From contig JANZZL010000021.1 of assembly GCA_026419405.1 (NCBI GenBank), positions 1-64,000 of the forward strand: a DNA stretch of 64,000 nt, read 5' to 3'. A model generated the notes under the pieces. The model had not been told where the DNA came from, made no database searches, and saw only the letters and a program-made list of their open reading frames with translations. This DNA is from Paracoccaceae bacterium. GTDB taxonomy: Bacteria > Pseudomonadota > Alphaproteobacteria > Rhodobacterales > Rhodobacteraceae. A program made the translations under genes and the position numbers. Below, in pieces: positions 1 to 64,000 of the stretch. Position 1 is the stretch's first letter. Every line of letters starts with the position of its first letter.

Positions 1-214
1 CTAATCCAACGCGGGCCGATCCAAAGGCGATAAATCTTTCCCCCGTAGGGCACATACGGTATTACTCTCAGTTTCCCGAGGCTATTCCGTACCTTTGGGC
101 ACGTTCCCACGCGTTACTCACCCGTCCGCCGCTAGACCCGAAGGTCTCGCTCGACTTGCATGTGTTAGGCCTGCCGCCAGCGTTCGTTCTGAGCCAGGAT
201 CAAACTCTCAAGTT
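1..214 (-). rRNA. rrs: 16S ribosomal RNA, 5' end (partial)
   Basis: Read on the minus strand, the segment begins with the near-universal 16S start (AGAGTTTGATCCTGGCTCAG at about 191-210) and runs through helices V1-V2 to the window edge, so only about the first 214 nt of the gene are present. The short V1 loop and the stretch around 1-60 match what I know of Rhodobacteraceae 16S sequences. This is the best taxonomic marker in the window. The mature 5' end (213-215) is placed by comparison with the conserved start and is approximate. Confidence 0.97.
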
Positions 215-262
215 GAAAGCCGGTTGCCCGGCTATCCTTGACGTTCGAACCTCTGCACATCT

Positions 263-331
263 CCCCTCCTTGCGGGAGGGGAAGTCTCTGCTTGATGTGC
301 TCCGTTCCAAGGGAACGAAGTCCGTCAAGCA
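263..331 (-). other. rrn leader hairpins (probable processing stems)
   Basis: Two inverted repeats sit just upstream of the mature 16S start. One is a perfect 7-bp stem (CCCCTCC/GGAGGGG, 263-281, loop of five bases). The other is a longer imperfect stem (289-331) with arms TGCTTGA and TCAAGCA and an inner GTTCC/GGAAC pairing. Position suggests RNase III or other pre-rRNA processing structures; this is inferred from pairing only. Confidence 0.5.
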
Positions 332-436
332 GTGAAGCTGACACTCCGATCATCGGCCGAAGCCTACGGAGCCGACATGCAGGGGGCGATCCATCGCATG
401 GACCAAACCGCCCGCATATCTCTTCAGAAACCAGCG

Positions 437-448
437 ATTTCAAAGAGC
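437..448 (-). promoter_or_regulatory. boxA-like antitermination site in rrn leader
   Basis: The minus strand reads GCTCTTTGAAAT, close to the bacterial rrn boxA consensus (TGCTCTTTAACA). It lies in the leader between the promoter and 16S, where Nus-dependent antitermination sites occur. The call rests on sequence resemblance and position only. Confidence 0.6.
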
Positions 449-587
449 GGAGAGACAAATTCGACAGTTGCGCCGTATCTTGATCGGCGCGCCCGCCTGC
501 ATCGTCTGCTCGTTGTGTGTCGCCTTCCGGCTCCGTGGCCGTCCGGCTCCCGTCCTTCGGCGTTGCCGCCGCCGTTCGGTGAGGGGC

Positions 588-616
588 TATTTACGTAGCC
601 CGACCGGCGACCGCAA
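588..616 (-). promoter_or_regulatory. rrn operon promoter (-35/-10)
   Basis: On the minus strand a TTGCGG box (611-616) and a TAAATA box (588-593) are separated by exactly 17 bp, a good sigma-70-type pair. Just upstream, around 617-630, is an A-tract reading GCAAAAAACC on the minus strand, which could act as an UP-like element. Transcription would begin near 580, leaving a leader of about 365 nt before the 16S gene. The position upstream of 16S and the resemblance to Rhodobacter rrn promoters support the call. Confidence 0.8.
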
Positions 617-856
617 GAGGTTTTTTGCGCGGACATGACATTTTTTTGTCGGGCCACGAAACCCCTTCAAAATATGGGGTTAGACGCAACCTGAGGCACC
701 AGCGGGGCCGTCGTCGCGCAACTTTCCGCACGTCTCGGGGTGCCCCTGCGCAGGCTTCGGTCGCGCGCCGTGACTCGCCGGGGCCGCATGCGGGGTCGGC
801 TCCGGCCGCCCCCTGCCGCGACCGGACGCGCGCGCCCGGCGGCGGGCCGAATCTCC
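617..856. other. Intergenic region between msrQ and the rrn promoter
   Basis: No convincing gene is seen in these 240 bases. On the minus strand a small stem (AACCCC/GGGGTT, 660-681, AT-rich loop) followed by a short T run could end the msrPQ transcript before the rrn promoter. A second small inverted repeat with a T7 centre (GACA...TGTC, about 638-650) lies next to it. AT-rich patches at 621-680 could be upstream binding sites for the rRNA promoter. Confidence 0.4.
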
Positions 857-1455
857 CTAGGTCCGCGCCCGCCGGGGCGGCAGCGCCCGCAGTCCGAGAA
901 GCGCCGCGACCAGCACGGCGTAGGCCAGCGGTTCCACGGGAAACCCCTTCACCAGCATCGCGAAGTGCGCCAGCCCGAGCAGCGCCGCGCCGTAGGTCAG
1001 CCGGTGCAGCTGCCGCCATCGCTCCGCCCCGAGCCGGCGCACGGCCCGGTCGGTCGAGGTCAGCGCCAGCGGCAGCAGGACCAGGAAGCCCAGCAGCCCG
1101 ACAAGCACGTAAGGCCGCTTCGTGATGTCGGCCGCGATCAGGCGAGGGTCGGCGAGGTCGAGGAACAGCCACACGCCGAGGTGCTGCGCCACATAGAAGA
1201 AGCAGAGCAGCCCGAGCGCGCGTCGGAACCGCATCAGGTTGATTCCCGTGTGGCGCCGCAGCGGCGTCACGGCGAGCACGGCCACCAGGAACTGCAACCC
1301 CGTCAGCCCAAGCTCCCGCTCGAGCGCGCGGATGGGCTCGGGGCCAAGCCCGCCCGTCAGGCCGAGATGCCACACCCAGGCCGCCGGAAGCAGGCCGGCC
1401 GCGTAGACGAGCCACAGGGGCGGCAGCCTGACGGCGGCGTTGATCGCCTGCACCA

Positions 1456-1456
<1 letters not shown>
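857..1456 (-). CDS. msrQ: MsrQ, heme-binding membrane subunit of the MsrPQ methionine sulfoxide reductase
   Basis: The 199-residue membrane protein carries several hydrophobic helices and histidines in helices (for example in RRHTGINLMRFRR, YVAQHLGVW and LHRLTYGA), as in the YedZ/MsrQ ferric-reductase-like family. MsrQ is a b-type heme protein of the inner membrane that passes electrons from the respiratory chain to periplasmic MsrP. The stop codon of msrP overlaps this ATG (TGATG), so translation is probably coupled. Length fits the family (about 200 residues). The adjacent msrP makes the assignment firm. Confidence 0.93.
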
Positions 1457-2364
<908 letters not shown>

Positions 2365-2721
2365 GGTGGCGGCCTCCTCTGCGGCCCGCTTCAGGATGAC
2401 GCGCGCCGCTGTTCCGGCAACGGTCGTGTCGGGCACCTCACGCAGTTGTTTTCTTGCCCGGCCGCCGCCCTCCGGCGCGCTCGCGGCGGGTGGCGACAGC
2501 CCCGGCACGGGCGGCGGTCCGGCCGATCACGACCGATCACCGCGGATCAACCATCGGTGACTGGACGGCGGCGCCGGCCGCGGCTTAGCGCGCAGGGCCG
2601 CCTCGTCAAGCGGCCGACCGCCGCCACCGGCAGGTTTCCCCGCGAAACCGGAAGCGCGTCAGCTTCGTAAGCCGGCACGATGCCAGCCAACGGGCATCGG
2701 CAAATCCAAGGGAGCTTACGC
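2365..2721. other. Divergent intergenic region between msrP and the fasciclin gene
   Basis: These 357 bases separate divergently transcribed genes and should hold both promoters. I see no clear -35/-10 pair. The clearest structure is three GATCA words starting at 2525, 2535 and 2545, exactly 10 bp apart. An inverted pair ACCGAT (2532-2537)/ATCGGT (2553-2558) overlaps the same cluster. Otherwise the region is featureless and GC-rich. Confidence 0.5.
2525..2558. promoter_or_regulatory. Helically phased GATCA repeats, candidate operator
   Basis: GATCAC (2525-2530), GATCAC (2535-2540) and GATCAA (2545-2550) repeat with a 10-bp period, so they face the same side of the helix. An ACCGAT...ATCGGT inverted repeat overlaps them. 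It could bind a regulator of msrPQ, of the fasciclin gene, or of both. The regulator is unknown and no function has been shown. Confidence 0.3.
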
Positions 2722-3198
2722 ATGATCCGCAGAACCGTTCTCGCGCTGGCCACGGCCGCGGCCTTCGCCTCGCCCGTGCTCGCGCAGGATGCCGACATCG
2801 TCGATACCGCCGTCGCCGCGGGCAACTTCACCACGCTGGTCGCCGCGGTCGAGGCCGCCGGTCTGGTCGAGACCCTGAAGGGCGAGGGCCCGTTCACTGT
2901 CTTTGCGCCGACCGACGAGGCCTTCGCCGCCCTGCCGGCCGGAACCGTCGAGGACCTGCTGAAGCCCGAGAACAAGGACCGTCTCACCGCGATCCTCACC
3001 TACCACGTGGTGCCGGGCAAGGTCATGTCGGGCGACCTGACCAACGGCATGACCGCCACCACCGTCCAGGGCGGCGAGGTCACGATCATGACCGAGGGCG
3101 GCGTGAAGGTGAACGACGCCAACGTGATGACGGCCGACATCGAGGCCTCGAACGGCGTGATCCATGTCATCGACAAGGTGATCATGCCGCCGATGTGA
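2722..3198 (+). CDS. Secreted fasciclin-domain (FAS1) protein
   Basis: The 158-residue product has a Sec signal peptide ([22 protein letters not shown]) followed by a single FAS1 domain. Hallmarks are [17 protein letters not shown] in the first conserved block and [10 protein letters not shown] with VNDANV...[10 protein letters not shown] in the second. FAS1 proteins are exported adhesion or surface proteins; the bacterial role is mostly unknown. The start at 2722 follows an AAGGGAG ribosome site; a Met 14 codons upstream lacks one. It is monocistronic and convergent with def. Confidence 0.93.
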
Positions 3199-3206
3199 CG
3201 GCGCCC

Positions 3207-3231
3207 GGGGCGGCGGCGCGGCTGCCGCCCC
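3207..3231. terminator. Possible hairpin between fasciclin gene and def
   Basis: GGGGCGGC (3207-3214) pairs with GCCGCCCC (3224-3231) across a 9-base loop, between the stops of two convergent genes. There is no T tract, so it is a weak candidate for a two-way terminator. Confidence 0.3.
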
Positions 3232-3285
3232 GACCCTCCGCTGCCGTTGCGGTGGCGGGCCGCGCGCCCCTCAGCCGCGCGCCCC

Positions 3286-3807
3286 TCAGCCGCGCGCCCG
3301 GTCGCGCTTGAGCTTCTCCATCTTGCGCGTGATGAGCTGCCGGCGCAGCGGACTGAGATAGTCGATGAACAGCCGGCCGTTGAGATGGTCGATCTCGTGC
3401 TGCACGCAGGTCGCCCAGAGGCCGGTGAAGTGCTCCTCCGCCACCCGGCCCTCCGGGTCGAGCCAGCGCACCCTCACCTCGGCCGGACGTTCGACATCGG
3501 CATACTGCTCGGGAATCGAGAGGCAGCCCTCCTCGTAGACGCTGCGCTCCTCCGAGGCCCAGACGACCTCCGGGTTGAACAGGGTCATCGGTCGCGGCGC
3601 CTCGCCCTCCTTCCTGGCGCAGTCCATGACGATGAGCCGCGCGCCCACCCCGATCTGCGGCGCGGCAAGCCCGATGCCGGGTGCATCGTACATCGTCTCG
3701 AGCATGTCGTCGGCCAGCCGGCGCAGCTCGGGCGTGATCGCGGCCACGGGCTCGGCAACCCGCTTCAGGCGGGGGTCGGGGTGGATCAGGATCGGGCGGA
3801 TGGTCAT
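3286..3807 (-). CDS. def: Peptide deformylase
   Basis: The 173-residue enzyme removes the formyl group from the N-terminal methionine of new proteins. All three family motifs are present: GIGLAAPQ (residues 44-51), EGCLSIP with metal ligand C95, and HEIDH with ligands H137 and H141 and catalytic E138. The open frame extends 52 residues further upstream, but MTIRPILIHPDPRL is the canonical N-terminus. No fmt gene is adjacent, and Rhodobacterales often carry several def copies, so this may be one of the paralogues. Confidence 0.95.
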   Translation of the reverse strand: MTIRPILIHPDPRLKRVAEPVAAITPELRRLADDMLETMYDAPGIGLAAPQIGVGARLIVMDCARKEGEAPRPMTLFNPEVVWASEERSVYEEGCLSIPEQYADVERPAEVRVRWLDPEGRVAEEHFTGLWATCVQHEIDHLNGRLFIDYLSPLRRQLITRKMEKLKRDRARG

Positions 3808-3898
3808 GCGCCCGCATGTAGGCGATGCGCCGAATCCGCGCAACGGCCCCTTGCGCCGGGTCGGCCTGCGGTTAGCTTGGGCGGCCGGAGGGGCGCCC

Positions 3899-5080
3899 AT
3901 GGGCTTCGACAGCTTCGACGAGATCATCGACCGCCGCGGCACGCATTGCGTGAAGTGGGACATGATGGAGCGGCTCTACGGGGTCTCCCCCCGGGACGGG
4001 ATCGCCATGTGGGTCGCCGACATGGATTTCCGCCCGCCCAGCTGCGTGTCCGAGGCCGTCCAGGCGATGGTCAACCACGGCGTCTACGGCTACTTCGGCG
4101 ATGACGCCGACTACCTCTCGGCGATCCGCTGGTGGATGCGCCACCGCCACGGCTGGGAGGTGGAGCCCGACTGGATCCTCACGACCCACGGGCTGGTCAA
4201 TGCCACCGGGCTCTGCGTCGATACCTGGACGGCGCCGGGCGAGGCGGTCGTGCTCTTCACCCCGGTCTACCATGCCTTCGCGCGGGTGATCCGCGCCGCC
4301 GGGCGCGAGGTGCGCGAACTGCCGCTGGCCCTGGTCGATGGCCGCTACCGCATGGACTTCGCGCGCTACGATTCGCTGATGACCGGGCGCGAGAAGCTCG
4401 CCATCCTCTGCTCGCCGCACAATCCCGGCGGACGGGTCTGGAGCGCTGCGGAACTGCGCGAGGTCGCCGACTTCTGCGTGCGGCACGACCTGATCCTCGT
4501 CTCGGACGAGATCCACCACGACCTCGTCCATCCCGGCCACCGCCATGTCCCGATGGCGATCGCGGCGCCAGACATCGCCGACCGGCTGGTGATGATGACC
4601 GCCACCACCAAGACCTTCAACATCGCCGGCTGCCACACCGGCAACGTGATCATCGCCGACCCTGCCCTCCGGGCGGCCTTCGCCCGGCGCCTGGGGGCGC
4701 TCGGCATCTCGCCCAACTCCTTCGGGCTGTTGATGGCAACCGCCGCCTATTCGCCCGAGGGCGCCGCCTGGGTCGACGAGCTGATGCCCTATCTCGACGG
4801 CAACCGCCGGGCGTTCGACGCGGCGGTGAATGCCATTCCCGGCGTGCGGTCGATGCCGCTCGAGGCCACCTACCTTGCCTGGGTCGATTTCTCGGGCACC
4901 GGGATGGAGCCCTGCGAAGTCATCCGCCGCGTCGAGCGGGACGCCCGCATCGCGGCCAACCACGGGGCCACCTTCGGCACGGGCGGGGAACACTTCCTGC
5001 GCTTCAACATCGCCGCGCCGCGCCGGGTCGTGGAGGAGGCCGGCGCCCGGCTGGCGGCGGCCTTCGCCGACCTGCAATGA
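3899..5080 (+). CDS. MalY/PatB-family PLP-dependent C-S lyase (putative cystathionine beta-lyase)
   Basis: This 393-residue fold-type I aminotransferase-like protein has the PLP lysine K238 in TATTKTFNIAG, SPHNPGG (172-178) and SDEIHHD (202-208). Together these mark the MalY/PatB group rather than true transaminases. Members cleave cystathionine or cysteine conjugates to pyruvate, ammonia and a thiol. The start is set by GGAGG about 8 nt upstream. The stop overlaps the next gene by 4 nt (ATGA), so the two are coupled. The substrate is not readable from sequence. Confidence 0.88.
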   Translation: MGFDSFDEIIDRRGTHCVKWDMMERLYGVSPRDGIAMWVADMDFRPPSCVSEAVQAMVNHGVYGYFGDDADYLSAIRWWMRHRHGWEVEPDWILTTHGLVNATGLCVDTWTAPGEAVVLFTPVYHAFARVIRAAGREVRELPLALVDGRYRMDFARYDSLMTGREKLAILCSPHNPGGRVWSAAELREVADFCVRHDLILVSDEIHHDLVHPGHRHVPMAIAAPDIADRLVMMTATTKTFNIAGCHTGNVIIADPALRAAFARRLGALGISPNSFGLLMATAAYSPEGAAWVDELMPYLDGNRRAFDAAVNAIPGVRSMPLEATYLAWVDFSGTGMEPCEVIRRVERDARIAANHGATFGTGGEHFLRFNIAAPRRVVEEAGARLAAAFADLQ

Positions 5081-5610
5081 CGCGCCTGCGCGTCACCCTC
5101 TTCTCGACGCTGATCGTGGGCCTCGTTGCCAGCGCGGCGGTCTACAACGCGCTCTTCTCCGTCAGCCCGCGTCCGGTCGCGCCGCTCACCCGGCCGATCG
5201 ACCGCATCCTCGTCGAGAAGGCGGCGCGGCGCATGACCGTCTTCCGCGACGGCACCGCGCTGCGCTCCTACGAGGTGCGGCTCGGCTTCGCGCCCGAGGG
5301 CGACAAGATGCGCCAGGGCGACGGCCGCACCCCCGAGGGCGTCTTCCGCATCAACCGCAGGAACGCCCAGAGCCGCTTCCACCTCTCGCTCGGGATCGAC
5401 TATCCGCAGCCCGAGCACGTCGAGCGCGCGGCTGCGGGTGGCTACAGCCCCGGCGGAGACATCTTCATCCACGGCCAGCCGCCCGGCGTGGAAGGGATGC
5501 GCTGGATCGACCGCGACTGGACGGCCGGCTGCATCGCGGTGCCGAACGCGGTGATGGAGGAACTCTGGCGCATCGCCCCGCTCGGCACGGTGGTCGAGAT
5601 CCGGCCCTGA
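5077..5610 (+). CDS. L,D-transpeptidase (YkuD) family protein, membrane-anchored
   Basis: The 177-residue protein has an N-terminal membrane segment (about residues 7-28) and a YkuD domain. Its active-site pattern is IHGQPPG (H132) followed by DWTAGCIAV (C152). Such proteins cross-link peptidoglycan or attach proteins to it in the periplasm. The start overlaps the stop of the upstream C-S lyase gene (ATGA), implying co-translation, though no functional link between the two is obvious. Confidence 0.9.
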   Translation: MTRLRVTLFSTLIVGLVASAAVYNALFSVSPRPVAPLTRPIDRILVEKAARRMTVFRDGTALRSYEVRLGFAPEGDKMRQGDGRTPEGVFRINRRNAQSRFHLSLGIDYPQPEHVERAAAGGYSPGGDIFIHGQPPGVEGMRWIDRDWTAGCIAVPNAVMEELWRIAPLGTVVEIRP

Positions 5611-5627
5611 GGCGGCCGGCGCGGGGC

Positions 5628-5993
5628 CTAGAGGCCGAAGCCGTCCGGCGCGCGCGGGATCAGCGCCACGGGCGCGTTCTCCCGCTGCGCGAAGTCGAGA
5701 GCGGGCCGGTCCGAGACATCCGTCCGCCGCTTGTATTCGTAGCGCATCTGGCCCGACTCCTCCGCCGAGGCGATCACCAGGCACTGCGCGACGAGGCGGG
5801 CGCCGTCGTAGAGATCGACGAGCCCGCGCAGGTGCGGCGCCCCCTCGGGCAGCGAGAATCCCTCCCGCCGCATCCTGATCACCGGATAGCTCTTGCCGTC
5901 CGCAACGATCCGCAGGCGGCTTCTTCGCACGAGATCCCGCGCGCGCGCCGTCTCCAGCCCCTCGCGGACCTCCTTCGGCAGGAAGCTGAACAT
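5628..5993 (-). CDS. Conserved hypothetical protein, 121 aa
   Basis: I do not recognise a named family. The product is soluble and basic at its N-terminus (KEVREGLETARARDLVRRSRLR), with a mixed alpha/beta-looking core (VDLYDGARLVAQCLVIA) and a C-terminal stretch of R-, D- and P-rich residues. There is no signal peptide or membrane segment. A GGAG site 9 nt before the ATG supports the start. It is convergent with the L,D-transpeptidase gene and lies downstream of cobL on the same strand after 112 bases. Confidence 0.75.
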   Translation of the reverse strand: MFSFLPKEVREGLETARARDLVRRSRLRIVADGKSYPVIRMRREGFSLPEGAPHLRGLVDLYDGARLVAQCLVIASAEESGQMRYEYKRRTDVSDRPALDFAQRENAPVALIPRAPDGFGL

Positions 5994-6105
5994 GACCGTA
6001 ACTCCACCCCTGTGGACAAGGATGGGCCGGAACTCCTTCAGGTCAAGTTAATTGCCCGGGAGGGAATGGAATCTGCCTCCGATTACCACCCCAGATTGCA
6101 GCCGT

Positions 6106-7299
6106 TCAGCGCTTGACGATGCCAAGCTGCGTGACGGGCGCCAGCGGCTGCCAGCCTTCCGCCCCCTTCGGACCCTCGCGACGGGAGATCTGGATCCTCG
6201 CCAGCTCCCCGCCGGCCCGCGCCTGGATGGCAAGGACGAGTCGCTCCTCCGCCGGGGTCACGGCGTTGACGACGAGCCGCCCGAGCGGACGCAGGGCCTG
6301 CCAGGCGGCATCGAACACCGCCTCCGACAGCCCCCCGCCGATGAAGATCGCGTCCGGCGCCGGAAGCCCGCGGAAGGCCTCGGGTGCCGACCCGTCGACC
6401 AGCTCCAGCTTCGGCGCGCCCAGCGCCAGGGCGTTCGCCGCGGCCATGGTGCGCCGGTCGGCCCGCGGTTCAATGGCGATGGCCCGGGCGTAGCGGGCGG
6501 CGCGCATCCATTCGATGGCGACCGAGCCGCAGCCCGCGCCCACGTCCCACAGCAGCGCGCCGCGCATCGGCATCAGCTTGGCGAGCGTCGCGGCGCGGAC
6601 CTCGCGCCGCGTCACCGTGCCGTCGTGCCGGAAGAGATCGTCGGCAAGCCCCGGCACCCGCGGCTGGAGCGCCGCATCGGGGGCCGCCACGCATTCCACC
6701 GCAAGCGTGGTGAAGGCGGGCACCTCGGCCGTCCAGCTCTCGGCCAGGCCGTCGGTGCGCGACTCCTCGGGCCCGCCCATCGCCGAAAGCGCCGTCATGC
6801 GGCTCTTGCCGAAGCCGCGCTCGGTCAGGAACCGCGCGATCCGGCGCGGCGTGTCGCTGCCCGTGGCCAGGATCAGAAGCCGCTGGTCGGGCTGGATGAA
6901 GGCGATCATCTGCTCCACCGGCCGGCCGTGGACGGTGAGCGTCTCGAGATCGGCCAGCGACCAGCGCATCCGCGCTGCCGCAAGCTGGAAGGCCGAGATC
7001 TGGGGGTGATACACGATCTCGTCCGGCGGGAGGGCGCGGCCGATCCGGGCGCCGACGGAATACCAGAGCGGATCGCCCACCACCAGCACCACGACCCGGC
7101 GTCCCTGGAAGCGCCGCAGCAGCGCGATCAGGTCCTCGAAGGCCTCCGGCCAGTCCAGCCGCTCGGCGGCCACGGGCAGGCCGGGATGACGCGAACCGCC
7201 GACGATCACCTCGGCCGCCTCGACCACGGCGCGCGCCGCCGAGGAAAGCCCCTCGAGGCCGTCCTCCCCCATGCCCACCACGTGAAGCCACGCCGCCAT
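6106..7299 (-). CDS. cobL: Precorrin-6Y C5,15-methyltransferase (decarboxylating)
   Basis: The 397-residue fusion has an N-terminal tetrapyrrole methylase domain (about 1-200; LHVVGMGEDG near the start, VVVLVVGDPLWYSVG) and a C-terminal CbiT-like domain (LLWDVGAGCGSVAIEWMRA). CobL methylates C5 and C15 of the corrin ring and decarboxylates the C12 acetate in aerobic cobalamin synthesis. GGGGAAGG just before the ATG at 7299 fixes the start. It is separated from any other cob gene here, and I saw no cobalamin riboswitch upstream. Confidence 0.93.
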   Translation of the reverse strand: MAAWLHVVGMGEDGLEGLSSAARAVVEAAEVIVGGSRHPGLPVAAERLDWPEAFEDLIALLRRFQGRRVVVLVVGDPLWYSVGARIGRALPPDEIVYHPQISAFQLAAARMRWSLADLETLTVHGRPVEQMIAFIQPDQRLLILATGSDTPRRIARFLTERGFGKSRMTALSAMGGPEESRTDGLAESWTAEVPAFTTLAVECVAAPDAALQPRVPGLADDLFRHDGTVTRREVRAATLAKLMPMRGALLWDVGAGCGSVAIEWMRAARYARAIAIEPRADRRTMAAANALALGAPKLELVDGSAPEAFRGLPAPDAIFIGGGLSEAVFDAAWQALRPLGRLVVNAVTPAEERLVLAIQARAGGELARIQISRREGPKGAEGWQPLAPVTQLGIVKR

Positions 7300-7450
7300 C
7301 CGGCCTTCCCCTGCGCCCTCGCGGTCTATAGGCGGCCGCCGGTGCGCATGCAACGCATGTGCGGCCGCGCAGGCCGCCCCTGCGCCGATCGGGGTTTCCG
7401 CGCGGCCGCCCCCACCCTAGCTCAGCCGCAGGGCAAGCGGAGCACACGGC

Positions 7451-8440
7451 ATGGGCCAGCTCATCGACGGAATCTGGCGCAACACCTGGTATGACACGCA
7501 GGCGACCGGCGGCCGCTTCGTCCGCTCGACGGCGGCCTTCCGCAACTGGATCACGCCGGACGGGTCGCCCGGCCCGTCGGGCGAGGGCGGTTTTGCTGCC
7601 GAGAGCGGGCGCTACCATCTCTATGTCTCCTACGCCTGCCCCTGGGCGCACCGCACGCTGATCTTCCGCGCGCTGAAGGGCCTTGCCCCGCACATCGGCG
7701 TCAGCGTCGTCCATCCCGACATGGCCGCCGATGGCTGGACCTTCGACACCTCGTTCCCCGGCACCACCGGCGACAGGCTGCACGGCCTGCCCTTCCTGCG
7801 CGACCTCTACCTGCGCGCGCGCCCCGGCCTTTCGGGCAGGGTCACCGTCCCCGTGCTCTGGGACATCCGGCGCGGCACCATCGTCTCGAACGAAAGCGCC
7901 GAGATCATCCGCATGTTCAACTCGGCCTTCGACCACCTCACGGGCAACCGCCTCGACTTCCGGCCCGAGCCCCTGCGGGATGCGATCGACGAGATCAACG
8001 CGCGCATCTACGACACCGTGAACAACGGGGTCTACAAGGCGGGCTTCGCCACCACGCAGCAGGCCTACGACGAGGCGGCGGGCGCCCTGTTCGAGACGCT
8101 CGACTGGCTGGAGGAGCGCCTGTCGGGGCAGCGCTACCTTCTGGGCAGCCGGATCACCGAGGCGGACTGGCGGCTGTTCCCGACGCTCGTGCGCTTCGAT
8201 GCGGTCTATCACGGCCACTTCAAGTGCTCGCGCCGGCGACTGGTGGACTACCCCGCCCTCTGGGCCTATGCGCGCGAGCTCTACCAGTGGCCGGGCGTCT
8301 CCGGAACCGTGCGGTTCGACCACATCCGCCGCCACTACCACTGGAGCCACGAGACGGTGAACCCCCACCGCATCGTGCCGCTTCCCCCCGACGCGGACTG
8401 GCTGGCGCCGCACGGGCGCGGCGCCCTCGCGGCGGCGTGA
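7451..8440 (+). CDS. Glutathionyl-hydroquinone reductase (xi-class glutathione transferase)
   Basis: The 329-residue protein carries the xi-GST signature YACPWAHRTL with catalytic C63, a long N-terminal extension and a C-terminal helical domain. The family (YqjG, PcpF) reduces S-glutathionyl-hydroquinones back to hydroquinones with glutathione in the cytoplasm, a salvage role in quinone or aromatic metabolism. Length and motif fit well. It stands alone between divergent cobL and a transglycosylase gene. Confidence 0.93.
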   Translation: MGQLIDGIWRNTWYDTQATGGRFVRSTAAFRNWITPDGSPGPSGEGGFAAESGRYHLYVSYACPWAHRTLIFRALKGLAPHIGVSVVHPDMAADGWTFDTSFPGTTGDRLHGLPFLRDLYLRARPGLSGRVTVPVLWDIRRGTIVSNESAEIIRMFNSAFDHLTGNRLDFRPEPLRDAIDEINARIYDTVNNGVYKAGFATTQQAYDEAAGALFETLDWLEERLSGQRYLLGSRITEADWRLFPTLVRFDAVYHGHFKCSRRRLVDYPALWAYARELYQWPGVSGTVRFDHIRRHYHWSHETVNPHRIVPLPPDADWLAPHGRGALAAA

Positions 8441-8520
8441 TCCCGCGGCGGCAGGCGGCGGGTTGCCCGGCGGGCCCGCGCTGATACTCTGCGGCCGTCC
8501 GCGCGCCCCGGAGGCACTGC

Positions 8521-9696
8521 ATGCGTCTGCCGCTCCCGCTTGCCGCCCTGACCCTCGCCGTCCTGCCCTCGCTCGCCGCGGCGGAGGTCGCCTGCGGCGG
8601 CGACTTCGCCGAGTTCCGTCAGCGCATGAAGGCCGAGGCGCTCGCCCGCGGGCATGACCCCGCGGCCGTCGATCGCTTCTTCGCCGCCGCCCGCCATGAC
8701 GACCGGGTGATCCGCGCCGACCGCTCGCAGGGCATCTTCCGCAAGGACTTCGTCGCTTTTGCGCGCAGCGTGATCAGCGCCGACAGGATGGAGCGCGGCC
8801 GCCGCAATGCCGAACGCCATGCCGCGATCCTGGCCGAGGCCGAGCGGCGGTTCGGCGTCTCGCGCGGCGTGTTGCTGGCCTTCTGGGCGCTCGAGACCGA
8901 CTACGGCGCGGTGCAGGGCGACTACAACACGCTGAACGCGCTGATGACGCTCGCCCACGACTGCCGCCGCCCCGCGCTGTTCCAGCCGCAGGTCTTTGCC
9001 GCGCTCGCGCTGCACGAACGCGGGCAGTTCGATCTCGGCACCACCGGCGCCTGGGCCGGCGAGATCGGCATGGTCCAGATGCTGCCGGCCGACATCCTGG
9101 AGCGCGGGGTCGATGGCGACGGTGACGGAGAGGTGAACCTCAAGACCTCGGTCCCCGATGCGCTCCTCTCGGGCGCGCGGATGCTCCAGCACCACGGCTG
9201 GCGCGCCGGCGAGCCCTGGCTGCACGAGGTCACGGTACCGCCCGACCTCGACTGGTCGCTCTCGGGTCTGGGCACCGAACGCCCCGTGGCCGACTGGGCG
9301 GCGATGGGCGTGCGCCCCCGGACCGGCGCGCTTGCCGAAGGCCTGACCGCCTCGCTCCTGCTGCCGATGGGGCGCAGGGGCCCGGCCTTCCTGGCCTACC
9401 CCAACTTCCGCGTGTTCTTCGACTGGAACAAGAGCCTCGTCTACGTCACCACCGCGGCCTACTTCGCCACGCGGCTCGAAGGCGCGCCGGTCTTCGCGGC
9501 GGGCAACCCCGATCCGGGCCTCTCCGGCGCCGAGATGGAGGAGCTCCAGCGCCGGTTGGCCGCGCTCGGCCACGACGTGGGCGCGATCGACGGCATCCTC
9601 GGCGAGAAGACGCGGGCCGCGGTGCAGAAGGAACAGGCGCGGCTCGGCCTGCCGGCCGATGCCTGGCCGACGCGCGACCTCCTCGAGAGGCTCTGA
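8521..9696 (+). CDS. Lytic murein transglycosylase (MltB-like) with peptidoglycan-binding domain
   Basis: The 391-residue exported protein has a Sec signal peptide (about 1-21) and an MltB-type catalytic domain. Its catalytic glutamate lies in FWALETDYGAVQGDYN, and GAWAGEIGMVQMLP is the second conserved block. A C-terminal PG_binding_1 domain (about 335-391; LQRRLAALGHDVGAIDGILG) follows. It cleaves glycan strands in the periplasm to form 1,6-anhydro ends during growth or remodelling. An acidic DGDGDGE stretch at about 200 looks like a calcium-type loop. Confidence 0.9.
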   Translation: MRLPLPLAALTLAVLPSLAAAEVACGGDFAEFRQRMKAEALARGHDPAAVDRFFAAARHDDRVIRADRSQGIFRKDFVAFARSVISADRMERGRRNAERHAAILAEAERRFGVSRGVLLAFWALETDYGAVQGDYNTLNALMTLAHDCRRPALFQPQVFAALALHERGQFDLGTTGAWAGEIGMVQMLPADILERGVDGDGDGEVNLKTSVPDALLSGARMLQHHGWRAGEPWLHEVTVPPDLDWSLSGLGTERPVADWAAMGVRPRTGALAEGLTASLLLPMGRRGPAFLAYPNFRVFFDWNKSLVYVTTAAYFATRLEGAPVFAAGNPDPGLSGAEMEELQRRLAALGHDVGAIDGILGEKTRAAVQKEQARLGLPADAWPTRDLLERL

Positions 9697-9722
9697 ACCG
9701 CAGCCGGGGCCGGGCTGGCCGC

Positions 9723-10997
9723 TCAGCCGTTCTCGCGCAGCACCTGACCGGCGAGGTAGAGCGAACCGCAGATGAGGATGCGGGCGGCGGGATCCTGCGC
9801 GGCGATCTCGCGCACCGATGCCAGAACGCTCTCCGCCGCCACCGCGCGATGGCCGGTGTCGAGCGCAGCCGCCAGCGTCTCCTCCGCGGTCAGCGTGTTC
9901 TTCTCGCCCGGAATCGTCACGGCATGCAGGCTCTCGGCCACTGGCGCGAGCGGCCTGAGGAAGCCGCGCACGTCCTTGGTGTTGAGCATCCCCACGATCA
10001 GGTGCGTCCGTCGCGGCGGCAGGCGGCCCAGCGTCTCGGCGATGGCTTCGCCGGCCGCCGGGTTGTGGCCGCCGTCGAGCCAGAGCTCCGCCGTCCCGGC
10101 AGCCTCGACCAGCGGGCCGGTGCGCAGGCGCTGCATCCGCGCCGGCCAGTAGGCGGTGGTCACGGCCTTCTCGCAAGCTTCGGCCGGGAAGCCCAGCGCA
10201 CGCAGCCCGGCAAGGGCGGCGCCGGCGTTGTGCACCTGATGGCCGCCGAGCAGGTTCGGCAGCGGCAGGTCGAGCAGCCCGTGCTCGTCCTGGAATACCA
10301 TCCGGCCGCGCTCCTCCCAGACATGCCAGTGCTGACGATAGGCGAGGACGGGGGCGCCGAGGCGGGCCGCCTGGCGCTCGATCACCTCTAGCGCCTCGGG
10401 CTCCTGCGGGCCGACGACGCAGGGCACGCCGGGCTTGATGATCCCGGCCTTCTCGAAGGCGATCTCGGGCAGGGTCTCGCCCAGATACTGCTGGTGGTCG
10501 TAGCTGACCGGCGTGATCACCGTCAGCGCCGGGCGGTCCACCACGTTCGTCGCGTCGAGCCGCCCGCCCATCCCGACCTCGAGCAGCGTCCACTCGGCCG
10601 GCGTCCGCGCGAAGGCGACGAGCGCGGCGACCGTCGTGATCTCGAAGAAGGTGATCGGCTCGTCACCGTTCGCCGCAAGGCATTCGTCGAGCAGCGCGGT
10701 CAGCGCCGGCTCCGAGATCAGTTCGCCCGCGATGCGGATGCGCTCGTGGAACCGCGCAAGATGCGGCGAGGTGTAGACATGCGCCCGTTGTCCCGCCGCC
10801 TCCACCCCCGCGCGGAGCATGGCGGTCGTCGAGCCCTTGCCGTTGGTGCCGGCGACGTGCACGACCGGAGGCAGGGCGCGCTCGGGATGCCCCATGCGCG
10901 CCAGAAGCCGCCGGACGCGGTCGAGCGTGAGATCGATGATCTTGGGGTGAAGCGACATCATCCGCTCGAGGATGATGTCGGAAGATGCCGTGGTCAC
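9723..10997 (-). CDS. folC: Bifunctional folylpolyglutamate synthase / dihydrofolate synthase
   Basis: The 424-residue Mur-ligase-family enzyme has the P-loop GTNGKGST (50-57), [12 protein letters not shown] and DGGHNP. It adds glutamate to dihydropteroate and to folates. Its ATG overlaps the accD stop by 4 nt (10994-10997), the common alphaproteobacterial accD-folC coupling. Internal Mets 13 and 14 are alternative starts, but the overlap favours the first. Confidence 0.95.
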
Positions 10998-11932
10998 GCC
11001 GGGGCATCTCCGCCTTCGGCGGGCACCGGGGCCCTGGCCTCGGCCACCGGCTTCGGCGGGGGCAGGTCGGCGAGCACGGCCGGCGACTTGCCGGTGAGCA
11101 GACGGACGATCACGATGAGTTCCTCGCGCAGCTTCCGGCGGTGCGTCACCCGGTCAAGCATGCCGTGATCGAGCAGGTATTCCGCCCGCTGGAAGCCTTC
11201 GGGCAGCTTCTCGCGGATCGTCTGCTCGATGACGCGGGGGCCGGCAAAGCAGATCAGGGCGTTGGGCTCGGCGATCTGGACATCGCCGAGCATCGCGTAG
11301 GATGCCGTCACGCCCCCGGTGGTGGGATGGGTCAGCACCACGATGTAGGGCAGGCCCGCCTCGCGCAGCATCTCGACCGCGACCGTGGTGCGCGGCATCT
11401 GCATGAGCGACAGGATTCCCTCCTGCATCCGCGCCCCGCCGGCCGCCGAGAACAGGATCAGCGGCCGCTTCAGCTTGACCGCCCGCTCGGCCGCGGCGAT
11501 CACCGCGTTGCCGACATACATCCCCATCGAGCCGCCCATGAACGAGAAGTCCTGCGCGGCGGCGACGATCGGCGTGCGGCCGATCTCGCCCTCGGCGACC
11601 AGCATCGCCTCCTTCTCGCCGGTCGCCTTCTGCGCGGCCTTCATGCGTTCGGGGTAGCGCTTCTGGTCGCGGAAATGCAGGGGATCGGCCAGCGGCTCGG
11701 GAACCTTCACCTCGGTGAAGACCCCGCCGTCGAACAGCGCCGTGAAGCGCTGGCGGGGGCTGATCGCCATGTGGTGGTCGCACGCCGTGCAGACGTTGAG
11801 GTTCTCGGCCAGCTCGCGGTGGAACAGCATCTGCCCGCATTCGGGGCACTTCGTCCACAGGTTCTCCGGGATCTCGCGCCGGGAGAAGAGCGAGTTGATC
11901 TTCGGCCGGACGTAGTTGGTGATCCAGTTCAT
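10994..11932 (-). CDS. accD: Acetyl-CoA carboxylase carboxyltransferase subunit beta
   Basis: The 312-residue protein has the four-cysteine zinc ribbon (C29, C32, C48, C51 in CPECG and CTACDHH) and the carboxyltransferase core ([19 protein letters not shown]). It transfers carboxyl from biotin to acetyl-CoA with AccA, starting fatty acid synthesis. The C-terminal ~20 residues are Pro/Ala-rich and probably disordered. It precedes folC with a 4-nt overlap and follows the CPBP genes on the same strand by 63 bases. Confidence 0.97.
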
Positions 11933-11995
11933 GCCGGGCCAATCCTCAGGGCTGCGGACCGCCCCGAGATAAGGCGGTGCCCGGGGAAATGCAAT

Positions 11996-12874
11996 CTAGC
12001 GGTCGAGCACGCGGACCAGCACGCGCCAGACCACCAGGATGAAGAGGATGTTGAACCCCAGCGAGGGAACGAGGCGGGCGCCCTCCTCGAGGCCGAAGGG
12101 CGTCACCCAGCGGGCGAGCCCGGTGATCGTGCCCGAGATCGAGATCACGAGGAGCCCGGCGATGTTGTTGACGAAATGCAGCCCCAGCGCCGCGCCGAGG
12201 CTGCCCGTCCGTTCCGTCAGGTCTGCCAGCACCAGGGCGAAGACGAAGGTGGTGAGCAGGATCAGCCAGGCTGCCGGTCCGGCCGCGGGGTTCCAGTGCA
12301 GCAGGCCGAACAGGAGCGAGGGCAGCCCCATCCAGATCCACCGAGCCGCGAAGCGTGCGGCGAGCTGCTGCTGGAGGTAGCCGCGGAAGATCAGCTCCTC
12401 GGCGGAGATCTGGACGAGCAGCAGCGCCAGCGCCGCGGGAAGAAGCCTGAGCCAGGTCTGCCACGGCAGGTTGGGGACGGCCGGTTCGAGCCATGCGCCG
12501 ACGCCCATCAGGGCCGCGTAGAGCGGGGCCGAGACGGCAACCGTCAGGGCGAAGCCGCGAAGCGTCTCGTCGCGCGGGCCGAACAGCGTGCCCGGCCCGC
12601 GGAAGTGCACCAGGGCCGCGAGCAGGGCGCCGATCAGCAGGCCGCCGAAGGTGCCGAGCAGGACCAGCGTCTGCGCCGGCCGGTCGGGCGTCGCGAGCGC
12701 CTGGATCCAGCCGAAGAACTCGAGCGGCCCGACGGCCGCGAAGACCCCGACGAGCATCAGCGCCACGCCGCCGGCGTAGCAGAAGACGATCACGAGCAGG
12801 CCGACCAGCAGCCGCCAGATCTCGGGGCAGAGCCGGGCCGGCCGCACCATGGCCTCGAATTCGGGACTGCGCAT
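11996..12874 (-). CDS. CPBP-family intramembrane glutamic endopeptidase (copy 1)
   Basis: The 292-residue multi-pass membrane protein has all CPBP (Abi/Rce1-like) motifs: EELIFRG with E159, E160 and R164, LLHW with H193, and LHFVNN with H233 and N237. Such proteases cut inside the membrane and act in prenyl-protein or peptide processing; the bacterial substrate is unknown. A GTG three codons upstream (12883) is an alternative start. It lies 67 bases downstream of a second, diverged copy. Confidence 0.9.
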   Translation of the reverse strand: MRSPEFEAMVRPARLCPEIWRLLVGLLVIVFCYAGGVALMLVGVFAAVGPLEFFGWIQALATPDRPAQTLVLLGTFGGLLIGALLAALVHFRGPGTLFGPRDETLRGFALTVAVSAPLYAALMGVGAWLEPAVPNLPWQTWLRLLPAALALLLVQISAEELIFRGYLQQQLAARFAARWIWMGLPSLLFGLLHWNPAAGPAAWLILLTTFVFALVLADLTERTGSLGAALGLHFVNNIAGLLVISISGTITGLARWVTPFGLEEGARLVPSLGFNILFILVVWRVLVRVLDR

Positions 12875-12941
12875 CGGTTTCACCGCCTGCCGCTGGCTCT
12901 GCCTCGGCCGCGAGCGTAGCGCGCGCCACCGGCCCCTTCAA

Positions 12942-13817
12942 TCACAGCCGGAGCGCGACGCGGATCGCCAGCCAGGAAAGGCCGATGGCCGCGAGCCCGG
13001 TCGGCGGCAGCGGCGGCGCCGCCGCGATCTGCTCCGGCCCGAAGCGCAGCAGGAACAGCGCCAGCCCCGCAAACGCGCCGGGACGGGCGATGACGGCCAT
13101 CGCGATCGCGTTGTGGGCGAAGTGGAACCTCATCGCGGCGCCGAGGCTGCCGGTGCGCGCTGTGAGGTCTGCCGCGGCGAGGCCGAAGGCGAAGGCGGGC
13201 GCCGCGTTCCAGGGCGTGCGCGCTCCGCTGGCGCCGGGCACGCAATGTCCCCGCGCGAACAGCGCCGAGGGCAGGACCATCCAGACGAGGGGCGAGCGGA
13301 ACCGCGCGGCAAGCTGGCTCTGGAGGCAGCCCCGGAGCACCAGTTCCTCGGCGCCCGTCTGCACGGGGATCGCCGGGGCCGCCAGGGGAAGAAGGGCAAG
13401 CCAGCGTCCGGCCTCGGCGCCCTGCCCGAGCGTGTCGGGCCCGGGGAGCAGGAGCCGGAGGACGACCGCAAGGATATCGACCGCCCGGGCGGCGAGCAGG
13501 GTGTCCCAGGTCGCCTGGCCGGGCGGGCCGAGCGGCGTCTGCCAGCGCCGGAAGTGCGGGATCCGGCAGGAAACCAGCGGGCCGGCGGCGAGGAGGGCGA
13601 AGGTCGGGAGCGCCGGCAGCGCGCCCGACGGCGCGTCCGTCCGGTAGAGCTGCGCATGCGGGTCGCCGGCAGCCTCGAGGCCCGAGGGCGGCCCGACGAG
13701 CTGGACGGGCGCGAAGGTGCAAGGGCCCGCGGTGAGGGCGGCGCCCAGGGCCGTGCGCCGCAGGGCGCAGCCCGCCCGGGCGGGACCGACCATCGCCTCG
13801 TGCCGGCCGCAAGCCAT
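12942..13817 (-). CDS. CPBP-family protein, diverged tandem paralogue (copy 2)
   Basis: This 291-residue protein aligns end to end with the neighbouring copy. The N-terminal HEAMVGPARA matches FEAMVRPARL, and the ADLT-RTGSLGAA block is nearly identical. The catalytic motifs are kept at matching positions: EELVLRG (E157, E158, R162), H191 and FHFAHN (H232, N236). Unlike copy 1, its first ~110 residues are rich in Pro, Gly, Arg and Ala and have lost clear transmembrane helices. The start is chosen by alignment with copy 1; the frame is open further upstream. It may be degenerating or altered in topology. Confidence 0.7.
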   Translation of the reverse strand: MACGRHEAMVGPARAGCALRRTALGAALTAGPCTFAPVQLVGPPSGLEAAGDPHAQLYRTDAPSGALPALPTFALLAAGPLVSCRIPHFRRWQTPLGPPGQATWDTLLAARAVDILAVVLRLLLPGPDTLGQGAEAGRWLALLPLAAPAIPVQTGAEELVLRGCLQSQLAARFRSPLVWMVLPSALFARGHCVPGASGARTPWNAAPAFAFGLAAADLTARTGSLGAAMRFHFAHNAIAMAVIARPGAFAGLALFLLRFGPEQIAAAPPLPPTGLAAIGLSWLAIRVALRL

Positions 13818-13932
13818 GCCGGCAGAGCTCGCGGCCGGGAAGGCCGGCGTCGCGGGCCGGGGCCTGCAATCGCGCTTGTGCCCTCCCGCCCGGTCGCCTA
13901 TCCCAGACCCGGATCGTCGCGGGAGGAGTCGG

Positions 13933-15666
13933 ATGCTGAAGCGCAAGGTCGACAAGTCGAAACTGCCCAGCCGCCACGTGACGGTGGGGCCCGAGCGGGC
14001 GCCGCACCGCAGCTACCTCTACGCCATGGGCCTCTCCGAGGACGAGATCGCCCAGCCGCTGGTCGGCGTCGCCACCTGCTGGAACGAGGCCGCGCCCTGC
14101 AACATCGCGCTCAACCGTCAGGCGCAGTCGGTCAAGCTCGGGGTGAAGGCCGCCGGCGGCACCCCGCGCGAGTTCACCACGATCACCGTCACCGACGGCA
14201 TCGCCATGGGTCACGAGGGGATGCGCTCCTCGCTGGCCAGCCGCGATGCGATCGCCGACACGGTGGAGCTGACGATGCGCGGGCACTGCTACGATGCGCT
14301 CGTCGGCCTTGCCGGCTGCGACAAGTCGCTGCCCGGCATGATGATGGCGATGGTGCGCCTCAACGTGCCTTCGGTCTTCCTCTACGGCGGCTCGATCCTG
14401 CCGGGGCGGCTCAACGGGCGCGACGTGACCGTGCAGGATGTCTTCGAGGCGGTCGGCCGTCACCAGGCGGGCATGAACAGCGCGGCCGAGCTCGAGATCC
14501 TCGAGCGCATCGCCTGCCCCTCCTCCGGGGCCTGCGGCGCCCAGTATACCGCGAACACCATGGCCTGCGTGTCCGAGGCGATCGGGCTTGCGCTGCTCAA
14601 CTCCTCGGGCGCGCCGGCGCCCTACGAAAGCCGCGACCAGTATGGCGAGGCCTCGGGCGCGGCGGTGATGAACCTGCTCGAGAAGGGGATCCGCCCGCGC
14701 GACATCGTGACCCGCAAGAGCCTCGAGAACGCCGCCCGCATCGTCGCCTGCACCGGCGGCTCCACGAATGCCGGCCTGCACCTGCCGGCCATCGCCCACG
14801 AGGCGGGGATCGACTTCGACCTCTTCGATGTCTGCGACATCTTCCACGACACGCCCTACTTCGTGAACCTCCGGCCCGGCGGGCAGTATGTGGCCAAGGA
14901 TCTCTACGAGGCCGGCGGGGTGCCGGTGGTGCTCAAGCAGCTCCTCAAGGCGGGGCTCCTGCACGGCGACTGCATCACCGTCTCGGGCCGGACCATCGGC
15001 GAGGAACTCGACGAGATCCGCGGCGAACCCGACGGGCGGGTGATCTACCCGGTCGATGCGCCGATCACGAAGACGGGCGGCGTCGTCGGCCTCAGGGGCA
15101 ACCTGGCGCCCGAGGGCGCCATCGTGAAGGTCGCCGGGATGACCGAGGAGGAACAGGTCTTCACCGGGCCGGCCCGGGTGTTCGAGTGCGAGGAGGACGC
15201 CTTCGCCGCCGTCAAGGCGCGCAACTACCGCGAGGGCGAGGTCATCGTGATCCGCAACGAGGGGCCGAAGGGCGGCCCCGGCATGCGCGAGATGCTGGCC
15301 ACCACGGCGGCGATCAGCGGCCAGGGCATGGGCAAGAAGGTCGCGCTGATCACCGACGGCCGCTTCTCGGGGGCGACGCGCGGCTTCTGCGTCGGCCACA
15401 TCGGGCCCGAGGCGGCCCAGGGCGGCCCGATCGCACTGCTGCGCGACGGCGACATGATCACCCTCAACGCGCTGACAGGCGAGATCTCGGTCGATCTCAG
15501 CGAGGAAGAGCTGGCCGCGCGGCGTGCCGCCTGGCCCGGTCCGCGCAAGACGATCTACACCTCGGGCGCGCTCTGGAAATACGCCCAGCTCGTGGGCTCG
15601 ACCCGGTATGGCGCCGTCACCCACCCCGGCGCGAAGGGCGAAAGCCACGTCTACGCCGACCTCTGA
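13933..15666 (+). CDS. ilvD: Dihydroxy-acid dehydratase
   Basis: The 577-residue IlvD/Edd-family enzyme has the three cluster cysteines in CWNEAAPCN, GCDKSLPGM and CPSSGACGAQYTANTM, and the C-terminal DGRFSG motif. It converts dihydroxy-isovalerate and dihydroxy-methylvalerate to the 2-keto acids of valine and isoleucine synthesis. GGGAGGAG 7 nt before the ATG sets the start. The related Edd and sugar-acid dehydratases are possible, but motif spacing and length favour IlvD. It stands alone, divergent from the CPBP genes. Confidence 0.93.
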   Translation: MLKRKVDKSKLPSRHVTVGPERAPHRSYLYAMGLSEDEIAQPLVGVATCWNEAAPCNIALNRQAQSVKLGVKAAGGTPREFTTITVTDGIAMGHEGMRSSLASRDAIADTVELTMRGHCYDALVGLAGCDKSLPGMMMAMVRLNVPSVFLYGGSILPGRLNGRDVTVQDVFEAVGRHQAGMNSAAELEILERIACPSSGACGAQYTANTMACVSEAIGLALLNSSGAPAPYESRDQYGEASGAAVMNLLEKGIRPRDIVTRKSLENAARIVACTGGSTNAGLHLPAIAHEAGIDFDLFDVCDIFHDTPYFVNLRPGGQYVAKDLYEAGGVPVVLKQLLKAGLLHGDCITVSGRTIGEELDEIRGEPDGRVIYPVDAPITKTGGVVGLRGNLAPEGAIVKVAGMTEEEQVFTGPARVFECEEDAFAAVKARNYREGEVIVIRNEGPKGGPGMREMLATTAAISGQGMGKKVALITDGRFSGATRGFCVGHIGPEAAQGGPIALLRDGDMITLNALTGEISVDLSEEELAARRAAWPGPRKTIYTSGALWKYAQLVGSTRYGAVTHPGAKGESHVYADL

Positions 15667-15798
15667 CCCGCGCCGCGGCGCGCGCGGCGGCCGGCCTGCG
15701 CCGCGCACGGGGCGCGCGGAAGCAGGGCCGGTCTCGGCAGCCGGAGGGGTGATGCGGGCGACTTGATCGTGCCGGGTTTTGCAGGGATCTTCGCCGCC

Positions 15799-16587
15799 AT
15801 GGCCGACCGACCCGAGGGAACCATCCAGCCGTCGCTGCTCGACCGCCTGGCCGAGGCGCGCGTCCTGCGGCACTGGCGCCGCGCGGGCGCCGCCGCCCCC
15901 GCCGCCGACCTCGGAACCCTGCGGGCGCAGCGCGGACGCGCGCGGCGCCTCCGCCGGGAACTCGACCGGGTGATCGACGTCGCCGAAGGCCGGCTTGCCC
16001 TGCCCGCCGTCGGTTCCAACGCCATGAGCCGGCCGCCGGGCGCGGACTGGCTCTGGCGCCCGGATCCCTGGCGCTTCCCCATCGCTCCCAGGGGCCAGGC
16101 CGGGGCCGGGATGCGCACCCCGGTCTGCCCGGGCATGAGCCTGTTCCACGACTGCCCGATGGCCGAGATCACGGTCCGCCAGGACCGCAACGCGCGGCCG
16201 GGCGACCTTGCGCCCTTCGGCCTCGCCATCGAGACCTTCGGCTTCGCCGGGCGCTTCCTCTCGCTGGCGATCGACCTGCCCGAGGATGCCATCCGGGGCC
16301 TGTCCGCGCGCCACGTCATCCGCGTCGAGGCCGAGGTCGAGTGCGAGCGGCCGACCGGGCTGCTCTTCAGGCTGAACCTCCGGCAGGGCCCCAATGCCGA
16401 ACAGATCCTCGCGCATGTGGCCGAGGCCGGCCGCAACGCCGTGGCCGAGTTCGATCTGGCCTACGGCAATCTGCGCGCAGCGCCGATCGACAAGCTCTGG
16501 CTTGACCTGATGATCGACCGGCCGGCGATGAACGCGGTCCGCCTGCGCGACCTGCGGTTCAGCCGGCGTCCCCGGGCCGAGCTCTAG
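15799..16587 (+). CDS. DUF6478-like conserved protein
   Basis: The 262-residue protein has an Arg-rich N-terminus (VLRHWRRAG, RGRARRLRRELDRVI) and a C-terminal beta-rich half (ITVRQDRNARPGDLAPFGLAIETFGFAGRFLSL, in parts). I recall such proteins in Rhodobacterales as DUF6478, with no known function. A TTG at 15763 and a GTG at 15769 are possible earlier starts with a GGAGGGG before them; the first ATG is used here. A second small gene follows after 2 bases, implying an operon. Confidence 0.7.
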   Translation: MADRPEGTIQPSLLDRLAEARVLRHWRRAGAAAPAADLGTLRAQRGRARRLRRELDRVIDVAEGRLALPAVGSNAMSRPPGADWLWRPDPWRFPIAPRGQAGAGMRTPVCPGMSLFHDCPMAEITVRQDRNARPGDLAPFGLAIETFGFAGRFLSLAIDLPEDAIRGLSARHVIRVEAEVECERPTGLLFRLNLRQGPNAEQILAHVAEAGRNAVAEFDLAYGNLRAAPIDKLWLDLMIDRPAMNAVRLRDLRFSRRPRAEL

Positions 16588-16589
16588 CC

Positions 16590-16961
16590 GTGCCGGGCCC
16601 GAGGATCGAGAAGCTCGCCTTCCGCGGCGGACTCTGGCAGGGGCGTCTGGTCGGCCTGCCCGCAGGCCAGTCCCCGCAGGTCGCGGTCGGTGCCGGCGCG
16701 GCGAAGCTCTCCGGGGTGGAGGTCAGGCCGGACGGCGCCGGCGCCTGGATCCTCTCGGTTCCGATCCCGTCCGAGGCGCTGGGCGACGGCATCGCCGTGT
16801 TGCTCGTGACCGATGCCGCTTCCGGCGAGCGGCTCGGCGAGATCGTCCTGGCCGTGGGCGAACCGGCCGAGGACGACCTGCGCGCGGAACTCGGCCTGCT
16901 GCGGGCCGAGCTCGAACTTCTGAAGCGGGCCGTCCGGCGCCTGGCCGACCCGGCGGACTGA
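16590..16961 (+). CDS. Small hypothetical protein with C-terminal coiled coil
   Basis: The 123-residue product begins with GTG two bases after the DUF6478-like gene, so the two are surely cotranscribed. Its first ~90 residues look beta-rich. The C-terminus (about 93-120; DDLRAELGLLRAELELLKRAV) has a leucine-spaced coiled coil fit for oligomerisation. No named family is recognised. The pairing with the upstream gene is the main functional clue. Confidence 0.7.
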   Translation: MPGPRIEKLAFRGGLWQGRLVGLPAGQSPQVAVGAGAAKLSGVEVRPDGAGAWILSVPIPSEALGDGIAVLLVTDAASGERLGEIVLAVGEPAEDDLRAELGLLRAELELLKRAVRRLADPAD

Positions 16962-16976
16962 GGCCGTTCCGGCCGT

Positions 16977-17288
16977 TCAGGCGCCCTGACCGGGGCGCGG
17001 CAGGGTCTCGGCCAGGCTTTCGAAGGCGTGGCCCGAGGCGACCAGGCAGGTCGGCCCGCCCGGTTCGGTCACCGTGATCGTCCAGGTCCCGGTCTCGAGC
17101 GAGGCGAACACCTCCACCACGGCGTTGTTGGCGGCAAGCGCGATGGCCTGCCGCGTCTCGCCGTAGCCGGCCGCCAGCCGGTCCACCACGGTGGCATGGT
17201 CGGCGCAGGGCGCCTGCGCGTTTGCGATGTTGGTCGCCGCGATCAGCGCGGCGAACCCGAACGAAAGGGCGAAGAGTTCCCGTGACAT
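16977..17288 (-). CDS. Small secreted hypothetical protein
   Basis: The 103-residue product has a signal peptide (MSRELFALSFGFAALIAATN...ANAQ) and a mature part of about 78 residues with two cysteines (C28 and C81), possibly disulfide-bonded. The core TGTWTITVTEPGGPTCLVASG reads as a beta hairpin. It resembles small periplasmic proteins of Rhodobacterales with no known role. A GGGGA ribosome site before the ATG supports the start. Its 3' end faces the preceding small gene across 15 bases. Confidence 0.75.
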   Translation of the reverse strand: MSRELFALSFGFAALIAATNIANAQAPCADHATVVDRLAAGYGETRQAIALAANNAVVEVFASLETGTWTITVTEPGGPTCLVASGHAFESLAETLPRPGQGA

Positions 17289-17464
17289 GACTGTTTCCCC
17301 AGGCTGGGCATCCGCCGCTGTCCGACGGGGTTTCCGCCGGGCGTCCGGCTCGTGCCGACCGCGCTCCGTTGACCCGATGCGAGAAGCCTGCCCGCGGCGC
17401 GGAAAGAAATGGTTAATGCCCCGTTTCGCGCCCGCAGGATGGGTAAGCCGCTGAAATCTACGGA

Positions 17465-17473
17465 TTGCTGCAA
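17465..17473. promoter_or_regulatory. TTGCTGCAA palindrome upstream of mcl2
   Basis: A 9-bp palindrome (TTGC-T-GCAA) lies 69 bases before the mcl2 ATG, with a related TTGCGCA about 18 bases further on. Short-chain acyl-CoA regulators of the ScfR/RamB/PccR type bind TTTGCAAA-like sites in related bacteria, so a link to carbon control is conceivable. The evidence is only motif and position. Confidence 0.3.
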
Positions 17474-17542
17474 CGCGGCATCTTCTCGCTTGCGCAGCGC
17501 GGGGCGCTCGGAGAGCTTGGGCGCGTCAACCGGAGGGATTCG

Positions 17543-18418
17543 ATGGACGGCATGGTGCGGCCCTGGCGATCGGCGCTCTACATTCCCGCATCGCGCGAAC
17601 GCGCGCTCGAGAAGGCGAAATCACTGCCGGCCGACGCGATCCTGTTCGACCTCGAGGACGCGGTCGCGCCCGACGAGAAGCCCGCCGCCCGCCGGCTTCT
17701 GGCCGAGACGCTCGCCGCGGGCGGCTACGGGGAACGCGCCTGCCTCTCGCGGATCAACGCCCTCGACACGCCCTGGGGCGAGGATGACCTCGCCACCCTC
17801 GCCGATGCCCGGCCGGCGGCCATCCTTCTGCCGAAGGTGAACGGGGCCGCGGATGTCGAGGCGCTGGCGCGCCGGCTCGACGCTCGCGCGGGCACGGCAG
17901 AGACGCGGATCTGGGCGATGATGGAGACGCCGCTTTCGGTGATCCATGCCGCCGCGATCGCCGCCGCCCCCCGCATGGCCGGCTTCGTCATCGGCACCAA
18001 CGATCTCGCCAAGGAGCTCGGCGCCCGCCAGCGCCCGGACAGGCTGCCGCTGATGGCTGCCCTTCAGACCTTCCTGCTGGCCGCGCGGGCCTTCGGACTG
18101 GTCTGCATCGACGGCGTCTACAACGCCTTCCGCGATGCCGAGGGCCTGCGGGCCGAATGCGAACAGGGCCGCGATCTCGGCATGGACGGCAAGAGCCTGA
18201 TCCACCCCGACCAGATTCCGGTGGCCAACGAGGTCTTCGCCCCCACGGACGACGAGCTCGACCTCGCCCGGCGCCAGATCGCCGCCTTCGAGGAGGCGGC
18301 CGCCGAGGGCAGGGGCGTGGCCGTCGTCGACGGCCGGATCGTCGAGAACCTTCACGTCGCCGCCGCGCAGGCGACCCTTGCCAAGGCGGCCGCGATCGCC
18401 AGACTGGCAGCGCGGTGA
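17543..18418 (+). CDS. mcl2: (3S)-malyl-CoA thioesterase (Mcl2-type, CitE-like)
   Basis: The 291-residue HpcH/HpaI-CitE-fold protein has RSALYIPASRERALEKAK, the metal-site motif DLEDAVAPDEK and IDGVYN. These resemble Mcl2 of Rhodobacter sphaeroides more than the lyase Mcl1. Mcl2 hydrolyses (S)-malyl-CoA to malate and CoA, making the last step of acetyl-CoA assimilation by the ethylmalonyl-CoA pathway irreversible. The start follows CGGAGGG; longer frames upstream lack a ribosome site. mch, the mesaconyl-CoA hydratase gene, is three genes downstream. Confidence 0.85.
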   Translation: MDGMVRPWRSALYIPASRERALEKAKSLPADAILFDLEDAVAPDEKPAARRLLAETLAAGGYGERACLSRINALDTPWGEDDLATLADARPAAILLPKVNGAADVEALARRLDARAGTAETRIWAMMETPLSVIHAAAIAAAPRMAGFVIGTNDLAKELGARQRPDRLPLMAALQTFLLAARAFGLVCIDGVYNAFRDAEGLRAECEQGRDLGMDGKSLIHPDQIPVANEVFAPTDDELDLARRQIAAFEEAAAEGRGVAVVDGRIVENLHVAAAQATLAKAAAIARLAAR

Positions 18419-18430
18419 CGGAGGACCCCC

Positions 18431-18979
18431 ATGACCCTGCTCATCCTCGGACTCGTGCTGTGGTATGCCGGCCACCTGTTCAAGCGGGTCATGCCGTCCG
18501 CGAGGGAACGCCTCGGCGACATGGGCAAGAGCGTGGTCGCCATCCTGATCGTCGCCGGTCTGGTGATGATGGTGATCGGCTACCGCGGGCTCGAGACGCC
18601 GCAGGTCTGGTATCCGCCCGCCTGGACGATCCACCTCAACAACCTGCTGGTGCTGCTGGGGTTCTACCTCTTCGCCGTCTCGGGGACGAAGGCGCGCCTC
18701 GCCACGCGGATGCGCCATCCGCAGCTCGCCGGCTTCAAGAGCTGGGCGCTCGCGCATCTGCTGGTCAACGGCGATCTCGCCTCGGTGGTGCTGTTCGGCG
18801 GGCTGCTCCTCTGGGCGGGGATCGAGGTCATCGTGATCAACCGCGCGCAACCGGCCTGGACGCCGCCCGCCTGGGGCGGCCCGTCGTCCGAGGTGAAGGC
18901 CGTGCTCGGCGCGGTCGTGCTGTTCGGCGCGGTGGCCTTCCTGCACACCTGGTTCGGATACTGGCCCTTCCCGGGATAG
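18431..18979 (+). CDS. NnrU-family membrane protein
   Basis: The 182-residue multi-pass protein begins with a membrane helix (LLILGLVLWYAGHLFKRV) and has at least four more hydrophobic segments, with histidines and the LAGFKSWALAHLLVNGDL block typical of NnrU. NnrU was named from denitrification clusters but also occurs in strains without them, and its role is unclear. No nitrate, nitrite or nitric oxide genes are nearby; here it lies 12 bases after mcl2 and 5 before a DUF1737 gene. Confidence 0.88.
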   Translation: MTLLILGLVLWYAGHLFKRVMPSARERLGDMGKSVVAILIVAGLVMMVIGYRGLETPQVWYPPAWTIHLNNLLVLLGFYLFAVSGTKARLATRMRHPQLAGFKSWALAHLLVNGDLASVVLFGGLLLWAGIEVIVINRAQPAWTPPAWGGPSSEVKAVLGAVVLFGAVAFLHTWFGYWPFPG

Positions 18980-18984
18980 TCGCC

Positions 18985-19188
18985 ATGAAGGCCTACAGAC
19001 TGCTGACCGACGACGACACCTCGGCCTTCTGCCACAAGGTCACCGAAGCGCTTTCGAAGGGCTGGGAGCTGCACGGATCCCCCGCCTACGCCTTCGACGC
19101 CGCCACGGGGAAGATGCGCTGCGCGCAGGCCGTGACCAAGGAGGTGGACTGCCACTATTCCCCCGACCTCAAGCTCGGCCAGCTCTGA
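18985..19188 (+). CDS. DUF1737 protein, 67 aa
   Basis: This small soluble protein has the DUF1737 pattern: YRLLTDDDTSAFCHKVTEAL, then KGWELHGSP and a C-terminal CAQAVTKEV. Its stop and the mch start overlap by one base (TGATG), so the two are translationally coupled. The function is unknown; constant linkage to mch in this order, which I recall from Rhodobacter, suggests a role near acyl-CoA metabolism. Confidence 0.85.
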   Translation: MKAYRLLTDDDTSAFCHKVTEALSKGWELHGSPAYAFDAATGKMRCAQAVTKEVDCHYSPDLKLGQL

Positions 19189-20219
19189 TGAAGACCGGCG
19201 CCGGCCGCTTCTTCGAGGACTACCGGGTGGGCGAGACGATCTGCCACGCGGTGCCGCGAACCCTCTCGGGCGGCGAGCGGGCGCTCTACCACGCGCTCTA
19301 CCCCGCCCGCCATGCGCTTCACTCCTCGGACGCGTTCGCGCGGACCTGCGGCCTTGCCGCCGCGCCGCTCGACGACCTGCTGGTGTTCCATACCGTGTTC
19401 GGGAAGACGGTGCCCGACGTCTCGCTCAATGCCGTGGCGAACCTGGGCTACGCCGAGGGCCGATGGCTGGCGGCGGTCTACCCCGGCGCCACGCTGACCG
19501 CGACCTCCGAGGTGATCGGCCTGCGCGAGACGTCGAACGGCAAGGCGGGGGTCGTCTGGGTGCGCACGACCGGGCGCGACCAGTCGGACCGGCCGGTGCT
19601 GGAGTATGTCCGCTGGGTGATGGTGCGCAAGCGCGATCCGTCCGCGACGGCAGGCGGAACCGTCGTCCCCACGCTCATGCCCTCGGTGCCGCCGGACCGT
19701 CTCGTCGTCCCGGCGGGCCTCGACTTCACCCGCTACGACTTCGCCCTGGCGGGCGAGCCGCACCGCTGGTCGGACTATGCGGTCGGCGAGCGGATCGACC
19801 ACGTCGATGCGGTGACCGTGGAGGAGGCCGAGCACATGCTCGCCACCCGCCTGTGGCAGAACACCTCCCGGGTGCATTTCGATGCGACGGCGCGCGAGGA
19901 CGGACGTCGCCTGGTCTATGGCGGCCACGTCATCAGCCTCGCCCGGGCGCTCAGTTTCAACGGCCTCGCCAACGCGCAGGTCATCGTCGCGCTCAACGGC
20001 GGCACCCATGCCAACCCCTGCTTCGCGGGCGACACCGTCCGGGCATGGAGCGAGGTGCTCGACCGTGCCGAGACGACGGCGCCCGGCGTCGGCGCGCTGC
20101 GTCTGCGCCTCGTGGCCGTGAAGGCCGGCGCGCCGCCCTTCGCCCTGAAGGATCCCGAAGGCAGGTATCTGCCCGACGTGCTCCTCGACCTCGACTACTG
20201 GGCGCTGGTTCCGCTCTGA
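19188..20219 (+). CDS. mch: Mesaconyl-CoA hydratase (beta-methylmalyl-CoA dehydratase)
   Basis: The 343-residue protein has two MaoC-like hot-dog domains: an N-terminal one (RFFEDYRVGETICHAVPRTL...) and a second beginning near residue 190 (RWSDYAVGERIDH) with GGHVISLARALSFNGLAN. Length and order match Mch of the ethylmalonyl-CoA pathway, which hydrates mesaconyl-C1-CoA to beta-methylmalyl-CoA. It is coupled to DUF1737 upstream, with mcl2 earlier and sdhC 200 bases later. Glyoxylate and propionyl-CoA arise next in the pathway. Confidence 0.9.
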   Translation: MKTGAGRFFEDYRVGETICHAVPRTLSGGERALYHALYPARHALHSSDAFARTCGLAAAPLDDLLVFHTVFGKTVPDVSLNAVANLGYAEGRWLAAVYPGATLTATSEVIGLRETSNGKAGVVWVRTTGRDQSDRPVLEYVRWVMVRKRDPSATAGGTVVPTLMPSVPPDRLVVPAGLDFTRYDFALAGEPHRWSDYAVGERIDHVDAVTVEEAEHMLATRLWQNTSRVHFDATAREDGRRLVYGGHVISLARALSFNGLANAQVIVALNGGTHANPCFAGDTVRAWSEVLDRAETTAPGVGALRLRLVAVKAGAPPFALKDPEGRYLPDVLLDLDYWALVPL

Positions 20220-20251
20220 CCTGGCACCCGGCAGGCGCGGGGCAGACCTCA

Positions 20252-20282
20252 TGTGATCACGAATTTCCGCGCCGTGATCACA
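20252..20282. promoter_or_regulatory. Twin GTGATCAC inverted repeat upstream of sdhC, candidate operator
   Basis: TGTGATCACG (20252-20261) and its exact reverse complement CGTGATCACA (20273-20282) form a perfect 10-bp inverted repeat around an 11-bp spacer. Each arm contains the palindrome GTGATCAC, and the two palindrome centres are 21 bp apart, two helical turns. The site lies 138 bases before the sdhC ATG in a 200-base gap. This arrangement suits cooperative binding of two dimers. The regulator is unknown. Confidence 0.55.
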
Positions 20283-20419
20283 TCACGCACTTTTCCGTTC
20301 GCTGCAGCCGCAAACCGGGTCCGCGCCGCCTCTGGCGGCGTGACAGCGCGCAGAATTCGGCTATGGATAGGCCGAAGCCGACGACAAGGCACCTCGGAAG
20401 ACGCGAAGGGAACCGACCG

Positions 20420-20809
20420 ATGGCCGATGTGAACCGGGGCAACCGGCCCCTCTCGCCGTTCATGCTGGGCAGGTATTACCGGTTCCAGCTCACCTCGGTG
20501 ACCTCGATCCTGACGCGGATCACCGGCAATGCGCTGATCGTGGGCGCCCTCCTCTTCGTCTGGTGGCTGCTGGCCGCCGCCTCCGGCCCCGGGCACTTCG
20601 CCCTGGCGAACTCCGTGATCACGTCGTGGTTCGGGGATCTCGTCCTGCTCGGATCCCTCTGGGCGCTCTGGTATCACGCGCTGGCCGGCCTGCGGCACCT
20701 CTACTGGGACAGCGGCCGCGGGCTCGACGTCCCCACCGCCGAGCGGCTCGGAATCGGCGTCATCGCCGGCTCCGTGGCGCTCACCGTGCTGACCGTCCTC
20801 GTCGTGTGA
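20420..20809 (+). CDS. sdhC: Succinate dehydrogenase cytochrome b556 subunit
   Basis: The 129-residue membrane protein has the SdhC signature RPLSPFMLGRYYRFQLTSVTSILTRITG (in parts) and three transmembrane helices. A histidine in LWALWYHALAGLRHLYWD is the probable heme b ligand. It anchors SdhAB in the cytoplasmic membrane and forms part of the quinone site. It heads the sdhC-sdhD-sdhA run, with 8 bases before sdhD. Confidence 0.95.
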   Translation: MADVNRGNRPLSPFMLGRYYRFQLTSVTSILTRITGNALIVGALLFVWWLLAAASGPGHFALANSVITSWFGDLVLLGSLWALWYHALAGLRHLYWDSGRGLDVPTAERLGIGVIAGSVALTVLTVLVV

Positions 20810-20817
20810 GGCCCGCC

Positions 20818-21189
20818 ATGCGCTACCTGACCGACCGCAAGCGCGCCGCCGGCCTCGGCTCGGCCAAGACCGGAACCGAACACTTCTGGCAGATGCAGGT
20901 GAGTTCCGCCGCCCTGCTGATCCTGGTGCCGCTCTTCGTCTTCGTCGTGGGGCCGCTCATCGGCCGGAGCCACGCCGAGGTCGTCGCCGCCTTCGCCCGC
21001 CCCGTTCCGGCCATCGTCACCGGCCTGACCCTGGCCGTGGGGCTCGTGCATTTCCGCATGGGCGCGCAGGTGGCGATCGAGGATTACACCGGCGGCCTGA
21101 CCCGCCGGCTGCTCATCGTCGCCGTCGTCTGCCTCGCCTACGGCGCCCTGGCGGCGGGCCTCTTCGCGCTTGTCCGCCTCGCCCTCTGA
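20818..21189 (+). CDS. sdhD: Succinate dehydrogenase hydrophobic membrane anchor
   Basis: The 123-residue anchor has three membrane helices and the motif [17 protein letters not shown], with the second heme-ligand histidine and the conserved D-Y of the quinone pocket. The N-terminus [20 protein letters not shown] is typical of alphaproteobacterial SdhD. It lies 8 bases after sdhC and 10 before sdhA, so the three are one operon. Confidence 0.95.
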
Positions 21190-21199
21190 AAGGTTGCGC

Positions 21200-23005
21200 A
21201 TGTCCGCCTACGAGATCGAGCATCATCTCTACGACGTGGTCGTCGTCGGCGCCGGGGGGTCGGGCCTCCGCGCGACGCTCGGCATGGCCGAGCAGGGGCT
21301 GCGGACCGCCTGCATCACCAAGGTGTTCCCGACCCGCAGCCACACGGTGGCCGCGCAGGGTGGCATCGCCGCCTCGCTCGGCAACATGGGCCCTGATCAC
21401 TGGCACTGGCACATGTACGACACGGTGAAGGGCTCGGACTGGCTGGGCGACACCGACGCGATGGAATACCTCGCCCGCGAGGCCCCCAAGGCGGTCTACG
21501 AGCTCGAGCACTACGGCGTGCCCTTCTCCCGCACCGAGGACGGCCGCATCTACCAGCGCCCCTTCGGCGGCCACACCACCCAGTTCGGCGAGGGGCCGCC
21601 GGTGCAGCGCACCTGCGCCGCCGCCGACCGCACGGGTCATGCCATCCTGCACACGCTCTACGGCCAGTCGCTCAAGCAGAAGGCCGAGTTCTACATCGAG
21701 TACTTCGCCATCGACCTCATCATGTCGGAGGACGGCATCTGCCAGGGCGTGCTGGCCTGGAAGCTCGACGACGGCACGCTGCACGCCTTCAACGCCAAGA
21801 TGACCGTGCTGGCGACCGGCGGCTACGGCCGGGCCTACTTCTCGGCGGCCTCGGCCCATCCCTGCACCGGCGACGGCGGCGGCATGGTCGCGCGGCAGGG
21901 CCTGCCCCTGCAGGACATGGAGTTCGTCCAGTTCCACCCCACCGGAATCTACGGTGCGGGCTGCCTGATCACCGAGGGCGCGCGCGGCGAGGGCGGCTAT
22001 CTCACCAACTCCGAGGGCGAACGCTTCATGGAGCGCTACGCCCCCACCTACAAGGACCTCGCCAGCCGCGACGTGGTCAGCCGCTGCATGACGATCGAGA
22101 TCCGCGAGGGCCGCGGCGTCGGCAAGCACAAGGACCACATCCACCTGCACCTCAACCACCTGCCGCCCGAAACCCTGCACGAGCGCCTGCCCGGCATCAG
22201 CGAAAGCGCCCGCATCTTCGCCGGGGTGGACGTGACGAAGGAACCGATCCCGGTCCTGCCCACGGTGCACTACAACATGGGCGGGATCCCGACCAACTAC
22301 TGGGGCGAGGTCCTGAACCCCACGCCGGACGACCCCGACCGCGTCTCGCCCGGCCTCATGGCAGTCGGCGAGGCGGGCTGCGCCAGCGTGCACGGCGCGA
22401 ACCGCCTGGGGTCGAATTCCCTCATCGACCTCGTCGTGTTCGGCCGGGCCGCGGCGATCCGCGCGGGCAAGGTCGTCAGGCCCGAGGAGCCCAACCCCGA
22501 GCTGAACCGCGCCTCGCTCGAGGCCGCGCTCGACCGCTTCGACCGGCTGCGCCACGCCAACGGCACGGTTCCCACCGCCGAACTGCGGCTCGAGATGCAG
22601 AAGACGATGCAGTCCGACGCCGCGGTGTTCCGCTCCTCCCGGACGCTCGCCGAGGGCGTGGCGAAGATGGCCGCCGTCGCCGCCAGGATGGACGACCTCA
22701 AGGTGACGGACCGCTCGCTGATCTGGAACTCCGACCTGATGGAGACGCTGGAACTCGCCAACCTCATGCCGAACGCCCTGGCGACGATCGTCTCGGCCGA
22801 GGCCAGGCACGAGAGCCGCGGCGCCCATGCGCACGAGGACTATCCCGAACGCGACGACGCAAACTGGCGCAAGCACACCCTGGCCTGGGTCGAGGGAACC
22901 TCGGTGAGGCTCGGCTACCGCCCGGTGCACACCGAGCCGCTCACGCCGCAGTCCGAGGGCGGGATCGACCCGCAGAAGATCGCGCCCAAGGCGCGGGTCT
23001 ACTGA
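21200..23005 (+). CDS. sdhA: Succinate dehydrogenase flavoprotein subunit
   Basis: The 601-residue flavoprotein has the FAD-binding [18 protein letters not shown], the covalent FAD histidine H48 in [11 protein letters not shown], and the active-site region [21 protein letters not shown]. It oxidises succinate to fumarate in complex II of the TCA cycle and respiratory chain. A longer frame starts 30 bases earlier, but GAAAGG before 21200 and homology support this ATG. Its stop overlaps the start of the next gene by one base (TGATG). Confidence 0.97.
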
Positions 23006-24697
23006 TGGCGCGGCGCCGCCGCGCGCCCCGCGGCAGCAGGAGGCGCCCGGCGGATGCCGCGCCGGGGCCGGTGACGGGGCAAGCCGCTGCCGCAGGGCCA
23101 CCGATGCGCCGGGTGGCCGGCCTCGACTACCTCGAGTACCTGCGCCGGCTCCATGCCGAGCGGCAGCCCGCATGGTATCTCGAGATCGGAACCCGGACGG
23201 GGCGCAGCCTTGCGCTGTCGCGAGCCCGGTCCATCGCGATCGACCCCCGGTTCCGCCTCGCCGCCGACGCGGTGGGCGGCAAGCCCGAGCTGCATCTCTT
23301 CCAGATGACCAGCGACGACGTCTTCCGGCAGGGGCACCTGGAGAGGCTGGATGCGGCGATCGACCTCGCGTTCCTCGACGGGATGCACCGCTACGAGTTC
23401 CTGCTGCGGGACTTCATGAACACCGAGCGGTTCATGGCACCGGGCGGAGAGATCCTGCTGCACGACTGCGTGCCCTGGTGCCGGGCCATGACCGTCCGCG
23501 ACCAGGCGGACTGCCCGATCCCGCAGTGGACCGGCGATGTCTGGAAGCTGGTCCCGATCCTGAGGACCTACCGGCCCGACCTGCGCGTGACCGTTCTGGA
23601 TTGCGCCCCGACCGGCCTCGTCTCGGTCACCGGTCTCGACCCCGGCAACCGGGAGCTGTTCCGCCGCTACGACGAGATCATCGCCGCGTTCGACGCGCGC
23701 GACGATGTCGAGGCGACGGTGAACGCCTTCGAACTCGTCCCCGTCGCACCGGTGACGCCGGGTGCCGCCGCGCCCGCCCTGGCCGGGCGGGGCGGGCTCG
23801 CCTTCGCCATCCAGACGCCCGTCCCCCGCCCGCGCGGCCAGCGGACCTGGGGCGACTACCACTTCGCGCTGGGCCTCGCGCAGGCGTTCGAACGCCAGGG
23901 CGTGCCCGCCCGCGTGCAGACCCGCAAGCACTGGGGCCAGGTCGGGCATCCGGGCGAGATCGACCTCGTCATCCGCGGGGTGGCCCCATACCAGAAACGC
24001 GCCGGCCACAGGCTGATCTACTGGATGATCTCGCAGAGCGGCGAGGACTTCCTGCCCGAGCTCGACGCCGCCGACCACGTCTTTGCGGCCGGCGAGCCGG
24101 CCCGCGCCTGGCTTGCCGGCAGGCTCGGGGCAGAGCGGGTGACGCTCCTGCCGCAGGCCTTCGACGCGGGCCGCATGTATCCGCCCGAGCCGCAGGCCCC
24201 CCGCTCGGGCCGCCTCTTCGTCGGCATCGCGCGCCGGTTCATGCGGCCAATCGTCGGCTACAGCCTTGCCAGCGACATCGAGATCGAGCTCTGGGGCAGC
24301 GGCTGGGAGGAGAGCCCCGCCGCGAAGTGGCTGCGCGGCGGAAGAATCGAGAACGAGGATCTCGGCGGGCATTACCGGCGCGCCGCCGTCGTCCTGTGCG
24401 ACCACACCCCCCTGATGCGCAAATGGGGCCTGACCTCGAACCGGATCTTCGACGCACTGGCCTGCGCAGCACCGGTCGTCAGCGACGATGTCGCGTGGAT
24501 CCCCCCCCGACCTGCGCGACTTCGTGCATGTCGCACGTTCGGCCGAGGACTTCCCGCGGGCGGTGGCAGAGGCCGAGGCGGAAGGCGCCGACCGGCAGCA
24601 GGCGCGCCACGGGCTGGCCGTTGCCATGCGCGAAAGGCACAGCTTCGATGCCCGGGCCGCCGCCATCATCGCAAGGGCACAGGAGCTGGTCGGATGA
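23005..24697 (+). CDS. Methyltransferase-glycosyltransferase fusion, frameshifted at a poly-C run
   Basis: The frame from 23005 encodes a class I SAM-methyltransferase-like domain (about residues 35-215; YLEIGTRTGRS, FLDGMHRYEFLLRDFM, LLHDCVPW) followed by a CgeB/GT4-like glycosyltransferase domain (about 260-500; WGSGWEES, NRIFDALACAAPVVSDD). At a run of eight C (24501-24508) the reading leaves the homologous frame. With seven C it would continue PPDLRDFVHVARSAEDF and end at 24697 after 563 residues; as given, the frame reads on to 24723 with an Arg/Gly-rich tail. The first ~33 residues are low-complexity, so M34 (23104) is an alternative start. It could be a sequencing error, slippage control or a broken gene. 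Confidence 0.75.
24501..24508 (+). repeat. Homopolymeric C8 tract at the frameshift
   Basis: Eight consecutive C residues follow the codons for VAWI in the glycosyltransferase domain. One fewer C restores the homologous frame. Mononucleotide runs like this are prone to replication slippage and to read errors. Confidence 0.85.
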
Positions 24698-24865
24698 CGG
24701 CGGCCGGGCGCGATGCGGCATGACCGGTCGCGGGCCCGGCGGATCGCCGCGACCCGGCCGGCGCCGCAGGCGGCGGGCCTTGCGGAGGGCCCGCGCCGCA
24801 TGGCGCGCGCGTGCCGCCGCCCGGCCCCGGCCCGGCGCGGCCGCCTCGGTTCGGAGCCGGCCGCG

Positions 24866-26029
24866 ATGAACGCTGCGCAGTCCGTCGCCACGCAGGCCCT
24901 GCGCGTCGCACCGCTGGCGGTGTTCCGCGACATCGCGGTGGTTCCGACGCGGTCGATCAGGCACCGCATTCCCTGCGGCGGCCCCGTCTGGCCCGACTTC
25001 GACCGCCAGACCGGCCTGCGCCACTGCCGGTCGGGGCGACCGGTCGACCGGCCGCCGCCGCCCCCCGCCGGGCCCTGCCCGCGGATCGCCGAGCCCTGCG
25101 TCTGGGGCGGCTATCTCGAGACCTCGTTCGGCCACCTTGTCGCCGAGCATGTTCCGCGCCTGCCCTTCGCGCTCGCGGAGCGGCCCGACGATCTCTACCT
25201 GTTCACGGCGCATCCGCGCGACGACGCCGCAACCCTGCCGCCGCATGTCTGGGATGTGCTCGCCTGGCTCGGGCTCCGCCGCGAGCGGGTCTGCGTCGTC
25301 ACCGCCCCCGTGGTCGCCGCCGAACTGCGCGCCGGGCCGCAGGCAGAGATGCTCTGGCAGTCGGCGCCCGCGCCCGGCTACCTCGCCGAACTCGGCCGGA
25401 TCGCCGCGCGCAACGGGCTGGAGCCCGAACCGCGCCCCGTGCTCTACGTGACGCGGGCGGGGATGACGACGCGCGGCCAGGGCGGCCACCTCGGCGAAGG
25501 CTATCTCGTCGCGCTCCTGCGCGCGCTCGGCGTCGCGGTGATCGACCCGGCCGCGCTGCCGGTCCGGGCGCAGCTTGCCGCCTATGCGGGGGCCGCGCAT
25601 CTCGTCTTCGCCGAGGGCTCGGCGCTGCACGGCCGCCAGCTTCTCGGCTACATCGACCAGACCATCCATGTCCTGCTGCGGCGTCGCGCAAGCCGGATCG
25701 GCCGGAAGATGATCGCGGCGCGCTGCGCCCGGCTTGTCTACCACGAGACGGCCGGCGACATGCTACGCCCCGGATCGGCGCCGCGCGTGGACATCGCCTG
25801 CACGCTCTATGACCGCGACGCGCTCTTCGCCGCCTTCGCCGCCGCCGGCGTGGACCTCGCCCCGCACTGGGACGACGACGCCTGGCGCGCCGCCGCCGCC
25901 GCCGATCTGGCCGGCTGGCTTCTCCGCCACCGGCCGGCGGGGCGCGCGCTGCACCGCATCATCACCTCGCTCGCCTGGGCGGGGATCCCCTTGCCCGAGG
26001 CCGCCCTCGCCCCTAGGACCAGCGCATGA
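24866..26029 (+). CDS. Glycosyltransferase family 61-like (DUF563) protein
   Basis: The 387-residue protein has the GT61-type pattern: [20 protein letters not shown], then [20 protein letters not shown], then [14 protein letters not shown] and [12 protein letters not shown]. Family members transfer sugars to surface glycans or glycoproteins. The ATG at 24866 has GGAG 10 nt before it; the frame is open 51 codons further upstream in an Arg/Pro-rich stretch that looks non-coding. Its stop overlaps the following lipoprotein start by 4 nt. It lies within the sdh operon. Confidence 0.75.
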
Positions 26030-26388
26030 GCCCTGCATCCGGCATCGGTTTCCCCGCTCGCACGGCGCGGCTTGCCGGCCTCGCCGCCGCCCTCGCCGCT
26101 GCCCTCGGCGGCTGCGTCGAGACGCCCCCGGCCGACCTCGTCGCGCGCGCGGCGGCGAAGGAGGCCGTGCGGCCCGTGCTGCAACGGCGCCTGCCGGGGG
26201 TTCCCCTCGAACCCGCCGTCACCTGCGTGATCGACAACGCCTCGGCGGGCGAGATCCTCCGGCTTGCCCGCGCCGGCGCCGCCGGCACGCCCGATCCCGC
26301 CACCGTGGACATCGTCATCGCGGTGCTCGGCCGCCAGGGCACGATCGACTGCCTCGCCACCGACGGCCTCGCGCCGTTCCTGCGCTAG
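26026..26388 (+). CDS. Small predicted lipoprotein between the glycosyltransferases and sdhB
   Basis: The 120-residue product has a signal peptide ending in a lipobox (AALGGC, cysteine near residue 30). The mature part ([23 protein letters not shown]...) is of unknown family, with two more cysteines (VTCVIDN and TIDCLAT) that might form a disulfide. It overlaps the GT61-like gene by 4 nt and ends 20 bases before sdhB, so all are probably cotranscribed. I recall small unknown genes here in related sdh operons. Confidence 0.8.
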
Positions 26389-26408
26389 AGAAGAAGGACG
26401 CAAGCCAG

Positions 26409-27188
26409 ATGGTCCAGCTCACGCTTCCGAAGAACTCCCGGCTCCGCACCGGCAAGACCTGGCCGCGGCCCGAAGGCGCGACCAACGTGCGCAAGGTGCT
26501 GATCTACCGCTGGAATCCCGACGACGGCGAGAACCCCCGCGTCGATACCTACTTCGTCGACATGGACAGCTGCGGCCCGATGGTCCTGGACGTTCTGATC
26601 AAGATCAAGAACGAGATCGACCCGACACTGACCTTCCGCCGCTCCTGCCGCGAGGGGATCTGCGGCTCCTGCGCGATGAACATCGACGGGATCAACACGC
26701 TGGCCTGCATCTACGGGGTGGACCAGATCAGGGGCGACATCCGCATCTATCCGCTGCCGCACATGCCCGTGATCAAGGATCTCGTGCCCGATCTGACGCA
26801 TTTCTACGCCCAGCACGCCTCGATCATGCCCTGGCTCGAGACCAGGACCAACCGCCCCGCCAAGGAATGGCGGCAGTCGATCGAGGACCGCCGGAAGCTC
26901 GACGGCCTCTACGAATGCGTGATGTGCGCCTCCTGCTCGACCGCCTGCCCCAGCTACTGGTGGAACGGCGACCGCTACCTCGGCCCCGCGGCGCTGCTGC
27001 ACGCCTACCGCTGGATCATCGACAGCCGCGACGAGGCCACCGGCGAGCGGCTGGACCAGCTCGAGGATCCCTTCAAGCTCTACCGCTGCCACACGATCAT
27101 GAACTGCGCCAAGACCTGCCCCAAGGGCCTGAATCCGGCCAAGGCCATCGCCGAGATCAAGCGGATGATGCTCGAACGGGTTGTGTGA
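26409..27188 (+). CDS. sdhB: Succinate dehydrogenase iron-sulfur subunit
   Basis: The 259-residue protein has all three cluster motifs: [2Fe-2S] in [16 protein letters not shown], [4Fe-4S] in [17 protein letters not shown], and [3Fe-4S] in [17 protein letters not shown]. It carries electrons from the SdhA flavin to ubiquinone. AGAAGAAGG lies about 11 nt before the ATG. It is parted from sdhA by about 3.4 kb of three unrelated genes, though all run in the same direction with short gaps. Confidence 0.97.
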
Positions 27189-27273
27189 CCTGCCGCAACG
27201 TTCCGGGGTCGCGCAGCTGGCGCCCCTTCCGCCCCGGCGCTAGGCTTTCCCCGCAACCAGCGGGGAGGCCACC

Positions 27274-28449
27274 ATGACCGACATCGTCATCCTGTCCGGC
27301 GCGCGCACCGCCATCGGCAGCTTCGGCGGCGCGCTCGCGCCGGTCCCGCCGATCGACCTCGCCGCGGTCGCGTCCCGGGCCGCGCTCGAGCGCGCAGGCG
27401 TGGAGGGCGCCCGGATCGGACATGTCGTCTTCGGCCACGTGATCAACACCGAGCCGCGCGACATGTATCTCTCCCGCGTCGCGGCGATGGCGGCCGGCGT
27501 GCCCGAGACGACTCCCGCGATGAACGTCAACCGCCTGTGCGGCTCGGGCGCGCAGGCGGTGGTCTCGGCGGTGCAGGCGCTCAGGCTCGGCGAGGCCGAC
27601 TTCGCGCTCGCCGGCGGCGCCGAGAGCATGAGCCGGTCGCCCTACATCCTGCCTGCCGCCCGCTGGGGCCAGAAGATGGGCGATGCCGGCGCCGCCGACA
27701 TGATGCTCGGCGCCCTCAACTGCCCGTTCGGCACCGGTCACATGGGGGTGACGGCCGAGAACGTCGCGCGCGAGCACGGCATCACGCGCGAGGCGCAGGA
27801 CGCCTTCGCCCTGGAAAGCCAGCGCCGCGCCGCCGCCGCCATTGCCGAGGGCCGGTTCCGCGCGCAGATCGTGCCGGTCGAGGTGCCGGGACGGAAGGGG
27901 CCGGTCGTGTTCGACACCGACGAGCACCCCAAGGCCACATCCGCCGAGGCGCTCGCGGGCCTCAGGCCGGTGTTCCGGAACGACGGCACGGTGACCGCCG
28001 GCAACGCCAGCGGCATCAACGACGGCGCCGCGGCGCTGGTGCTGGCCCGCGCCGACGCGGCCGCCCGCGCGGGGCTCTCGCCACGGGCCCGCATCCTCGG
28101 TTACGCCCATGCCGGCGTGCGCCCCGAGGTCATGGGCATCGGCCCGGTGCCAGCAGTCGAGGCGCTGCTCGCACGCACGGGCCTCGCTGCCGAAGACTTC
28201 GACGTGATCGAATCGAACGAGGCCTTCGCCGCCCAGGCGCTTGCCGTGAACAGGCTGCTCGGGCTCGACCCGGCCCGCGTCAACCCCAACGGCGGGGCCA
28301 TCGCGCTCGGCCACCCCGTCGGCGCCACCGGGGCGATCCTCTGCGTCAAGGCGCTGCACGAACTCGAACGCACGGGCGGCCGCCGCGCGCTGGTGACCAT
28401 GTGCATCGGCGGCGGCCAGGGCATCGCCCTGGCCTTCGAGCGCCCCTGA
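27274..28449 (+). CDS. Thiolase / acetyl-CoA C-acetyltransferase
   Basis: The 391-residue thiolase has the nucleophile C89 in [11 protein letters not shown], the histidine block [15 protein letters not shown] and the C-terminal cysteine in MCIGGGQG. It condenses or cleaves acyl-CoAs by thiolytic chemistry. It differs from a classic PhaA in context, having no phaB next to it, and it precedes an acyl-CoA dehydrogenase, suggesting a degradative role. An 85-base gap separates it from sdhB. Confidence 0.92.
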
Positions 28450-28469
28450 GGTCGCAAACGGGCTAGGCG

Positions 28470-28487
28470 GGCCGGCCGCAGCCGGCC
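28470..28487. other. Hairpin between thiolase and acyl-CoA dehydrogenase genes
   Basis: GGCCGGC (28470-28476) pairs with GCCGGCC (28481-28487) around a CGCA loop, and CTAG words flank it. No T tract follows. It sits just before the ribosome site of the dehydrogenase gene and may be an RNA stability or attenuation element. Confidence 0.35.
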
Positions 28488-28513
28488 TAGCGTCGCCTCG
28501 GGGGGAGGCGACC

Positions 28514-29674
28514 ATGCAGTACGGCCTGAACGAAGAGCAGGAGATGATCGCGCAGACGGTGCGCAGCTTCGTCGAGCGCGAGATCTACCCGCACGAGGAG
28601 GAGGTGGAGCGCAGCGGGACCGTGCGCCCCGAGCTGGCCGAGGCGATCCGCCAGAAGACGATCGCGCTCGGCTTCTGGGCCTGCAACTTCCCCGAGGAGG
28701 TCGGCGGCGCCGGGCTCTCGCATCTGGAATTCGCGCTCGTGGAGCGCGAGCTCGGCCGGGGCAGCATGGCGCTGACCCACTTCTTCGGCCGGCCGCAGAA
28801 CATCCTGATGGCCTGCCGCGGCGAGCAGCGCGAGCGCTACCTCCTGCCCGCCGTCCGGGGCGAGCGCATGGACGCGCTCGCCATGACCGAACCGGGCGCG
28901 GGCTCCGACATCCGCTCGATGCGCTGCGCGGCACGCCGGGTCGGCGGCGACTGGGTGCTGAACGGGACGAAGCACTTCATCTCGGGCGCCGACCATGCCG
29001 ACTTCGTGATCGTCTTCGCCGCCACCGGCGAGGACGCCACCGCCCACGGCCCGAAGAAGCGCATCACCGCCTTTCTCGTCGATCGCGGGCACCCCGGCTT
29101 CACCATCCGGCCGGGCTACCGCTCGGTCTCGCACCGCGGCTACAACAACATGGTGCTCGAGTTCGACGACTGCCGTCTGCCGGATTCGCAGGTGCTCGGA
29201 GAGGTCGATGGCGGCTTCGAGGTGATGAACACCTGGCTCTATGCCACGCGGATCACCGTCGCCGCGATGTGCGTCGGCCGGGCGCGGCGGGTGTTCGACA
29301 CGGCCCTGGCCTACGCCGCCCAGCGCGAGCAGTTCGGGCAGAAGATCGGCCGGTTCCAGGGGGTGAGCTTCCAGCTCGCCGACATGATCACCTGGATCGA
29401 CGCCGCCGACTACCTCACGCTGGCCGCGGCCGACCGGCTCGACCGGGGCCTCAACGCCAACCGCGAGATCGCCTCGGCCAAGCTCTATGCCTCCGAGATG
29501 CTGGCGCGCGTCACCGACGCGGCGCTGCAGATCCACGGCGGCATGGGGCTGATGGACGACCTGCCGCTGGAACGCTGGTGGCGCGACGCGCGGGTGGAAC
29601 GGATCTGGGACGGGACCAGCGAGATCCAGCGCCACATCATCGGGCGCGAGCTTCTCCGGCCGCTCGGGGCATGA
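28514..29674 (+). CDS. Acyl-CoA dehydrogenase
   Basis: The 386-residue flavoenzyme has the family blocks ALAMTEPGAGSDIRSM, QREQFGQKIGRFQGVSFQLADM and IHGGMGLMDDLPLERWWRDAR...WDGTSEIQRHIIGREL. It makes the alpha-beta double bond of an acyl-CoA, passing electrons to ETF. With a CaiD-like hydratase and an acyl-CoA ligase downstream it may act on gamma-butyrobetainyl-CoA or a similar substrate; that is inferred from neighbours only. GGGGGAGG precedes the ATG. Confidence 0.9.
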   Translation: MQYGLNEEQEMIAQTVRSFVEREIYPHEEEVERSGTVRPELAEAIRQKTIALGFWACNFPEEVGGAGLSHLEFALVERELGRGSMALTHFFGRPQNILMACRGEQRERYLLPAVRGERMDALAMTEPGAGSDIRSMRCAARRVGGDWVLNGTKHFISGADHADFVIVFAATGEDATAHGPKKRITAFLVDRGHPGFTIRPGYRSVSHRGYNNMVLEFDDCRLPDSQVLGEVDGGFEVMNTWLYATRITVAAMCVGRARRVFDTALAYAAQREQFGQKIGRFQGVSFQLADMITWIDAADYLTLAAADRLDRGLNANREIASAKLYASEMLARVTDAALQIHGGMGLMDDLPLERWWRDARVERIWDGTSEIQRHIIGRELLRPLGA

Positions 29675-29966
29675 GGCGGGGCATGTCTCCGGCGGGATCA
29701 TCCGAGCCCCTGGCAGGCGCGCGCCCCCGCGCACGGCCGGCCCGCCGGACCGCGGCGGGGCGGCCTTCCGTGCTGCGGCCATCGGCATTTGCTCCCCTCC
29801 TGCCCGCACGGACCGCGGCGGTCCGGCTGGCTGTCCATCTCTCCTGCCGTCCGGAACTTCCGCCGCCGAAGGCACGCCGCGCGGAACGCGCGGCGCCCGG
29901 CCCGACGGAAGCTGCGGGCCACCGGCCCGCTTCGACCGGCGGGAGCCTCCCCGGAGGCTCGGGGTG
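29675..29966. other. Intergenic region before the acyl-CoA synthetase
   Basis: These 292 bases hold no convincing gene. They are GC-rich and separate the dehydrogenase from the synthetase. I see no T-tract terminator or clear promoter; a strong ribosome site (CCGGAGG, 29951-29957) ends the region. A small independent transcription unit for the synthetase and caiD is possible. Confidence 0.4.
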
Positions 29967-32003
29967 ATGCGCGACCTCTCCCGCCTCCTGCGCCCGGCCT
30001 CGGTCGCCGTCATCGGCGGCGGCGCCTGGGGCCGTGCGGTCGTGGCGCAGCTCCGGAAGTTCGGCTTCACCGGCGCGATTTGGCCCGTCCACCCGACCGC
30101 GGGCGAGATCGCTGGCCTGCCCGCCTTTCCCTCCCTCGCCGCGCTGCCGGCCGCGCCCGATGCGGCCTTTCTCGGCGTCAACCGTGCCGCCACCGTTGCG
30201 GCGGTGCGGGAGCTTGCCGCGATGGGCGCGGGCGGGGCCAGCTGCTTCGCCGCCGGCTTCGCCGAGGCCGAGGCCGAGGACGCCGAGGGCGCGCGGCTCC
30301 AGCAGGAGCTGATCGCCGCCGCCGCGGGCATGCCCTTCCTCGGGCCGAACTGCTACGGCTTCATCAACGCCTTCGACCGCGCCCTGCTCTGGCCCGATCA
30401 GCACGGCCTCGCCCCCGTCGCGCGGGGCGTTGCCATCCTCACGCAGTCGTCGAACATCGCCATCAACCTCACGATGCAGCGGCGCGGCCTGCCCATCGGC
30501 TACGTCGTCACCGCCGGCAACCAGGCGCAGACGACCCAGGCCGCCATCGCCGCGGCCCTTCTCGACGACCCGCGGGTCACCGCCATCGGCCTGCATGTCG
30601 AGGGGTTCCGCGATCTGCGCGCCTGGGAGGCCTTCGCCACGAAGGCGCATCGGCGGCGCATCCCCGTCATCGTCCTCAAGGTTGGCCGGTCGGAGGCCGC
30701 CCGCGCCGCAACCGTGTCGCACACCGCCTCGCTGGCCGGCGGCGACGCCGGCGCCGCGGCGCTCATCGACCGGCTCGGATTCGCGCGCGTCGGGTCGCTC
30801 CCCGACTTCCTCGAAACGCTGAAGCTCCTGCACGCCTGCGGCCCGCTGCCGTCGAACCGCATCGCCTCGATCTCCTGCTCGGGGGGCGAGGCCTCGCTCG
30901 CCGCCGACACCGCCGTCGGGCGCGACCTGACCTTCCCGGCCCTGACCGAGGCGCAGCGCACCGGCCTGCGCGCGGCGCTCGGGCCGATGGTCGCGCTCGC
31001 CAACCCGCTCGACTACAACACCTACATCTGGCGCGACACCGCGCGCATGACCGATGCCTGGGCGGCGATGATGGACCCCTCGCTCGCGCTCACGCTCCTG
31101 ATCGTGGACTACCCCCGCGAGGATCGCTGCGACGCCACCGACTGGGAATGCGCGACCGCGGCGGCGCTCGGCGCCAGGGCGCGCACGGGCACCAACGTCG
31201 CGCTGGTCGCGACCCTGCCCGAACTCCTGCCCGAACCCGTCGCCGCGCGGCTGATGGAGGGGGGCGTCGTGCCGCTCCACGGCCTTGCCGAGGCGATGGC
31301 CGCCGCCGAGGCCGCGGCCCGGCTCGGCCGGGCGCAGCCCGCGCCCCTGCCTCTGCTCCTGCCCGGGCCGGCACGCGCCGGCGCGGCGACACTCTCCGAG
31401 GCCGAGGCCAAGCGGCGGCTGGCGGCCTTCGGGCTCGACCTGCCGCGCTCGGCCCGGGCGGCCTCCCCCGCCGAGGCGGCGCGGGCCGCCGCCACCATCG
31501 GCTTTCCCGCCGTGCTCAAGGGCGAGGGCTTCGCGCACAAGACCGAGGCCGGGGCGGTGGCGCTCGGCCTGGCGGATGCCGCGGCGGTCGAGGCGGCAGC
31601 CCGCGCCATGCCCGCCGCCGCGTTCCTGGTCGAGGAGATGATCACCGGCGGCGTCGCCGAACTGCTCGTCGGCGTGGTGCGGGATCCGGCGCACGGCTTC
31701 GTCCTGACGCTCGGCGCGGGGGGCGTGCTGACCGAGCTTCTCGGCGACAGGGTCTCGCTTCTCGTGCCGGCCTCCGAGGCCGAGGTGACCGAGGCGCTCG
31801 GCCGGCTGCGGGTCGCCCGGCTGCTCTCGGGCCACCGCGGCAAGCCCGCGGCCGACCTCAGGGCCGCCGTGGCGGCGGTGATGGCCGTGCAGGCCTTCGT
31901 GGTCGCACAGGCAGGCACGCTCGAGGAAGTCGAGATCAACCCGCTCATCTGCACGCCCGCCCGCGCGGTGGCGGCGGATGCGCTCATCCGGGAGGCGACA
32001 TGA
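29967..32003 (+). CDS. NDP-forming acyl-CoA synthetase (acetate-CoA ligase family)
   Basis: The 678-residue protein fuses a CoA-binding domain (SVAVIGGGAWGRAVVAQL), a succinyl-CoA-ligase-like domain with the probable phospho-histidine in ATVSHTASLAGGD, and a C-terminal ATP-grasp domain (FPAVLKGEGFAHKTEAGAVAL; VEEVEINPLICTP-like end). It makes an acyl-CoA from acid, CoA and ATP, giving ADP. The ATG at 29967 has GGAGG 9 nt upstream; a GTG one codon earlier is less likely. It overlaps caiD by 4 nt, so the acid is probably what CaiD processes. Confidence 0.88.
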   Translation: MRDLSRLLRPASVAVIGGGAWGRAVVAQLRKFGFTGAIWPVHPTAGEIAGLPAFPSLAALPAAPDAAFLGVNRAATVAAVRELAAMGAGGASCFAAGFAEAEAEDAEGARLQQELIAAAAGMPFLGPNCYGFINAFDRALLWPDQHGLAPVARGVAILTQSSNIAINLTMQRRGLPIGYVVTAGNQAQTTQAAIAAALLDDPRVTAIGLHVEGFRDLRAWEAFATKAHRRRIPVIVLKVGRSEAARAATVSHTASLAGGDAGAAALIDRLGFARVGSLPDFLETLKLLHACGPLPSNRIASISCSGGEASLAADTAVGRDLTFPALTEAQRTGLRAALGPMVALANPLDYNTYIWRDTARMTDAWAAMMDPSLALTLLIVDYPREDRCDATDWECATAAALGARARTGTNVALVATLPELLPEPVAARLMEGGVVPLHGLAEAMAAAEAAARLGRAQPAPLPLLLPGPARAGAATLSEAEAKRRLAAFGLDLPRSARAASPAEAARAAATIGFPAVLKGEGFAHKTEAGAVALGLADAAAVEAAARAMPAAAFLVEEMITGGVAELLVGVVRDPAHGFVLTLGAGGVLTELLGDRVSLLVPASEAEVTEALGRLRVARLLSGHRGKPAADLRAAVAAVMAVQAFVVAQAGTLEEVEINPLICTPARAVAADALIREAT

Positions 32004-32779
32004 GCCCGATCAGAACCCGACGCGAGGGGGCGATCCTCGAAGTCACGCTCGACCGGCCGAAGGCCAATGCCATCGACCTCGCCACCAGCCGGATCATGGG
32101 CGAGTGCTTCCGCGACTTCCGCGACGATCCCGACCTGCGCGTCGCCATCGTCACCGGAGCGGGTCCGAAGTTCTTCTGCCCCGGCTGGGACCTGAAGGCC
32201 GCGGCGGCCGGCGATGCGGTCGATGGCGACTACGGCGTTGGCGGCTTCGGCGGGCTGCAGGAGCTGCGCGACCTCAACAAGCCGGTCATCGCCGCCGTGA
32301 ACGGCATCGCCTGCGGCGGCGGGCTGGAACTGGCGCTTTCCGCCGACATCATCCTGGCGGCCGATCACGCCACCTTCGCCCTGCCCGAGATCCGGTCCGG
32401 CACGGTGGCCGATGCCGCAAGCATCAAGCTGCCCAAGCGCATCCCCTACCACATCGCCATGGAGCTCCTGCTGACCGGGCGCTGGATGGACGCGGCCGAG
32501 GCGCACCGCTGGGGCCTCGTCAACGAGATCCTGCCCGCCGCGCGGCTGATGGAACGCGCCTGGGACCTCGCCCGGCTGATCGCCTCCGGTCCGCCCCTCG
32601 TCTACGCCGCGATCAAGGAGATCGTGCGCGACGCCGAGGGCTCCCGCTTCCAGGACACGATGAACCGCGTCACCCGGCGGCAGCTGCGCACCGTGGACAT
32701 CCTCTACGGTTCCGAAGACCAGAAGGAAGGCGCACGCGCCTTTGCCGAGAAGCGCGACCCGGTCTGGAAGGGCCGCTGA
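32000..32779 (+). CDS. caiD: Carnitinyl-CoA dehydratase (crotonobetainyl-CoA hydratase)
   Basis: The 259-residue crotonase-fold protein closely resembles E. coli CaiD: LDRPKANAID, the FRDDPDLRVAIVTGAGPKFF block, GWDLKAAA, and the C-terminus AFAEKRDPVWKGR. CaiD hydrates crotonobetainyl-CoA to carnitinyl-CoA. Together with the upstream dehydrogenase and synthetase this suggests breakdown of carnitine or gamma-butyrobetaine, but no caiB or caiC is here. The ATG overlaps the synthetase stop (ATGA). Confidence 0.85.
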   Translation: MSPIRTRREGAILEVTLDRPKANAIDLATSRIMGECFRDFRDDPDLRVAIVTGAGPKFFCPGWDLKAAAAGDAVDGDYGVGGFGGLQELRDLNKPVIAAVNGIACGGGLELALSADIILAADHATFALPEIRSGTVADAASIKLPKRIPYHIAMELLLTGRWMDAAEAHRWGLVNEILPAARLMERAWDLARLIASGPPLVYAAIKEIVRDAEGSRFQDTMNRVTRRQLRTVDILYGSEDQKEGARAFAEKRDPVWKGR

Positions 32780-32784
32780 GGCCC

Positions 32785-33408
32785 TCAGACCCTGCGGAAC
32801 CGCAGGATGAAGGCCCGGTCGGCGGCGTGGACCCCCGCGCCCGCGTAGATCGGCACCTCCTCCTCGACGAGGTCGCGGATGCGGCCGCCCAGCGCCGCGA
32901 GCGCGGCGGCGAAGCCGGCGGCGGCGTGATGCGCGGCATTGACCGAAAGCGCGAAGAGCGCGCCGGGCCGGGCGATGCCGACAATCTCCGGCAGCACGTC
33001 GGGGCCGAGGTGCCCGAGCGTGAAGGTCCCTGCGCTGACGATCCCCGCATAGCTGCCCTCGGGCAGGGTCGGCCCGGCGGTGACGTCGCCCAGGATCAGC
33101 CGCCGGTAGACGCCCTTGCCGCGCGCCTGCCCGAGCATCTCGGGCGAGATGTCGAGCCCGTCCACCGGGCCGATCCCGCGCGCCGCCAGGCACTCGCCCA
33201 CCAGGCCCGTGCCCGCGCCGAGGTCCAGCACCGGCCCCGCGCCACCTGCGGCGGCATAGGCGGCTGCCACCGCCTCGGGCAGCCGGTAGCCGGTCGCCTG
33301 CGCGAAATCCTCGTCGTAGGTCGCCGCCCATTCCGCGTAGAGGCGCCGGCTGTCCTCGGGCCCGTTCAGGGCGTAGGCGGCGTGCAGCTTCTCGGGCGCC
33401 GGGCTCAT
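32785..33408 (-). CDS. Class I SAM-dependent methyltransferase
   Basis: The 207-residue protein has motif I LDLGAGTGLVGECLAARG, DISPEMLGQARG (motif II) and GDV, all typical of Methyltransf_11/25-type enzymes. Substrate unknown; the RLYAEWAATYDEDF start resembles small-molecule or WBSCR27-like methyltransferases. Starts at 33417 or 33432 are also possible and none has a strong ribosome site. Its 3' end faces caiD across 5 bases. Confidence 0.82.
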   Translation of the reverse strand: MSPAPEKLHAAYALNGPEDSRRLYAEWAATYDEDFAQATGYRLPEAVAAAYAAAGGAGPVLDLGAGTGLVGECLAARGIGPVDGLDISPEMLGQARGKGVYRRLILGDVTAGPTLPEGSYAGIVSAGTFTLGHLGPDVLPEIVGIARPGALFALSVNAAHHAAAGFAAALAALGGRIRDLVEEEVPIYAGAGVHAADRAFILRFRRV

Positions 33409-33527
33409 GGCGGGCATGGTGCCATGCCGCACGGCCCGATCAACCCCCGTCCGCCTTGCGCTTGCCGCCGCCGGCGGGAATAGTCGGCGGCACCGGCCCG
33501 GCCGGCCGCAGGAGGAAGGCGCCGCAG

Positions 33528-34358
33528 ATGCAGCCGATGGACATCCTCTGGCTGTTCCTCATCTTCAGCGCGCTCCAGCCGGCGCTGCGCCTGCGGCTGC
33601 TCGAATACCAGCGGGCCATGAAGATGGCCAAGCTCCAGCGCGACCGCGGCAGCAAGGTCATCCTGCTCGTCCACCGGCAGGAGACGATGCGGCTCCTCGG
33701 CTTTCCGCTGATGCGCTACATCGACATCCACGACAGCGAGGAGGTGCTGCGCGCGATCCGCCTCGCGGCGCCCGACCAGCCGGTGGACATCGTGCTGCAC
33801 ACGCCCGGCGGGCTCGTGCTTGCCGCGCTCCAGATCGCCCGCGCGGTCGAGGCGCACAGGGGCAAGGTCACCGTGTTCGTGCCGCACCACGCGATGTCGG
33901 GCGGCACGCTGATCGCGCTCGCCGCCGACGAGATCGTGATGTGCGAACATTCCGTCCTCGGCCCGATCGACCCGCAGATCGGCGAACTGCCCGCCGCCTC
34001 GATCCTGCGGGCCGTCGCCCAGAAGCCGGTTGCCGAGATCGAGGACCAGACGCTGATCCTGGCCGACGTCAGCCGCAAGGCGCTCGACCAGGTGACGAGG
34101 GCGGCCGAGGCGCTGCTCGCCCGCCACATGGACCGCGACGCGGCGAAGGCCCTGGCCGAGAAGCTCGCATCGGGGACCTGGACGCACGACTATCCGATCG
34201 GCGCCGAGGAGGCGAAGGCGATGGGCCTGCCCGTGAGCCTCGACATGCCGCAGGACATCCTCGACCTGATGACGCTCTACCCCCAGCCCGTGCGGCAGCA
34301 GCGCGGGGTCGAGTATCTGCCCGACGTGCCCGGCCCGGCGCGCAAGCCCAAGGCGTGA
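33528..34358 (+). CDS. SDH_sah family ClpP-fold protease-like membrane protein
   Basis: The 276-residue protein has an N-terminal membrane segment (MDILWLFLIFSALQPAL) and a ClpP/crotonase-fold core with LHTPGGLVLAALQIARAV, the likely nucleophile serine in PHHAMSGGTLIALAADEI, and VLGPIDPQIG. It belongs to the serine dehydrogenase proteinase (SDH_sah) group, predicted membrane-bound serine proteases of unknown substrate. GGAGGAAGG lies before the ATG. Its operon partner is the SDR gene 10 bases downstream. Confidence 0.85.
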   Translation: MQPMDILWLFLIFSALQPALRLRLLEYQRAMKMAKLQRDRGSKVILLVHRQETMRLLGFPLMRYIDIHDSEEVLRAIRLAAPDQPVDIVLHTPGGLVLAALQIARAVEAHRGKVTVFVPHHAMSGGTLIALAADEIVMCEHSVLGPIDPQIGELPAASILRAVAQKPVAEIEDQTLILADVSRKALDQVTRAAEALLARHMDRDAAKALAEKLASGTWTHDYPIGAEEAKAMGLPVSLDMPQDILDLMTLYPQPVRQQRGVEYLPDVPGPARKPKA

Positions 34359-34368
34359 GGCGCAGGGC

Positions 34369-35235
34369 GTGGCGGGCACCCTGCTCTCCCTCGGCCACGG
34401 CTACTCGGCCTCGGCGCTGGGGCGGCGTCTGAAGGCCGAGGGCTGGCGGGTGATCGGCACGACGCGCTCGGCCGAGCGCGCCGCGCACCTTGCGGCCGAG
34501 GGGGTGGAGCCGCGGATCTGGCCGGGGGCCGACCTGTCCGCCGACCTCGCCGCGGCGACGCATCTGCTGAGCTCGATCGCCCCCGGCGCCGAGGGCGATC
34601 CGGTGATCGCCCGGCTCGGCGAGGCGATCGCCGCAGCCGCGCCGCACATCGCCTGGGCGGGCTACCTCTCCACCACCGGCGTCTATGGCGACCACGCCGG
34701 CGGCTGGGTGGACGAGACGACGCCCCTCGCCCCCTCGACGCCGCGCGGCCGGGCGCGGGCGGCGGCCGAGGCGGAGTGGCAGGCGCTCGCCGCCCGCTCG
34801 GGCCTGCCGCTCCACATCTTCCGGCTCGCCGGCATCTACGGCCCCGGGCGCGGACCCTTCGAGAAGGTGCGCGACGGCAGCGCGCGGCGGATCGTCAAGC
34901 CGGGGCAGGTCTTCAGCCGCATCCATGTCGACGACATTGCGCAGGTGCTGGCCGCCTCGATCGCAAGGCCCGATCCCGGCGCGGTCTACAACGTCTGCGA
35001 CGACGACCCCGCCCCGCCCGAGGAGGTGCTGGCGCATGCCGCCGCGCTCCTCGGCCTGCCGCCGCCGCCCGAGGTGCCCTTCGAGGCGGCCGATCTGTCC
35101 GAGATGGCGCGCAGCTTCTACGCCGAATCCAAGCGCGTCCGGAACGACCGCATCAAGCGCGACCTCGGCGTGCGCCTGCTCCATCCCGACTACCGCGCGG
35201 GCCTCGCCGCCGTCCTTGCTGCCGAGCGCGGATGA
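34369..35235 (+). CDS. SDR/NAD-dependent epimerase-like protein (YeeZ-like)
   Basis: The 288-residue protein, starting with GTG, has the nucleotide site LLSLGHGYSASALGRRLKAEGW and the catalytic-region STTGVYGDHAGGWVDE. LAGIYGPGRGP, FSRIHVDDIAQVLAASI and YNVCDDDPAPPEEVL complete the extended-SDR plan. It resembles E. coli YeeZ, of unknown reaction. It follows the SDH_sah gene by 10 bases, and its 3' end nearly meets lolA. Confidence 0.82.
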   Translation: MAGTLLSLGHGYSASALGRRLKAEGWRVIGTTRSAERAAHLAAEGVEPRIWPGADLSADLAAATHLLSSIAPGAEGDPVIARLGEAIAAAAPHIAWAGYLSTTGVYGDHAGGWVDETTPLAPSTPRGRARAAAEAEWQALAARSGLPLHIFRLAGIYGPGRGPFEKVRDGSARRIVKPGQVFSRIHVDDIAQVLAASIARPDPGAVYNVCDDDPAPPEEVLAHAAALLGLPPPPEVPFEAADLSEMARSFYAESKRVRNDRIKRDLGVRLLHPDYRAGLAAVLAAERG

Positions 35236-35239
35236 ACGC

Positions 35240-35845
35240 TCAGCGCCGCCGCTGCTGCTCGATCTGGATCGAGAACAGCGAGGGCGGATAGCTCGCCCCG
35301 GTGCGCAGACCGTCGAGCACCACCGTCGTCTGGTAGCCGGTCTCGTCGGTCACGATCCACTGCCTGAGGGCGATGGGCGAGGGCGAGAAGAAGAGCTTGA
35401 TGGTGCCGTACTGCGGATTGTCGGGATCCTGCGCGGTCACGGTCGTCATGCCCTGCTCCTCGCCATGGGCCACCACCATGCGCGCACGCGTCAGATCGAT
35501 GTTGCGCGCCAGGATCAGGTTCAGCGGGGTCCGGCGCAGCGGATACTGCTCGGGCGGCTGGTTCGACTTGGCGTCGAAGACCGCCACCTGCCCCGACGAG
35601 GCCAGCACCAGCGCCGCGTTCGGCGGGTCGTACTCGAACCGCATCCGGTTCGGGCGCTGGATGAACAGCCGCCCGGTGGACCGGCTGCCGTCGGCGTTGA
35701 GCTGGGTGAAGGTCGATTCGGCCGTCTGGATCGAATTGAGATAGCGCGAGATCTCGGCGAGCGGGATCGGCGCGGCAAGCGCCGGCGCGGCCGCCGCAGC
35801 GAGGGCGAGCGGCGCGAGAAGAAGGCTGCGGCGAAGCGGGTCCAT
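35240..35845 (-). CDS. lolA: LolA-family outer-membrane lipoprotein carrier
   Basis: The 201-residue periplasmic protein has a signal peptide (SLLLAPLALAAAAAPALA) and the LolA pattern EISRYLNSIQTAESTFTQLNADG, then RPNRMRFEYDPPN. It carries lipoproteins from the LolCDE complex across the periplasm. GAGG lies 6 nt before the ATG. It is downstream of ftsK on the same strand, a pairing common in many proteobacteria. Length is in the normal range. Confidence 0.9.
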   Translation of the reverse strand: MDPLRRSLLLAPLALAAAAAPALAAPIPLAEISRYLNSIQTAESTFTQLNADGSRSTGRLFIQRPNRMRFEYDPPNAALVLASSGQVAVFDAKSNQPPEQYPLRRTPLNLILARNIDLTRARMVVAHGEEQGMTTVTAQDPDNPQYGTIKLFFSPSPIALRQWIVTDETGYQTTVVLDGLRTGASYPPSLFSIQIEQQRRR

Positions 35846-35961
35846 GGATACCTCGTGGCGTTCGGGGCGGCTCTACGCCGCTTGACATGGGAAGAGCAAC
35901 GCCCATGGCCAAGCGTTATGCGATAACACGCCGGCCGCGACAGGTCACCCGCCGCGGCGTC

Positions 35962-38802
35962 CTACGCCTCGGGCACGAGGATCTCCCGCTTGCCGACGTG
36001 GTTCGCCGGGCTCACCAGACCCTGCTCCTCCATCTGCTCGACGAGCCGCGCGGCCTTGTTGTAGCCGATGCCGAGCTTGCGCTGGATGTAGGAGGTGGAG
36101 ACCTTGCGGTCCTTCAGCACCACGGCGACCGCCTGGTCGTAGAGCGCATCGTCGCTCTCGCCCGAGCCGAGGCCGAGCACGAGGTCGATGTCGTCGGCCT
36201 TGTCGTCGTCGGGCCCTTCGACCACCGAGCCCACGTATTCGGGCGGGCCGTAGCTCTTGAGGTAGGAGACGACCTCCTCGACCTCCTCGTCGCTCACGAA
36301 GGGCCCGTGGACGCGGGCGATCCTGCCGCCGCCCGCCATGTAGAGCATGTCGCCCTGCCCGAGGAGCTGCTCGGCCCCCATCTCGCCCAGGATCGTCCGG
36401 CTGTCGATCTTGGACGTCACCTGGAAGCTGATCCGGGTGGGGAAGTTGGCCTTGATCGTGCCGGTGATCACATCCACGCTCGGCCGCTGGGTGGCCATGA
36501 TGAGGTGGATGCCCGAGGCCCGCGCCATCTGCGCCAGCCGCTGGATGCAGGCCTCGATCTCCTTGCCCGCCACCATCATCAGGTCGGCCATCTCGTCCAC
36601 GATGACGACGATGTAGGGCAGCTTGACCGGGGTGATCTCCTCGGTCTCGAACACCGGGTCGCCGGTCTCGTCGTCGAAGCCGGTCTGCACCGTCCGGCTG
36701 AAGGTCTCGCCGCGGGCAAGCGCATCGGCCACCCGGCCGTTGTAGCCCTCGATGTTGCGCACCCCCATCTTCGACATCTTGCGGTAGCGCTCCTCCATCT
36801 CGCCCACGACCCACTTGAGCGCGACGACCGCCTTCTTGGGGTCGGTGACCACGGGGGAGAGGAGGTGCGGGATCCCGTCGTAGACGCTGAGTTCCAGCAT
36901 CTTGGGGTCGATCATGATCAGCCGGCATTCCTCGGGCGAGAGCTTGTAGAGGAGCGACAGGATCATGGTGTTGATGGCCACCGACTTGCCCGAGCCCGTG
37001 GTGCCCGCGATCAGCAGGTGCGGCATCTTGGCCAGGTTGGCCACCACCGGCTCGCCGGCGATGTCCTTGCCCAGCGCCAGCGGCAGCCGCATCTGGCTGT
37101 CGCCGAAGTCGCGGCTGGACAGGATCTCGCGCAGCACCACCTTCTCGCGGTGGGCGTTCGGCAGCTCGATCCCGATCACCGATCGGCCCGGCACCGTCGA
37201 GACCCGGGCCGAGAGCGCCGACATGCTGCGCGCGATGTCGTCGGCCAGGCCGATCACGCGGCTCGCCTTCACGCCGGGGGCGGGCTCGAGTTCGTACATC
37301 GTGACCACCGGGCCGGGGCGGACGCTGACGATCTCGCCCTTGACGCCGTAGTCGTCGAGCACCGTCTCGAGCATCCGGGCGTTCTCCTCCAGCGCCTCGT
37401 TCGAGAGCTGGTTCCGCCTGATCTCGACCGGGCTCGACAGCAGCGACAAGGGCGGCGGTTCGTAGGCGGGCGGCGCCGCCCCCTCGAACGGCAGGGCCGG
37501 CTGGCGCTCGGCCTGCGCCTGGCGCGAGGGCTGCGGCTGCCGCACCTGGGTCTGCACCACCGGCTTCGGGGCATAGACCGACTGATCCGCGGGCCGCGGC
37601 TCGACCGGGCGCGCCGGCGCGGCCGAGGGCCGATGGGCGTCGTAGGCGGCGAACAGGCGGTCCTCGTGTTCCTCGGGCACCGGATCGAGCGTCCGCGCCG
37701 TGGCGCCCGCGCGGTGCGCCGCGGTCAGCGGCGGCTCGACGCGCCGGGCCGGCGCGATCTCGACCGGCCGCACCGGCTTGCCGAGGCTCATGCGGTTCTG
37801 GATCGCCGTGGCGATCCGCACCCGCACGCGATCCTCGCTGGGCGCGCCGATCGCGGCCGCAAGCGCCGGCGCCGGTTCGACAAGTTCCGGCTCGGGCATG
37901 GGCGCGATCTGCGCTGCGAGCCGCGCCACCCCCGGAAGGCGCGAGAGGAGGCCGGGGCGCTCGGCGCGCGGCATCGCCGCGGCGGCCGCGGAGGCAGACG
38001 GGGCCGGACCGCCGGCGCGGCCCTGAAGCTGCGGCTCGGCCTGCCCCGTGCCGAGAGGCCGCGGCGCGCCGAAGCCGCGCGGCGCCGGCCCCGCCCTGCG
38101 CCGCTCGGCCAGGCGCTGGGCCGCCTCCCGCCCCGAGCGCACCAGTGCTTCGGCGCCATGCGCCGCAAGCTGCGCCGCCTGCGCGTAGGCCAGCACCGTT
38201 CCCACCGCGAGGAACCGCCCCGCAAGCCGCAGCTCGCGCAGCGTCCAGCCGGTCACGAACAGCATCAGCCCGACCGCCGCCGCCCCCGACAGCAGCGACA
38301 GCAGCCGCAGGCTGAGGCCGGTTCCGAAGGGCGCGATGCCGATCAGGGCGCCGAGCACCGTATCCCCGAACAGCCCGCCGAGGCCGAAGCTGTGCGTCCA
38401 GCCGCCCGGCGGCACGTGAGTCGCGGCGAAGATCGCCGTCAGCGCCACTGCGATCGGCGCGAAGATGACGCGCGAGAAGGCGCGCTCGGCCCCGATATGC
38501 AGCACGAACCTGAGGCCCCAGGCGAGTGCCAGCGCGGCAAGGCTCCAGGCGGCGAAGCCCATGATCACGGTCAGCGGCGAGGCGATGGCGGCGCCGATCC
38601 GCCCGAGCAGGTTCTCCGCGTCGGCGTCGGTGGCCGACAGCCACGAGGGATCGTCGGGCGCGTAGGAGGCCAGCATCAGCCCGGTGGCGACGCCCAGCCC
38701 GATCAGCCCGATCCCGAGCAGCTCGCGCCCACGCCGCTCGAGCACCGCCTGCGTCTTCCGGTCCAGAAGCGGGTCGCGCCGTTTCGCCTGATAGGATGCC
38801 AT
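35962..38802 (-). CDS. ftsK: DNA translocase FtsK
   Basis: The 946-residue protein has four N-terminal membrane helices (about 28-190), a long Pro/Ala/Arg-rich linker (about 200-430), and the translocase motor with Walker A GTTGSGKS near 604 and Walker [12 protein letters not shown] near 735. A C-terminal gamma winged-helix domain ([24 protein letters not shown]) ends it. It pumps chromosome DNA through the closing septum and activates XerCD recombination. The C-terminal gamma domain shows it is the full-length type. Confidence 0.97.
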
Positions 38803-38817
38803 GCCCTTACCGAACCC

Positions 38818-39996
38818 CTATTCGTAGAGACAGCTGCGCAGGCGCTCGAGCCCGCGTTCCGTTTCCGCCTTCGGGGCGACGAGCGCCACGCGGATGTAGC
38901 CGCGCCCCGGATTGCCGCCCCCCGCATCGCGCCCCAGGTAGGCCCCCGGCAGCACCCGCACCCCGGTCTCGCGCCAGAGCCGGAGGGCGGCGGCCTCGCC
39001 ATCGTCCACCGGAAGCCAGAGGAAGAAGCCGGCACCGGGCGAGCGGTAGCCGGGCACCCCGGCGAAGACCCGGTCGGCGAGCTCGTACTTCGCCGCGTAG
39101 AGCGCGCGGTTCTCCGCCACGTGCGTCTCGTCGGCCCAGGCCCGTTCGGCAACCCGCTGGAGCGGCAGCGGCAGCGGCGCCCCGGCGTAGCTGCGCAGCC
39201 GCCGCATCCGGGAGATGCCCTCGCTGCCGCCGGCGACGAAGCCCGACCGGAGGCCGGGCAGGTTCGACCGCTTGGAAAGCGAATGGAAGGCGTAGACCCG
39301 TTCGGGATCGGCCCCGGCGGCCGCCGCCGCGGCCAGCACGCCGGGCGGGGGCGTGTCGCGGTAGATCTCGGAATAGCACTCGTCGGCCAGCACCAGGAAA
39401 TCGTGCCGCTCGGCCAGCGCCAGCAGATCCGCCCAGTAGCCGGCCGAGGCGACGGATCCCTGGGGGTTCGCGGGCGAGCAGAGGAAGGCGATGGCGGCCC
39501 GGTCGAGCGTCTCCGGCGGCAGCGAGCGGTAGTCGGGCAGGAAGCCGCCCTCGGCGGTCGCCGGCACGCAGACCGGCTCGGCCCCGACGGCAAGCGCGGC
39601 CACCGCATAGACCTGATAGAAGGGATTGGGCATCAGCACCGCCGGCCGGCGCCCGCCCTTCGTCTCGGGGCAGAGCGCGAGGACCGCGTTGAACAACCCC
39701 TCCCGCGTGCCGTTGAGCGCCATGAGCCGCTCGGGCCCGACCGCGACGCCGTAGCGCCGCGCGATCCAGGCGGAGATCGCGGCGAGCAGGTCCGGGGTGC
39801 CCTCGTTCGGCGGATAGCGGCCGAAGCCGGCGGCCGTCTCGGCCACGACCTGCTCTACCCAGGCGGGGAAGGGATGCTTCGGCTCGCCGATGGTCATGTC
39901 GATCGGCTCGCCGCCCGGAGCTTCGGCGCCGAGCAGCGCCCGCAGGCGCGGAAAGGCATACTCGGGTAGGTTCGAAAACCGCTCCGGTCGGATCAT
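38818..39996 (-). CDS. Class I/II aminotransferase, DapC-like (putative succinyldiaminopimelate transaminase)
   Basis: The 392-residue PLP enzyme opens with FSNLPEYAFPRLRALL and IDMTIGEPKHPFP, as in DapC of lysine and peptidoglycan precursor synthesis. The PLP lysine lies in FHSLSKRSNLPGLRSGF, with CSPANPQGS and LADECYSEIY before it. The frame is open 30 codons further upstream; the ATG at 39996 has GAGG before it. It ends 15 bases before ftsK starts, so they are probably cotranscribed. ArgD-like or other transaminase activity remains possible. Confidence 0.82.
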   Translation of the reverse strand: MIRPERFSNLPEYAFPRLRALLGAEAPGGEPIDMTIGEPKHPFPAWVEQVVAETAAGFGRYPPNEGTPDLLAAISAWIARRYGVAVGPERLMALNGTREGLFNAVLALCPETKGGRRPAVLMPNPFYQVYAVAALAVGAEPVCVPATAEGGFLPDYRSLPPETLDRAAIAFLCSPANPQGSVASAGYWADLLALAERHDFLVLADECYSEIYRDTPPPGVLAAAAAAGADPERVYAFHSLSKRSNLPGLRSGFVAGGSEGISRMRRLRSYAGAPLPLPLQRVAERAWADETHVAENRALYAAKYELADRVFAGVPGYRSPGAGFFLWLPVDDGEAAALRLWRETGVRVLPGAYLGRDAGGGNPGRGYIRVALVAPKAETERGLERLRSCLYE

Positions 39997-40144
39997 CGCT
40001 GCCTCGAGGTCGGGGTCTTGGCGCCCCGATTTTGCGCGAGCATAGCCGCCGGGGCCCGTCGGGTCCAGAAAATCGCAGGCGCGCACGGGGCTTGGCCGGG
40101 GAACCTGTGGCTTTTTCGACTCGTGCCGGGCGCCGCTCCGGCGG

Positions 40145-41476
40145 TCAACCGCCGAGCGCCCGCTCGGCGGCCGCGCCGAGCCGCAGAAGCCTCTCCTCGG
40201 CGCCGGGCGGGCCGAGCAGCATCAGCCCGCAGCAGGGCGTGCCGGTCGGCAGGGTCAGCCCGCACAGGCCCATCAGGTTGCCGATCCGCGTGTTGCGCAG
40301 CGTCAGCAGGTTCTCTGCGGCCAGGAAGTCGCGGTCGGCCAGAAGCCGCGCGGCGTCGGGGGGCAGGTTCGGCGCGGTGGGCAGGATCACCGCATCGAAC
40401 CCCGCCGTCGCCGCGGCATAGTCCGCCCGCAGCCGGCGCAGGCTGCGCCAGGCGGCCACGTAGTCGGCACCCGAGGCGGCGGCCCCGCCCCGGAACCGCT
40501 CCAGGATCGGCGGGAACATCCGGCCCGGTGCGGCCTCGATGACCTCGCGCCAGGTCGCGTAGGCCTCGGTCGTGAACAGCACCGCCGACAGCGCCAGCGC
40601 CTCGGCCACGGCCGGCACCGCGCCGCGCACCAGCCTTGCGCCCGCCGCCTCGAGCCGCCGCGCCGCGTCCTCGAAGGCCCGCGCCGGCGCCTCGCGGATA
40701 TCGTCGAAGGCCGCCGTCTCGAGCACCATCAGCCGGGCGCCGCCGAGGCTGGCACCCGCGAGGTCGGGGGGCCTCGAACCCTCGAGCAGCGACAGGACCA
40801 GCGCGGCATCCTCGACCGTGCGGGTCAGCGGGCCGAGGGTGTCGAAGCTTTCGGCAAGCGGCACCACGCCCTGGAGCGACAGCCGGCCGGCCGTGGTCTT
40901 GAGCCCGACGAGGTCGTTCCAGGCGGCAGGGATGCGCACCGAGCCGCCGGTATCCGACCCGATCGCCGCCGCGGCGAGGCCGAAGGCCACCGAGGCGGCC
41001 GCGCCCGAGGACGAGCCGCCCGGCACGGCCGAGGGGTCGTTGACGTTCGGGGCCGTGGCCGTCACCGGGTTGAGCCCGAGGCCCGAGAACGCCAGTTCCG
41101 ACAGATGCGTCTTGCCGAGGCAGACCGATCCCTGCGCCGTCGCCGTCGCAAGCACCTCGGCATCGGCGTCCGGCACCCGGCCGGCCAGCAGGGCCGTGCC
41201 GGCCTCGGTCGCGACGCCGGCGGTATCGATGTTGTCCTTCCACGAGATCGGCACGCCGTCGAGCGGGTGCCGGCGCAGCCCCGCCTTTGCCCGCGCCCGC
41301 GCGCCGGCGGCCTCGGCCCGGGCCCGTTCGGGCGTCGTGCGCGCGTAGATCCGCGCCGCGTCGGGATGGGCGGCGATGGCATCGAGGAAGGCCTCGGCCA
41401 GCTCCACCGGGTCCGGACCGCCCGCGGCGATGCCCCGGCCCAGCTCTGCCGCGCTCCTGCCACGCAGTCCGTCCAT
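40145..41476 (-). CDS. Amidase-signature family hydrolase
   Basis: The 443-residue enzyme carries the Ser-cisSer-Lys triad: K80 in ISWKDN, the cis-Ser in PGGSSSGAA (about S156) and the nucleophile S179 in GSDTGGSVRIPA. These enzymes hydrolyse amides; the group includes GatA, but the C-terminal half and lack of gatB or gatC beside it point to a general amidase. The start at 41476 follows GGGAGG; the frame is open 57 codons further. Substrate is not predictable. Confidence 0.88.
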   Translation of the reverse strand: MDGLRGRSAAELGRGIAAGGPDPVELAEAFLDAIAAHPDAARIYARTTPERARAEAAGARARAKAGLRRHPLDGVPISWKDNIDTAGVATEAGTALLAGRVPDADAEVLATATAQGSVCLGKTHLSELAFSGLGLNPVTATAPNVNDPSAVPGGSSSGAAASVAFGLAAAAIGSDTGGSVRIPAAWNDLVGLKTTAGRLSLQGVVPLAESFDTLGPLTRTVEDAALVLSLLEGSRPPDLAGASLGGARLMVLETAAFDDIREAPARAFEDAARRLEAAGARLVRGAVPAVAEALALSAVLFTTEAYATWREVIEAAPGRMFPPILERFRGGAAASGADYVAAWRSLRRLRADYAAATAGFDAVILPTAPNLPPDAARLLADRDFLAAENLLTLRNTRIGNLMGLCGLTLPTGTPCCGLMLLGPPGAEERLLRLGAAAERALGG

Positions 41477-41564
41477 CCCCCCGCGCCTCCCGCTCCGGCC
41501 CGGGCGAAGGCTAGCGGCGCTGCGGCGCATGGACAATCCCGCCCACGGCCGCATAGTCGCCGAC

Positions 41565-42788
41565 ATGACACGCGATCCCGATGTGCTGATCGTCGGCGGC
41601 GGGCTGATCGGCCCGACCCTGGCGCTTGCGCTTGCGCAGGGCGGCATCCGCTCGGCCGTGCTCGACGCGCTGCCGCTGCCGCTGCGCCGCGATCCCGGCT
41701 TCGACGGGCGGGCCTATGCGCTCGCCCTCGCCTCGCAGCGCCTGCTCGCTGCCCTCGGCGTCTGGAACGGCCTGCGGGATGCGGCGCAGCCGATCCTCGA
41801 GGTCGTGGCCTCGGACGGGCGGGCGGGCGAGGGCCCGGCGCCGTTCTTCCTGCACCTCGACCAGGCCGAGATCGAGGAGGGCCCGCTGGGCTACATGATC
41901 GAGGACCGTTTCCTGCGCCCCGCGCTGCTCGAGGCCATGGCGGCAGCCGGGGTGGAGCACCGCGCCGGGGCGGAAGTGGTCGCGCAGGAGGCCGGACCGG
42001 CGGGCATCGCCGTGACCCTCGCCTCGGGCGAGAGGCTCTCGGCGCGGCTCCTCGTCGGCGCGGACGGGCGCGCCTCGGGCGTTGCGAACCGCGCCGGAAT
42101 CGGCCGCACCGGGTGGGACTACGGGCAGACGGCGCTGGTCTGCGCCGTCGCCCACGAGGCGCCGCACCGCGGCATCGCGCACCAGTTCTTCATGCCCGCG
42201 GGCCCGCTCGCCATCCTGCCGCTGCCGGGCAACCGCAGCTCCATCGTCTGGAGCGAGCGCCGCGAGACGGCGGCGGCGCTTGCCGCGCTGGGCGAGGCGG
42301 AGTTCCTCGAGACCCTCCGCCCCCGCTTCGGCGACTTCCTCGGCGCGATCCGTCTCGCGGGGGATCGCTACAGCTATCCGCTGGGCCTGTCGCTCGCCAA
42401 CGCGCTCGTCGCGCCCCGGGTGGCGCTCGTGGGCGATGCCGCGCACGGCATCCACCCGATCGCCGGGCAGGGGCTCAACCTCGGCCTGCGCGACGTGGGG
42501 GCGCTGGCCGAGGTGCTCACGCTGGCCAGGCGCCGCGGCGAGGACATCGGCGCGCCCGACGTGCTCGCCCGCTACCAGAGCTGGCGGCGCTTCGACACGG
42601 CGGCGCTCGCGATCGCCACCGATGCCTTCAACCGCCTGTTCTCGAACGACAATGCCCTGCTGCGCGGGATCCGCGACCTGGGCATGGGGCTGATCAACGC
42701 CCTGCCCGGCGCGCGGCGCGCCCTGATCCGCGAGGCCGCCGGCCTGACCGGCGAGGTGCCGCGCCTGCTGCGTGGCAGGCCGGTCTGA
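41565..42788 (+). CDS. UbiH/UbiF/COQ6-family FAD-dependent hydroxylase
   Basis: The 407-residue monooxygenase has the N-terminal FAD motif VLIVGGGLIGPTLALALAQGG, the second motif LLVGADGRASGVANRAG, and GDAAHGIHPIAGQGLNLGLRD. It hydroxylates the ring of ubiquinone intermediates with O2. The exact position (C1, C5 or C6) is not clear. An earlier Met (41529) would add 12 residues; the chosen ATG gives the usual N-terminus. It is divergent from the amidase and convergent with holA. Confidence 0.88.
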   Translation: MTRDPDVLIVGGGLIGPTLALALAQGGIRSAVLDALPLPLRRDPGFDGRAYALALASQRLLAALGVWNGLRDAAQPILEVVASDGRAGEGPAPFFLHLDQAEIEEGPLGYMIEDRFLRPALLEAMAAAGVEHRAGAEVVAQEAGPAGIAVTLASGERLSARLLVGADGRASGVANRAGIGRTGWDYGQTALVCAVAHEAPHRGIAHQFFMPAGPLAILPLPGNRSSIVWSERRETAAALAALGEAEFLETLRPRFGDFLGAIRLAGDRYSYPLGLSLANALVAPRVALVGDAAHGIHPIAGQGLNLGLRDVGALAEVLTLARRRGEDIGAPDVLARYQSWRRFDTAALAIATDAFNRLFSNDNALLRGIRDLGMGLINALPGARRALIREAAGLTGEVPRLLRGRPV

Positions 42789-42806
42789 CCGGCGGCGGCG
42801 GCCCGG

Positions 42807-43829
42807 TCACCGCGCGCCCAGCATCGCCAGTCGGATCAGGGTGCGTTCGACGAGTGCCATCGCCGGAAGCGGCGCGGCCGAGCGCAGGGCAAGGTCGGTC
42901 TCGACCAGCAGCGACAGCGCCTGCTCGAGGCGCACAGCTCCCCAGGCCTGCGCCTGCCGTACCAGCCGGTCGCGCCGCGGCCCGAACACGGGCGGGCGCA
43001 GCGACCCGGCGCCCTCGGCCGGCCCCCCCGGCGCCGTCGCCATGGCGTAAAGCTGGCGGAAGTGGCGCGCCGCCGCGATGCACAGCGCCACCGGCGCCAC
43101 CCCCTGCGCCTCGATCCGGCGCAGCAGCGGGCCGAGCCGGCGCGCGTCGCCCTCGGCCACCGCGTCGAGCACGTCGTCCAGCTCCGCCTCGGCCGCAGGC
43201 GGGGCGACGGCGGCGACATCGGCCGCCGAGACCGGCGCCGGATCGCCGAGCTTGTAGAGCGCAAGCTTCTCCACGACCTGCCGGAAGTCGCCCGGCCCGA
43301 GGCTGCGGGCAAGCGCCGTCAGCGCATCCATCCCCTCTCGCGCCGGCTCGGACAGGCCGGCGCGCCTCAGCTCCGCCGCGATCTCCTCGCGCCCCGGCGG
43401 ATCGTCGTAGAGCGCCACGGCGGCCGCGGCCGCGTGCGCCTCGAAGAGCCGGCGCAGCGCCGACTTCGCCGGCAGCAGCGCCGCCGTGACGACCAGGGTC
43501 GCGTCGCCGGCGCGCCAGTCCTCCAGCGCGGCGGAGATCGCGGGCGCCAGCGCATCGGTCGCATCCTCGACGAGCACGGCGCGCGGGCCGGGGAAGAAGC
43601 CCTGGGCGCGCATCGCATCCGAAAGCAGCGCGGGGTCCCTGCGCAGGTCGGCCCCGGCGATCCGGGCAAGCCGCATCTCCGCCTCGCCGGCCGGACCGAT
43701 CAGCGCCGCGACGGCCTCCTGCCGCCTCAGCGCGACGCGCATGGGGTCCGCGCCGTGGATCAAGAGCCCCGCCGCCTTCGGATCGGGCGCGGAGAGATAC
43801 CGCAGCCCCGCCGCGCCCTGGAACTTCAT
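42807..43829 (-). CDS. holA: DNA polymerase III subunit delta
   Basis: The 340-residue protein has the HolA pattern: LLIHGADPMRVALRRQEAV, VEDATDALAPAI and a C-terminal helical clamp-loader domain (ARSLGPGDFRQVVEKLALYKLGD; VALCIAAARHFRQLY). It is the clamp-opening subunit of the polymerase III clamp loader. It overlaps lptE by 4 nt and follows leuS-lptE, the conserved alphaproteobacterial order. Confidence 0.93.
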   Translation of the reverse strand: MKFQGAAGLRYLSAPDPKAAGLLIHGADPMRVALRRQEAVAALIGPAGEAEMRLARIAGADLRRDPALLSDAMRAQGFFPGPRAVLVEDATDALAPAISAALEDWRAGDATLVVTAALLPAKSALRRLFEAHAAAAAVALYDDPPGREEIAAELRRAGLSEPAREGMDALTALARSLGPGDFRQVVEKLALYKLGDPAPVSAADVAAVAPPAAEAELDDVLDAVAEGDARRLGPLLRRIEAQGVAPVALCIAAARHFRQLYAMATAPGGPAEGAGSLRPPVFGPRRDRLVRQAQAWGAVRLEQALSLLVETDLALRSAAPLPAMALVERTLIRLAMLGAR

Positions 43830-44317
43830 TGCAGGGCTGCCGCCTCGGCGCCGAGCCGGGTCACGAGCTGATCGGCCAGAAGGATCATCAGCCGCTGTTC
43901 GGCATCCCGCCGGGCGGCCAGGTTCGCCGTGGTGCTGCCGGTCGCCGAATAGGCGGTGAAGGCCTCGGTCGTGCCGCTCGCCACCGGATCGCCGCCGCCG
44001 CCCGGCCGGAGCGACCAGTCGAGCCTTCCCTGAAGCGTGATCCGGGTGGCGACGTTCTCGGGGGTGAGCCCGGCGCCCACCTCCTGCACCGCGATGCGGT
44101 AGCCGAGCGCCCAGGGCGCGCCCGGCCCGGCACGGCCCATCCGGTCCTCGAACCGGGCGACGAAGGCATAGGCGGCGCGGTCGGCCGGATCGTCGGGCCG
44201 GATGCTGCCCCTGAGCGCGGCCGCGGGCCCGCCGGGGGCGTAGACCGGCGTGAAGCCGCAGGCCGCCAGCGGCAGCGCCAGCAGGGCAAGCACCGTCCGC
44301 CGGTCAGACGACGACAT
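43826..44317 (-). CDS. lptE: LPS assembly lipoprotein LptE
   Basis: The 163-residue lipoprotein has a short signal peptide with lipobox ([14 protein letters not shown], cysteine 20) and the LptE hallmark [10 protein letters not shown]. It sits in the outer membrane plugged into LptD and helps insert LPS. Its start overlaps the leuS stop by 14 nt, and its stop overlaps holA by 4 nt, so the three are translated together. Confidence 0.92.
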
Positions 44318-46859
44318 TGACGATCCGCCCCGGCACGACGATCAGCTTCCGCGGCGCCAGCCCACCGAGGGCGCGCGCCACGGATTCGTCCTCGAGCACG
44401 AGTCGCTCGACCTCCTCGGGCGGCAGGTCCCTCGGGACGGTGATCTCGCTCCGGCGCTTGCCGTTCACCTGGATCGGCAGCGTCACCGTGTCGGTCGCGA
44501 GCATCGCCGGATCGGCCTCGGGCCAGGGGGCGGTGGTCACGAAGCCCTCGCCACCCAGCATCTGCCAGATCTCCTCGGCCAGATGCGGCACCATCGGCTG
44601 CATCAGCTGCGCCATGGTGCGCATCGCCTGGCGCCTGGCCTCGGTGCCTGCGCCCGACTTCGCCAGCGTGTTGGTGAACTCGTAGAGCTTCGCGACCGCC
44701 TTGTTGAAGCCGAAGCTCTCGATCCCCTGCGTCACGTCGTGGATCGCCCGGTGCGTCGCCCGGATCAGCTCGGCGTCCTCGGCATTGGGCGGGGCATCGC
44801 TGGCGGCGATCTCCGAGGCCAGCCGCCACACCCGGCCGAGATGGCGGAAGGCCGCCTCGGCCCCGGCGGCCGTCCATTCCACGTCGCGCTCGGGCGGGCT
44901 GTCCGACATCACGAACCAGCGCGCGGTATCGGCGCCGTAGCGTGCCACGATCTCGTCGGGATCGACGACGTTCTTCTTCGACTTCGACATCTTGACGAGC
45001 GGCCCGATCTCGACCGGGGTGCCGTCGCGCAGCGTCGCGCCCGCCTCGGTGCGGATCACCTCCGAGGGCGGGTGCCAGACCGGCAGGCCGTTCGGACCCG
45101 TGGTCGAGTAGGTCTCGTGCACCACCATGCCCTGGGTGAAGAGCGCATCGAAGGGCTCGACCGCCTTGGCCGGCAGGTGGCCGGTCAGGTGCATCGCCCG
45201 GGCGAAGAAGCGCGAATAGAGCAGGTGCAGGATCGCATGCTCGACGCCGCCGATGTACTGGTCGACGTTCATCCAGTAGTCGGCCTCCTCCATCACCGTG
45301 GGCGTGGCGGCGCGCGGCGCGGTGAAGCGGGCGAAGTACCACGAGCTGTCGACGAAGGGGTCCATCGGGTCGGTCTCGCGGGTCGCCGCGCCGCCGCACT
45401 TCGGGCAGGCGCAGTGCTTCCAGGTCGGATGCCAGTCGAGCGGGTTGCCGGGCCGGTCGAAGGTCACGTCGTCAGGCAGGCGGATCGGCAGGTTCTCCTT
45501 CCGCTCGGGCACCACGCCGCAGGCGGGGCAGTGGACGACCGGGATCGGGCAGCCCCAGAAGCGCTGGCGGCTGATGCCCCAGTCGCGCAGGCGATAGCGC
45601 GTGACGCCGCGGCCGATCCCCCTGGCCTCGCAGGCGGCGATCGCGGCCTCGATCGCCTCCTCGGCGGTCGCGTCCTCGGGCCAGCCGAAGCCGCGGATCC
45701 AGCGGACGCGCTCGGTCTTTGGCGGCACGAAGGCCTCGTCGCCGACCGGCGTTCCGCCGTCGAGCGCGACGAAGGTGTCGATCACCGGCAGGCCGTACTT
45801 GCGGGCGAAGTCGAGGTCGCGCTGGTCGTGCGCCGGGCAGCCGAAGATCGCCCCGGTGCCGTAGTCCATCAGGATGAAGTTGGCGATCCAGACCGGCAGT
45901 TCCCAGTCGTTGTCGAAGGGGTGGCGCACCTTCAGCCCGGTGTCGTAGCCGATCTTGGGCGCGGTCTCGATGGCTTCCTCCGAGGTGCCGAGGCGTCGGC
46001 ATTCGGCCGTGAACGCGGCCACCTCCGGGTCGTGCCGCTCGAGCTGCCTGGCCAGCGGATGATCGGGCGAGATCGCCACGAAGCTCGCACCCATGAGCGT
46101 GTCGGGCCGCGTGGTGTAGACCTCGATCCGGTCGAAGCCCTGCGGCGCCTCGACGAACGAGAAGGCGAACTGCAACCCGCGCGACTTGCCGATCCAGTTG
46201 CGCTGCATCAGCCTGACCTTCTCGGGCCAGCGGTCGAGCCGGTCGATGGCCTCCAGCAGCTCCTCGGCGAAGTCCGAGATGCGGAAGAACCACTGGGTCA
46301 GCTCCCGCCGCTCGACGGGGGCGCCCGAGCGCCAGCCCTTGCCGTCGATCACCTGCTCGTTGGCGAGCACGGTCATGTCCACCGGGTCCCAGTTGACGAC
46401 GGCGGCCTTGCGGTAGACCAGGCCCTTTTCCAGCATGTCGAGGAACAGTGCCTGCTGCTGGCCGTAGTATTCGGGGTCGCAGGTGGCGAAGCTGCGGCTC
46501 CAGTCGTGGGTGTAGCCCATCGGCAGGAGCTGCGCCTTCATGTCGGCGATGTTGCGGTAGGTCCACTCGCCGGGATGCACGCCCTTCTCGATCGCGGCGT
46601 TCTCGGCCGGCAGGCCGAAGGCGTCGAAGCCCATCGGATGCAGCACGTTGAAGCCCCGGGCCATGCGGTAGCGCGCCACCACGTCGCCCATCGTGTAGTT
46701 GCGCGTATGGCCGATGTGGATGCGCCCCGAGGGATAGGGGAACATCTCGAGCACGTAGTATTTCGGCCGCGCCGGGTCGCGGACGGTGCGGAAGATGCCG
46801 GCCTCGTCCCAGGCCTTCTGCCATTTCGGTTCGATCAGGGCGGGGTCGTGGCGCGACAT
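44304..46859 (-). CDS. leuS: Leucyl-tRNA synthetase
   Basis: The 851-residue class I synthetase has [20 protein letters not shown] (HIGH motif) near residue 50 and KMSKSKKN near 625, with the editing CP1 domain and zinc-ribbon-like CPACGVVP and CACPKCG between. It attaches leucine to tRNA-Leu. The ATG at 46859 follows GAGGGAGA; the frame is open 77 codons further. It heads leuS-lptE-holA. Confidence 0.97.
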
Positions 46860-47104
46860 CGTCTCCCTCTGGCGTGATGGCGGGCGCAGCGGGCGGCTCC
46901 GCCCGTGGCCTGATAGCCGCTCGGCCGCCTGCGGTCCAGCGGCAGGGCGCCGACACCCTTGACGATGGCCCGCCGGCGGCCCAAGTGGCCTCGCGTCCGG
47001 GCCCCTCTGGCGGCCGCAAGGCCGCGATGTCGGACGCGACCCGAAACCGTGACGCGCCGGGGGCCGGCAGCCCCCGCGCGCGGCGACCAACCTGGACGGA
47101 CGTC

Positions 47105-48082
47105 ATGGAGATCCTCCTTTCCATCGTCGGCGGCCTGATCGTGCTGACCTTCGGCGCCGAGCTTCTGGTGCGCGGCGCGGTGCGGCTGGCCGAGCGCTTC
47201 GGCGTCTCGCCGCTCCTGATCGGCCTCACCATCGTCGGCTTCGGCACCTCCACCCCGGAACTCGTGACCTCGGTGCAGGGCGCGCTCGCCGGCTCGCCCG
47301 GCATCGCGGTGGGCAACATCGTGGGCTCCAACCTCTTCAACATCCTCGTCATTCTGGCGATCGCCGCGATCATCTCGCCGATGCCGGTGCCGAAGGGCGC
47401 GATCGGCCGCGACGGCACGCTGGTGATCGTCACGGCGGCGATCTTCGTCGCCGTCGGCTACCTCTGGACGCTCGACCGCCTCGTCGGCGTGGCCTTCCTC
47501 GCCATGCTCGCAGGCTACCTCACCTTCGCCGCGATGCAGGAACGGCGGGGCGGCGGCCACACGCTGGCCTACGAGAAGGGCGAGGCGCTCGCCGCGGCCG
47601 ATCCGGGCCTCCGGCCCGACCACGGCGGCACCGGCTGGCTCGTCCCGCTGGCGCTGGCGCTGGCCGGGCTCGTGCTCCTCGTGGTCGGGGGGCGGTTCTT
47701 CGTGACGGGCTCGATCGAGCTTGCGCGGCTCCTTGGCATCAGCGAGGCGGTGATCGGGCTCACGGTCGTCGCCGCCGGCACCTCGATGCCCGAGCTTGCC
47801 ACCTCGGCCATCGCCGCGCTGCGCCGGCAGGGCGACGTGGCCATCGGCAACGTGCTCGGCTCGAACATCTACAACCTGCTCGGCATCGGCGGCGTCACCG
47901 CGGTGATCTCGCCCACCGACATCCCGCCCGAGATCGTCTCGTTCGACAGCCTGGTGATGCTCGCCGCCTCGGCGGTGCTGCTGGCGATGCTCTTCACGGG
48001 GCGGCGGCTCTCGCGGACCGAGGGCGCGGCGCTGCTCGGCGCCTACCTCGTCTACCTGTGGTGGATCTGGCCCCAGGGCTGA
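47105..48082 (+). CDS. Calcium/sodium antiporter (CaCA family, YrbG-like)
   Basis: The 325-residue membrane protein has about ten helices and two inverted alpha-repeat motifs: GFGTSTPELVTSVQGAL...GNIVGSNLFNILVI and AAGTSMPELATSAIAAL...GNVLGSNIYNLLGI. These are the ion-binding motifs of K+-independent Na+/Ca2+ exchangers. A longer frame upstream to 46874 is low-complexity; the ATG at 47105 gives the usual N-terminus. It lies alone, in reverse orientation between the DUF3576 gene and leuS. Confidence 0.92.
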   Translation: MEILLSIVGGLIVLTFGAELLVRGAVRLAERFGVSPLLIGLTIVGFGTSTPELVTSVQGALAGSPGIAVGNIVGSNLFNILVILAIAAIISPMPVPKGAIGRDGTLVIVTAAIFVAVGYLWTLDRLVGVAFLAMLAGYLTFAAMQERRGGGHTLAYEKGEALAAADPGLRPDHGGTGWLVPLALALAGLVLLVVGGRFFVTGSIELARLLGISEAVIGLTVVAAGTSMPELATSAIAALRRQGDVAIGNVLGSNIYNLLGIGGVTAVISPTDIPPEIVSFDSLVMLAASAVLLAMLFTGRRLSRTEGAALLGAYLVYLWWIWPQG

Positions 48083-48106
48083 GCGCCGTCGCGCGGCGCG
48101 CGGGCG

Positions 48107-48607
48107 TCAGAGCCGGGAGTCGGCGATGCGCAGCTGGCGCGCGCGGGTCAGGATCGCATCCTCGACCGCGCGCACGGTGTCGGGGCTGACCGTCCCGCCG
48201 CCGCGCGCCTCGAGCGCGACCTTGAGCGAGCGGGCGTCCAGCGCGGGATCCTGCACGTAGATCGTGGCGCGATAGGCGCGCCCGCCGCCGGGCGGCGTGC
48301 CGTAGCCGGTGACGATCACCCCGGTGAACGGATCGACCGACTGGATCGGCAGGAAGTTCAGCACGTCGAGCGCCGCGTTCCAGATGTACTTGTTGACCTC
48401 GACGGTCGTGTTCGGGTTGTCGCGGTTGCCGAACAGGTCCCAGATGGTCGAGCGCCGGGTGCGCTCGGCCCGCTCGGCGACGGCGGTGCCCTCGGACTGG
48501 CGCGCGCCCTGACGGCGCAGGCTGTCGCCGCCGAAAATGCCGCAGCCGGCCAGCATCAGGCCGACCATGCCGAGAAGCACGAAGCGCGCCGCGCGCGAGG
48601 ATTTCAT
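48107..48607 (-). CDS. DUF3576 outer-membrane-type lipoprotein
   Basis: The 166-residue lipoprotein has a lipobox (GLMLAGCGIFGG, cysteine about 22) and the DUF3576 core STIWDLFGNRDNPNTTVEVNKYIWNAALDVLNFLP (in parts), with PFTGVIVTGYGTPP and ARQLRIADSRL at the end. Function unknown. In many alphaproteobacteria it lies directly before leuS, but here the antiporter on the opposite strand intervenes. It is divergent from the porin gene. Confidence 0.88.
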   Translation of the reverse strand: MKSSRAARFVLLGMVGLMLAGCGIFGGDSLRRQGARQSEGTAVAERAERTRRSTIWDLFGNRDNPNTTVEVNKYIWNAALDVLNFLPIQSVDPFTGVIVTGYGTPPGGGRAYRATIYVQDPALDARSLKVALEARGGGTVSPDTVRAVEDAILTRARQLRIADSRL

Positions 48608-48871
48608 TCTAGCGGACCCGCCTTGCCGACCCCGCGCCCTGTCTAGCCGAGGGCCGGACGGGTGACAAGCCGTTTGCCCCGCCGCGGCTGCCCCGCCCGC
48701 CCGGCGCCACGGGGCCCCGCGGCGGTGTTGCGATCCTGCACCATCGGCGCGGCCAATGCCCGGCTCGAGGCGACTCGTCTTGCATCAGGGCGGTCCTAGG
48801 GGGAAGAAATCACCATTCCTGGCCCGATCCTGTCTGGGTCGGGCGCACTTCTGAGAAACACGAGGGAAAAC
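48608..48871. other. Intergenic region upstream of the porin gene
   Basis: These 264 bases separate divergent genes. Porin transcripts are usually abundant, so a strong promoter is expected, but no clean -35/-10 pair is visible; TTGCAT at 48779-48784 is the best -35-like word. The ribosome site is CACGAGGG just before the ATG. Confidence 0.4.
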
Positions 48872-49840
48872 ATGAAAAAGGTTCTTCTCGCCACGACCGC
48901 CCTGGTGGGCCTCGCTGGCGCGGCGGCCGCCGAGGTGACGGTCTCGGGCTCGGCCGAGATGGGTATCGTCGGCGGCGGTGTGAATGCGACCAACGGCTCG
49001 GGCGGCGAAACCCAGTTCTGGAACGACGTCGACGTCAAGTTCACGCTCACGGGCGAGTCGGACTCGGGCCTGTCCTTCGGCGCCGACATCGACCTCGACG
49101 AGGCCGGCAACCTCGGTGACGAGTTCGACAACATCGGCACCGCCATCTTCATCTCGGGCGCCTTCGGCACCCTGACGCTGGGCGACACCGACGGCGCCAT
49201 CGACTGGGCGATCACCGATGCCGGCAACATCGGCAACCCCGGCTCGATCGACGACGCCGAAACCTCGCACCTCGGCTACAACGGCTCGTTCGGCGACGGC
49301 GAGTTCGACAACCAGGTGCTGCGCTACGACTATTCGTTCGGCGCGGTCGGCGTCGCGGTGTCGTACGAGCAGGGCGCGACCGGCGGTGGTGGCGTCCTGC
49401 TGGCGGGCGATCCGGAAGGCACGATCGCCCTCGGCGTGAAGTATGCGCTCGACCTCGGCGGCACCACGGTCAACCTCGGCGGCGGTGTCTCGCAGACCGA
49501 CTTCGTGGGCGACGAGCGTCAGATCTGGGCGCTCGGCGCGGCGGCCGAGTTCGGCGGCGGCTTCCAGGCCGGCATCACCTACCAGGACTGGAACTATGAC
49601 GTCGGCGAAGACGTGACCCATGTCGGCGTCGGCCTCGGCTACGAGTCGGGCCCGATCTCGGTGCACGCCAACTGGGGTCAGTACGACTTCGCGACCTCGG
49701 ATGACGTCGACGGCTTCGGCATCGCCGCGGCCTACGACCTCGGCGGCGGTCTCTCGGTCCACGCCGCCTACGCCGACAGCGACGACGGCTCCACCGCCGA
49801 CTACGCGACCTGGTCGCTCGGCGTGGCGATGTCGTTCTGA
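48872..49840 (+). CDS. General porin (outer membrane)
   Basis: The 322-residue protein has a signal peptide (MKKVLLATTALVGLAGAAAA) and a mature start EVTVSGSAEMGIVGGG typical of Rhodobacter-type porins. It is acidic and rich in Gly, Asp and Ala with alternating beta-strand pattern, ending in the aromatic WSLGVAMSF, an outer-membrane insertion signal. It makes a trimeric diffusion channel. A strong rho-independent terminator follows, marking a single-gene unit. Confidence 0.92.
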   Translation: MKKVLLATTALVGLAGAAAAEVTVSGSAEMGIVGGGVNATNGSGGETQFWNDVDVKFTLTGESDSGLSFGADIDLDEAGNLGDEFDNIGTAIFISGAFGTLTLGDTDGAIDWAITDAGNIGNPGSIDDAETSHLGYNGSFGDGEFDNQVLRYDYSFGAVGVAVSYEQGATGGGGVLLAGDPEGTIALGVKYALDLGGTTVNLGGGVSQTDFVGDERQIWALGAAAEFGGGFQAGITYQDWNYDVGEDVTHVGVGLGYESGPISVHANWGQYDFATSDDVDGFGIAAAYDLGGGLSVHAAYADSDDGSTADYATWSLGVAMSF

Positions 49841-49867
49841 TCCGACCGGATCACGCGATACGGGAAG

Positions 49868-49898
49868 GAGCGGGCCCTCGTGCCCGCTCTTTTCTTTT
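49868..49898 (+). terminator. Rho-independent terminator of the porin gene
   Basis: GAGCGGGC (49868-49875) pairs perfectly with GCCCGCTC (49882-49889) around a 6-base loop, followed by TTTTCTTTT (49890-49898). It begins 28 bases after the porin stop. Confidence 0.9.
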
Positions 49899-49924
49899 CC
49901 GGCGCGGGGCGCGATACCGGGACC

Positions 49925-51409
49925 ATGCCGAACCAGCGCCCCGCCCCCCGCCCGATCCCCGACATCACCAGCGTGCTCAAGGCCGCGCGCGACCGGCTCG
50001 CGGCGGGCGATATCGCCGCGGCGAAGACGACCATCGCCAATGTCCTCAAGCTCGCCCCGAACTCGCTCGATGCCTGGAACGGCCTCGGCCATGCCTGCCG
50101 GGCCGAGGGCGACCACCTCGGCGCGCTGAACGCCTTCGACCGTTCGCTGAAGCTGAAGCCCGCGCAGCCGCAGGTGATCGCCGCCCGCGCGCAGACGCTG
50201 GCCGACCTCGGCCGCACTGCCGAGGCGGCCCGCGCCTATGACCAGCTCATCGCCATGTTCCCGCGCGAGGTGAAGCCGCGCGCCGACAAGGCGCACCTCC
50301 TCCAGCAGGCGGGCGACTTCGACGCCGCCGAGGCCGAATTCCGCAAGGCGCTGGAGCTCGCCCCCGACGACGGCGAGCTTTACCGCGTGTTCCTGCGCAC
50401 CAAGAAGCTTTCCCCCGACGATCCCGTGATCGCCGAGATGGAGCGGCTCTGGGCGAAGGACGGGCTTTCGCAGCGCTCGCGCGCGCATCTCGGCTTCGCG
50501 CTCGCCAAGGCGATGGAGGACATCGGCCGGCACGACCGGGTCTTCGCCTACCTCAGGCCTGCGAACCAGGCGATGCGCCGGCTTCAGCCCTTCGACATCG
50601 AGGAGCGCGCGCGGCGCCTGGGCGCGCTGCTCGACGCCTTCCGCGGCCACGACTGGGCCCGCCACCCCGCCGCCGCGCCGGGGGATTTCGGCCCGATCTT
50701 CGTGAGCGGCCTGCCCCGGTCGGGCACGACGCTGGTCGAGCAGATCGTCTCGGCGCATCCGCAGGTCGAGGGCGGCGGCGAACTGGCGATCCTGTTCCGC
50801 ATGGCGACCGACCTGCTCGCCACGCCCGAAGGCGGCTTCCGGCCGGTGGGCGCGCTTTCGCCCGCGGATCTCGCCCGCCTCGCCCGGGGCTACGAGACGC
50901 GCGCGCGCCGGGCGCTGAAGTTCGACCGGCGCTTCACCGACAAGTCGATCCAGACCGACATGGTGGCGGGCCTCGTGCGCATGGCGATGCCCGGCGCGCG
51001 CATCATCGAGGTCGCCCGCGACCCGCGCGACACGCTCTTCTCGATCTACAAGAACGTGTTCACGCCGGGAAAGCATCTCTACGCCTACGACCTGCGCGAC
51101 CTCGCCCGCTACTGGAAGCTGCACCGCCGCTTCGTGGAGTTCTGGGACGAGGCGATCCCCGGCCTGTTCCACCACGTCCGCTACGAAACCCTGGTGGCCG
51201 AGTTCGAACCCGTGGCCCGGGCGATGGTCGCCGCGGCCGACCTGCCCTGGGACGACGCCTGCCTTCGCTATGACCGCAACCGCCGGCAGGTGAAGACGCT
51301 CTCCACCCACCAGGTGCGCCAGCCGATCTACGACTCCTCGGTCGGCGCCTGGCGGCGGCACGCGGAGGATCTCGCCGAGATGCTGGAAGAGCTGGGAGAG
51401 GTCGCATGA
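49925..51409 (+). CDS. TPR-repeat sulfotransferase family protein
   Basis: The 494-residue protein has about four N-terminal TPR repeats (about 10-190; LAPNSLDAWNGLGHACRAEGD, LELAPDDGELYRVF) and a C-terminal sulfotransferase domain. The PAPS-binding loop is FVSGLPRSGTTLVEQIVSAHP, in parts, near 260, with VARDPRDTLFSIYKN at about 360. It would sulfate an unknown acceptor, possibly a surface glycan or peptide. The start at 49925 avoids a longer frame lying within the porin terminator. It overlaps yggS by 4 nt. Confidence 0.85.
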   Translation: MPNQRPAPRPIPDITSVLKAARDRLAAGDIAAAKTTIANVLKLAPNSLDAWNGLGHACRAEGDHLGALNAFDRSLKLKPAQPQVIAARAQTLADLGRTAEAARAYDQLIAMFPREVKPRADKAHLLQQAGDFDAAEAEFRKALELAPDDGELYRVFLRTKKLSPDDPVIAEMERLWAKDGLSQRSRAHLGFALAKAMEDIGRHDRVFAYLRPANQAMRRLQPFDIEERARRLGALLDAFRGHDWARHPAAAPGDFGPIFVSGLPRSGTTLVEQIVSAHPQVEGGGELAILFRMATDLLATPEGGFRPVGALSPADLARLARGYETRARRALKFDRRFTDKSIQTDMVAGLVRMAMPGARIIEVARDPRDTLFSIYKNVFTPGKHLYAYDLRDLARYWKLHRRFVEFWDEAIPGLFHHVRYETLVAEFEPVARAMVAAADLPWDDACLRYDRNRRQVKTLSTHQVRQPIYDSSVGAWRRHAEDLAEMLEELGEVA

Positions 51410-52068
51410 GCGCCCTTGCCGAGATCCGCGCGCGCATCGCCACCGCCGAGGCCGCCGCCGGCCGCGCACCCGGCTCGGTCAGGCTGATCGCCGTGTCGAA
51501 GGTCCAGCCGCTCGACCGGATCGAGGCGGTCCTTGCCGAAGGTCATCGCCTCTTCGGCGAGAACCGCGTGCAGGAGGCGGCCGGCAAGTGGCCGGCGCTG
51601 CGCGCGCGCTTTCCGGGAACCGAGGTCCACCTGATCGGGCCGCTCCAGACCAACAAGGCGCGCCAGGCGATGGAGCTGTTCGAGGCGATCCATTCGCTGG
51701 ACCGTCCGAAGCTTGCCCGGACGCTCGCCCGGCTGGCGCAGGAACTCGGCCGCTGCCCCGACCTCTTCGTGCAGGTGAACACGGGCGAGGAGCCGCAGAA
51801 GGCCGGCGTCGCGCCCGCCGAGGCCGATGCCTTCATCGCCGAATGCCGGTCGCTCGACCTTCCCGTGGTCGGGCTCATGTGCATTCCGCCGGTGAACGAG
51901 GAGCCCGCGCTGCACTTCGCGCTTCTGGCGAAGATCGCCGCGCGCAACGGCCTCGCGGGCCTGTCGATGGGCATGAGCGATGATTTCGAACGCGCCATCG
52001 CCCAGGGCGCGACCCATGTCCGCATCGGCTCGGCGCTGTTCGGCGCGCGCGCCTACGAGCCGGGCTAG
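51406..52068 (+). CDS. YggS-family pyridoxal phosphate homeostasis protein
   Basis: The 220-residue single-domain protein has the PLP lysine in RLIAVSKVQ (K32), GENRVQEAAGKW, HLIGPLQTNKAR, and the C-terminal GMSDDFERAIAQGATHVRIGSALFG. The family keeps free PLP in balance and is found in nearly all bacteria. Its ATG overlaps the sulfotransferase stop (ATGA). Its stop shares a CTAG with the stop of the amylosucrase gene on the other strand. Confidence 0.95.
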   Translation: MSALAEIRARIATAEAAAGRAPGSVRLIAVSKVQPLDRIEAVLAEGHRLFGENRVQEAAGKWPALRARFPGTEVHLIGPLQTNKARQAMELFEAIHSLDRPKLARTLARLAQELGRCPDLFVQVNTGEEPQKAGVAPAEADAFIAECRSLDLPVVGLMCIPPVNEEPALHFALLAKIAARNGLAGLSMGMSDDFERAIAQGATHVRIGSALFGARAYEPG

Positions 52069-53948
52069 CCCAGCCAGACCCGCGCGTAGGGCGGCAGCGC
52101 GATGTTGCTGCCGTGCGGCTCCACCGGCCGGTCCGACAGCAGGTCGTGCAGGCCGGCGACGCCCAGTCCCTGCACCCAGGCCACCGGCAGGTGCAGCCAG
52201 CTTTCGCTGAAGTTGAACAGGCAGAGCACGGCCCCCGTCGGTGACCGGCGCAGGAAGGCGAAGATGCCCGGCGCCTCGCACCGGACCACCTCGGTCGGCA
52301 CCGCGCCGTGCAGCGCCGGGGTCGCCCGGCGCCGCGCCAGGATGTGGCGGATGCCCCGGAACACCCGTGCGGCCGGGGTGTCGGCCTCGTGGCGCGTGGC
52401 GGCCGCCTCCCAGTCCATCGCCGGGCGGTGGATCCACCGGCTGTCATGCGCATGGTCGGGCCGGTCGCGGTAGCCGTAGTCGTTGAGCAACGCGATCTCG
52501 TCGCCCATGTAGACCAGCGGGATCCCGCCCCAGGCGGCGATCAGCGCGTGCCCCATCAGGATCCGCTGCACCGCAAGCTCCGCCGCGGCGGCGTCGCCCG
52601 CCTCGAGCGCCTTCTCCAGCCCGCAGAGCGAGGCGCAGGTGCCCGAGATCCGCTTGTCGCCGGTCGCCTCGTTCACCTGGAACAGCGCGCCCTTCGCGAA
52701 GCTGCCGGGAAAGCTGCCCTCGTAGAACTCCGACAGGAAGGCCCGGTGCGCGGGGCCCGAGAGCCCGACCGCCGCCGCATCCTCGTCGGTCACCGCCCAG
52801 CCGATGTCGTCGTGGCAGCGGACGTAGGTCGCATAGGTCGCGTTCGTCAGCACCGGCGGGAAATGCGTGCCCATGACATGCGTCATCAGCCGCGTGTCGC
52901 GGCTGGCCAGCGCCGACCAGAACTGCACCATCAGGCTGTTGTGGTAGGCGAGGTTGCCTTCCTTCCCGTCGTGCATCCCGCGGCCGAGGTAGGGCAGCAT
53001 CTCGGCCGGCGAGACGATCGCCTCCTCGAGGTGGATCACCGCCGGCGCGGCGATCCGACTCGCCGCCCGCAGCGCCTGGAGGATCATGTGCACCTCGGGC
53101 TCCGACTGGCAGCGCGTGCCCATCCGCTTCCACATGAAGGCCACCGCATCCAGCCGCAGGACATCGACGCCCTTGTTGGCCAGGAACAGCATGATCCCGA
53201 CGATCTCGAGGAACACCGCCGGATTCGCCCAGTTGAGGTCCCACTGGTGTTCGTTGAACGTGGTCCAGACCCACTTGCCGATCTCGGGGTAGAAGGTGAA
53301 GTTGCCCGGCGCGTTGTCGGGGAACACCTCGACCAGCGTGCGCTCGTATTCCTTCGGCAGCCGGTCGTCGTCGAACATCAGGTAGTAGTCGCGGTAGCGC
53401 GGGTCGCCCGCCGCCGCCGCCCGCGCCCAGGCGTGCTCCTTGGCGGTGTGGTTCAGCACCAGGTCCACGCAGAGCGAGATGCCGCGCGCCCGCAGCGCCC
53501 GTGCCACGGCCTCGAAGTCGCGCATCGTGCCGTAGGCGGGGTTGATGGCGCGGTAGTCCATCACCGAATAGCCGCCGTCGCTGTCGCCGGGGCGCGGCTT
53601 CAGGCAGGGCATCATGTGCACATAGCTGACGCCGAGGTCCGCGAGGTAGTCGAGCCGGTCGAGAACCCCCTTCAGCGTTCCGGCGAAGCGGTCGATGTAG
53701 AAGACGTAGCCCGCCATCTCGGGGCGCTGGAACCAGTCGGGCTGGAGATCGCGCCTGAGGTCCAGCCGCTTGAGGTCGGCCGGCCGCGCCGCCCAGGCCG
53801 CGTGCAGCTCGGCCAGCAGCGCCTCGCGGAAGGCCGGGTAGTCCTCCCGGTGGCCGTAGAGCGCCTCGAGCATCGGCCACAGGTCGGGCCCGCTGCGCTC
53901 GAGGCGGAGCTGGAAGATGTCCTCTTCGGCGGCCGTCAGGCGGGGCAT
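52065..53948 (-). CDS. Amylosucrase (GH13 subfamily 4)
   Basis: The 627-residue GH13 enzyme has the nucleophile D267 in VDVLRLDAVAF, acid E309 in HLEEAIVS, VDLVLNHTAKEHAW, and CHDDIGW with H379-D380. These and the length match Neisseria amylosucrase (636). It uses sucrose to build alpha-1,4-glucan, releasing fructose. GGGAGG is just before the ATG at 53948; a GTG one codon earlier is possible. No sucrose transport, fructokinase or glycogen genes are near. Sucrose hydrolase activity is an alternative. Confidence 0.9.
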   Translation of the reverse strand: MPRLTAAEEDIFQLRLERSGPDLWPMLEALYGHREDYPAFREALLAELHAAWAARPADLKRLDLRRDLQPDWFQRPEMAGYVFYIDRFAGTLKGVLDRLDYLADLGVSYVHMMPCLKPRPGDSDGGYSVMDYRAINPAYGTMRDFEAVARALRARGISLCVDLVLNHTAKEHAWARAAAAGDPRYRDYYLMFDDDRLPKEYERTLVEVFPDNAPGNFTFYPEIGKWVWTTFNEHQWDLNWANPAVFLEIVGIMLFLANKGVDVLRLDAVAFMWKRMGTRCQSEPEVHMILQALRAASRIAAPAVIHLEEAIVSPAEMLPYLGRGMHDGKEGNLAYHNSLMVQFWSALASRDTRLMTHVMGTHFPPVLTNATYATYVRCHDDIGWAVTDEDAAAVGLSGPAHRAFLSEFYEGSFPGSFAKGALFQVNEATGDKRISGTCASLCGLEKALEAGDAAAAELAVQRILMGHALIAAWGGIPLVYMGDEIALLNDYGYRDRPDHAHDSRWIHRPAMDWEAAATRHEADTPAARVFRGIRHILARRRATPALHGAVPTEVVRCEAPGIFAFLRRSPTGAVLCLFNFSESWLHLPVAWVQGLGVAGLHDLLSDRPVEPHGSNIALPPYARVWLG

Positions 53949-54015
53949 CACGTCCTCCCGTTCGCGGTGACGTTAGCGCTCGCGCGCCGCGCCGGGAAGG
54001 GGCCGGCGCCGGGGC

Positions 54016-54519
54016 TCATCCGCGCACGATCAGCCGCGTCCCGCAGCCGATCCGCGCCACGATCCACAGCAGGTGGTCGCGCCGGAAGGCGACGCAGCCC
54101 GCCGTGGGGCGGCGCGGGCCGCGCCAGAGATGCACGAAGATCGCCGAGCCGCGGCCGGGCTCGGCCTGCGGCCAGTTCCAGTCGGTGACCAGCACCACGT
54201 CGTAGAGCGGATCGGCGCGCCGCAGCCGCTCGTGCGAGAAGCCGTGCGGCGCGCGGACCATCAGGTTGTAGTCGGGGTCGGCGGGGTCGTCCGACCAGAG
54301 GTCGGCGGGGCCGATCGGCAGCGCCCAGTCGCAGGGCCGCGCCAGCCGGTCCGCCCGCCAGAGGCAGCCGACGATGCGGTGCACGCCGGCCGGCGTCGCC
54401 CCGTCGCCCTCGCGCTTGGCCTCCGGCGGCACGATCCCGCCCCGGCCGAGCGCGACCGGAAAGGTCCGGCCGAGGAACCGCGCGGCATGGCGCGTGATGA
54501 CGAGATCGCGCGGGGTCAT
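54016..54519 (-). CDS. L,D-transpeptidase (YkuD)-fold protein, no signal peptide
   Basis: The 167-residue protein has a YkuD-type active site with H near AIFVHLWRG and the cysteine in RPTAGCVAFRRDHLLWI. A DYNLMVRAPHG block matches the YnhG/ErfK-like C-terminal plan. Unlike most L,D-transpeptidases, no signal peptide or membrane anchor is evident. That may mean a missed start or cytoplasmic use. It lies 67 bases from amylosucrase on the same strand. Confidence 0.82.
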   Translation of the reverse strand: MTPRDLVITRHAARFLGRTFPVALGRGGIVPPEAKREGDGATPAGVHRIVGCLWRADRLARPCDWALPIGPADLWSDDPADPDYNLMVRAPHGFSHERLRRADPLYDVVLVTDWNWPQAEPGRGSAIFVHLWRGPRRPTAGCVAFRRDHLLWIVARIGCGTRLIVRG

Positions 54520-54567
54520 GGCGCGCGCCGCCCCCTGACCCGCCGGGGGGAGGCCATGTCGTCGCGG

Positions 54568-55098
54568 TCAGGCGGGACCATAGCTCAGCCTCACCACCTC
54601 TCCGGCGATCCGCTCGCTCGCCAGCAGCCTCAGCCGCGGCCGGTGCCCGGCGAAGAACGGCCTGCCGGCGCCCAGCACGACCGGATGGAGATAGAGCCGG
54701 TATTCGTCGATCAGCCCCATCGCGCCGAGGCACGCCGCAAGCTCAGGGCCGGCCACGTCGATCTCTCCCGGCATGTCCTGCTTCAGCCGGCGTGCCGCCG
54801 CCCCGATGTCGCCCGCAAGCAGCGTCGCGTTGGGCCCGACCGGCCGCGCCGTGCGCGACACGACCCACTTCGGCTGCGCCCTCCAGGCGGCGGCGAAGGC
54901 GCGCTCGGCCTCGCCCCACTCCGGCCGGTCCTCGTCCCAGTAGCGCATGATCTCGTAGATCCGGCGGCCGTAGAGGCTTCCGGTCAGGCCGCGGACCTGC
55001 CCGATCCAGTGGGCGAACAGCTCCGGGTCGGGCGCGAAGCTCTCGTGATCGACGTAGCCGTCGAGCGACACGTTCATGCCGAAGACCAAGCGCGCCAT
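54568..55098 (-). CDS. RibD C-terminal/DHFR-like reductase family protein
   Basis: The 176-residue single-domain protein has the DHFR-like fold signs RLVFGMNVSLDGYVDHESF at its N-terminus, SLYGRRIYEIMRYW, and VAGPELAACL with LHPVVLGAGRPFFAG. This group (YyaP/YwjB-like) resembles the reductase half of RibD. The physiological substrate is unknown. It is followed by the YkuD-like gene on the same strand and preceded by ribA across 72 bases, which may be chance. Confidence 0.85.
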   Translation of the reverse strand: MARLVFGMNVSLDGYVDHESFAPDPELFAHWIGQVRGLTGSLYGRRIYEIMRYWDEDRPEWGEAERAFAAAWRAQPKWVVSRTARPVGPNATLLAGDIGAAARRLKQDMPGEIDVAGPELAACLGAMGLIDEYRLYLHPVVLGAGRPFFAGHRPRLRLLASERIAGEVVRLSYGPA

Positions 55099-55170
55099 GC
55101 CGGGCCTACGCCTGCCGCTGCCCGCCCCGAGCGCCCGCGCCCCGGCGGGCCGTCGCCGCGCGCCGCCCGC

Positions 55171-56262
55171 TCACAGCAGGTGCCCCGATTTCTTCGCCTT
55201 GGTCGCCAGGTAGCCGGCGTTGTGCCGCGTCCGGCCCACCTTGAGCGGCACGCGCTCGACCACCTCCACCCCCTGCGCCTCGAGCATGCGCATCTTCGCC
55301 GGGTTGTTGGTCAGCAGCCGGACCGAGGCGAAGCCCATTGCCTTCAGGATCGCCGCGCCGGTGCGGAAGTCGCGCTCGTCGTCCTCGAAGCCGAGGCGAT
55401 GGTTGGCCTCCACGGTGTCGAAGCCCTGGTCCTGGAGCGCGTAGGCCCGCATCTTGTTGGCAAGGCCGATCCCCCGCCCCTCCTGGTTGAGGTAGAGCAG
55501 GACGCCCGCCCCCGCCTCGCCCATCTGCGCCAGCGCCGCGCGCAGCTGCGGGCCGCAGTCGCACTTGAGCGAGCCGAGCAGGTCGCCGGTGAAGCAGGCC
55601 GAATGCAGCCGCGCCAGCACCGGCTGCCCGCGCGGCGGGGCGCCGATCTCGACGGCATAGTGCTCCTCGCCGCCGTCCTCGGGGCGGAACACATGCAGCC
55701 GCCCGGCCTCGGCCAGGGCCATCGGCAGACGGGCCGAAACCACCGGATGCAGGGGCGAGGTCTCGGACAGGGCGGCCGCCGCGGCGCCCATGTCGATCAG
55801 GGTGAGCGCCCGCGCGGCGGCCAGCGCGGCGCCGTCGGCCACCTCGAGCACCAGCACCGCCGGCAGCAGCCGCGCCGACTTCGCCAGCGCCAGCGCCCCG
55901 CGCTCCAGCGCCGCATCGCCCCCGCGCAGGGTGGCGAGCGGCCCCTTCATCGGCCGCGCGAGGTCGTCGGCGGGGTCGGCCACCGCCTGCACCCAGGCAA
56001 GCCCCGCGTCGCCGGGAACGACGATCCGGGCGAGGTCGCCGTCGTAGGCGCGCGCCTTCAGCGTCTCGGCCCGCCGCAGCGTGACGGCAAGCGTCAGCGT
56101 GCCACCCAGCGCCCGGAGCTGGGCGAGCCGCCCGGCCTCCACCGTCTCGGCGGCCGCCACCAGGATCGCGCGGCCGCCGCCCGACAGCACCACGGGCAGT
56201 CCCATGCGCAGGTCGGCGCGCGCGCGCGCCAGAAGCTCGACGGTGGTGGGGGCGAGGCTCAT
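55171..56262 (-). CDS. ribA: GTP cyclohydrolase II (with N-terminal extension)
   Basis: The 363-residue protein has a C-terminal GTP cyclohydrolase II domain from about 185. Zinc ligands C223, C234 and C236 lie in ACFTGDLLG and LKCDCGPQL, with [18 protein letters not shown] and [15 protein letters not shown] following. It opens GTP in the first step of riboflavin synthesis. The ~180-residue N-terminal part is not a DHBP synthase (RibB) by motif; its role is unclear. The start at 56262 has GAAGGGAAG before it. It is divergent from the response regulator gene. Confidence 0.9.
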
Positions 56263-56424
56263 GCTTCCCTTCGCGGACCGGACAGGTCCATGTAGTCGCG
56301 CGGCGCGGCGATTGAAACATTTTCCCGCAGCGCGACACGTCCGCGTGAGGTCGGGCGCGTGATTCTTGCCTGCCGGGCGCGTCGGGCGCATCTGCGGAAG
56401 AAACGGCCACGGGAGACGACCGCG

Positions 56425-57111
56425 ATGACCGGACTGAAGAAGATCCTGCTCGTCGACGACGACGATGACCTGCGCGAGGCACTGAGCGAGCAGCTCGTCA
56501 TGACCGAGGACTTCGACGTGTTCGAGGCCGGGACGGGCGGCGAGGCCCTGGCCCGCATCCGCGAGCAGCACTACGACCTCGTGATCCTCGACGTCGGCCT
56601 GCCCGACACCGACGGGCGCGAGCTCTGCCGGGTGCTGCGCAAGCACGGCGTCAAATGCCCGATCGTCATGCTCACCGGCCACGACAGCGACGCCGACACG
56701 ATCCTGGGGCTCGACGCCGGGGCGAACGACTACGTGACCAAGCCCTTCAGGTTCCCCGTCCTCCTCGCCCGGATAAGGGCGCAGCTGCGCACCCACGAGC
56801 AGAGCGAGGATGCCGTCTTCCAGCTCGGCCCCTATATCTTCAAGCCGTCGATGAAGATGCTGATCGACGAGCGCGACCGGAAGATCCGGCTGACCGAGAA
56901 GGAGACGAACATCCTCAAGTTCCTCTACCGCGCGCCCGATGGCGTGGTGCCGCGCGACGTGCTCCTGCACGAGGTCTGGGGCTACAACGCCGGGGTCACG
57001 ACCCACACGCTCGAGACGCATATCTACCGGCTTCGCCAGAAAATTGAACCGGATCCGTCGAATGCACGCCTTCTTGTCACCGAATCCGGCGGGTACAGAC
57101 TCGTGTCGTAG
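56425..57111 (+). CDS. OmpR-family response regulator, CenR-like
   Basis: The 228-residue regulator has a receiver domain with acidic pocket DDDDD (11-15), phospho-acceptor D56 in LVILDVGLP and K106 in [10 protein letters not shown], then an OmpR-type winged helix (about 130-228; [32 protein letters not shown]). The sequence recalls CenR, an essential envelope/division regulator in Caulobacter and Rhodobacter. No histidine kinase is adjacent. GGGAGA precedes the ATG. A strong terminator ends the unit. Confidence 0.9.
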
Positions 57112-57177
57112 GTCAGGCGGTTGGTCGAATCCCCTGCCCGCGTCGGGGTCATGGCGCGGGATCCTCCCTGTTGGACT

Positions 57178-57205
57178 GGCCCGGGTTTCGACCCGGGCCT
57201 TTTTT
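57178..57205 (+). terminator. Strong rho-independent terminator after the response regulator
   Basis: GGCCCGGGT (57178-57186) and ACCCGGGCC (57191-57199) form a perfect 9-bp stem with a TTCG tetraloop, then T6 (57200-57205). It begins 66 bases after the regulator stop and stands before the exonuclease III gene. Confidence 0.95.
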
Positions 57206-57299
57206 CCGTGCGCGCCCCGCGCCGTGCCCCGGCGCCGCGCATTGTGAATGCCGCGGGGCCGGCCTAGAAGGGGTGGCGTCCGGCCCGGGAGACGCGCGC

Positions 57300-58088
57300 G
57301 TGCCCTTCACCATCGCCACCTGGAACATCAATTCCGTCCGCCTGCGCGAGGCGCTGGTGGTCCGCCTCCTGGCCGAGGAGGCGCCCGACATCCTCTGCCT
57401 CCAGGAATGCAAGAGCCCGGTCGAGAGCCTGCCGCTCGCGACCTTCCGCGCCGCCGGCTACGGCCACGTCGTTGCCCGGGGGCAGAAGGGCTACAACGGC
57501 GTCGCCATCCTCTCGCGGCTGCCCCTCGAGGATGCGGGCAGCCTCGACCTCGCCGGGCTCGGCCATGCCCGGCACGTCGCGGCGCGGCTGCCGAACGGCG
57601 TCACCGTGCACAACTTCTACGTCCCTGCCGGCGGCGACCTGCCCGACCCCGAGGCGAACGTGAAGTTCGCCCAGAAGCTCGCCTACGTGGCCGGCCTGCG
57701 CGACTGGGGCCGGGCCGGGCGGCCGCGGCGCTCCATCCTCGTCGGCGATCTCAACATCGCCCCGCGCGAGGACGACGTGTGGAACCACCGGCAGCTTCTC
57801 AAGATCGTGAGCCACACCCCGGTCGAGACGAACCTGCTCGGCGATGCGCAGGAGGCCGGCGGCTGGGTGGACGTCACCCGCCAGGACATCCCCTCGGGCC
57901 GGCTCTACAGCTGGTGGTCCTACCGCGCGCCCGACTGGGATGCGGCCGACAGGGGACGGCGGCTCGACCACATCTGGGCCTCGCCCGACATCGCCGGCGC
58001 GGCGCATGGCAGCCGCATCCTGCGCGCCGCCCGCGGCTGGGACCAGCCCTCCGACCACGCCCCGGTTTTTGCCACATTCGACCTGTAA
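57300..58088 (+). CDS. xthA: Exodeoxyribonuclease III
   Basis: The 262-residue EEP-family nuclease has [14 protein letters not shown], the metal glutamate in [32 protein letters not shown], and the C-terminal LDHIWAS...[14 protein letters not shown]. It cuts DNA at AP sites and removes 3' blocks in base-excision repair. The start is a GTG at 57300 with GGGAGA 8 nt before; an upstream frame overlaps the terminator and is rejected. Confidence 0.93.
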
Positions 58089-58205
58089 CAGGCCATGCCA
58101 GGGCGCAGAGGGCCCGGAGGGACCGTGGTGTTCGGGGCGATGAGCGGGCGGTGTCGGACGGCTGTTCGCGGCGCAAGGCCGCGCCGCGGCGCGGGGCGCT
58201 GACCC

Positions 58206-59273
58206 ATGCTGCGCGCCATCTACCGGATCTCGCTCTGGCTGCGCCGCCTCGTCCTGGCCGCGCTGCTCGCGGGCGTCGTCGCCTTCGGCCCCGCGCTCTG
58301 GGTCGAGGCGACCTGCGTCGCGCGGCCCGGCGCCCCCGACGGCTTCGCCTCGGCGCTTCCGGCGGCGTCGCGGCGCGCCGAGGGGCGCACCTACAGCGGC
58401 TTCGCCCGCGCCTACGTCCAGACCGCGCACGAGGACTACGCCCGCATCCTCGAGGCGGGCGACCCGCACGACTATGCCGTGCTGCCGGCGGTGGCGGGGT
58501 TCTGGCAGGCGCTCTGCCCGCTCGCCGCGCGCGCCTCGGCGCTGGGCGAGTTCGATGCGGCGGCCCGGCGCGAGGCCTACGGGATCGGGGCGCGCTTCAC
58601 CGCCGGGATGCTCCTGCGCGCGGCCTACGAGGAAACGGTCGGACGCCTCGCGACCATGGCGCGGGGGCCCGAGCGGGCCGCGCTCGACGACGTGGTGGCG
58701 GGCCAGGCGGCGGCCCGGGCCGAGTTCCTGCGCGATCTTCCGTGGCACCAGTACAGCTACGGCGCCGATGCCGATGCACTGATCGCGGCCAATGCCGGAA
58801 CCCCGCGCGACTGGGAACGCACCGTCGCGCTCAACATCGGCTACCGCGCGCAGGCGGCGCTTGCCTGGGCGGCCCGGCGCGCGCTGCCCGGCGACGGGAT
58901 CGAGCCGCTGACGCTGCGCATGGTCGTCTCGGGCGTGGCGCCCGAGGACCTCGCGGGGGTGGAGGGCGTCACGGTGATCGGCCCCCTGGCCCAGGGCGTC
59001 GAGGTCGAGGTGCCGCGGCTTCAGGGCCTGGCCCAGGCCCTCACCGCGCTGGCCGAGACGGGGGCGGACTTCGCCGAGATCGCCGGCAACGACGACATCC
59101 TGATCGCGATCGATGCCCCGGGGGAGGCGCTGCCCGACGCGCTCTACGCCTACCCGCGCCAGGGTTCGGACAGCCGCCGCAACCTGATCGCTGCGAAGGT
59201 TCCCGAGCTCGCCGCGCGGCTGCGGGATCTTCCCGCCTCGGGCGCGACACTCGCGGCGGCGATCGGTTACTGA
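58206..59273 (+). CDS. Conserved hypothetical membrane-anchored protein, 355 aa
   Basis: The product has an N-terminal membrane helix (about 13-33; LVLAALLAGVVAFGPALWV) and a large extracytoplasmic-looking part rich in Ala. Conserved-looking sequences include YSGFARAYVQTAHEDYARIL, LPWHQYSYGADAD and ALNIGYRAQAALAWAARRAL. I know no named family; similar unknowns occur in Rhodobacterales. It lies 117 bases after xthA and before the thioredoxin gene on the same strand. Confidence 0.75.
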   Translation: MLRAIYRISLWLRRLVLAALLAGVVAFGPALWVEATCVARPGAPDGFASALPAASRRAEGRTYSGFARAYVQTAHEDYARILEAGDPHDYAVLPAVAGFWQALCPLAARASALGEFDAAARREAYGIGARFTAGMLLRAAYEETVGRLATMARGPERAALDDVVAGQAAARAEFLRDLPWHQYSYGADADALIAANAGTPRDWERTVALNIGYRAQAALAWAARRALPGDGIEPLTLRMVVSGVAPEDLAGVEGVTVIGPLAQGVEVEVPRLQGLAQALTALAETGADFAEIAGNDDILIAIDAPGEALPDALYAYPRQGSDSRRNLIAAKVPELAARLRDLPASGATLAAAIGY

Positions 59274-59367
59274 GCCGCCCCCGCCGGGCGGCAGCCTTGC
59301 AGAGCACCGGCCTTTGCTCCATCTAGGTCGGCGAAGCGCGCACGCATCCACTCCGGGGGCCCCAGAG

Positions 59368-60273
59368 ATGCTCGAATTCGGCCAGAAACCGGCGCCAGCC
59401 GCGGGCGACCTGATCAAGGACGCAACCGAAGCCACCTTCATGAAGGACGTGATCGAGGCCTCGCGCGAGGTGCCCGTGATCGTCGACTTCTGGGCGGCCT
59501 GGTGCGGCCCGTGCAAGACGCTCGGGCCGATGCTCGAGGCTGCCGTGACCGCAGCGCGCGGCAAGGTCCGCATGGTCAAGGTCGATGTCGACCGCAACCA
59601 GCGCATCGCGGCGCAGCTGCGCATCCAGTCGATCCCGACCGTCTACGCCTTCTGGCAGGGCCAGCCGGTCGACGGCTTCCAGGGCGCGATCCCGCAGTCG
59701 GAGATCCGCGCCTTCATCGACCGGCTGACTGCCCTGGCGGGCGACGGCGGGCTGGGCGAGGCCGTGGCGGCCGCCGACGCGATGCTGGCCGAGGGCGCCG
59801 CGACGGATGCCGCGCAGACCTACGCCGCCGTGCTCGCCGAGGACCCCGAACATGCCGCCGCCTATGCCGGGCTGGTGCGCGCGCACCTCGCGCTGGGCAA
59901 CGACGAGCAGGCCGAGGCGCTTCTGAATAACACCCCGGCGAGGATCGCCTCGGCGCCCGAGATCGAGGCCGCGCGCGCGCAGCTCTCGCTGATGCGGCAG
60001 GCGGCGAAGGCCGGCCCGGTCGCCGAGCTGCGGGCCGCCGTCGAGGCGAACCCGTCCGATCACCAGGCGCGCTTCGACCTTGCCACCGCGCTGCACGCGT
60101 CGGGCCGCGTCGAGGAGGCGATCGACGAGCTTCTCGAGCTCTTCCGCCGCGACCGCGACTGGAACGGCGGCGCGGCCAAGGCGCAGCTCCTCACCATCTT
60201 CGATTCGCTCAAGCCGAACGATCCCCTCGTGCAGAAGGGGCGGCGCCGGCTCTCGTCGATGATATTTGCCTGA
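59368..60273 (+). CDS. CnoX/YbbN-like thioredoxin with TPR domain
   Basis: The 301-residue protein has an N-terminal thioredoxin domain with active site FWAAWCGPCK (C46, C49) and a C-terminal TPR-like helical domain (about 135-300; AATDAAQTYAAVLAEDPEHAAAY, in parts; ALHASGRVEEAIDELLELF). This CnoX/YbbN group combines holdase and redox protection of GroEL or DnaK clients. Alphaproteobacterial members, as here, keep both cysteines. It is 27 bases before the Lon-N gene. Confidence 0.9.
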   Translation: MLEFGQKPAPAAGDLIKDATEATFMKDVIEASREVPVIVDFWAAWCGPCKTLGPMLEAAVTAARGKVRMVKVDVDRNQRIAAQLRIQSIPTVYAFWQGQPVDGFQGAIPQSEIRAFIDRLTALAGDGGLGEAVAAADAMLAEGAATDAAQTYAAVLAEDPEHAAAYAGLVRAHLALGNDEQAEALLNNTPARIASAPEIEAARAQLSLMRQAAKAGPVAELRAAVEANPSDHQARFDLATALHASGRVEEAIDELLELFRRDRDWNGGAAKAQLLTIFDSLKPNDPLVQKGRRRLSSMIFA

Positions 60274-60300
60274 CGGCCGTCTCACGCTAGGTCGTGAGAC

Positions 60301-60942
60301 ATGATCAAGGCGGCCGACCTGCCGGGCGTGATCCCGGTGTTCCCCCTTCCCGGCGCGCTGCTCCTGCCGCGGGCACGGCTTCCCCTGCATATCTTCGAGC
60401 CGCGCTACCTCGCCATGCTCGACGACACGATGAAGACCTCGCACCGGCTGATCGGCATGATCCAGCCGCGCGACGGCCGGCCCGGAGCGCCGAGGCTGCA
60501 CGCGATCGGCTGCGCCGGCCGCCTGACCGCGTTCTCGGAAACCGAGGACGGCCGCTACATGATCACGCTGTCGGGGATCTCGCGGTTCCGCGTCAGCCGC
60601 GAGGTGGAGGGCTTCACGCCCTACCGCCGCTGCGAGGTGATCTGGCGGGGGTTCGAGCGCGATCTGGGCGGCCCGGAGGAGGACCGGGAGTTCCGCCGCG
60701 CGGAATTTCTCGACCTGCTCGCGCGCTACTTCCAGGCCCAGGGCCTCGCCACCGACTGGGACAGCCTGAGGGAGGCCGAGGACGAGCTGCTGATCAATTC
60801 GCTGTCGATGCTCTGCCCCTTCCCGCCCGAGGACAAGCAGGCGCTGCTCGAGGCGCCCTCGCTTGCCACGCGGCGCGAGACGCTGGTGACGCTGATCGAG
60901 TTCGAGCTGCGCGGCGGTTCGGACGAGGAGGTGATGCAGTGA
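60301..60942 (+). CDS. Lon N-terminal (substrate-binding) domain protein
   Basis: The 213-residue protein has only the Lon-N (PUA-like) domain: [33 protein letters not shown], in parts, and [12 protein letters not shown]. There is no ATPase or protease part, so it is not Lon itself; the role of such stand-alone domains is unknown. It overlaps a Trm112-like gene by 4 nt (GTGA) and follows the CnoX-like gene by 27 bases, hinting at a protein-quality operon. Confidence 0.9.
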
Positions 60943-61121
60943 CCGATGAGGTGAAGGTGGACCGGCGGGTGCTCGAGGCGCTCGTCTGCCCCGAGACGCA
61001 GGCGCCGCTGAGTTACGACCCCGAGCGGCAGGAACTGGTCTCGAAGGCCGCCGGCCTGGCCTATCCGATCCGCGGCGGGATCCCGGTGATGCTCGCCTCC
61101 GAGGCGCGCCGGCTCGACTGA
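60939..61121 (+). CDS. Trm112/YcaR-like small protein
   Basis: The 60-residue protein, starting with GTG, shows the Trm112 pattern: [23 protein letters not shown], in parts, [21 protein letters not shown] single cysteine remains in place of the CxxC zinc site. The family includes methyltransferase activators. Its start overlaps the Lon-N stop (GTGA). Too short to appear alone in many predictions, but its conservation is strong. Confidence 0.88.
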
Positions 61122-61195
61122 GGCGGCTGCGTCCGGGGGTTGATCCCGGCCCGCCGTCGTGGCTCCATTCCGGAGAAGGCTCCGGGGAGGCCGGC

Positions 61196-61789
61196 ATGTA
61201 CAGGGTGATCGGCAGTCTGGCGAGCCGCACGTTCCGGGTGCTCTGGGCGCTCGAGGAGCTCGGGCTGCCCTACGAGCACGTCGCGGCCCTGCCGCGGTCC
61301 GACGCGGTCCTGTCGGTGAACCCGGCGGGCAAGGTTCCCGTCCTGATCGCCGAGGGCGTCCCGATCACGGATTCCACTGCCATCCTCCAGTTCCTCGCCG
61401 ACCGGCACGGCGGGCTCACCTACCCCGCCGGAACGCTCGAGCGCGCGCGGCAGGACAGCCTGACCCAGTTCCTGCTCGACGAGTTCGACGCCGCGCTCTG
61501 GATGGCCGCGCGGCACAGCTTCATCCTGCCCGAGGCGCTCCGGCAGTCGGCGATCAAGGACAGCCTGAAGTGGGAGTTCGAGCGCAGCCAGAAGACGCTG
61601 GTCGCGCGCATGGGCACGGGGCCCTTCCTGATGGGCGACCGGATGACGGTGCCCGACGTGATCCTGACCCATTGCGGCACCTGGGCGACGGTGGCCAAGT
61701 TCCCGGTGGTGGAGCCGAGGCTCAAGGACTACCTCGCCGCGATGCGCGAGCGCCCGGCCTACCGGCGCACGGCCGCGCTCGGGGCCTGA
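61196..61789 (+). CDS. Glutathione S-transferase family protein
   Basis: The 197-residue protein has an N-terminal thioredoxin-fold domain (RVIGSLASRTFRVLWALEEL, NPAGKVPVL, ITDSTAILQFLADR) and a C-terminal helical domain (MGDRMTVPDVILTHCGTWA). It probably conjugates or reduces electrophiles with glutathione; the class is uncertain. GGGGAGG lies before the ATG. It is convergent with imuB. Confidence 0.9.
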   Translation: MYRVIGSLASRTFRVLWALEELGLPYEHVAALPRSDAVLSVNPAGKVPVLIAEGVPITDSTAILQFLADRHGGLTYPAGTLERARQDSLTQFLLDEFDAALWMAARHSFILPEALRQSAIKDSLKWEFERSQKTLVARMGTGPFLMGDRMTVPDVILTHCGTWATVAKFPVVEPRLKDYLAAMRERPAYRRTAALGA

Positions 61790-61832
61790 GGGAGCGGCGG
61801 GCCGGGCCGGATCGCTCCTGGGTTCGGTGCGC

Positions 61833-63590
61833 TCAGGCGAAGACCCCGTGGCAGAACCAGCCGCCCGGCACCGCGCCGCCGTGGGCATAGAACAGCCAGA
61901 GCCGCTCGCCCCCGGTGGTCTCGACGCGCCAGTAGTCGCGCGTGCCGCTGCGCCATTCGGGCGCGTCGAGCCACCATTCGGGCGCGATCCGCTCGGGCCC
62001 CGCGGCCGAGGCGAGCGTGAGCTCCCGCCGCCGCCAGCGGAACCGCGGGGGCAGGTCGGGCCCCTCCGGCGCGGCCACAGGCTCGGGCCGGAACAGCACG
62101 AGCGGCCGCGGCCGGGGCGGTGCCGGCCAGGGCACGGGCGAAGGCGCCGACCAGGCGGCGGCCAGCACCTGCGCCGCCTTCTCGGGGATGTGGCTCTCGG
62201 CGGGGTGGAGCCGCACCACGGCGTCGAGCCCGATCCGCGCGCCGATCCGGCCGATCAGGTCGTCGAGCCCCGCGCCGGCGGCGAGCCGCCGGCCGGCCTC
62301 CTCGGCCGCCTCCAGATGGCCGCGGTGCTGCACCGGGTACACCGGTTCGGTCGCCACCGCCACGAGGCGGAGCATGTCGATGCCCTCGCCGGCGTCGATC
62401 CCGCCGAGCTTCAGCGCCAGCACCGGGCGCAGCCGGTCGGGCTCGGCCGCGGGCCGGGCGAGCCCGATCTCGACGGTCTCGACCCGCCGGTCGACCCGGT
62501 GCGCCTCGAGCCTGAGCCGCCGGGCGCCGTGCCCGCGTTCGGCGAGCCGGGCGCAGAGGCGCGGCAGCATCCGGTCGAGCGCCGCGGCCACGTCGGCCTC
62601 GAGCCCGATCGGCTCGGGCAGGGTCAGCCGGACGGCGGAGACGGGATCGGCGCGGGCGGGCGAGACCGGCTCGGGTTCGAGCCCCAGCGCCTGGTCGAGC
62701 CGACGCAGCACCTCGCGCCCGAAGCGGCGCGCGAGCGGCCCCCGCGCCGGGCCGGTCAGGTCGCCGATCCGGCGCAGGCCCACGCGGGCAAGGGCGGCGA
62801 CCGTCTCCTCCGGCAGCCGCAGGGCCGCGACGGGGAGCGGGGCGAGCGCGGCGCGGGTCTGGCCCGGCGGGGCGATGATGCCCCGCGGCACGGCGGCCGG
62901 CGCCGCGGAGGGGGGCGGGGAGGGGGGCTGTCTGCCCCCCGCCGCCTGGCGGCGGCTCCCCCCGAGGATACTTGCAGCAGGGAAGGAGACCGGGACGGGG
63001 GGGCTGGCGGTGGGCAGCGCGGCCTGCGTCCGGGGCCGGCGCGCGGCGCGGGCGCGGGTGGCGCGCGCCTCCTGGTCGATGGCATCGCCGGACCGGTGCG
63101 GGGGCGCCTCCCCGGCCCCGCCGTGGCGCGCGAGCGCCCAGGCGGCGCCTGGCGTGTCGGCGATGGCTGCCCGCAGGGTGAGGCCGAGCGCCGCGCAGTC
63201 GGCCTCGACCTCGGCCAGCAGCGCGGTCTCGCCGCCGAAGAGGTGGGCGCAGCCGGTGAGATCGGCAACCAGGCCGTCGGGCGGGGCCTCGGCCACCCAG
63301 GGGCTGAACCGGCCGGCCCAGCGGCGCAGCGCCGAGAGGAAGGCCGCCTCGGCCGCGGGCGCCGCGGGACGGGTGACGAGCGCCGGGCACATGGCGAGCG
63401 CGTCGCGGAGCGGCTGGCCGGCCCAGAGCCCCGCCGCCTCGGCGGCGGCCGAGAGCGAGGCCAGGACCTGCGCCTGCGCCACCTCGGCCACCACCGCGAA
63501 GGGGGTCTCGCCGCGGCCGCGGTCATGGCGCAGCCAGCGTTCCGCGGCGAGGCGGGGGAACCACAGCGAGAGGATCCGGCGGCCGGGCAT
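61833..63590 (-). CDS. imuB: ImuB, inactive Y-family polymerase-like SOS mutagenesis protein
   Basis: The 585-residue protein opens with RILSLWFPRLAAERWLR and has the Y-family fold without its catalytic acidic residues (PPDGLVADLTGCAHLFGGE region). In the ImuABC mutasome ImuB links DnaE2 to the sliding clamp for error-prone bypass synthesis. A low-complexity insert (about 172-240) contains, at 201-226, the translation of a REP-like element. A LexA-type box lies 19 bases before the ATG. imuA and dnaE2 are not adjacent in this window. Confidence 0.9.
   Translation of the reverse strand: MPGRRILSLWFPRLAAERWLRHDRGRGETPFAVVAEVAQAQVLASLSAAAEAAGLWAGQPLRDALAMCPALVTRPAAPAAEAAFLSALRRWAGRFSPWVAEAPPDGLVADLTGCAHLFGGETALLAEVEADCAALGLTLRAAIADTPGAAWALARHGGAGEAPPHRSGDAIDQEARATRARAARRPRTQAALPTASPPVPVSFPAASILGGSRRQAAGGRQPPSPPPSAAPAAVPRGIIAPPGQTRAALAPLPVAALRLPEETVAALARVGLRRIGDLTGPARGPLARRFGREVLRRLDQALGLEPEPVSPARADPVSAVRLTLPEPIGLEADVAAALDRMLPRLCARLAERGHGARRLRLEAHRVDRRVETVEIGLARPAAEPDRLRPVLALKLGGIDAGEGIDMLRLVAVATEPVYPVQHRGHLEAAEEAGRRLAAGAGLDDLIGRIGARIGLDAVVRLHPAESHIPEKAAQVLAAAWSAPSPVPWPAPPRPRPLVLFRPEPVAAPEGPDLPPRFRWRRRELTLASAAGPERIAPEWWLDAPEWRSGTRDYWRVETTGGERLWLFYAHGGAVPGGWFCHGVFA
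62922..62987. repeat. REP-like palindromic element inside imuB
   Basis: On the plus strand two hairpins (GGGGGCTGTCTGCCCCC and GCCGCCTGGCGGC) are followed by CCCCCCGAGGATACTTGCAG and CAGGGAAGG. This arrangement resembles the abundant intergenic elements I recall from Rhodobacterales genomes. Here it lies within coding sequence and is read in frame on the minus strand as roughly residues 201-223 of ImuB. Confidence 0.65.
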
Positions 63591-63608
63591 CGGCGGGCAG
63601 GGGCATGT

Positions 63609-63623
63609 GTTCCTGTTATGTTC
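63609..63623. promoter_or_regulatory. LexA-type SOS box (GTTC-N7-GTTC) upstream of imuB
   Basis: GTTC (63609-63612) and GTTC (63620-63623) are separated by 7 bases, the exact alphaproteobacterial LexA box. It lies 19 bases upstream of the imuB ATG, so imuB is probably repressed by LexA and induced by DNA damage. Confidence 0.85.
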
Positions 63624-63684
63624 CGATTACCCGCAAGCCGGGGCGGAGTCGAGTCCGCCACCGCCCTGCCCGGCGGGCGCGCCG

Positions 63685-64000
63685 TCAGAGGAAGGCGCGC
63701 ACGTCCGTGAGCCGGCCGGTCACCCCGGCCGCCGCGGCCATCGCGGGGCTCATCAGGTGGGTGCGGCCGCCGCGGCCCATGCGGCCCTCGAAGTTGCGGT
63801 TCGAGGTCGCCGCGCAGCGCTCGCCGGGGGCGAGCTGGTCGGGGTTCATGCCCAGGCACATCGAGCAGCCCGCCAGCCGCCATTCGAAGCCCGCGTCGAT
63901 GAAGATCTGGGCCAGCCCCTCCTCCTCGGCCTGCAGCCGGACGAGGCCCGAGCCGGGCACCACCATGCCGCGCACCCCCGGCGCGAGCCTGCGGCCCTTG
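63685..64000 (-). CDS. leuC: 3-isopropylmalate dehydratase large subunit, C-terminal end (partial)
   Basis: The minus-strand frame is open to the window edge and encodes about the last 105 residues of an aconitase-family protein: [16 protein letters not shown], the [4Fe-4S] ligands in [13 protein letters not shown], and [22 protein letters not shown]. LeuC with LeuD isomerises 2-isopropylmalate in leucine synthesis. The missing upstream part lies beyond base 64000. Its stop (63685) is 94 bases from imuB's start. Confidence 0.95.

Follow-up and report, generated by a model that had tools for sequence, protein, structure and literature searches.

A hairpin repeat translated within the ImuB linker of a Paracoccaceae bacterium, and in-frame copies of the same family in other Rhodobacteraceae genes

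A REP-like repeat made up of two hairpins and a tail was found at positions 62922-62989 of the window (the whole stretch of 64,000 nucleotides that was analysed), inside the coding sequence of imuB and between its IMS and IMS_C domains. We favor, with a probability of roughly 0.85, the reading that a two-hairpin Rhodobacteraceae REP was copied into the ImuB linker and has been tolerated there as a passive spacer. A REP copy, of a kind usually located just 3' of stop codons, would have entered the low-complexity linker joining IMS and IMS_C in antisense orientation to imuB, and the insert, having kept the frame, would add about 22 residues to the protein and be put up with as spacer. Since copies in the same genome are mostly free of stops in all six frames and the linker is predicted to be disordered, such an insert could be both translated and tolerated. 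ImuB would then still be working, the peptide encoded by the repeat presumably lacks a function in its own right, and the insert most likely does nothing beyond serving as a tolerated spacer.

Table 1. Position of the repeat, its parts and its host gene in the window
Feature	Position	Strand	Basis and remarks
imuB, host of the translated repeat	61833..63590	-	585 aa ORF; Pfam IMS, IMS_C, DUF6504
Disordered inter-domain linker, residues 187-232, holding 202-223	62895..63032	-	AlphaFold2 pLDDT <50; coordinates converted from residue numbers
Hairpin 1	62922..62940	+	Fold; 7-bp stem GGGGGGC/GCCCCCC, 5-nt loop; in most listed copies
Hairpin 2 (variable stem)	62941..62956	+	Fold; stem varies from copy to copy
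Tail TCCCCCCGAGGATACTTGCAGCAGGGAAGGAGA	62957..62989	+	Sequence reading

All three Pfam domains of the host protein score over their cut-offs (IMS at residues 29-153, IMS_C at 323-412 and DUF6504 at 504-567), and with this domain set we take the protein to be ImuB; as none of the NCBIfam models passed E 1e-10 on it, the name rests on these domains. An AlphaFold2 prediction from 35 sequences had a mean pLDDT of 78.9 and a pTM of 0.56, and fell below 50 around the insert, in a linker rich in Pro, Ala and Gly. In the stretch 61196-63975 imuB is flanked by a plus-strand gene at 61196-61789, presumably GST-like, and by a minus-strand gene that extends from 63685 onward, which we take to be leuC-like from its C-terminal motif. 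DnaE2 is a partner of ImuB, and a match over cut-off to NF004225, which we assume to be a DnaE2-type polymerase, is present in the genome on a contig other than that of imuB (C88, L442).

On the plus strand hairpin 1 of the imuB copy is GGGGGGCTGTCTGCCCCCC and hairpin 2 is GCCGCCTGGCGGCGGC; read on the minus strand the repeat encodes ImuB residues 202-223, SFPAASILGGSRRQAAGGRQPP, with no stop. The preliminary description had placed a hairpin-and-tail element in frame inside imuB and had expected further copies elsewhere in the genome, and both expectations were confirmed, as the frame is open and 21 further matches at E<1e-4 were found. In total the genome holds at least 48 matches at E<=10 and at least 22, the window copy included, at E<1e-4, these counts being lower bounds obtained from 40 of 89 candidates. 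The imuB copy shares 88% identity across 74 bases with its best-matching counterpart in the own genome (E 1.8e-18), the identity to other copies covers the less GC-rich GAGGATAYTT as well, and the tail, with up to 3 mismatches allowed, was present in none of 100 shuffled windows; as a genomic repeat, the element is far beyond chance. The folding energy of the hairpins was ordinary for DNA this rich in GC (35 of 200 shuffles folded at least as well, z -0.98) and, not rising above the shuffles, was dropped as evidence, which lies in the repetition. An Rfam scan of 62000-64000 returned two weak matches, neither at the element, and no target duplication or terminal inverted repeats, features of a MITE, were seen by eye at the repeat. 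By eye, the copies of this genome mostly consist of hairpin 1, a variable second stem, the tail CCCCCCGAGGATAYTT and then about 15 more bases, and some have one hairpin only; two-hairpin copies measure about 60-75 nt and one-hairpin copies are shorter.

Comparison with relatives was based on 131 ImuB linkers from 136 loci (five loci without an anchor were left out); some species are represented twice, and 124 of the linkers are distinct as DNA. A DNA profile HMM was built from 109 copies, with the loci of eight in-frame copies excluded, and applied at a cut-off of E<=0.01; it was used instead of a loose regular expression because the latter had missed the TACTT tail of the window, had picked out six linkers in which no tail matched, and L061 for a lone CGGCCGTATTT. 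The profile detected the element in one of the 131 linkers, the window's own (E 1.3e-15), and in none of the other 130 ImuB linkers examined, and thus the repeat in the ImuB linker is lineage-specific. The insert is known from one genome, a draft of 132 contigs that is 95.6% complete. It had been considered that all homologues might carry the same insert with different DNA, which was not so. Between its anchors the window's linker spans 90 residues, the longest of the set; the insert of about 70 residues described earlier is not all new, as a linker of 56-58 residues is usual (88 of 131). The nearest homologue found (L141 of G163, 78% identical) has 74 residues between anchors, without the element. 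The window's segment exceeds this by 16 residues, fewer than the roughly 22 that the element encodes, so that either part of the linker has been lost or the linkers have drifted.

Matches at E<=0.001 were obtained in 29 of 61 family genomes, own genome included, with at most 15 candidates scored per genome. We examined 161 distinct matches, 32 from the own genome and 129 from others, which are the best matches to the window copy and hence a non-random sample. Patterns of hairpin 1 and tail were both present in 155 and four more lacked the tail pattern; two, both from L025, had neither and are probably not elements. All six were kept in the counts. Using codon models trained per genome, eight of the 161 matches were found in frame inside genes with coding signal on both sides, and the remaining 153 comprise 48 at convergent, 74 at co-directional and 3 at divergent gene pairs, and 28 with an unclear side. 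Of the genes running toward a match, 98 of 101 on the same strand and 87 of 88 on the opposite strand stop ahead of it or no more than 10 bases into it, and 82 same-strand and 66 opposite-strand genes end within 60 bases of it. The home of the repeat is mostly just downstream of stop codons, and two annotated plasmid copies, H3 ("SOS response-associated peptidase") and H1 ("hypothetical protein"), likewise begin at the end of a gene, overlapping it by no more than 9 and 7 bases, respectively, and were rejected as intragenic cases. With copies nearly all outside genes and 130 linkers free of the element, the suggestion that an intergenic repeat had become protein linker in a single lineage was borne out. 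All six frames are open in 12 of 15 own-genome copies, and in 34 of the 109 profile copies versus 8.9% of shuffled copies, the other profile copies having 2 to 5 open frames; no bias was seen toward lengths that are a multiple of three (29 of 109 copies, as cut here).

ImuB is not a single case, as the repeat family also lies in frame in XdhB (in many genera), XdhA and Lnt. In ImuB of the window genome the insert separates IMS from IMS_C; in XdhB of four genomes (own, G066, G006 and G055) it stands between MoCoBD_1 and MoCoBD_2, in XdhA of two (G050 and G042) between Fer2_2 and FAD_binding_5, the first residue of the latter being touched by one insert, and in Lnt of one (G066) between LNT_N and CN_hydrolase. 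NCBIfam models over their cut-offs name XdhB (L016 and L210, two of four scanned), XdhA (L243 and L284) and Lnt (L274). The four genes read the element in four different frames, and therefore no peptide is common to them. The two XdhA copies, L243 and L284, come from two genera and have an identical place and frame.

The XdhB site was surveyed in 149 genomes, one per genus, of which 145 matched the query; 91, mostly the best-scoring, were fetched and 90 were measurable. By eye, 28 of these linkers hold a two-hairpin form, 7 a one-hairpin form, 13 a tail only and 42 no element, the shortest linkers without it having three residues; the profile detected the repeat in 33 of the 90 at E<=0.01, compared with 48 by eye with short forms included. 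In-frame REPs were seen in XdhB rows L210, L211, L273, L016 and L294-L383. All 90 linkers are in frame and have no in-frame stop, and the stop codons counted in some XdhB matches were, in the 11 that were read, all more than 1100 bases off the linker. On a tree of XdhB with the linker excluded, many inner branches of which are weak, presence and absence by the eye labels amount to 25 changes, 8 of them forced by starred branches; shuffled labels gave a mean of 30.2 changes, and 14 of 500 shuffles were as low as 25. Within one genus, in which 20 of 22 genomes had a match, one-hairpin L424 adjoins L434 with none (support 96), one-hairpin L420 adjoins L431 with a decayed tail (98) and one-hairpin L421 groups with tail-only L438 and L439 (95). 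Since neighbouring rows of one genus differ in element state, the XdhB site turns over. The tail-only form, near GCCTCCGGCGGNRGTATTTC..AAGATGAAG (L340, L341, L353, L367, L422-L427, L438 and others), reads ASGGSIS.KMK or alike and is probably the minimal unit of the repeat family. By eye, the XdhB repeats of L337 (G107) and L419 (G167) seem interrupted by another palindromic stretch, likewise in frame and located around GCTGRAAAYCYTCCACCRGARGRTTTYC, which is perhaps a nested repeat of another family.

In most of the genomes shown, one or two 3' tails are typical. When the tails of 16 embedded copies were ranked against 23 genomes, the own genome came first in 10 (mean normalised rank 0.088), and the remaining six ranked 2, 5, 5, 6, 7 and 12, the XdhB copy of the own genome being the one at 6. 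The comparison copies were taken without an individual check for intergenic location and the null assumes independent copies, and because related genomes share tails the nominal P of this test is too small. It left out the ImuB copy, whose TACTT falls outside the pattern, two XdhB copies in which no tail matched and three that had no other copies in their own genome; scored apart, the ImuB tail was closest to its own genome by a narrow margin (mean similarity 0.60 versus 0.38-0.58 for other groups). As to what moves the repeat, PF01797 (Y1_Tnp, RAYT) had no match in the own genome, the 95.6% complete draft, and a RAYT was rejected as the mover there. The six PF01797 carriers among the 61 family genomes have 0 or 1 repeat match each, and no PF01797 match turned up in any of the seven genomes in which 10 or more repeat matches were counted, with up to 15 candidates per genome scored; in this sample RAYT is therefore not associated with the repeat, and copying presumably relied on something else than a RAYT encoded in the own genome today.

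Against the tolerated REP copy, several other explanations have to be weighed. That the ImuB stretch is an ordinary GC-rich low-complexity linker, similar to a REP by chance or convergence, would agree with its Pro/Ala/Gly-rich composition and a hairpin energy usual for that composition, but it is next to impossible to reconcile with the 88% identity that runs through GAGGATAYTT, with the score against a profile from which the imuB copy had been excluded, or with the complete lack of profile matches at E<=0.01 among 1105 codon-shuffled linkers (from the 131 ImuB and 90 XdhB sequences). Only slightly less improbable is that imuB is decaying into a pseudogene or that the insert is an artefact of assembly, as might be feared for a draft genome and a protein that no NCBIfam model names, since the frame of 585 aa is intact with its three Pfam domains, coding signal flanks the insert on either side and the protein is 60-67% identical to 34 homologues. 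The insert might instead have been recruited, its mRNA hairpins or its peptide regulating ImuB, which we consider unlikely. PMC3733652 does express doubt that REPs in repair genes, DnaE2 included, are fortuitous; both hairpins are intact in the ImuB copy, and 26 of the 28 two-hairpin XdhB copies have a first hairpin of at least 5 pairs, copies having been sought by that very pattern. Yet the element occurs in none of the other ImuB linkers examined, its four host genes read it without a common peptide, and hairpin 2 exceeds that of codon shuffles by a modest amount in XdhB (mean 5.1 versus 4.0 pairs, 2 of the 28 two-hairpin copies having been left out of the measurement) and has 6 versus 4.7 pairs in ImuB (P 0.18), so that copying followed by tolerance as a spacer is the reading we retain.

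How the XdhB site came to be filled is a separate matter. A single ancestral Rhodobacteraceae insertion, followed by lineage-wise gene conversion and frequent loss with no repeated insertion, stands at nearly even odds: the copies have a common site and mostly the same tail frame, and the preference of 10 of 16 embedded tails for their own genome would fit conversion, but the 25 changes on the tree with their eight forced ones, the switching among one-hairpin, tail-only and no element within a genus, and the XdhB tail of G066, one base longer with the downstream frame shifted, argue against it. More tentatively, and with some doubt, one may picture a Rhodobacteraceae REP system in which a non-RAYT factor would recognise the lineage-specific tail and would repeatedly insert or rewrite copies at favoured inter-domain linkers, above all that of XdhB, the family being an ongoing source of new protein linkers and ImuB a fresh single case. 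Should XdhB prove to hold a genuine hot spot, the site would offer a handle on what moves REPs in genomes that gave no match to the known REP transposase.

A translated repeat may also be present in a solved protein. The linker between MoCoBD_1 and MoCoBD_2 in chain B of xanthine dehydrogenase structure 2w55 has the sequence ERGGLSAPPSPPEPIATKK, which follows the pattern of the peptide encoded by the repeat, within a wider stretch ..NFYDPPERGGLSAPPSPPEPIATKKTQTTHYGQ.., and it resembles the one-hairpin linker AGGASAPPSPPEGISAKKTQ of G012; 1jro_B scores equally, and the organism of both is, we assume, Rhodobacter capsulatus. From this match of peptide pattern, with protein sequence alone compared, the 2w55_B linker looks like translated repeat; searches of two genera (4 and 22 genomes) did not yield the DNA of the solved enzyme. 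The ImuB and XdhB repeats present a testable case of noncoding repeat DNA turning into protein, in which filled and empty alleles occur in related genomes and one filled allele apparently sits in a crystallised enzyme.

Compared with RAYT-linked REP/REPIN systems, the family is alike in being a high-copy hairpin repeat between genes and differs in that its genome has no PF01797 match. Rickettsia palindromic elements (RPEs) are longer. In PMC12306157, REPs are described as palindromic, present many times per genome and seldom overlapping coding regions, with lengths of 14-40 nt in E. coli; the present repeat has two hairpins, at least 22 similar copies in its genome at E<1e-4, and lies in frame within a gene in 8 of the 161 matches examined. 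PMC3733652 reports palindromic REPs tagged by GTAG or CGTC mostly at 3' ends of genes and some within ORFs, often those of repair genes (uvrA, recB, dnaE2), and proposes flexible linkers as tolerated sites. The Rhodobacteraceae repeat is similarly palindromic, mostly located 3' of genes and found within some ORFs, that of imuB among them, but it has no constant tag at the end of the palindrome (GTAG in 4 of 109 copies, CGTC anywhere in 35 of 109), and one inter-domain site is filled in many genera. As described in the same paper, Rickettsia RPEs are palindromic repeats inserted in frame in many ORFs, a likeness shared by the copies in ImuB, XdhB, XdhA and Lnt, which leave the gene open; RPEs belong to Rickettsiales, whereas coding matches are the minority given above, the two having been compared by description rather than by sequence. 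The main text of PMC3733652 makes no mention of Rhodobacter, Ruegeria, Paracoccus, Rhodobacterales, xanthine or ImuB, and the top matches in open-licence literature included no paper recognisable as dealing with this repeat or on repeats in XdhB or ImuB of Rhodobacterales. Intragenic REPs as such are already known, RPEs of Rickettsia being the earlier instance; as far as these searches reach, the untagged family, the set of genes, the recurrent XdhB site, the agreement of coding copies with the tail of the genome they sit in, and the probable solved protein are new.

A further observation concerns a second DnaE-type stretch in the window genome, which lies at the edge of a contig (G000:C114; L443, L020 and L022) and matches NF004225 positions 529-939, below cut-off. 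Repeats in both orientations are located at most 60 bases after this stretch.
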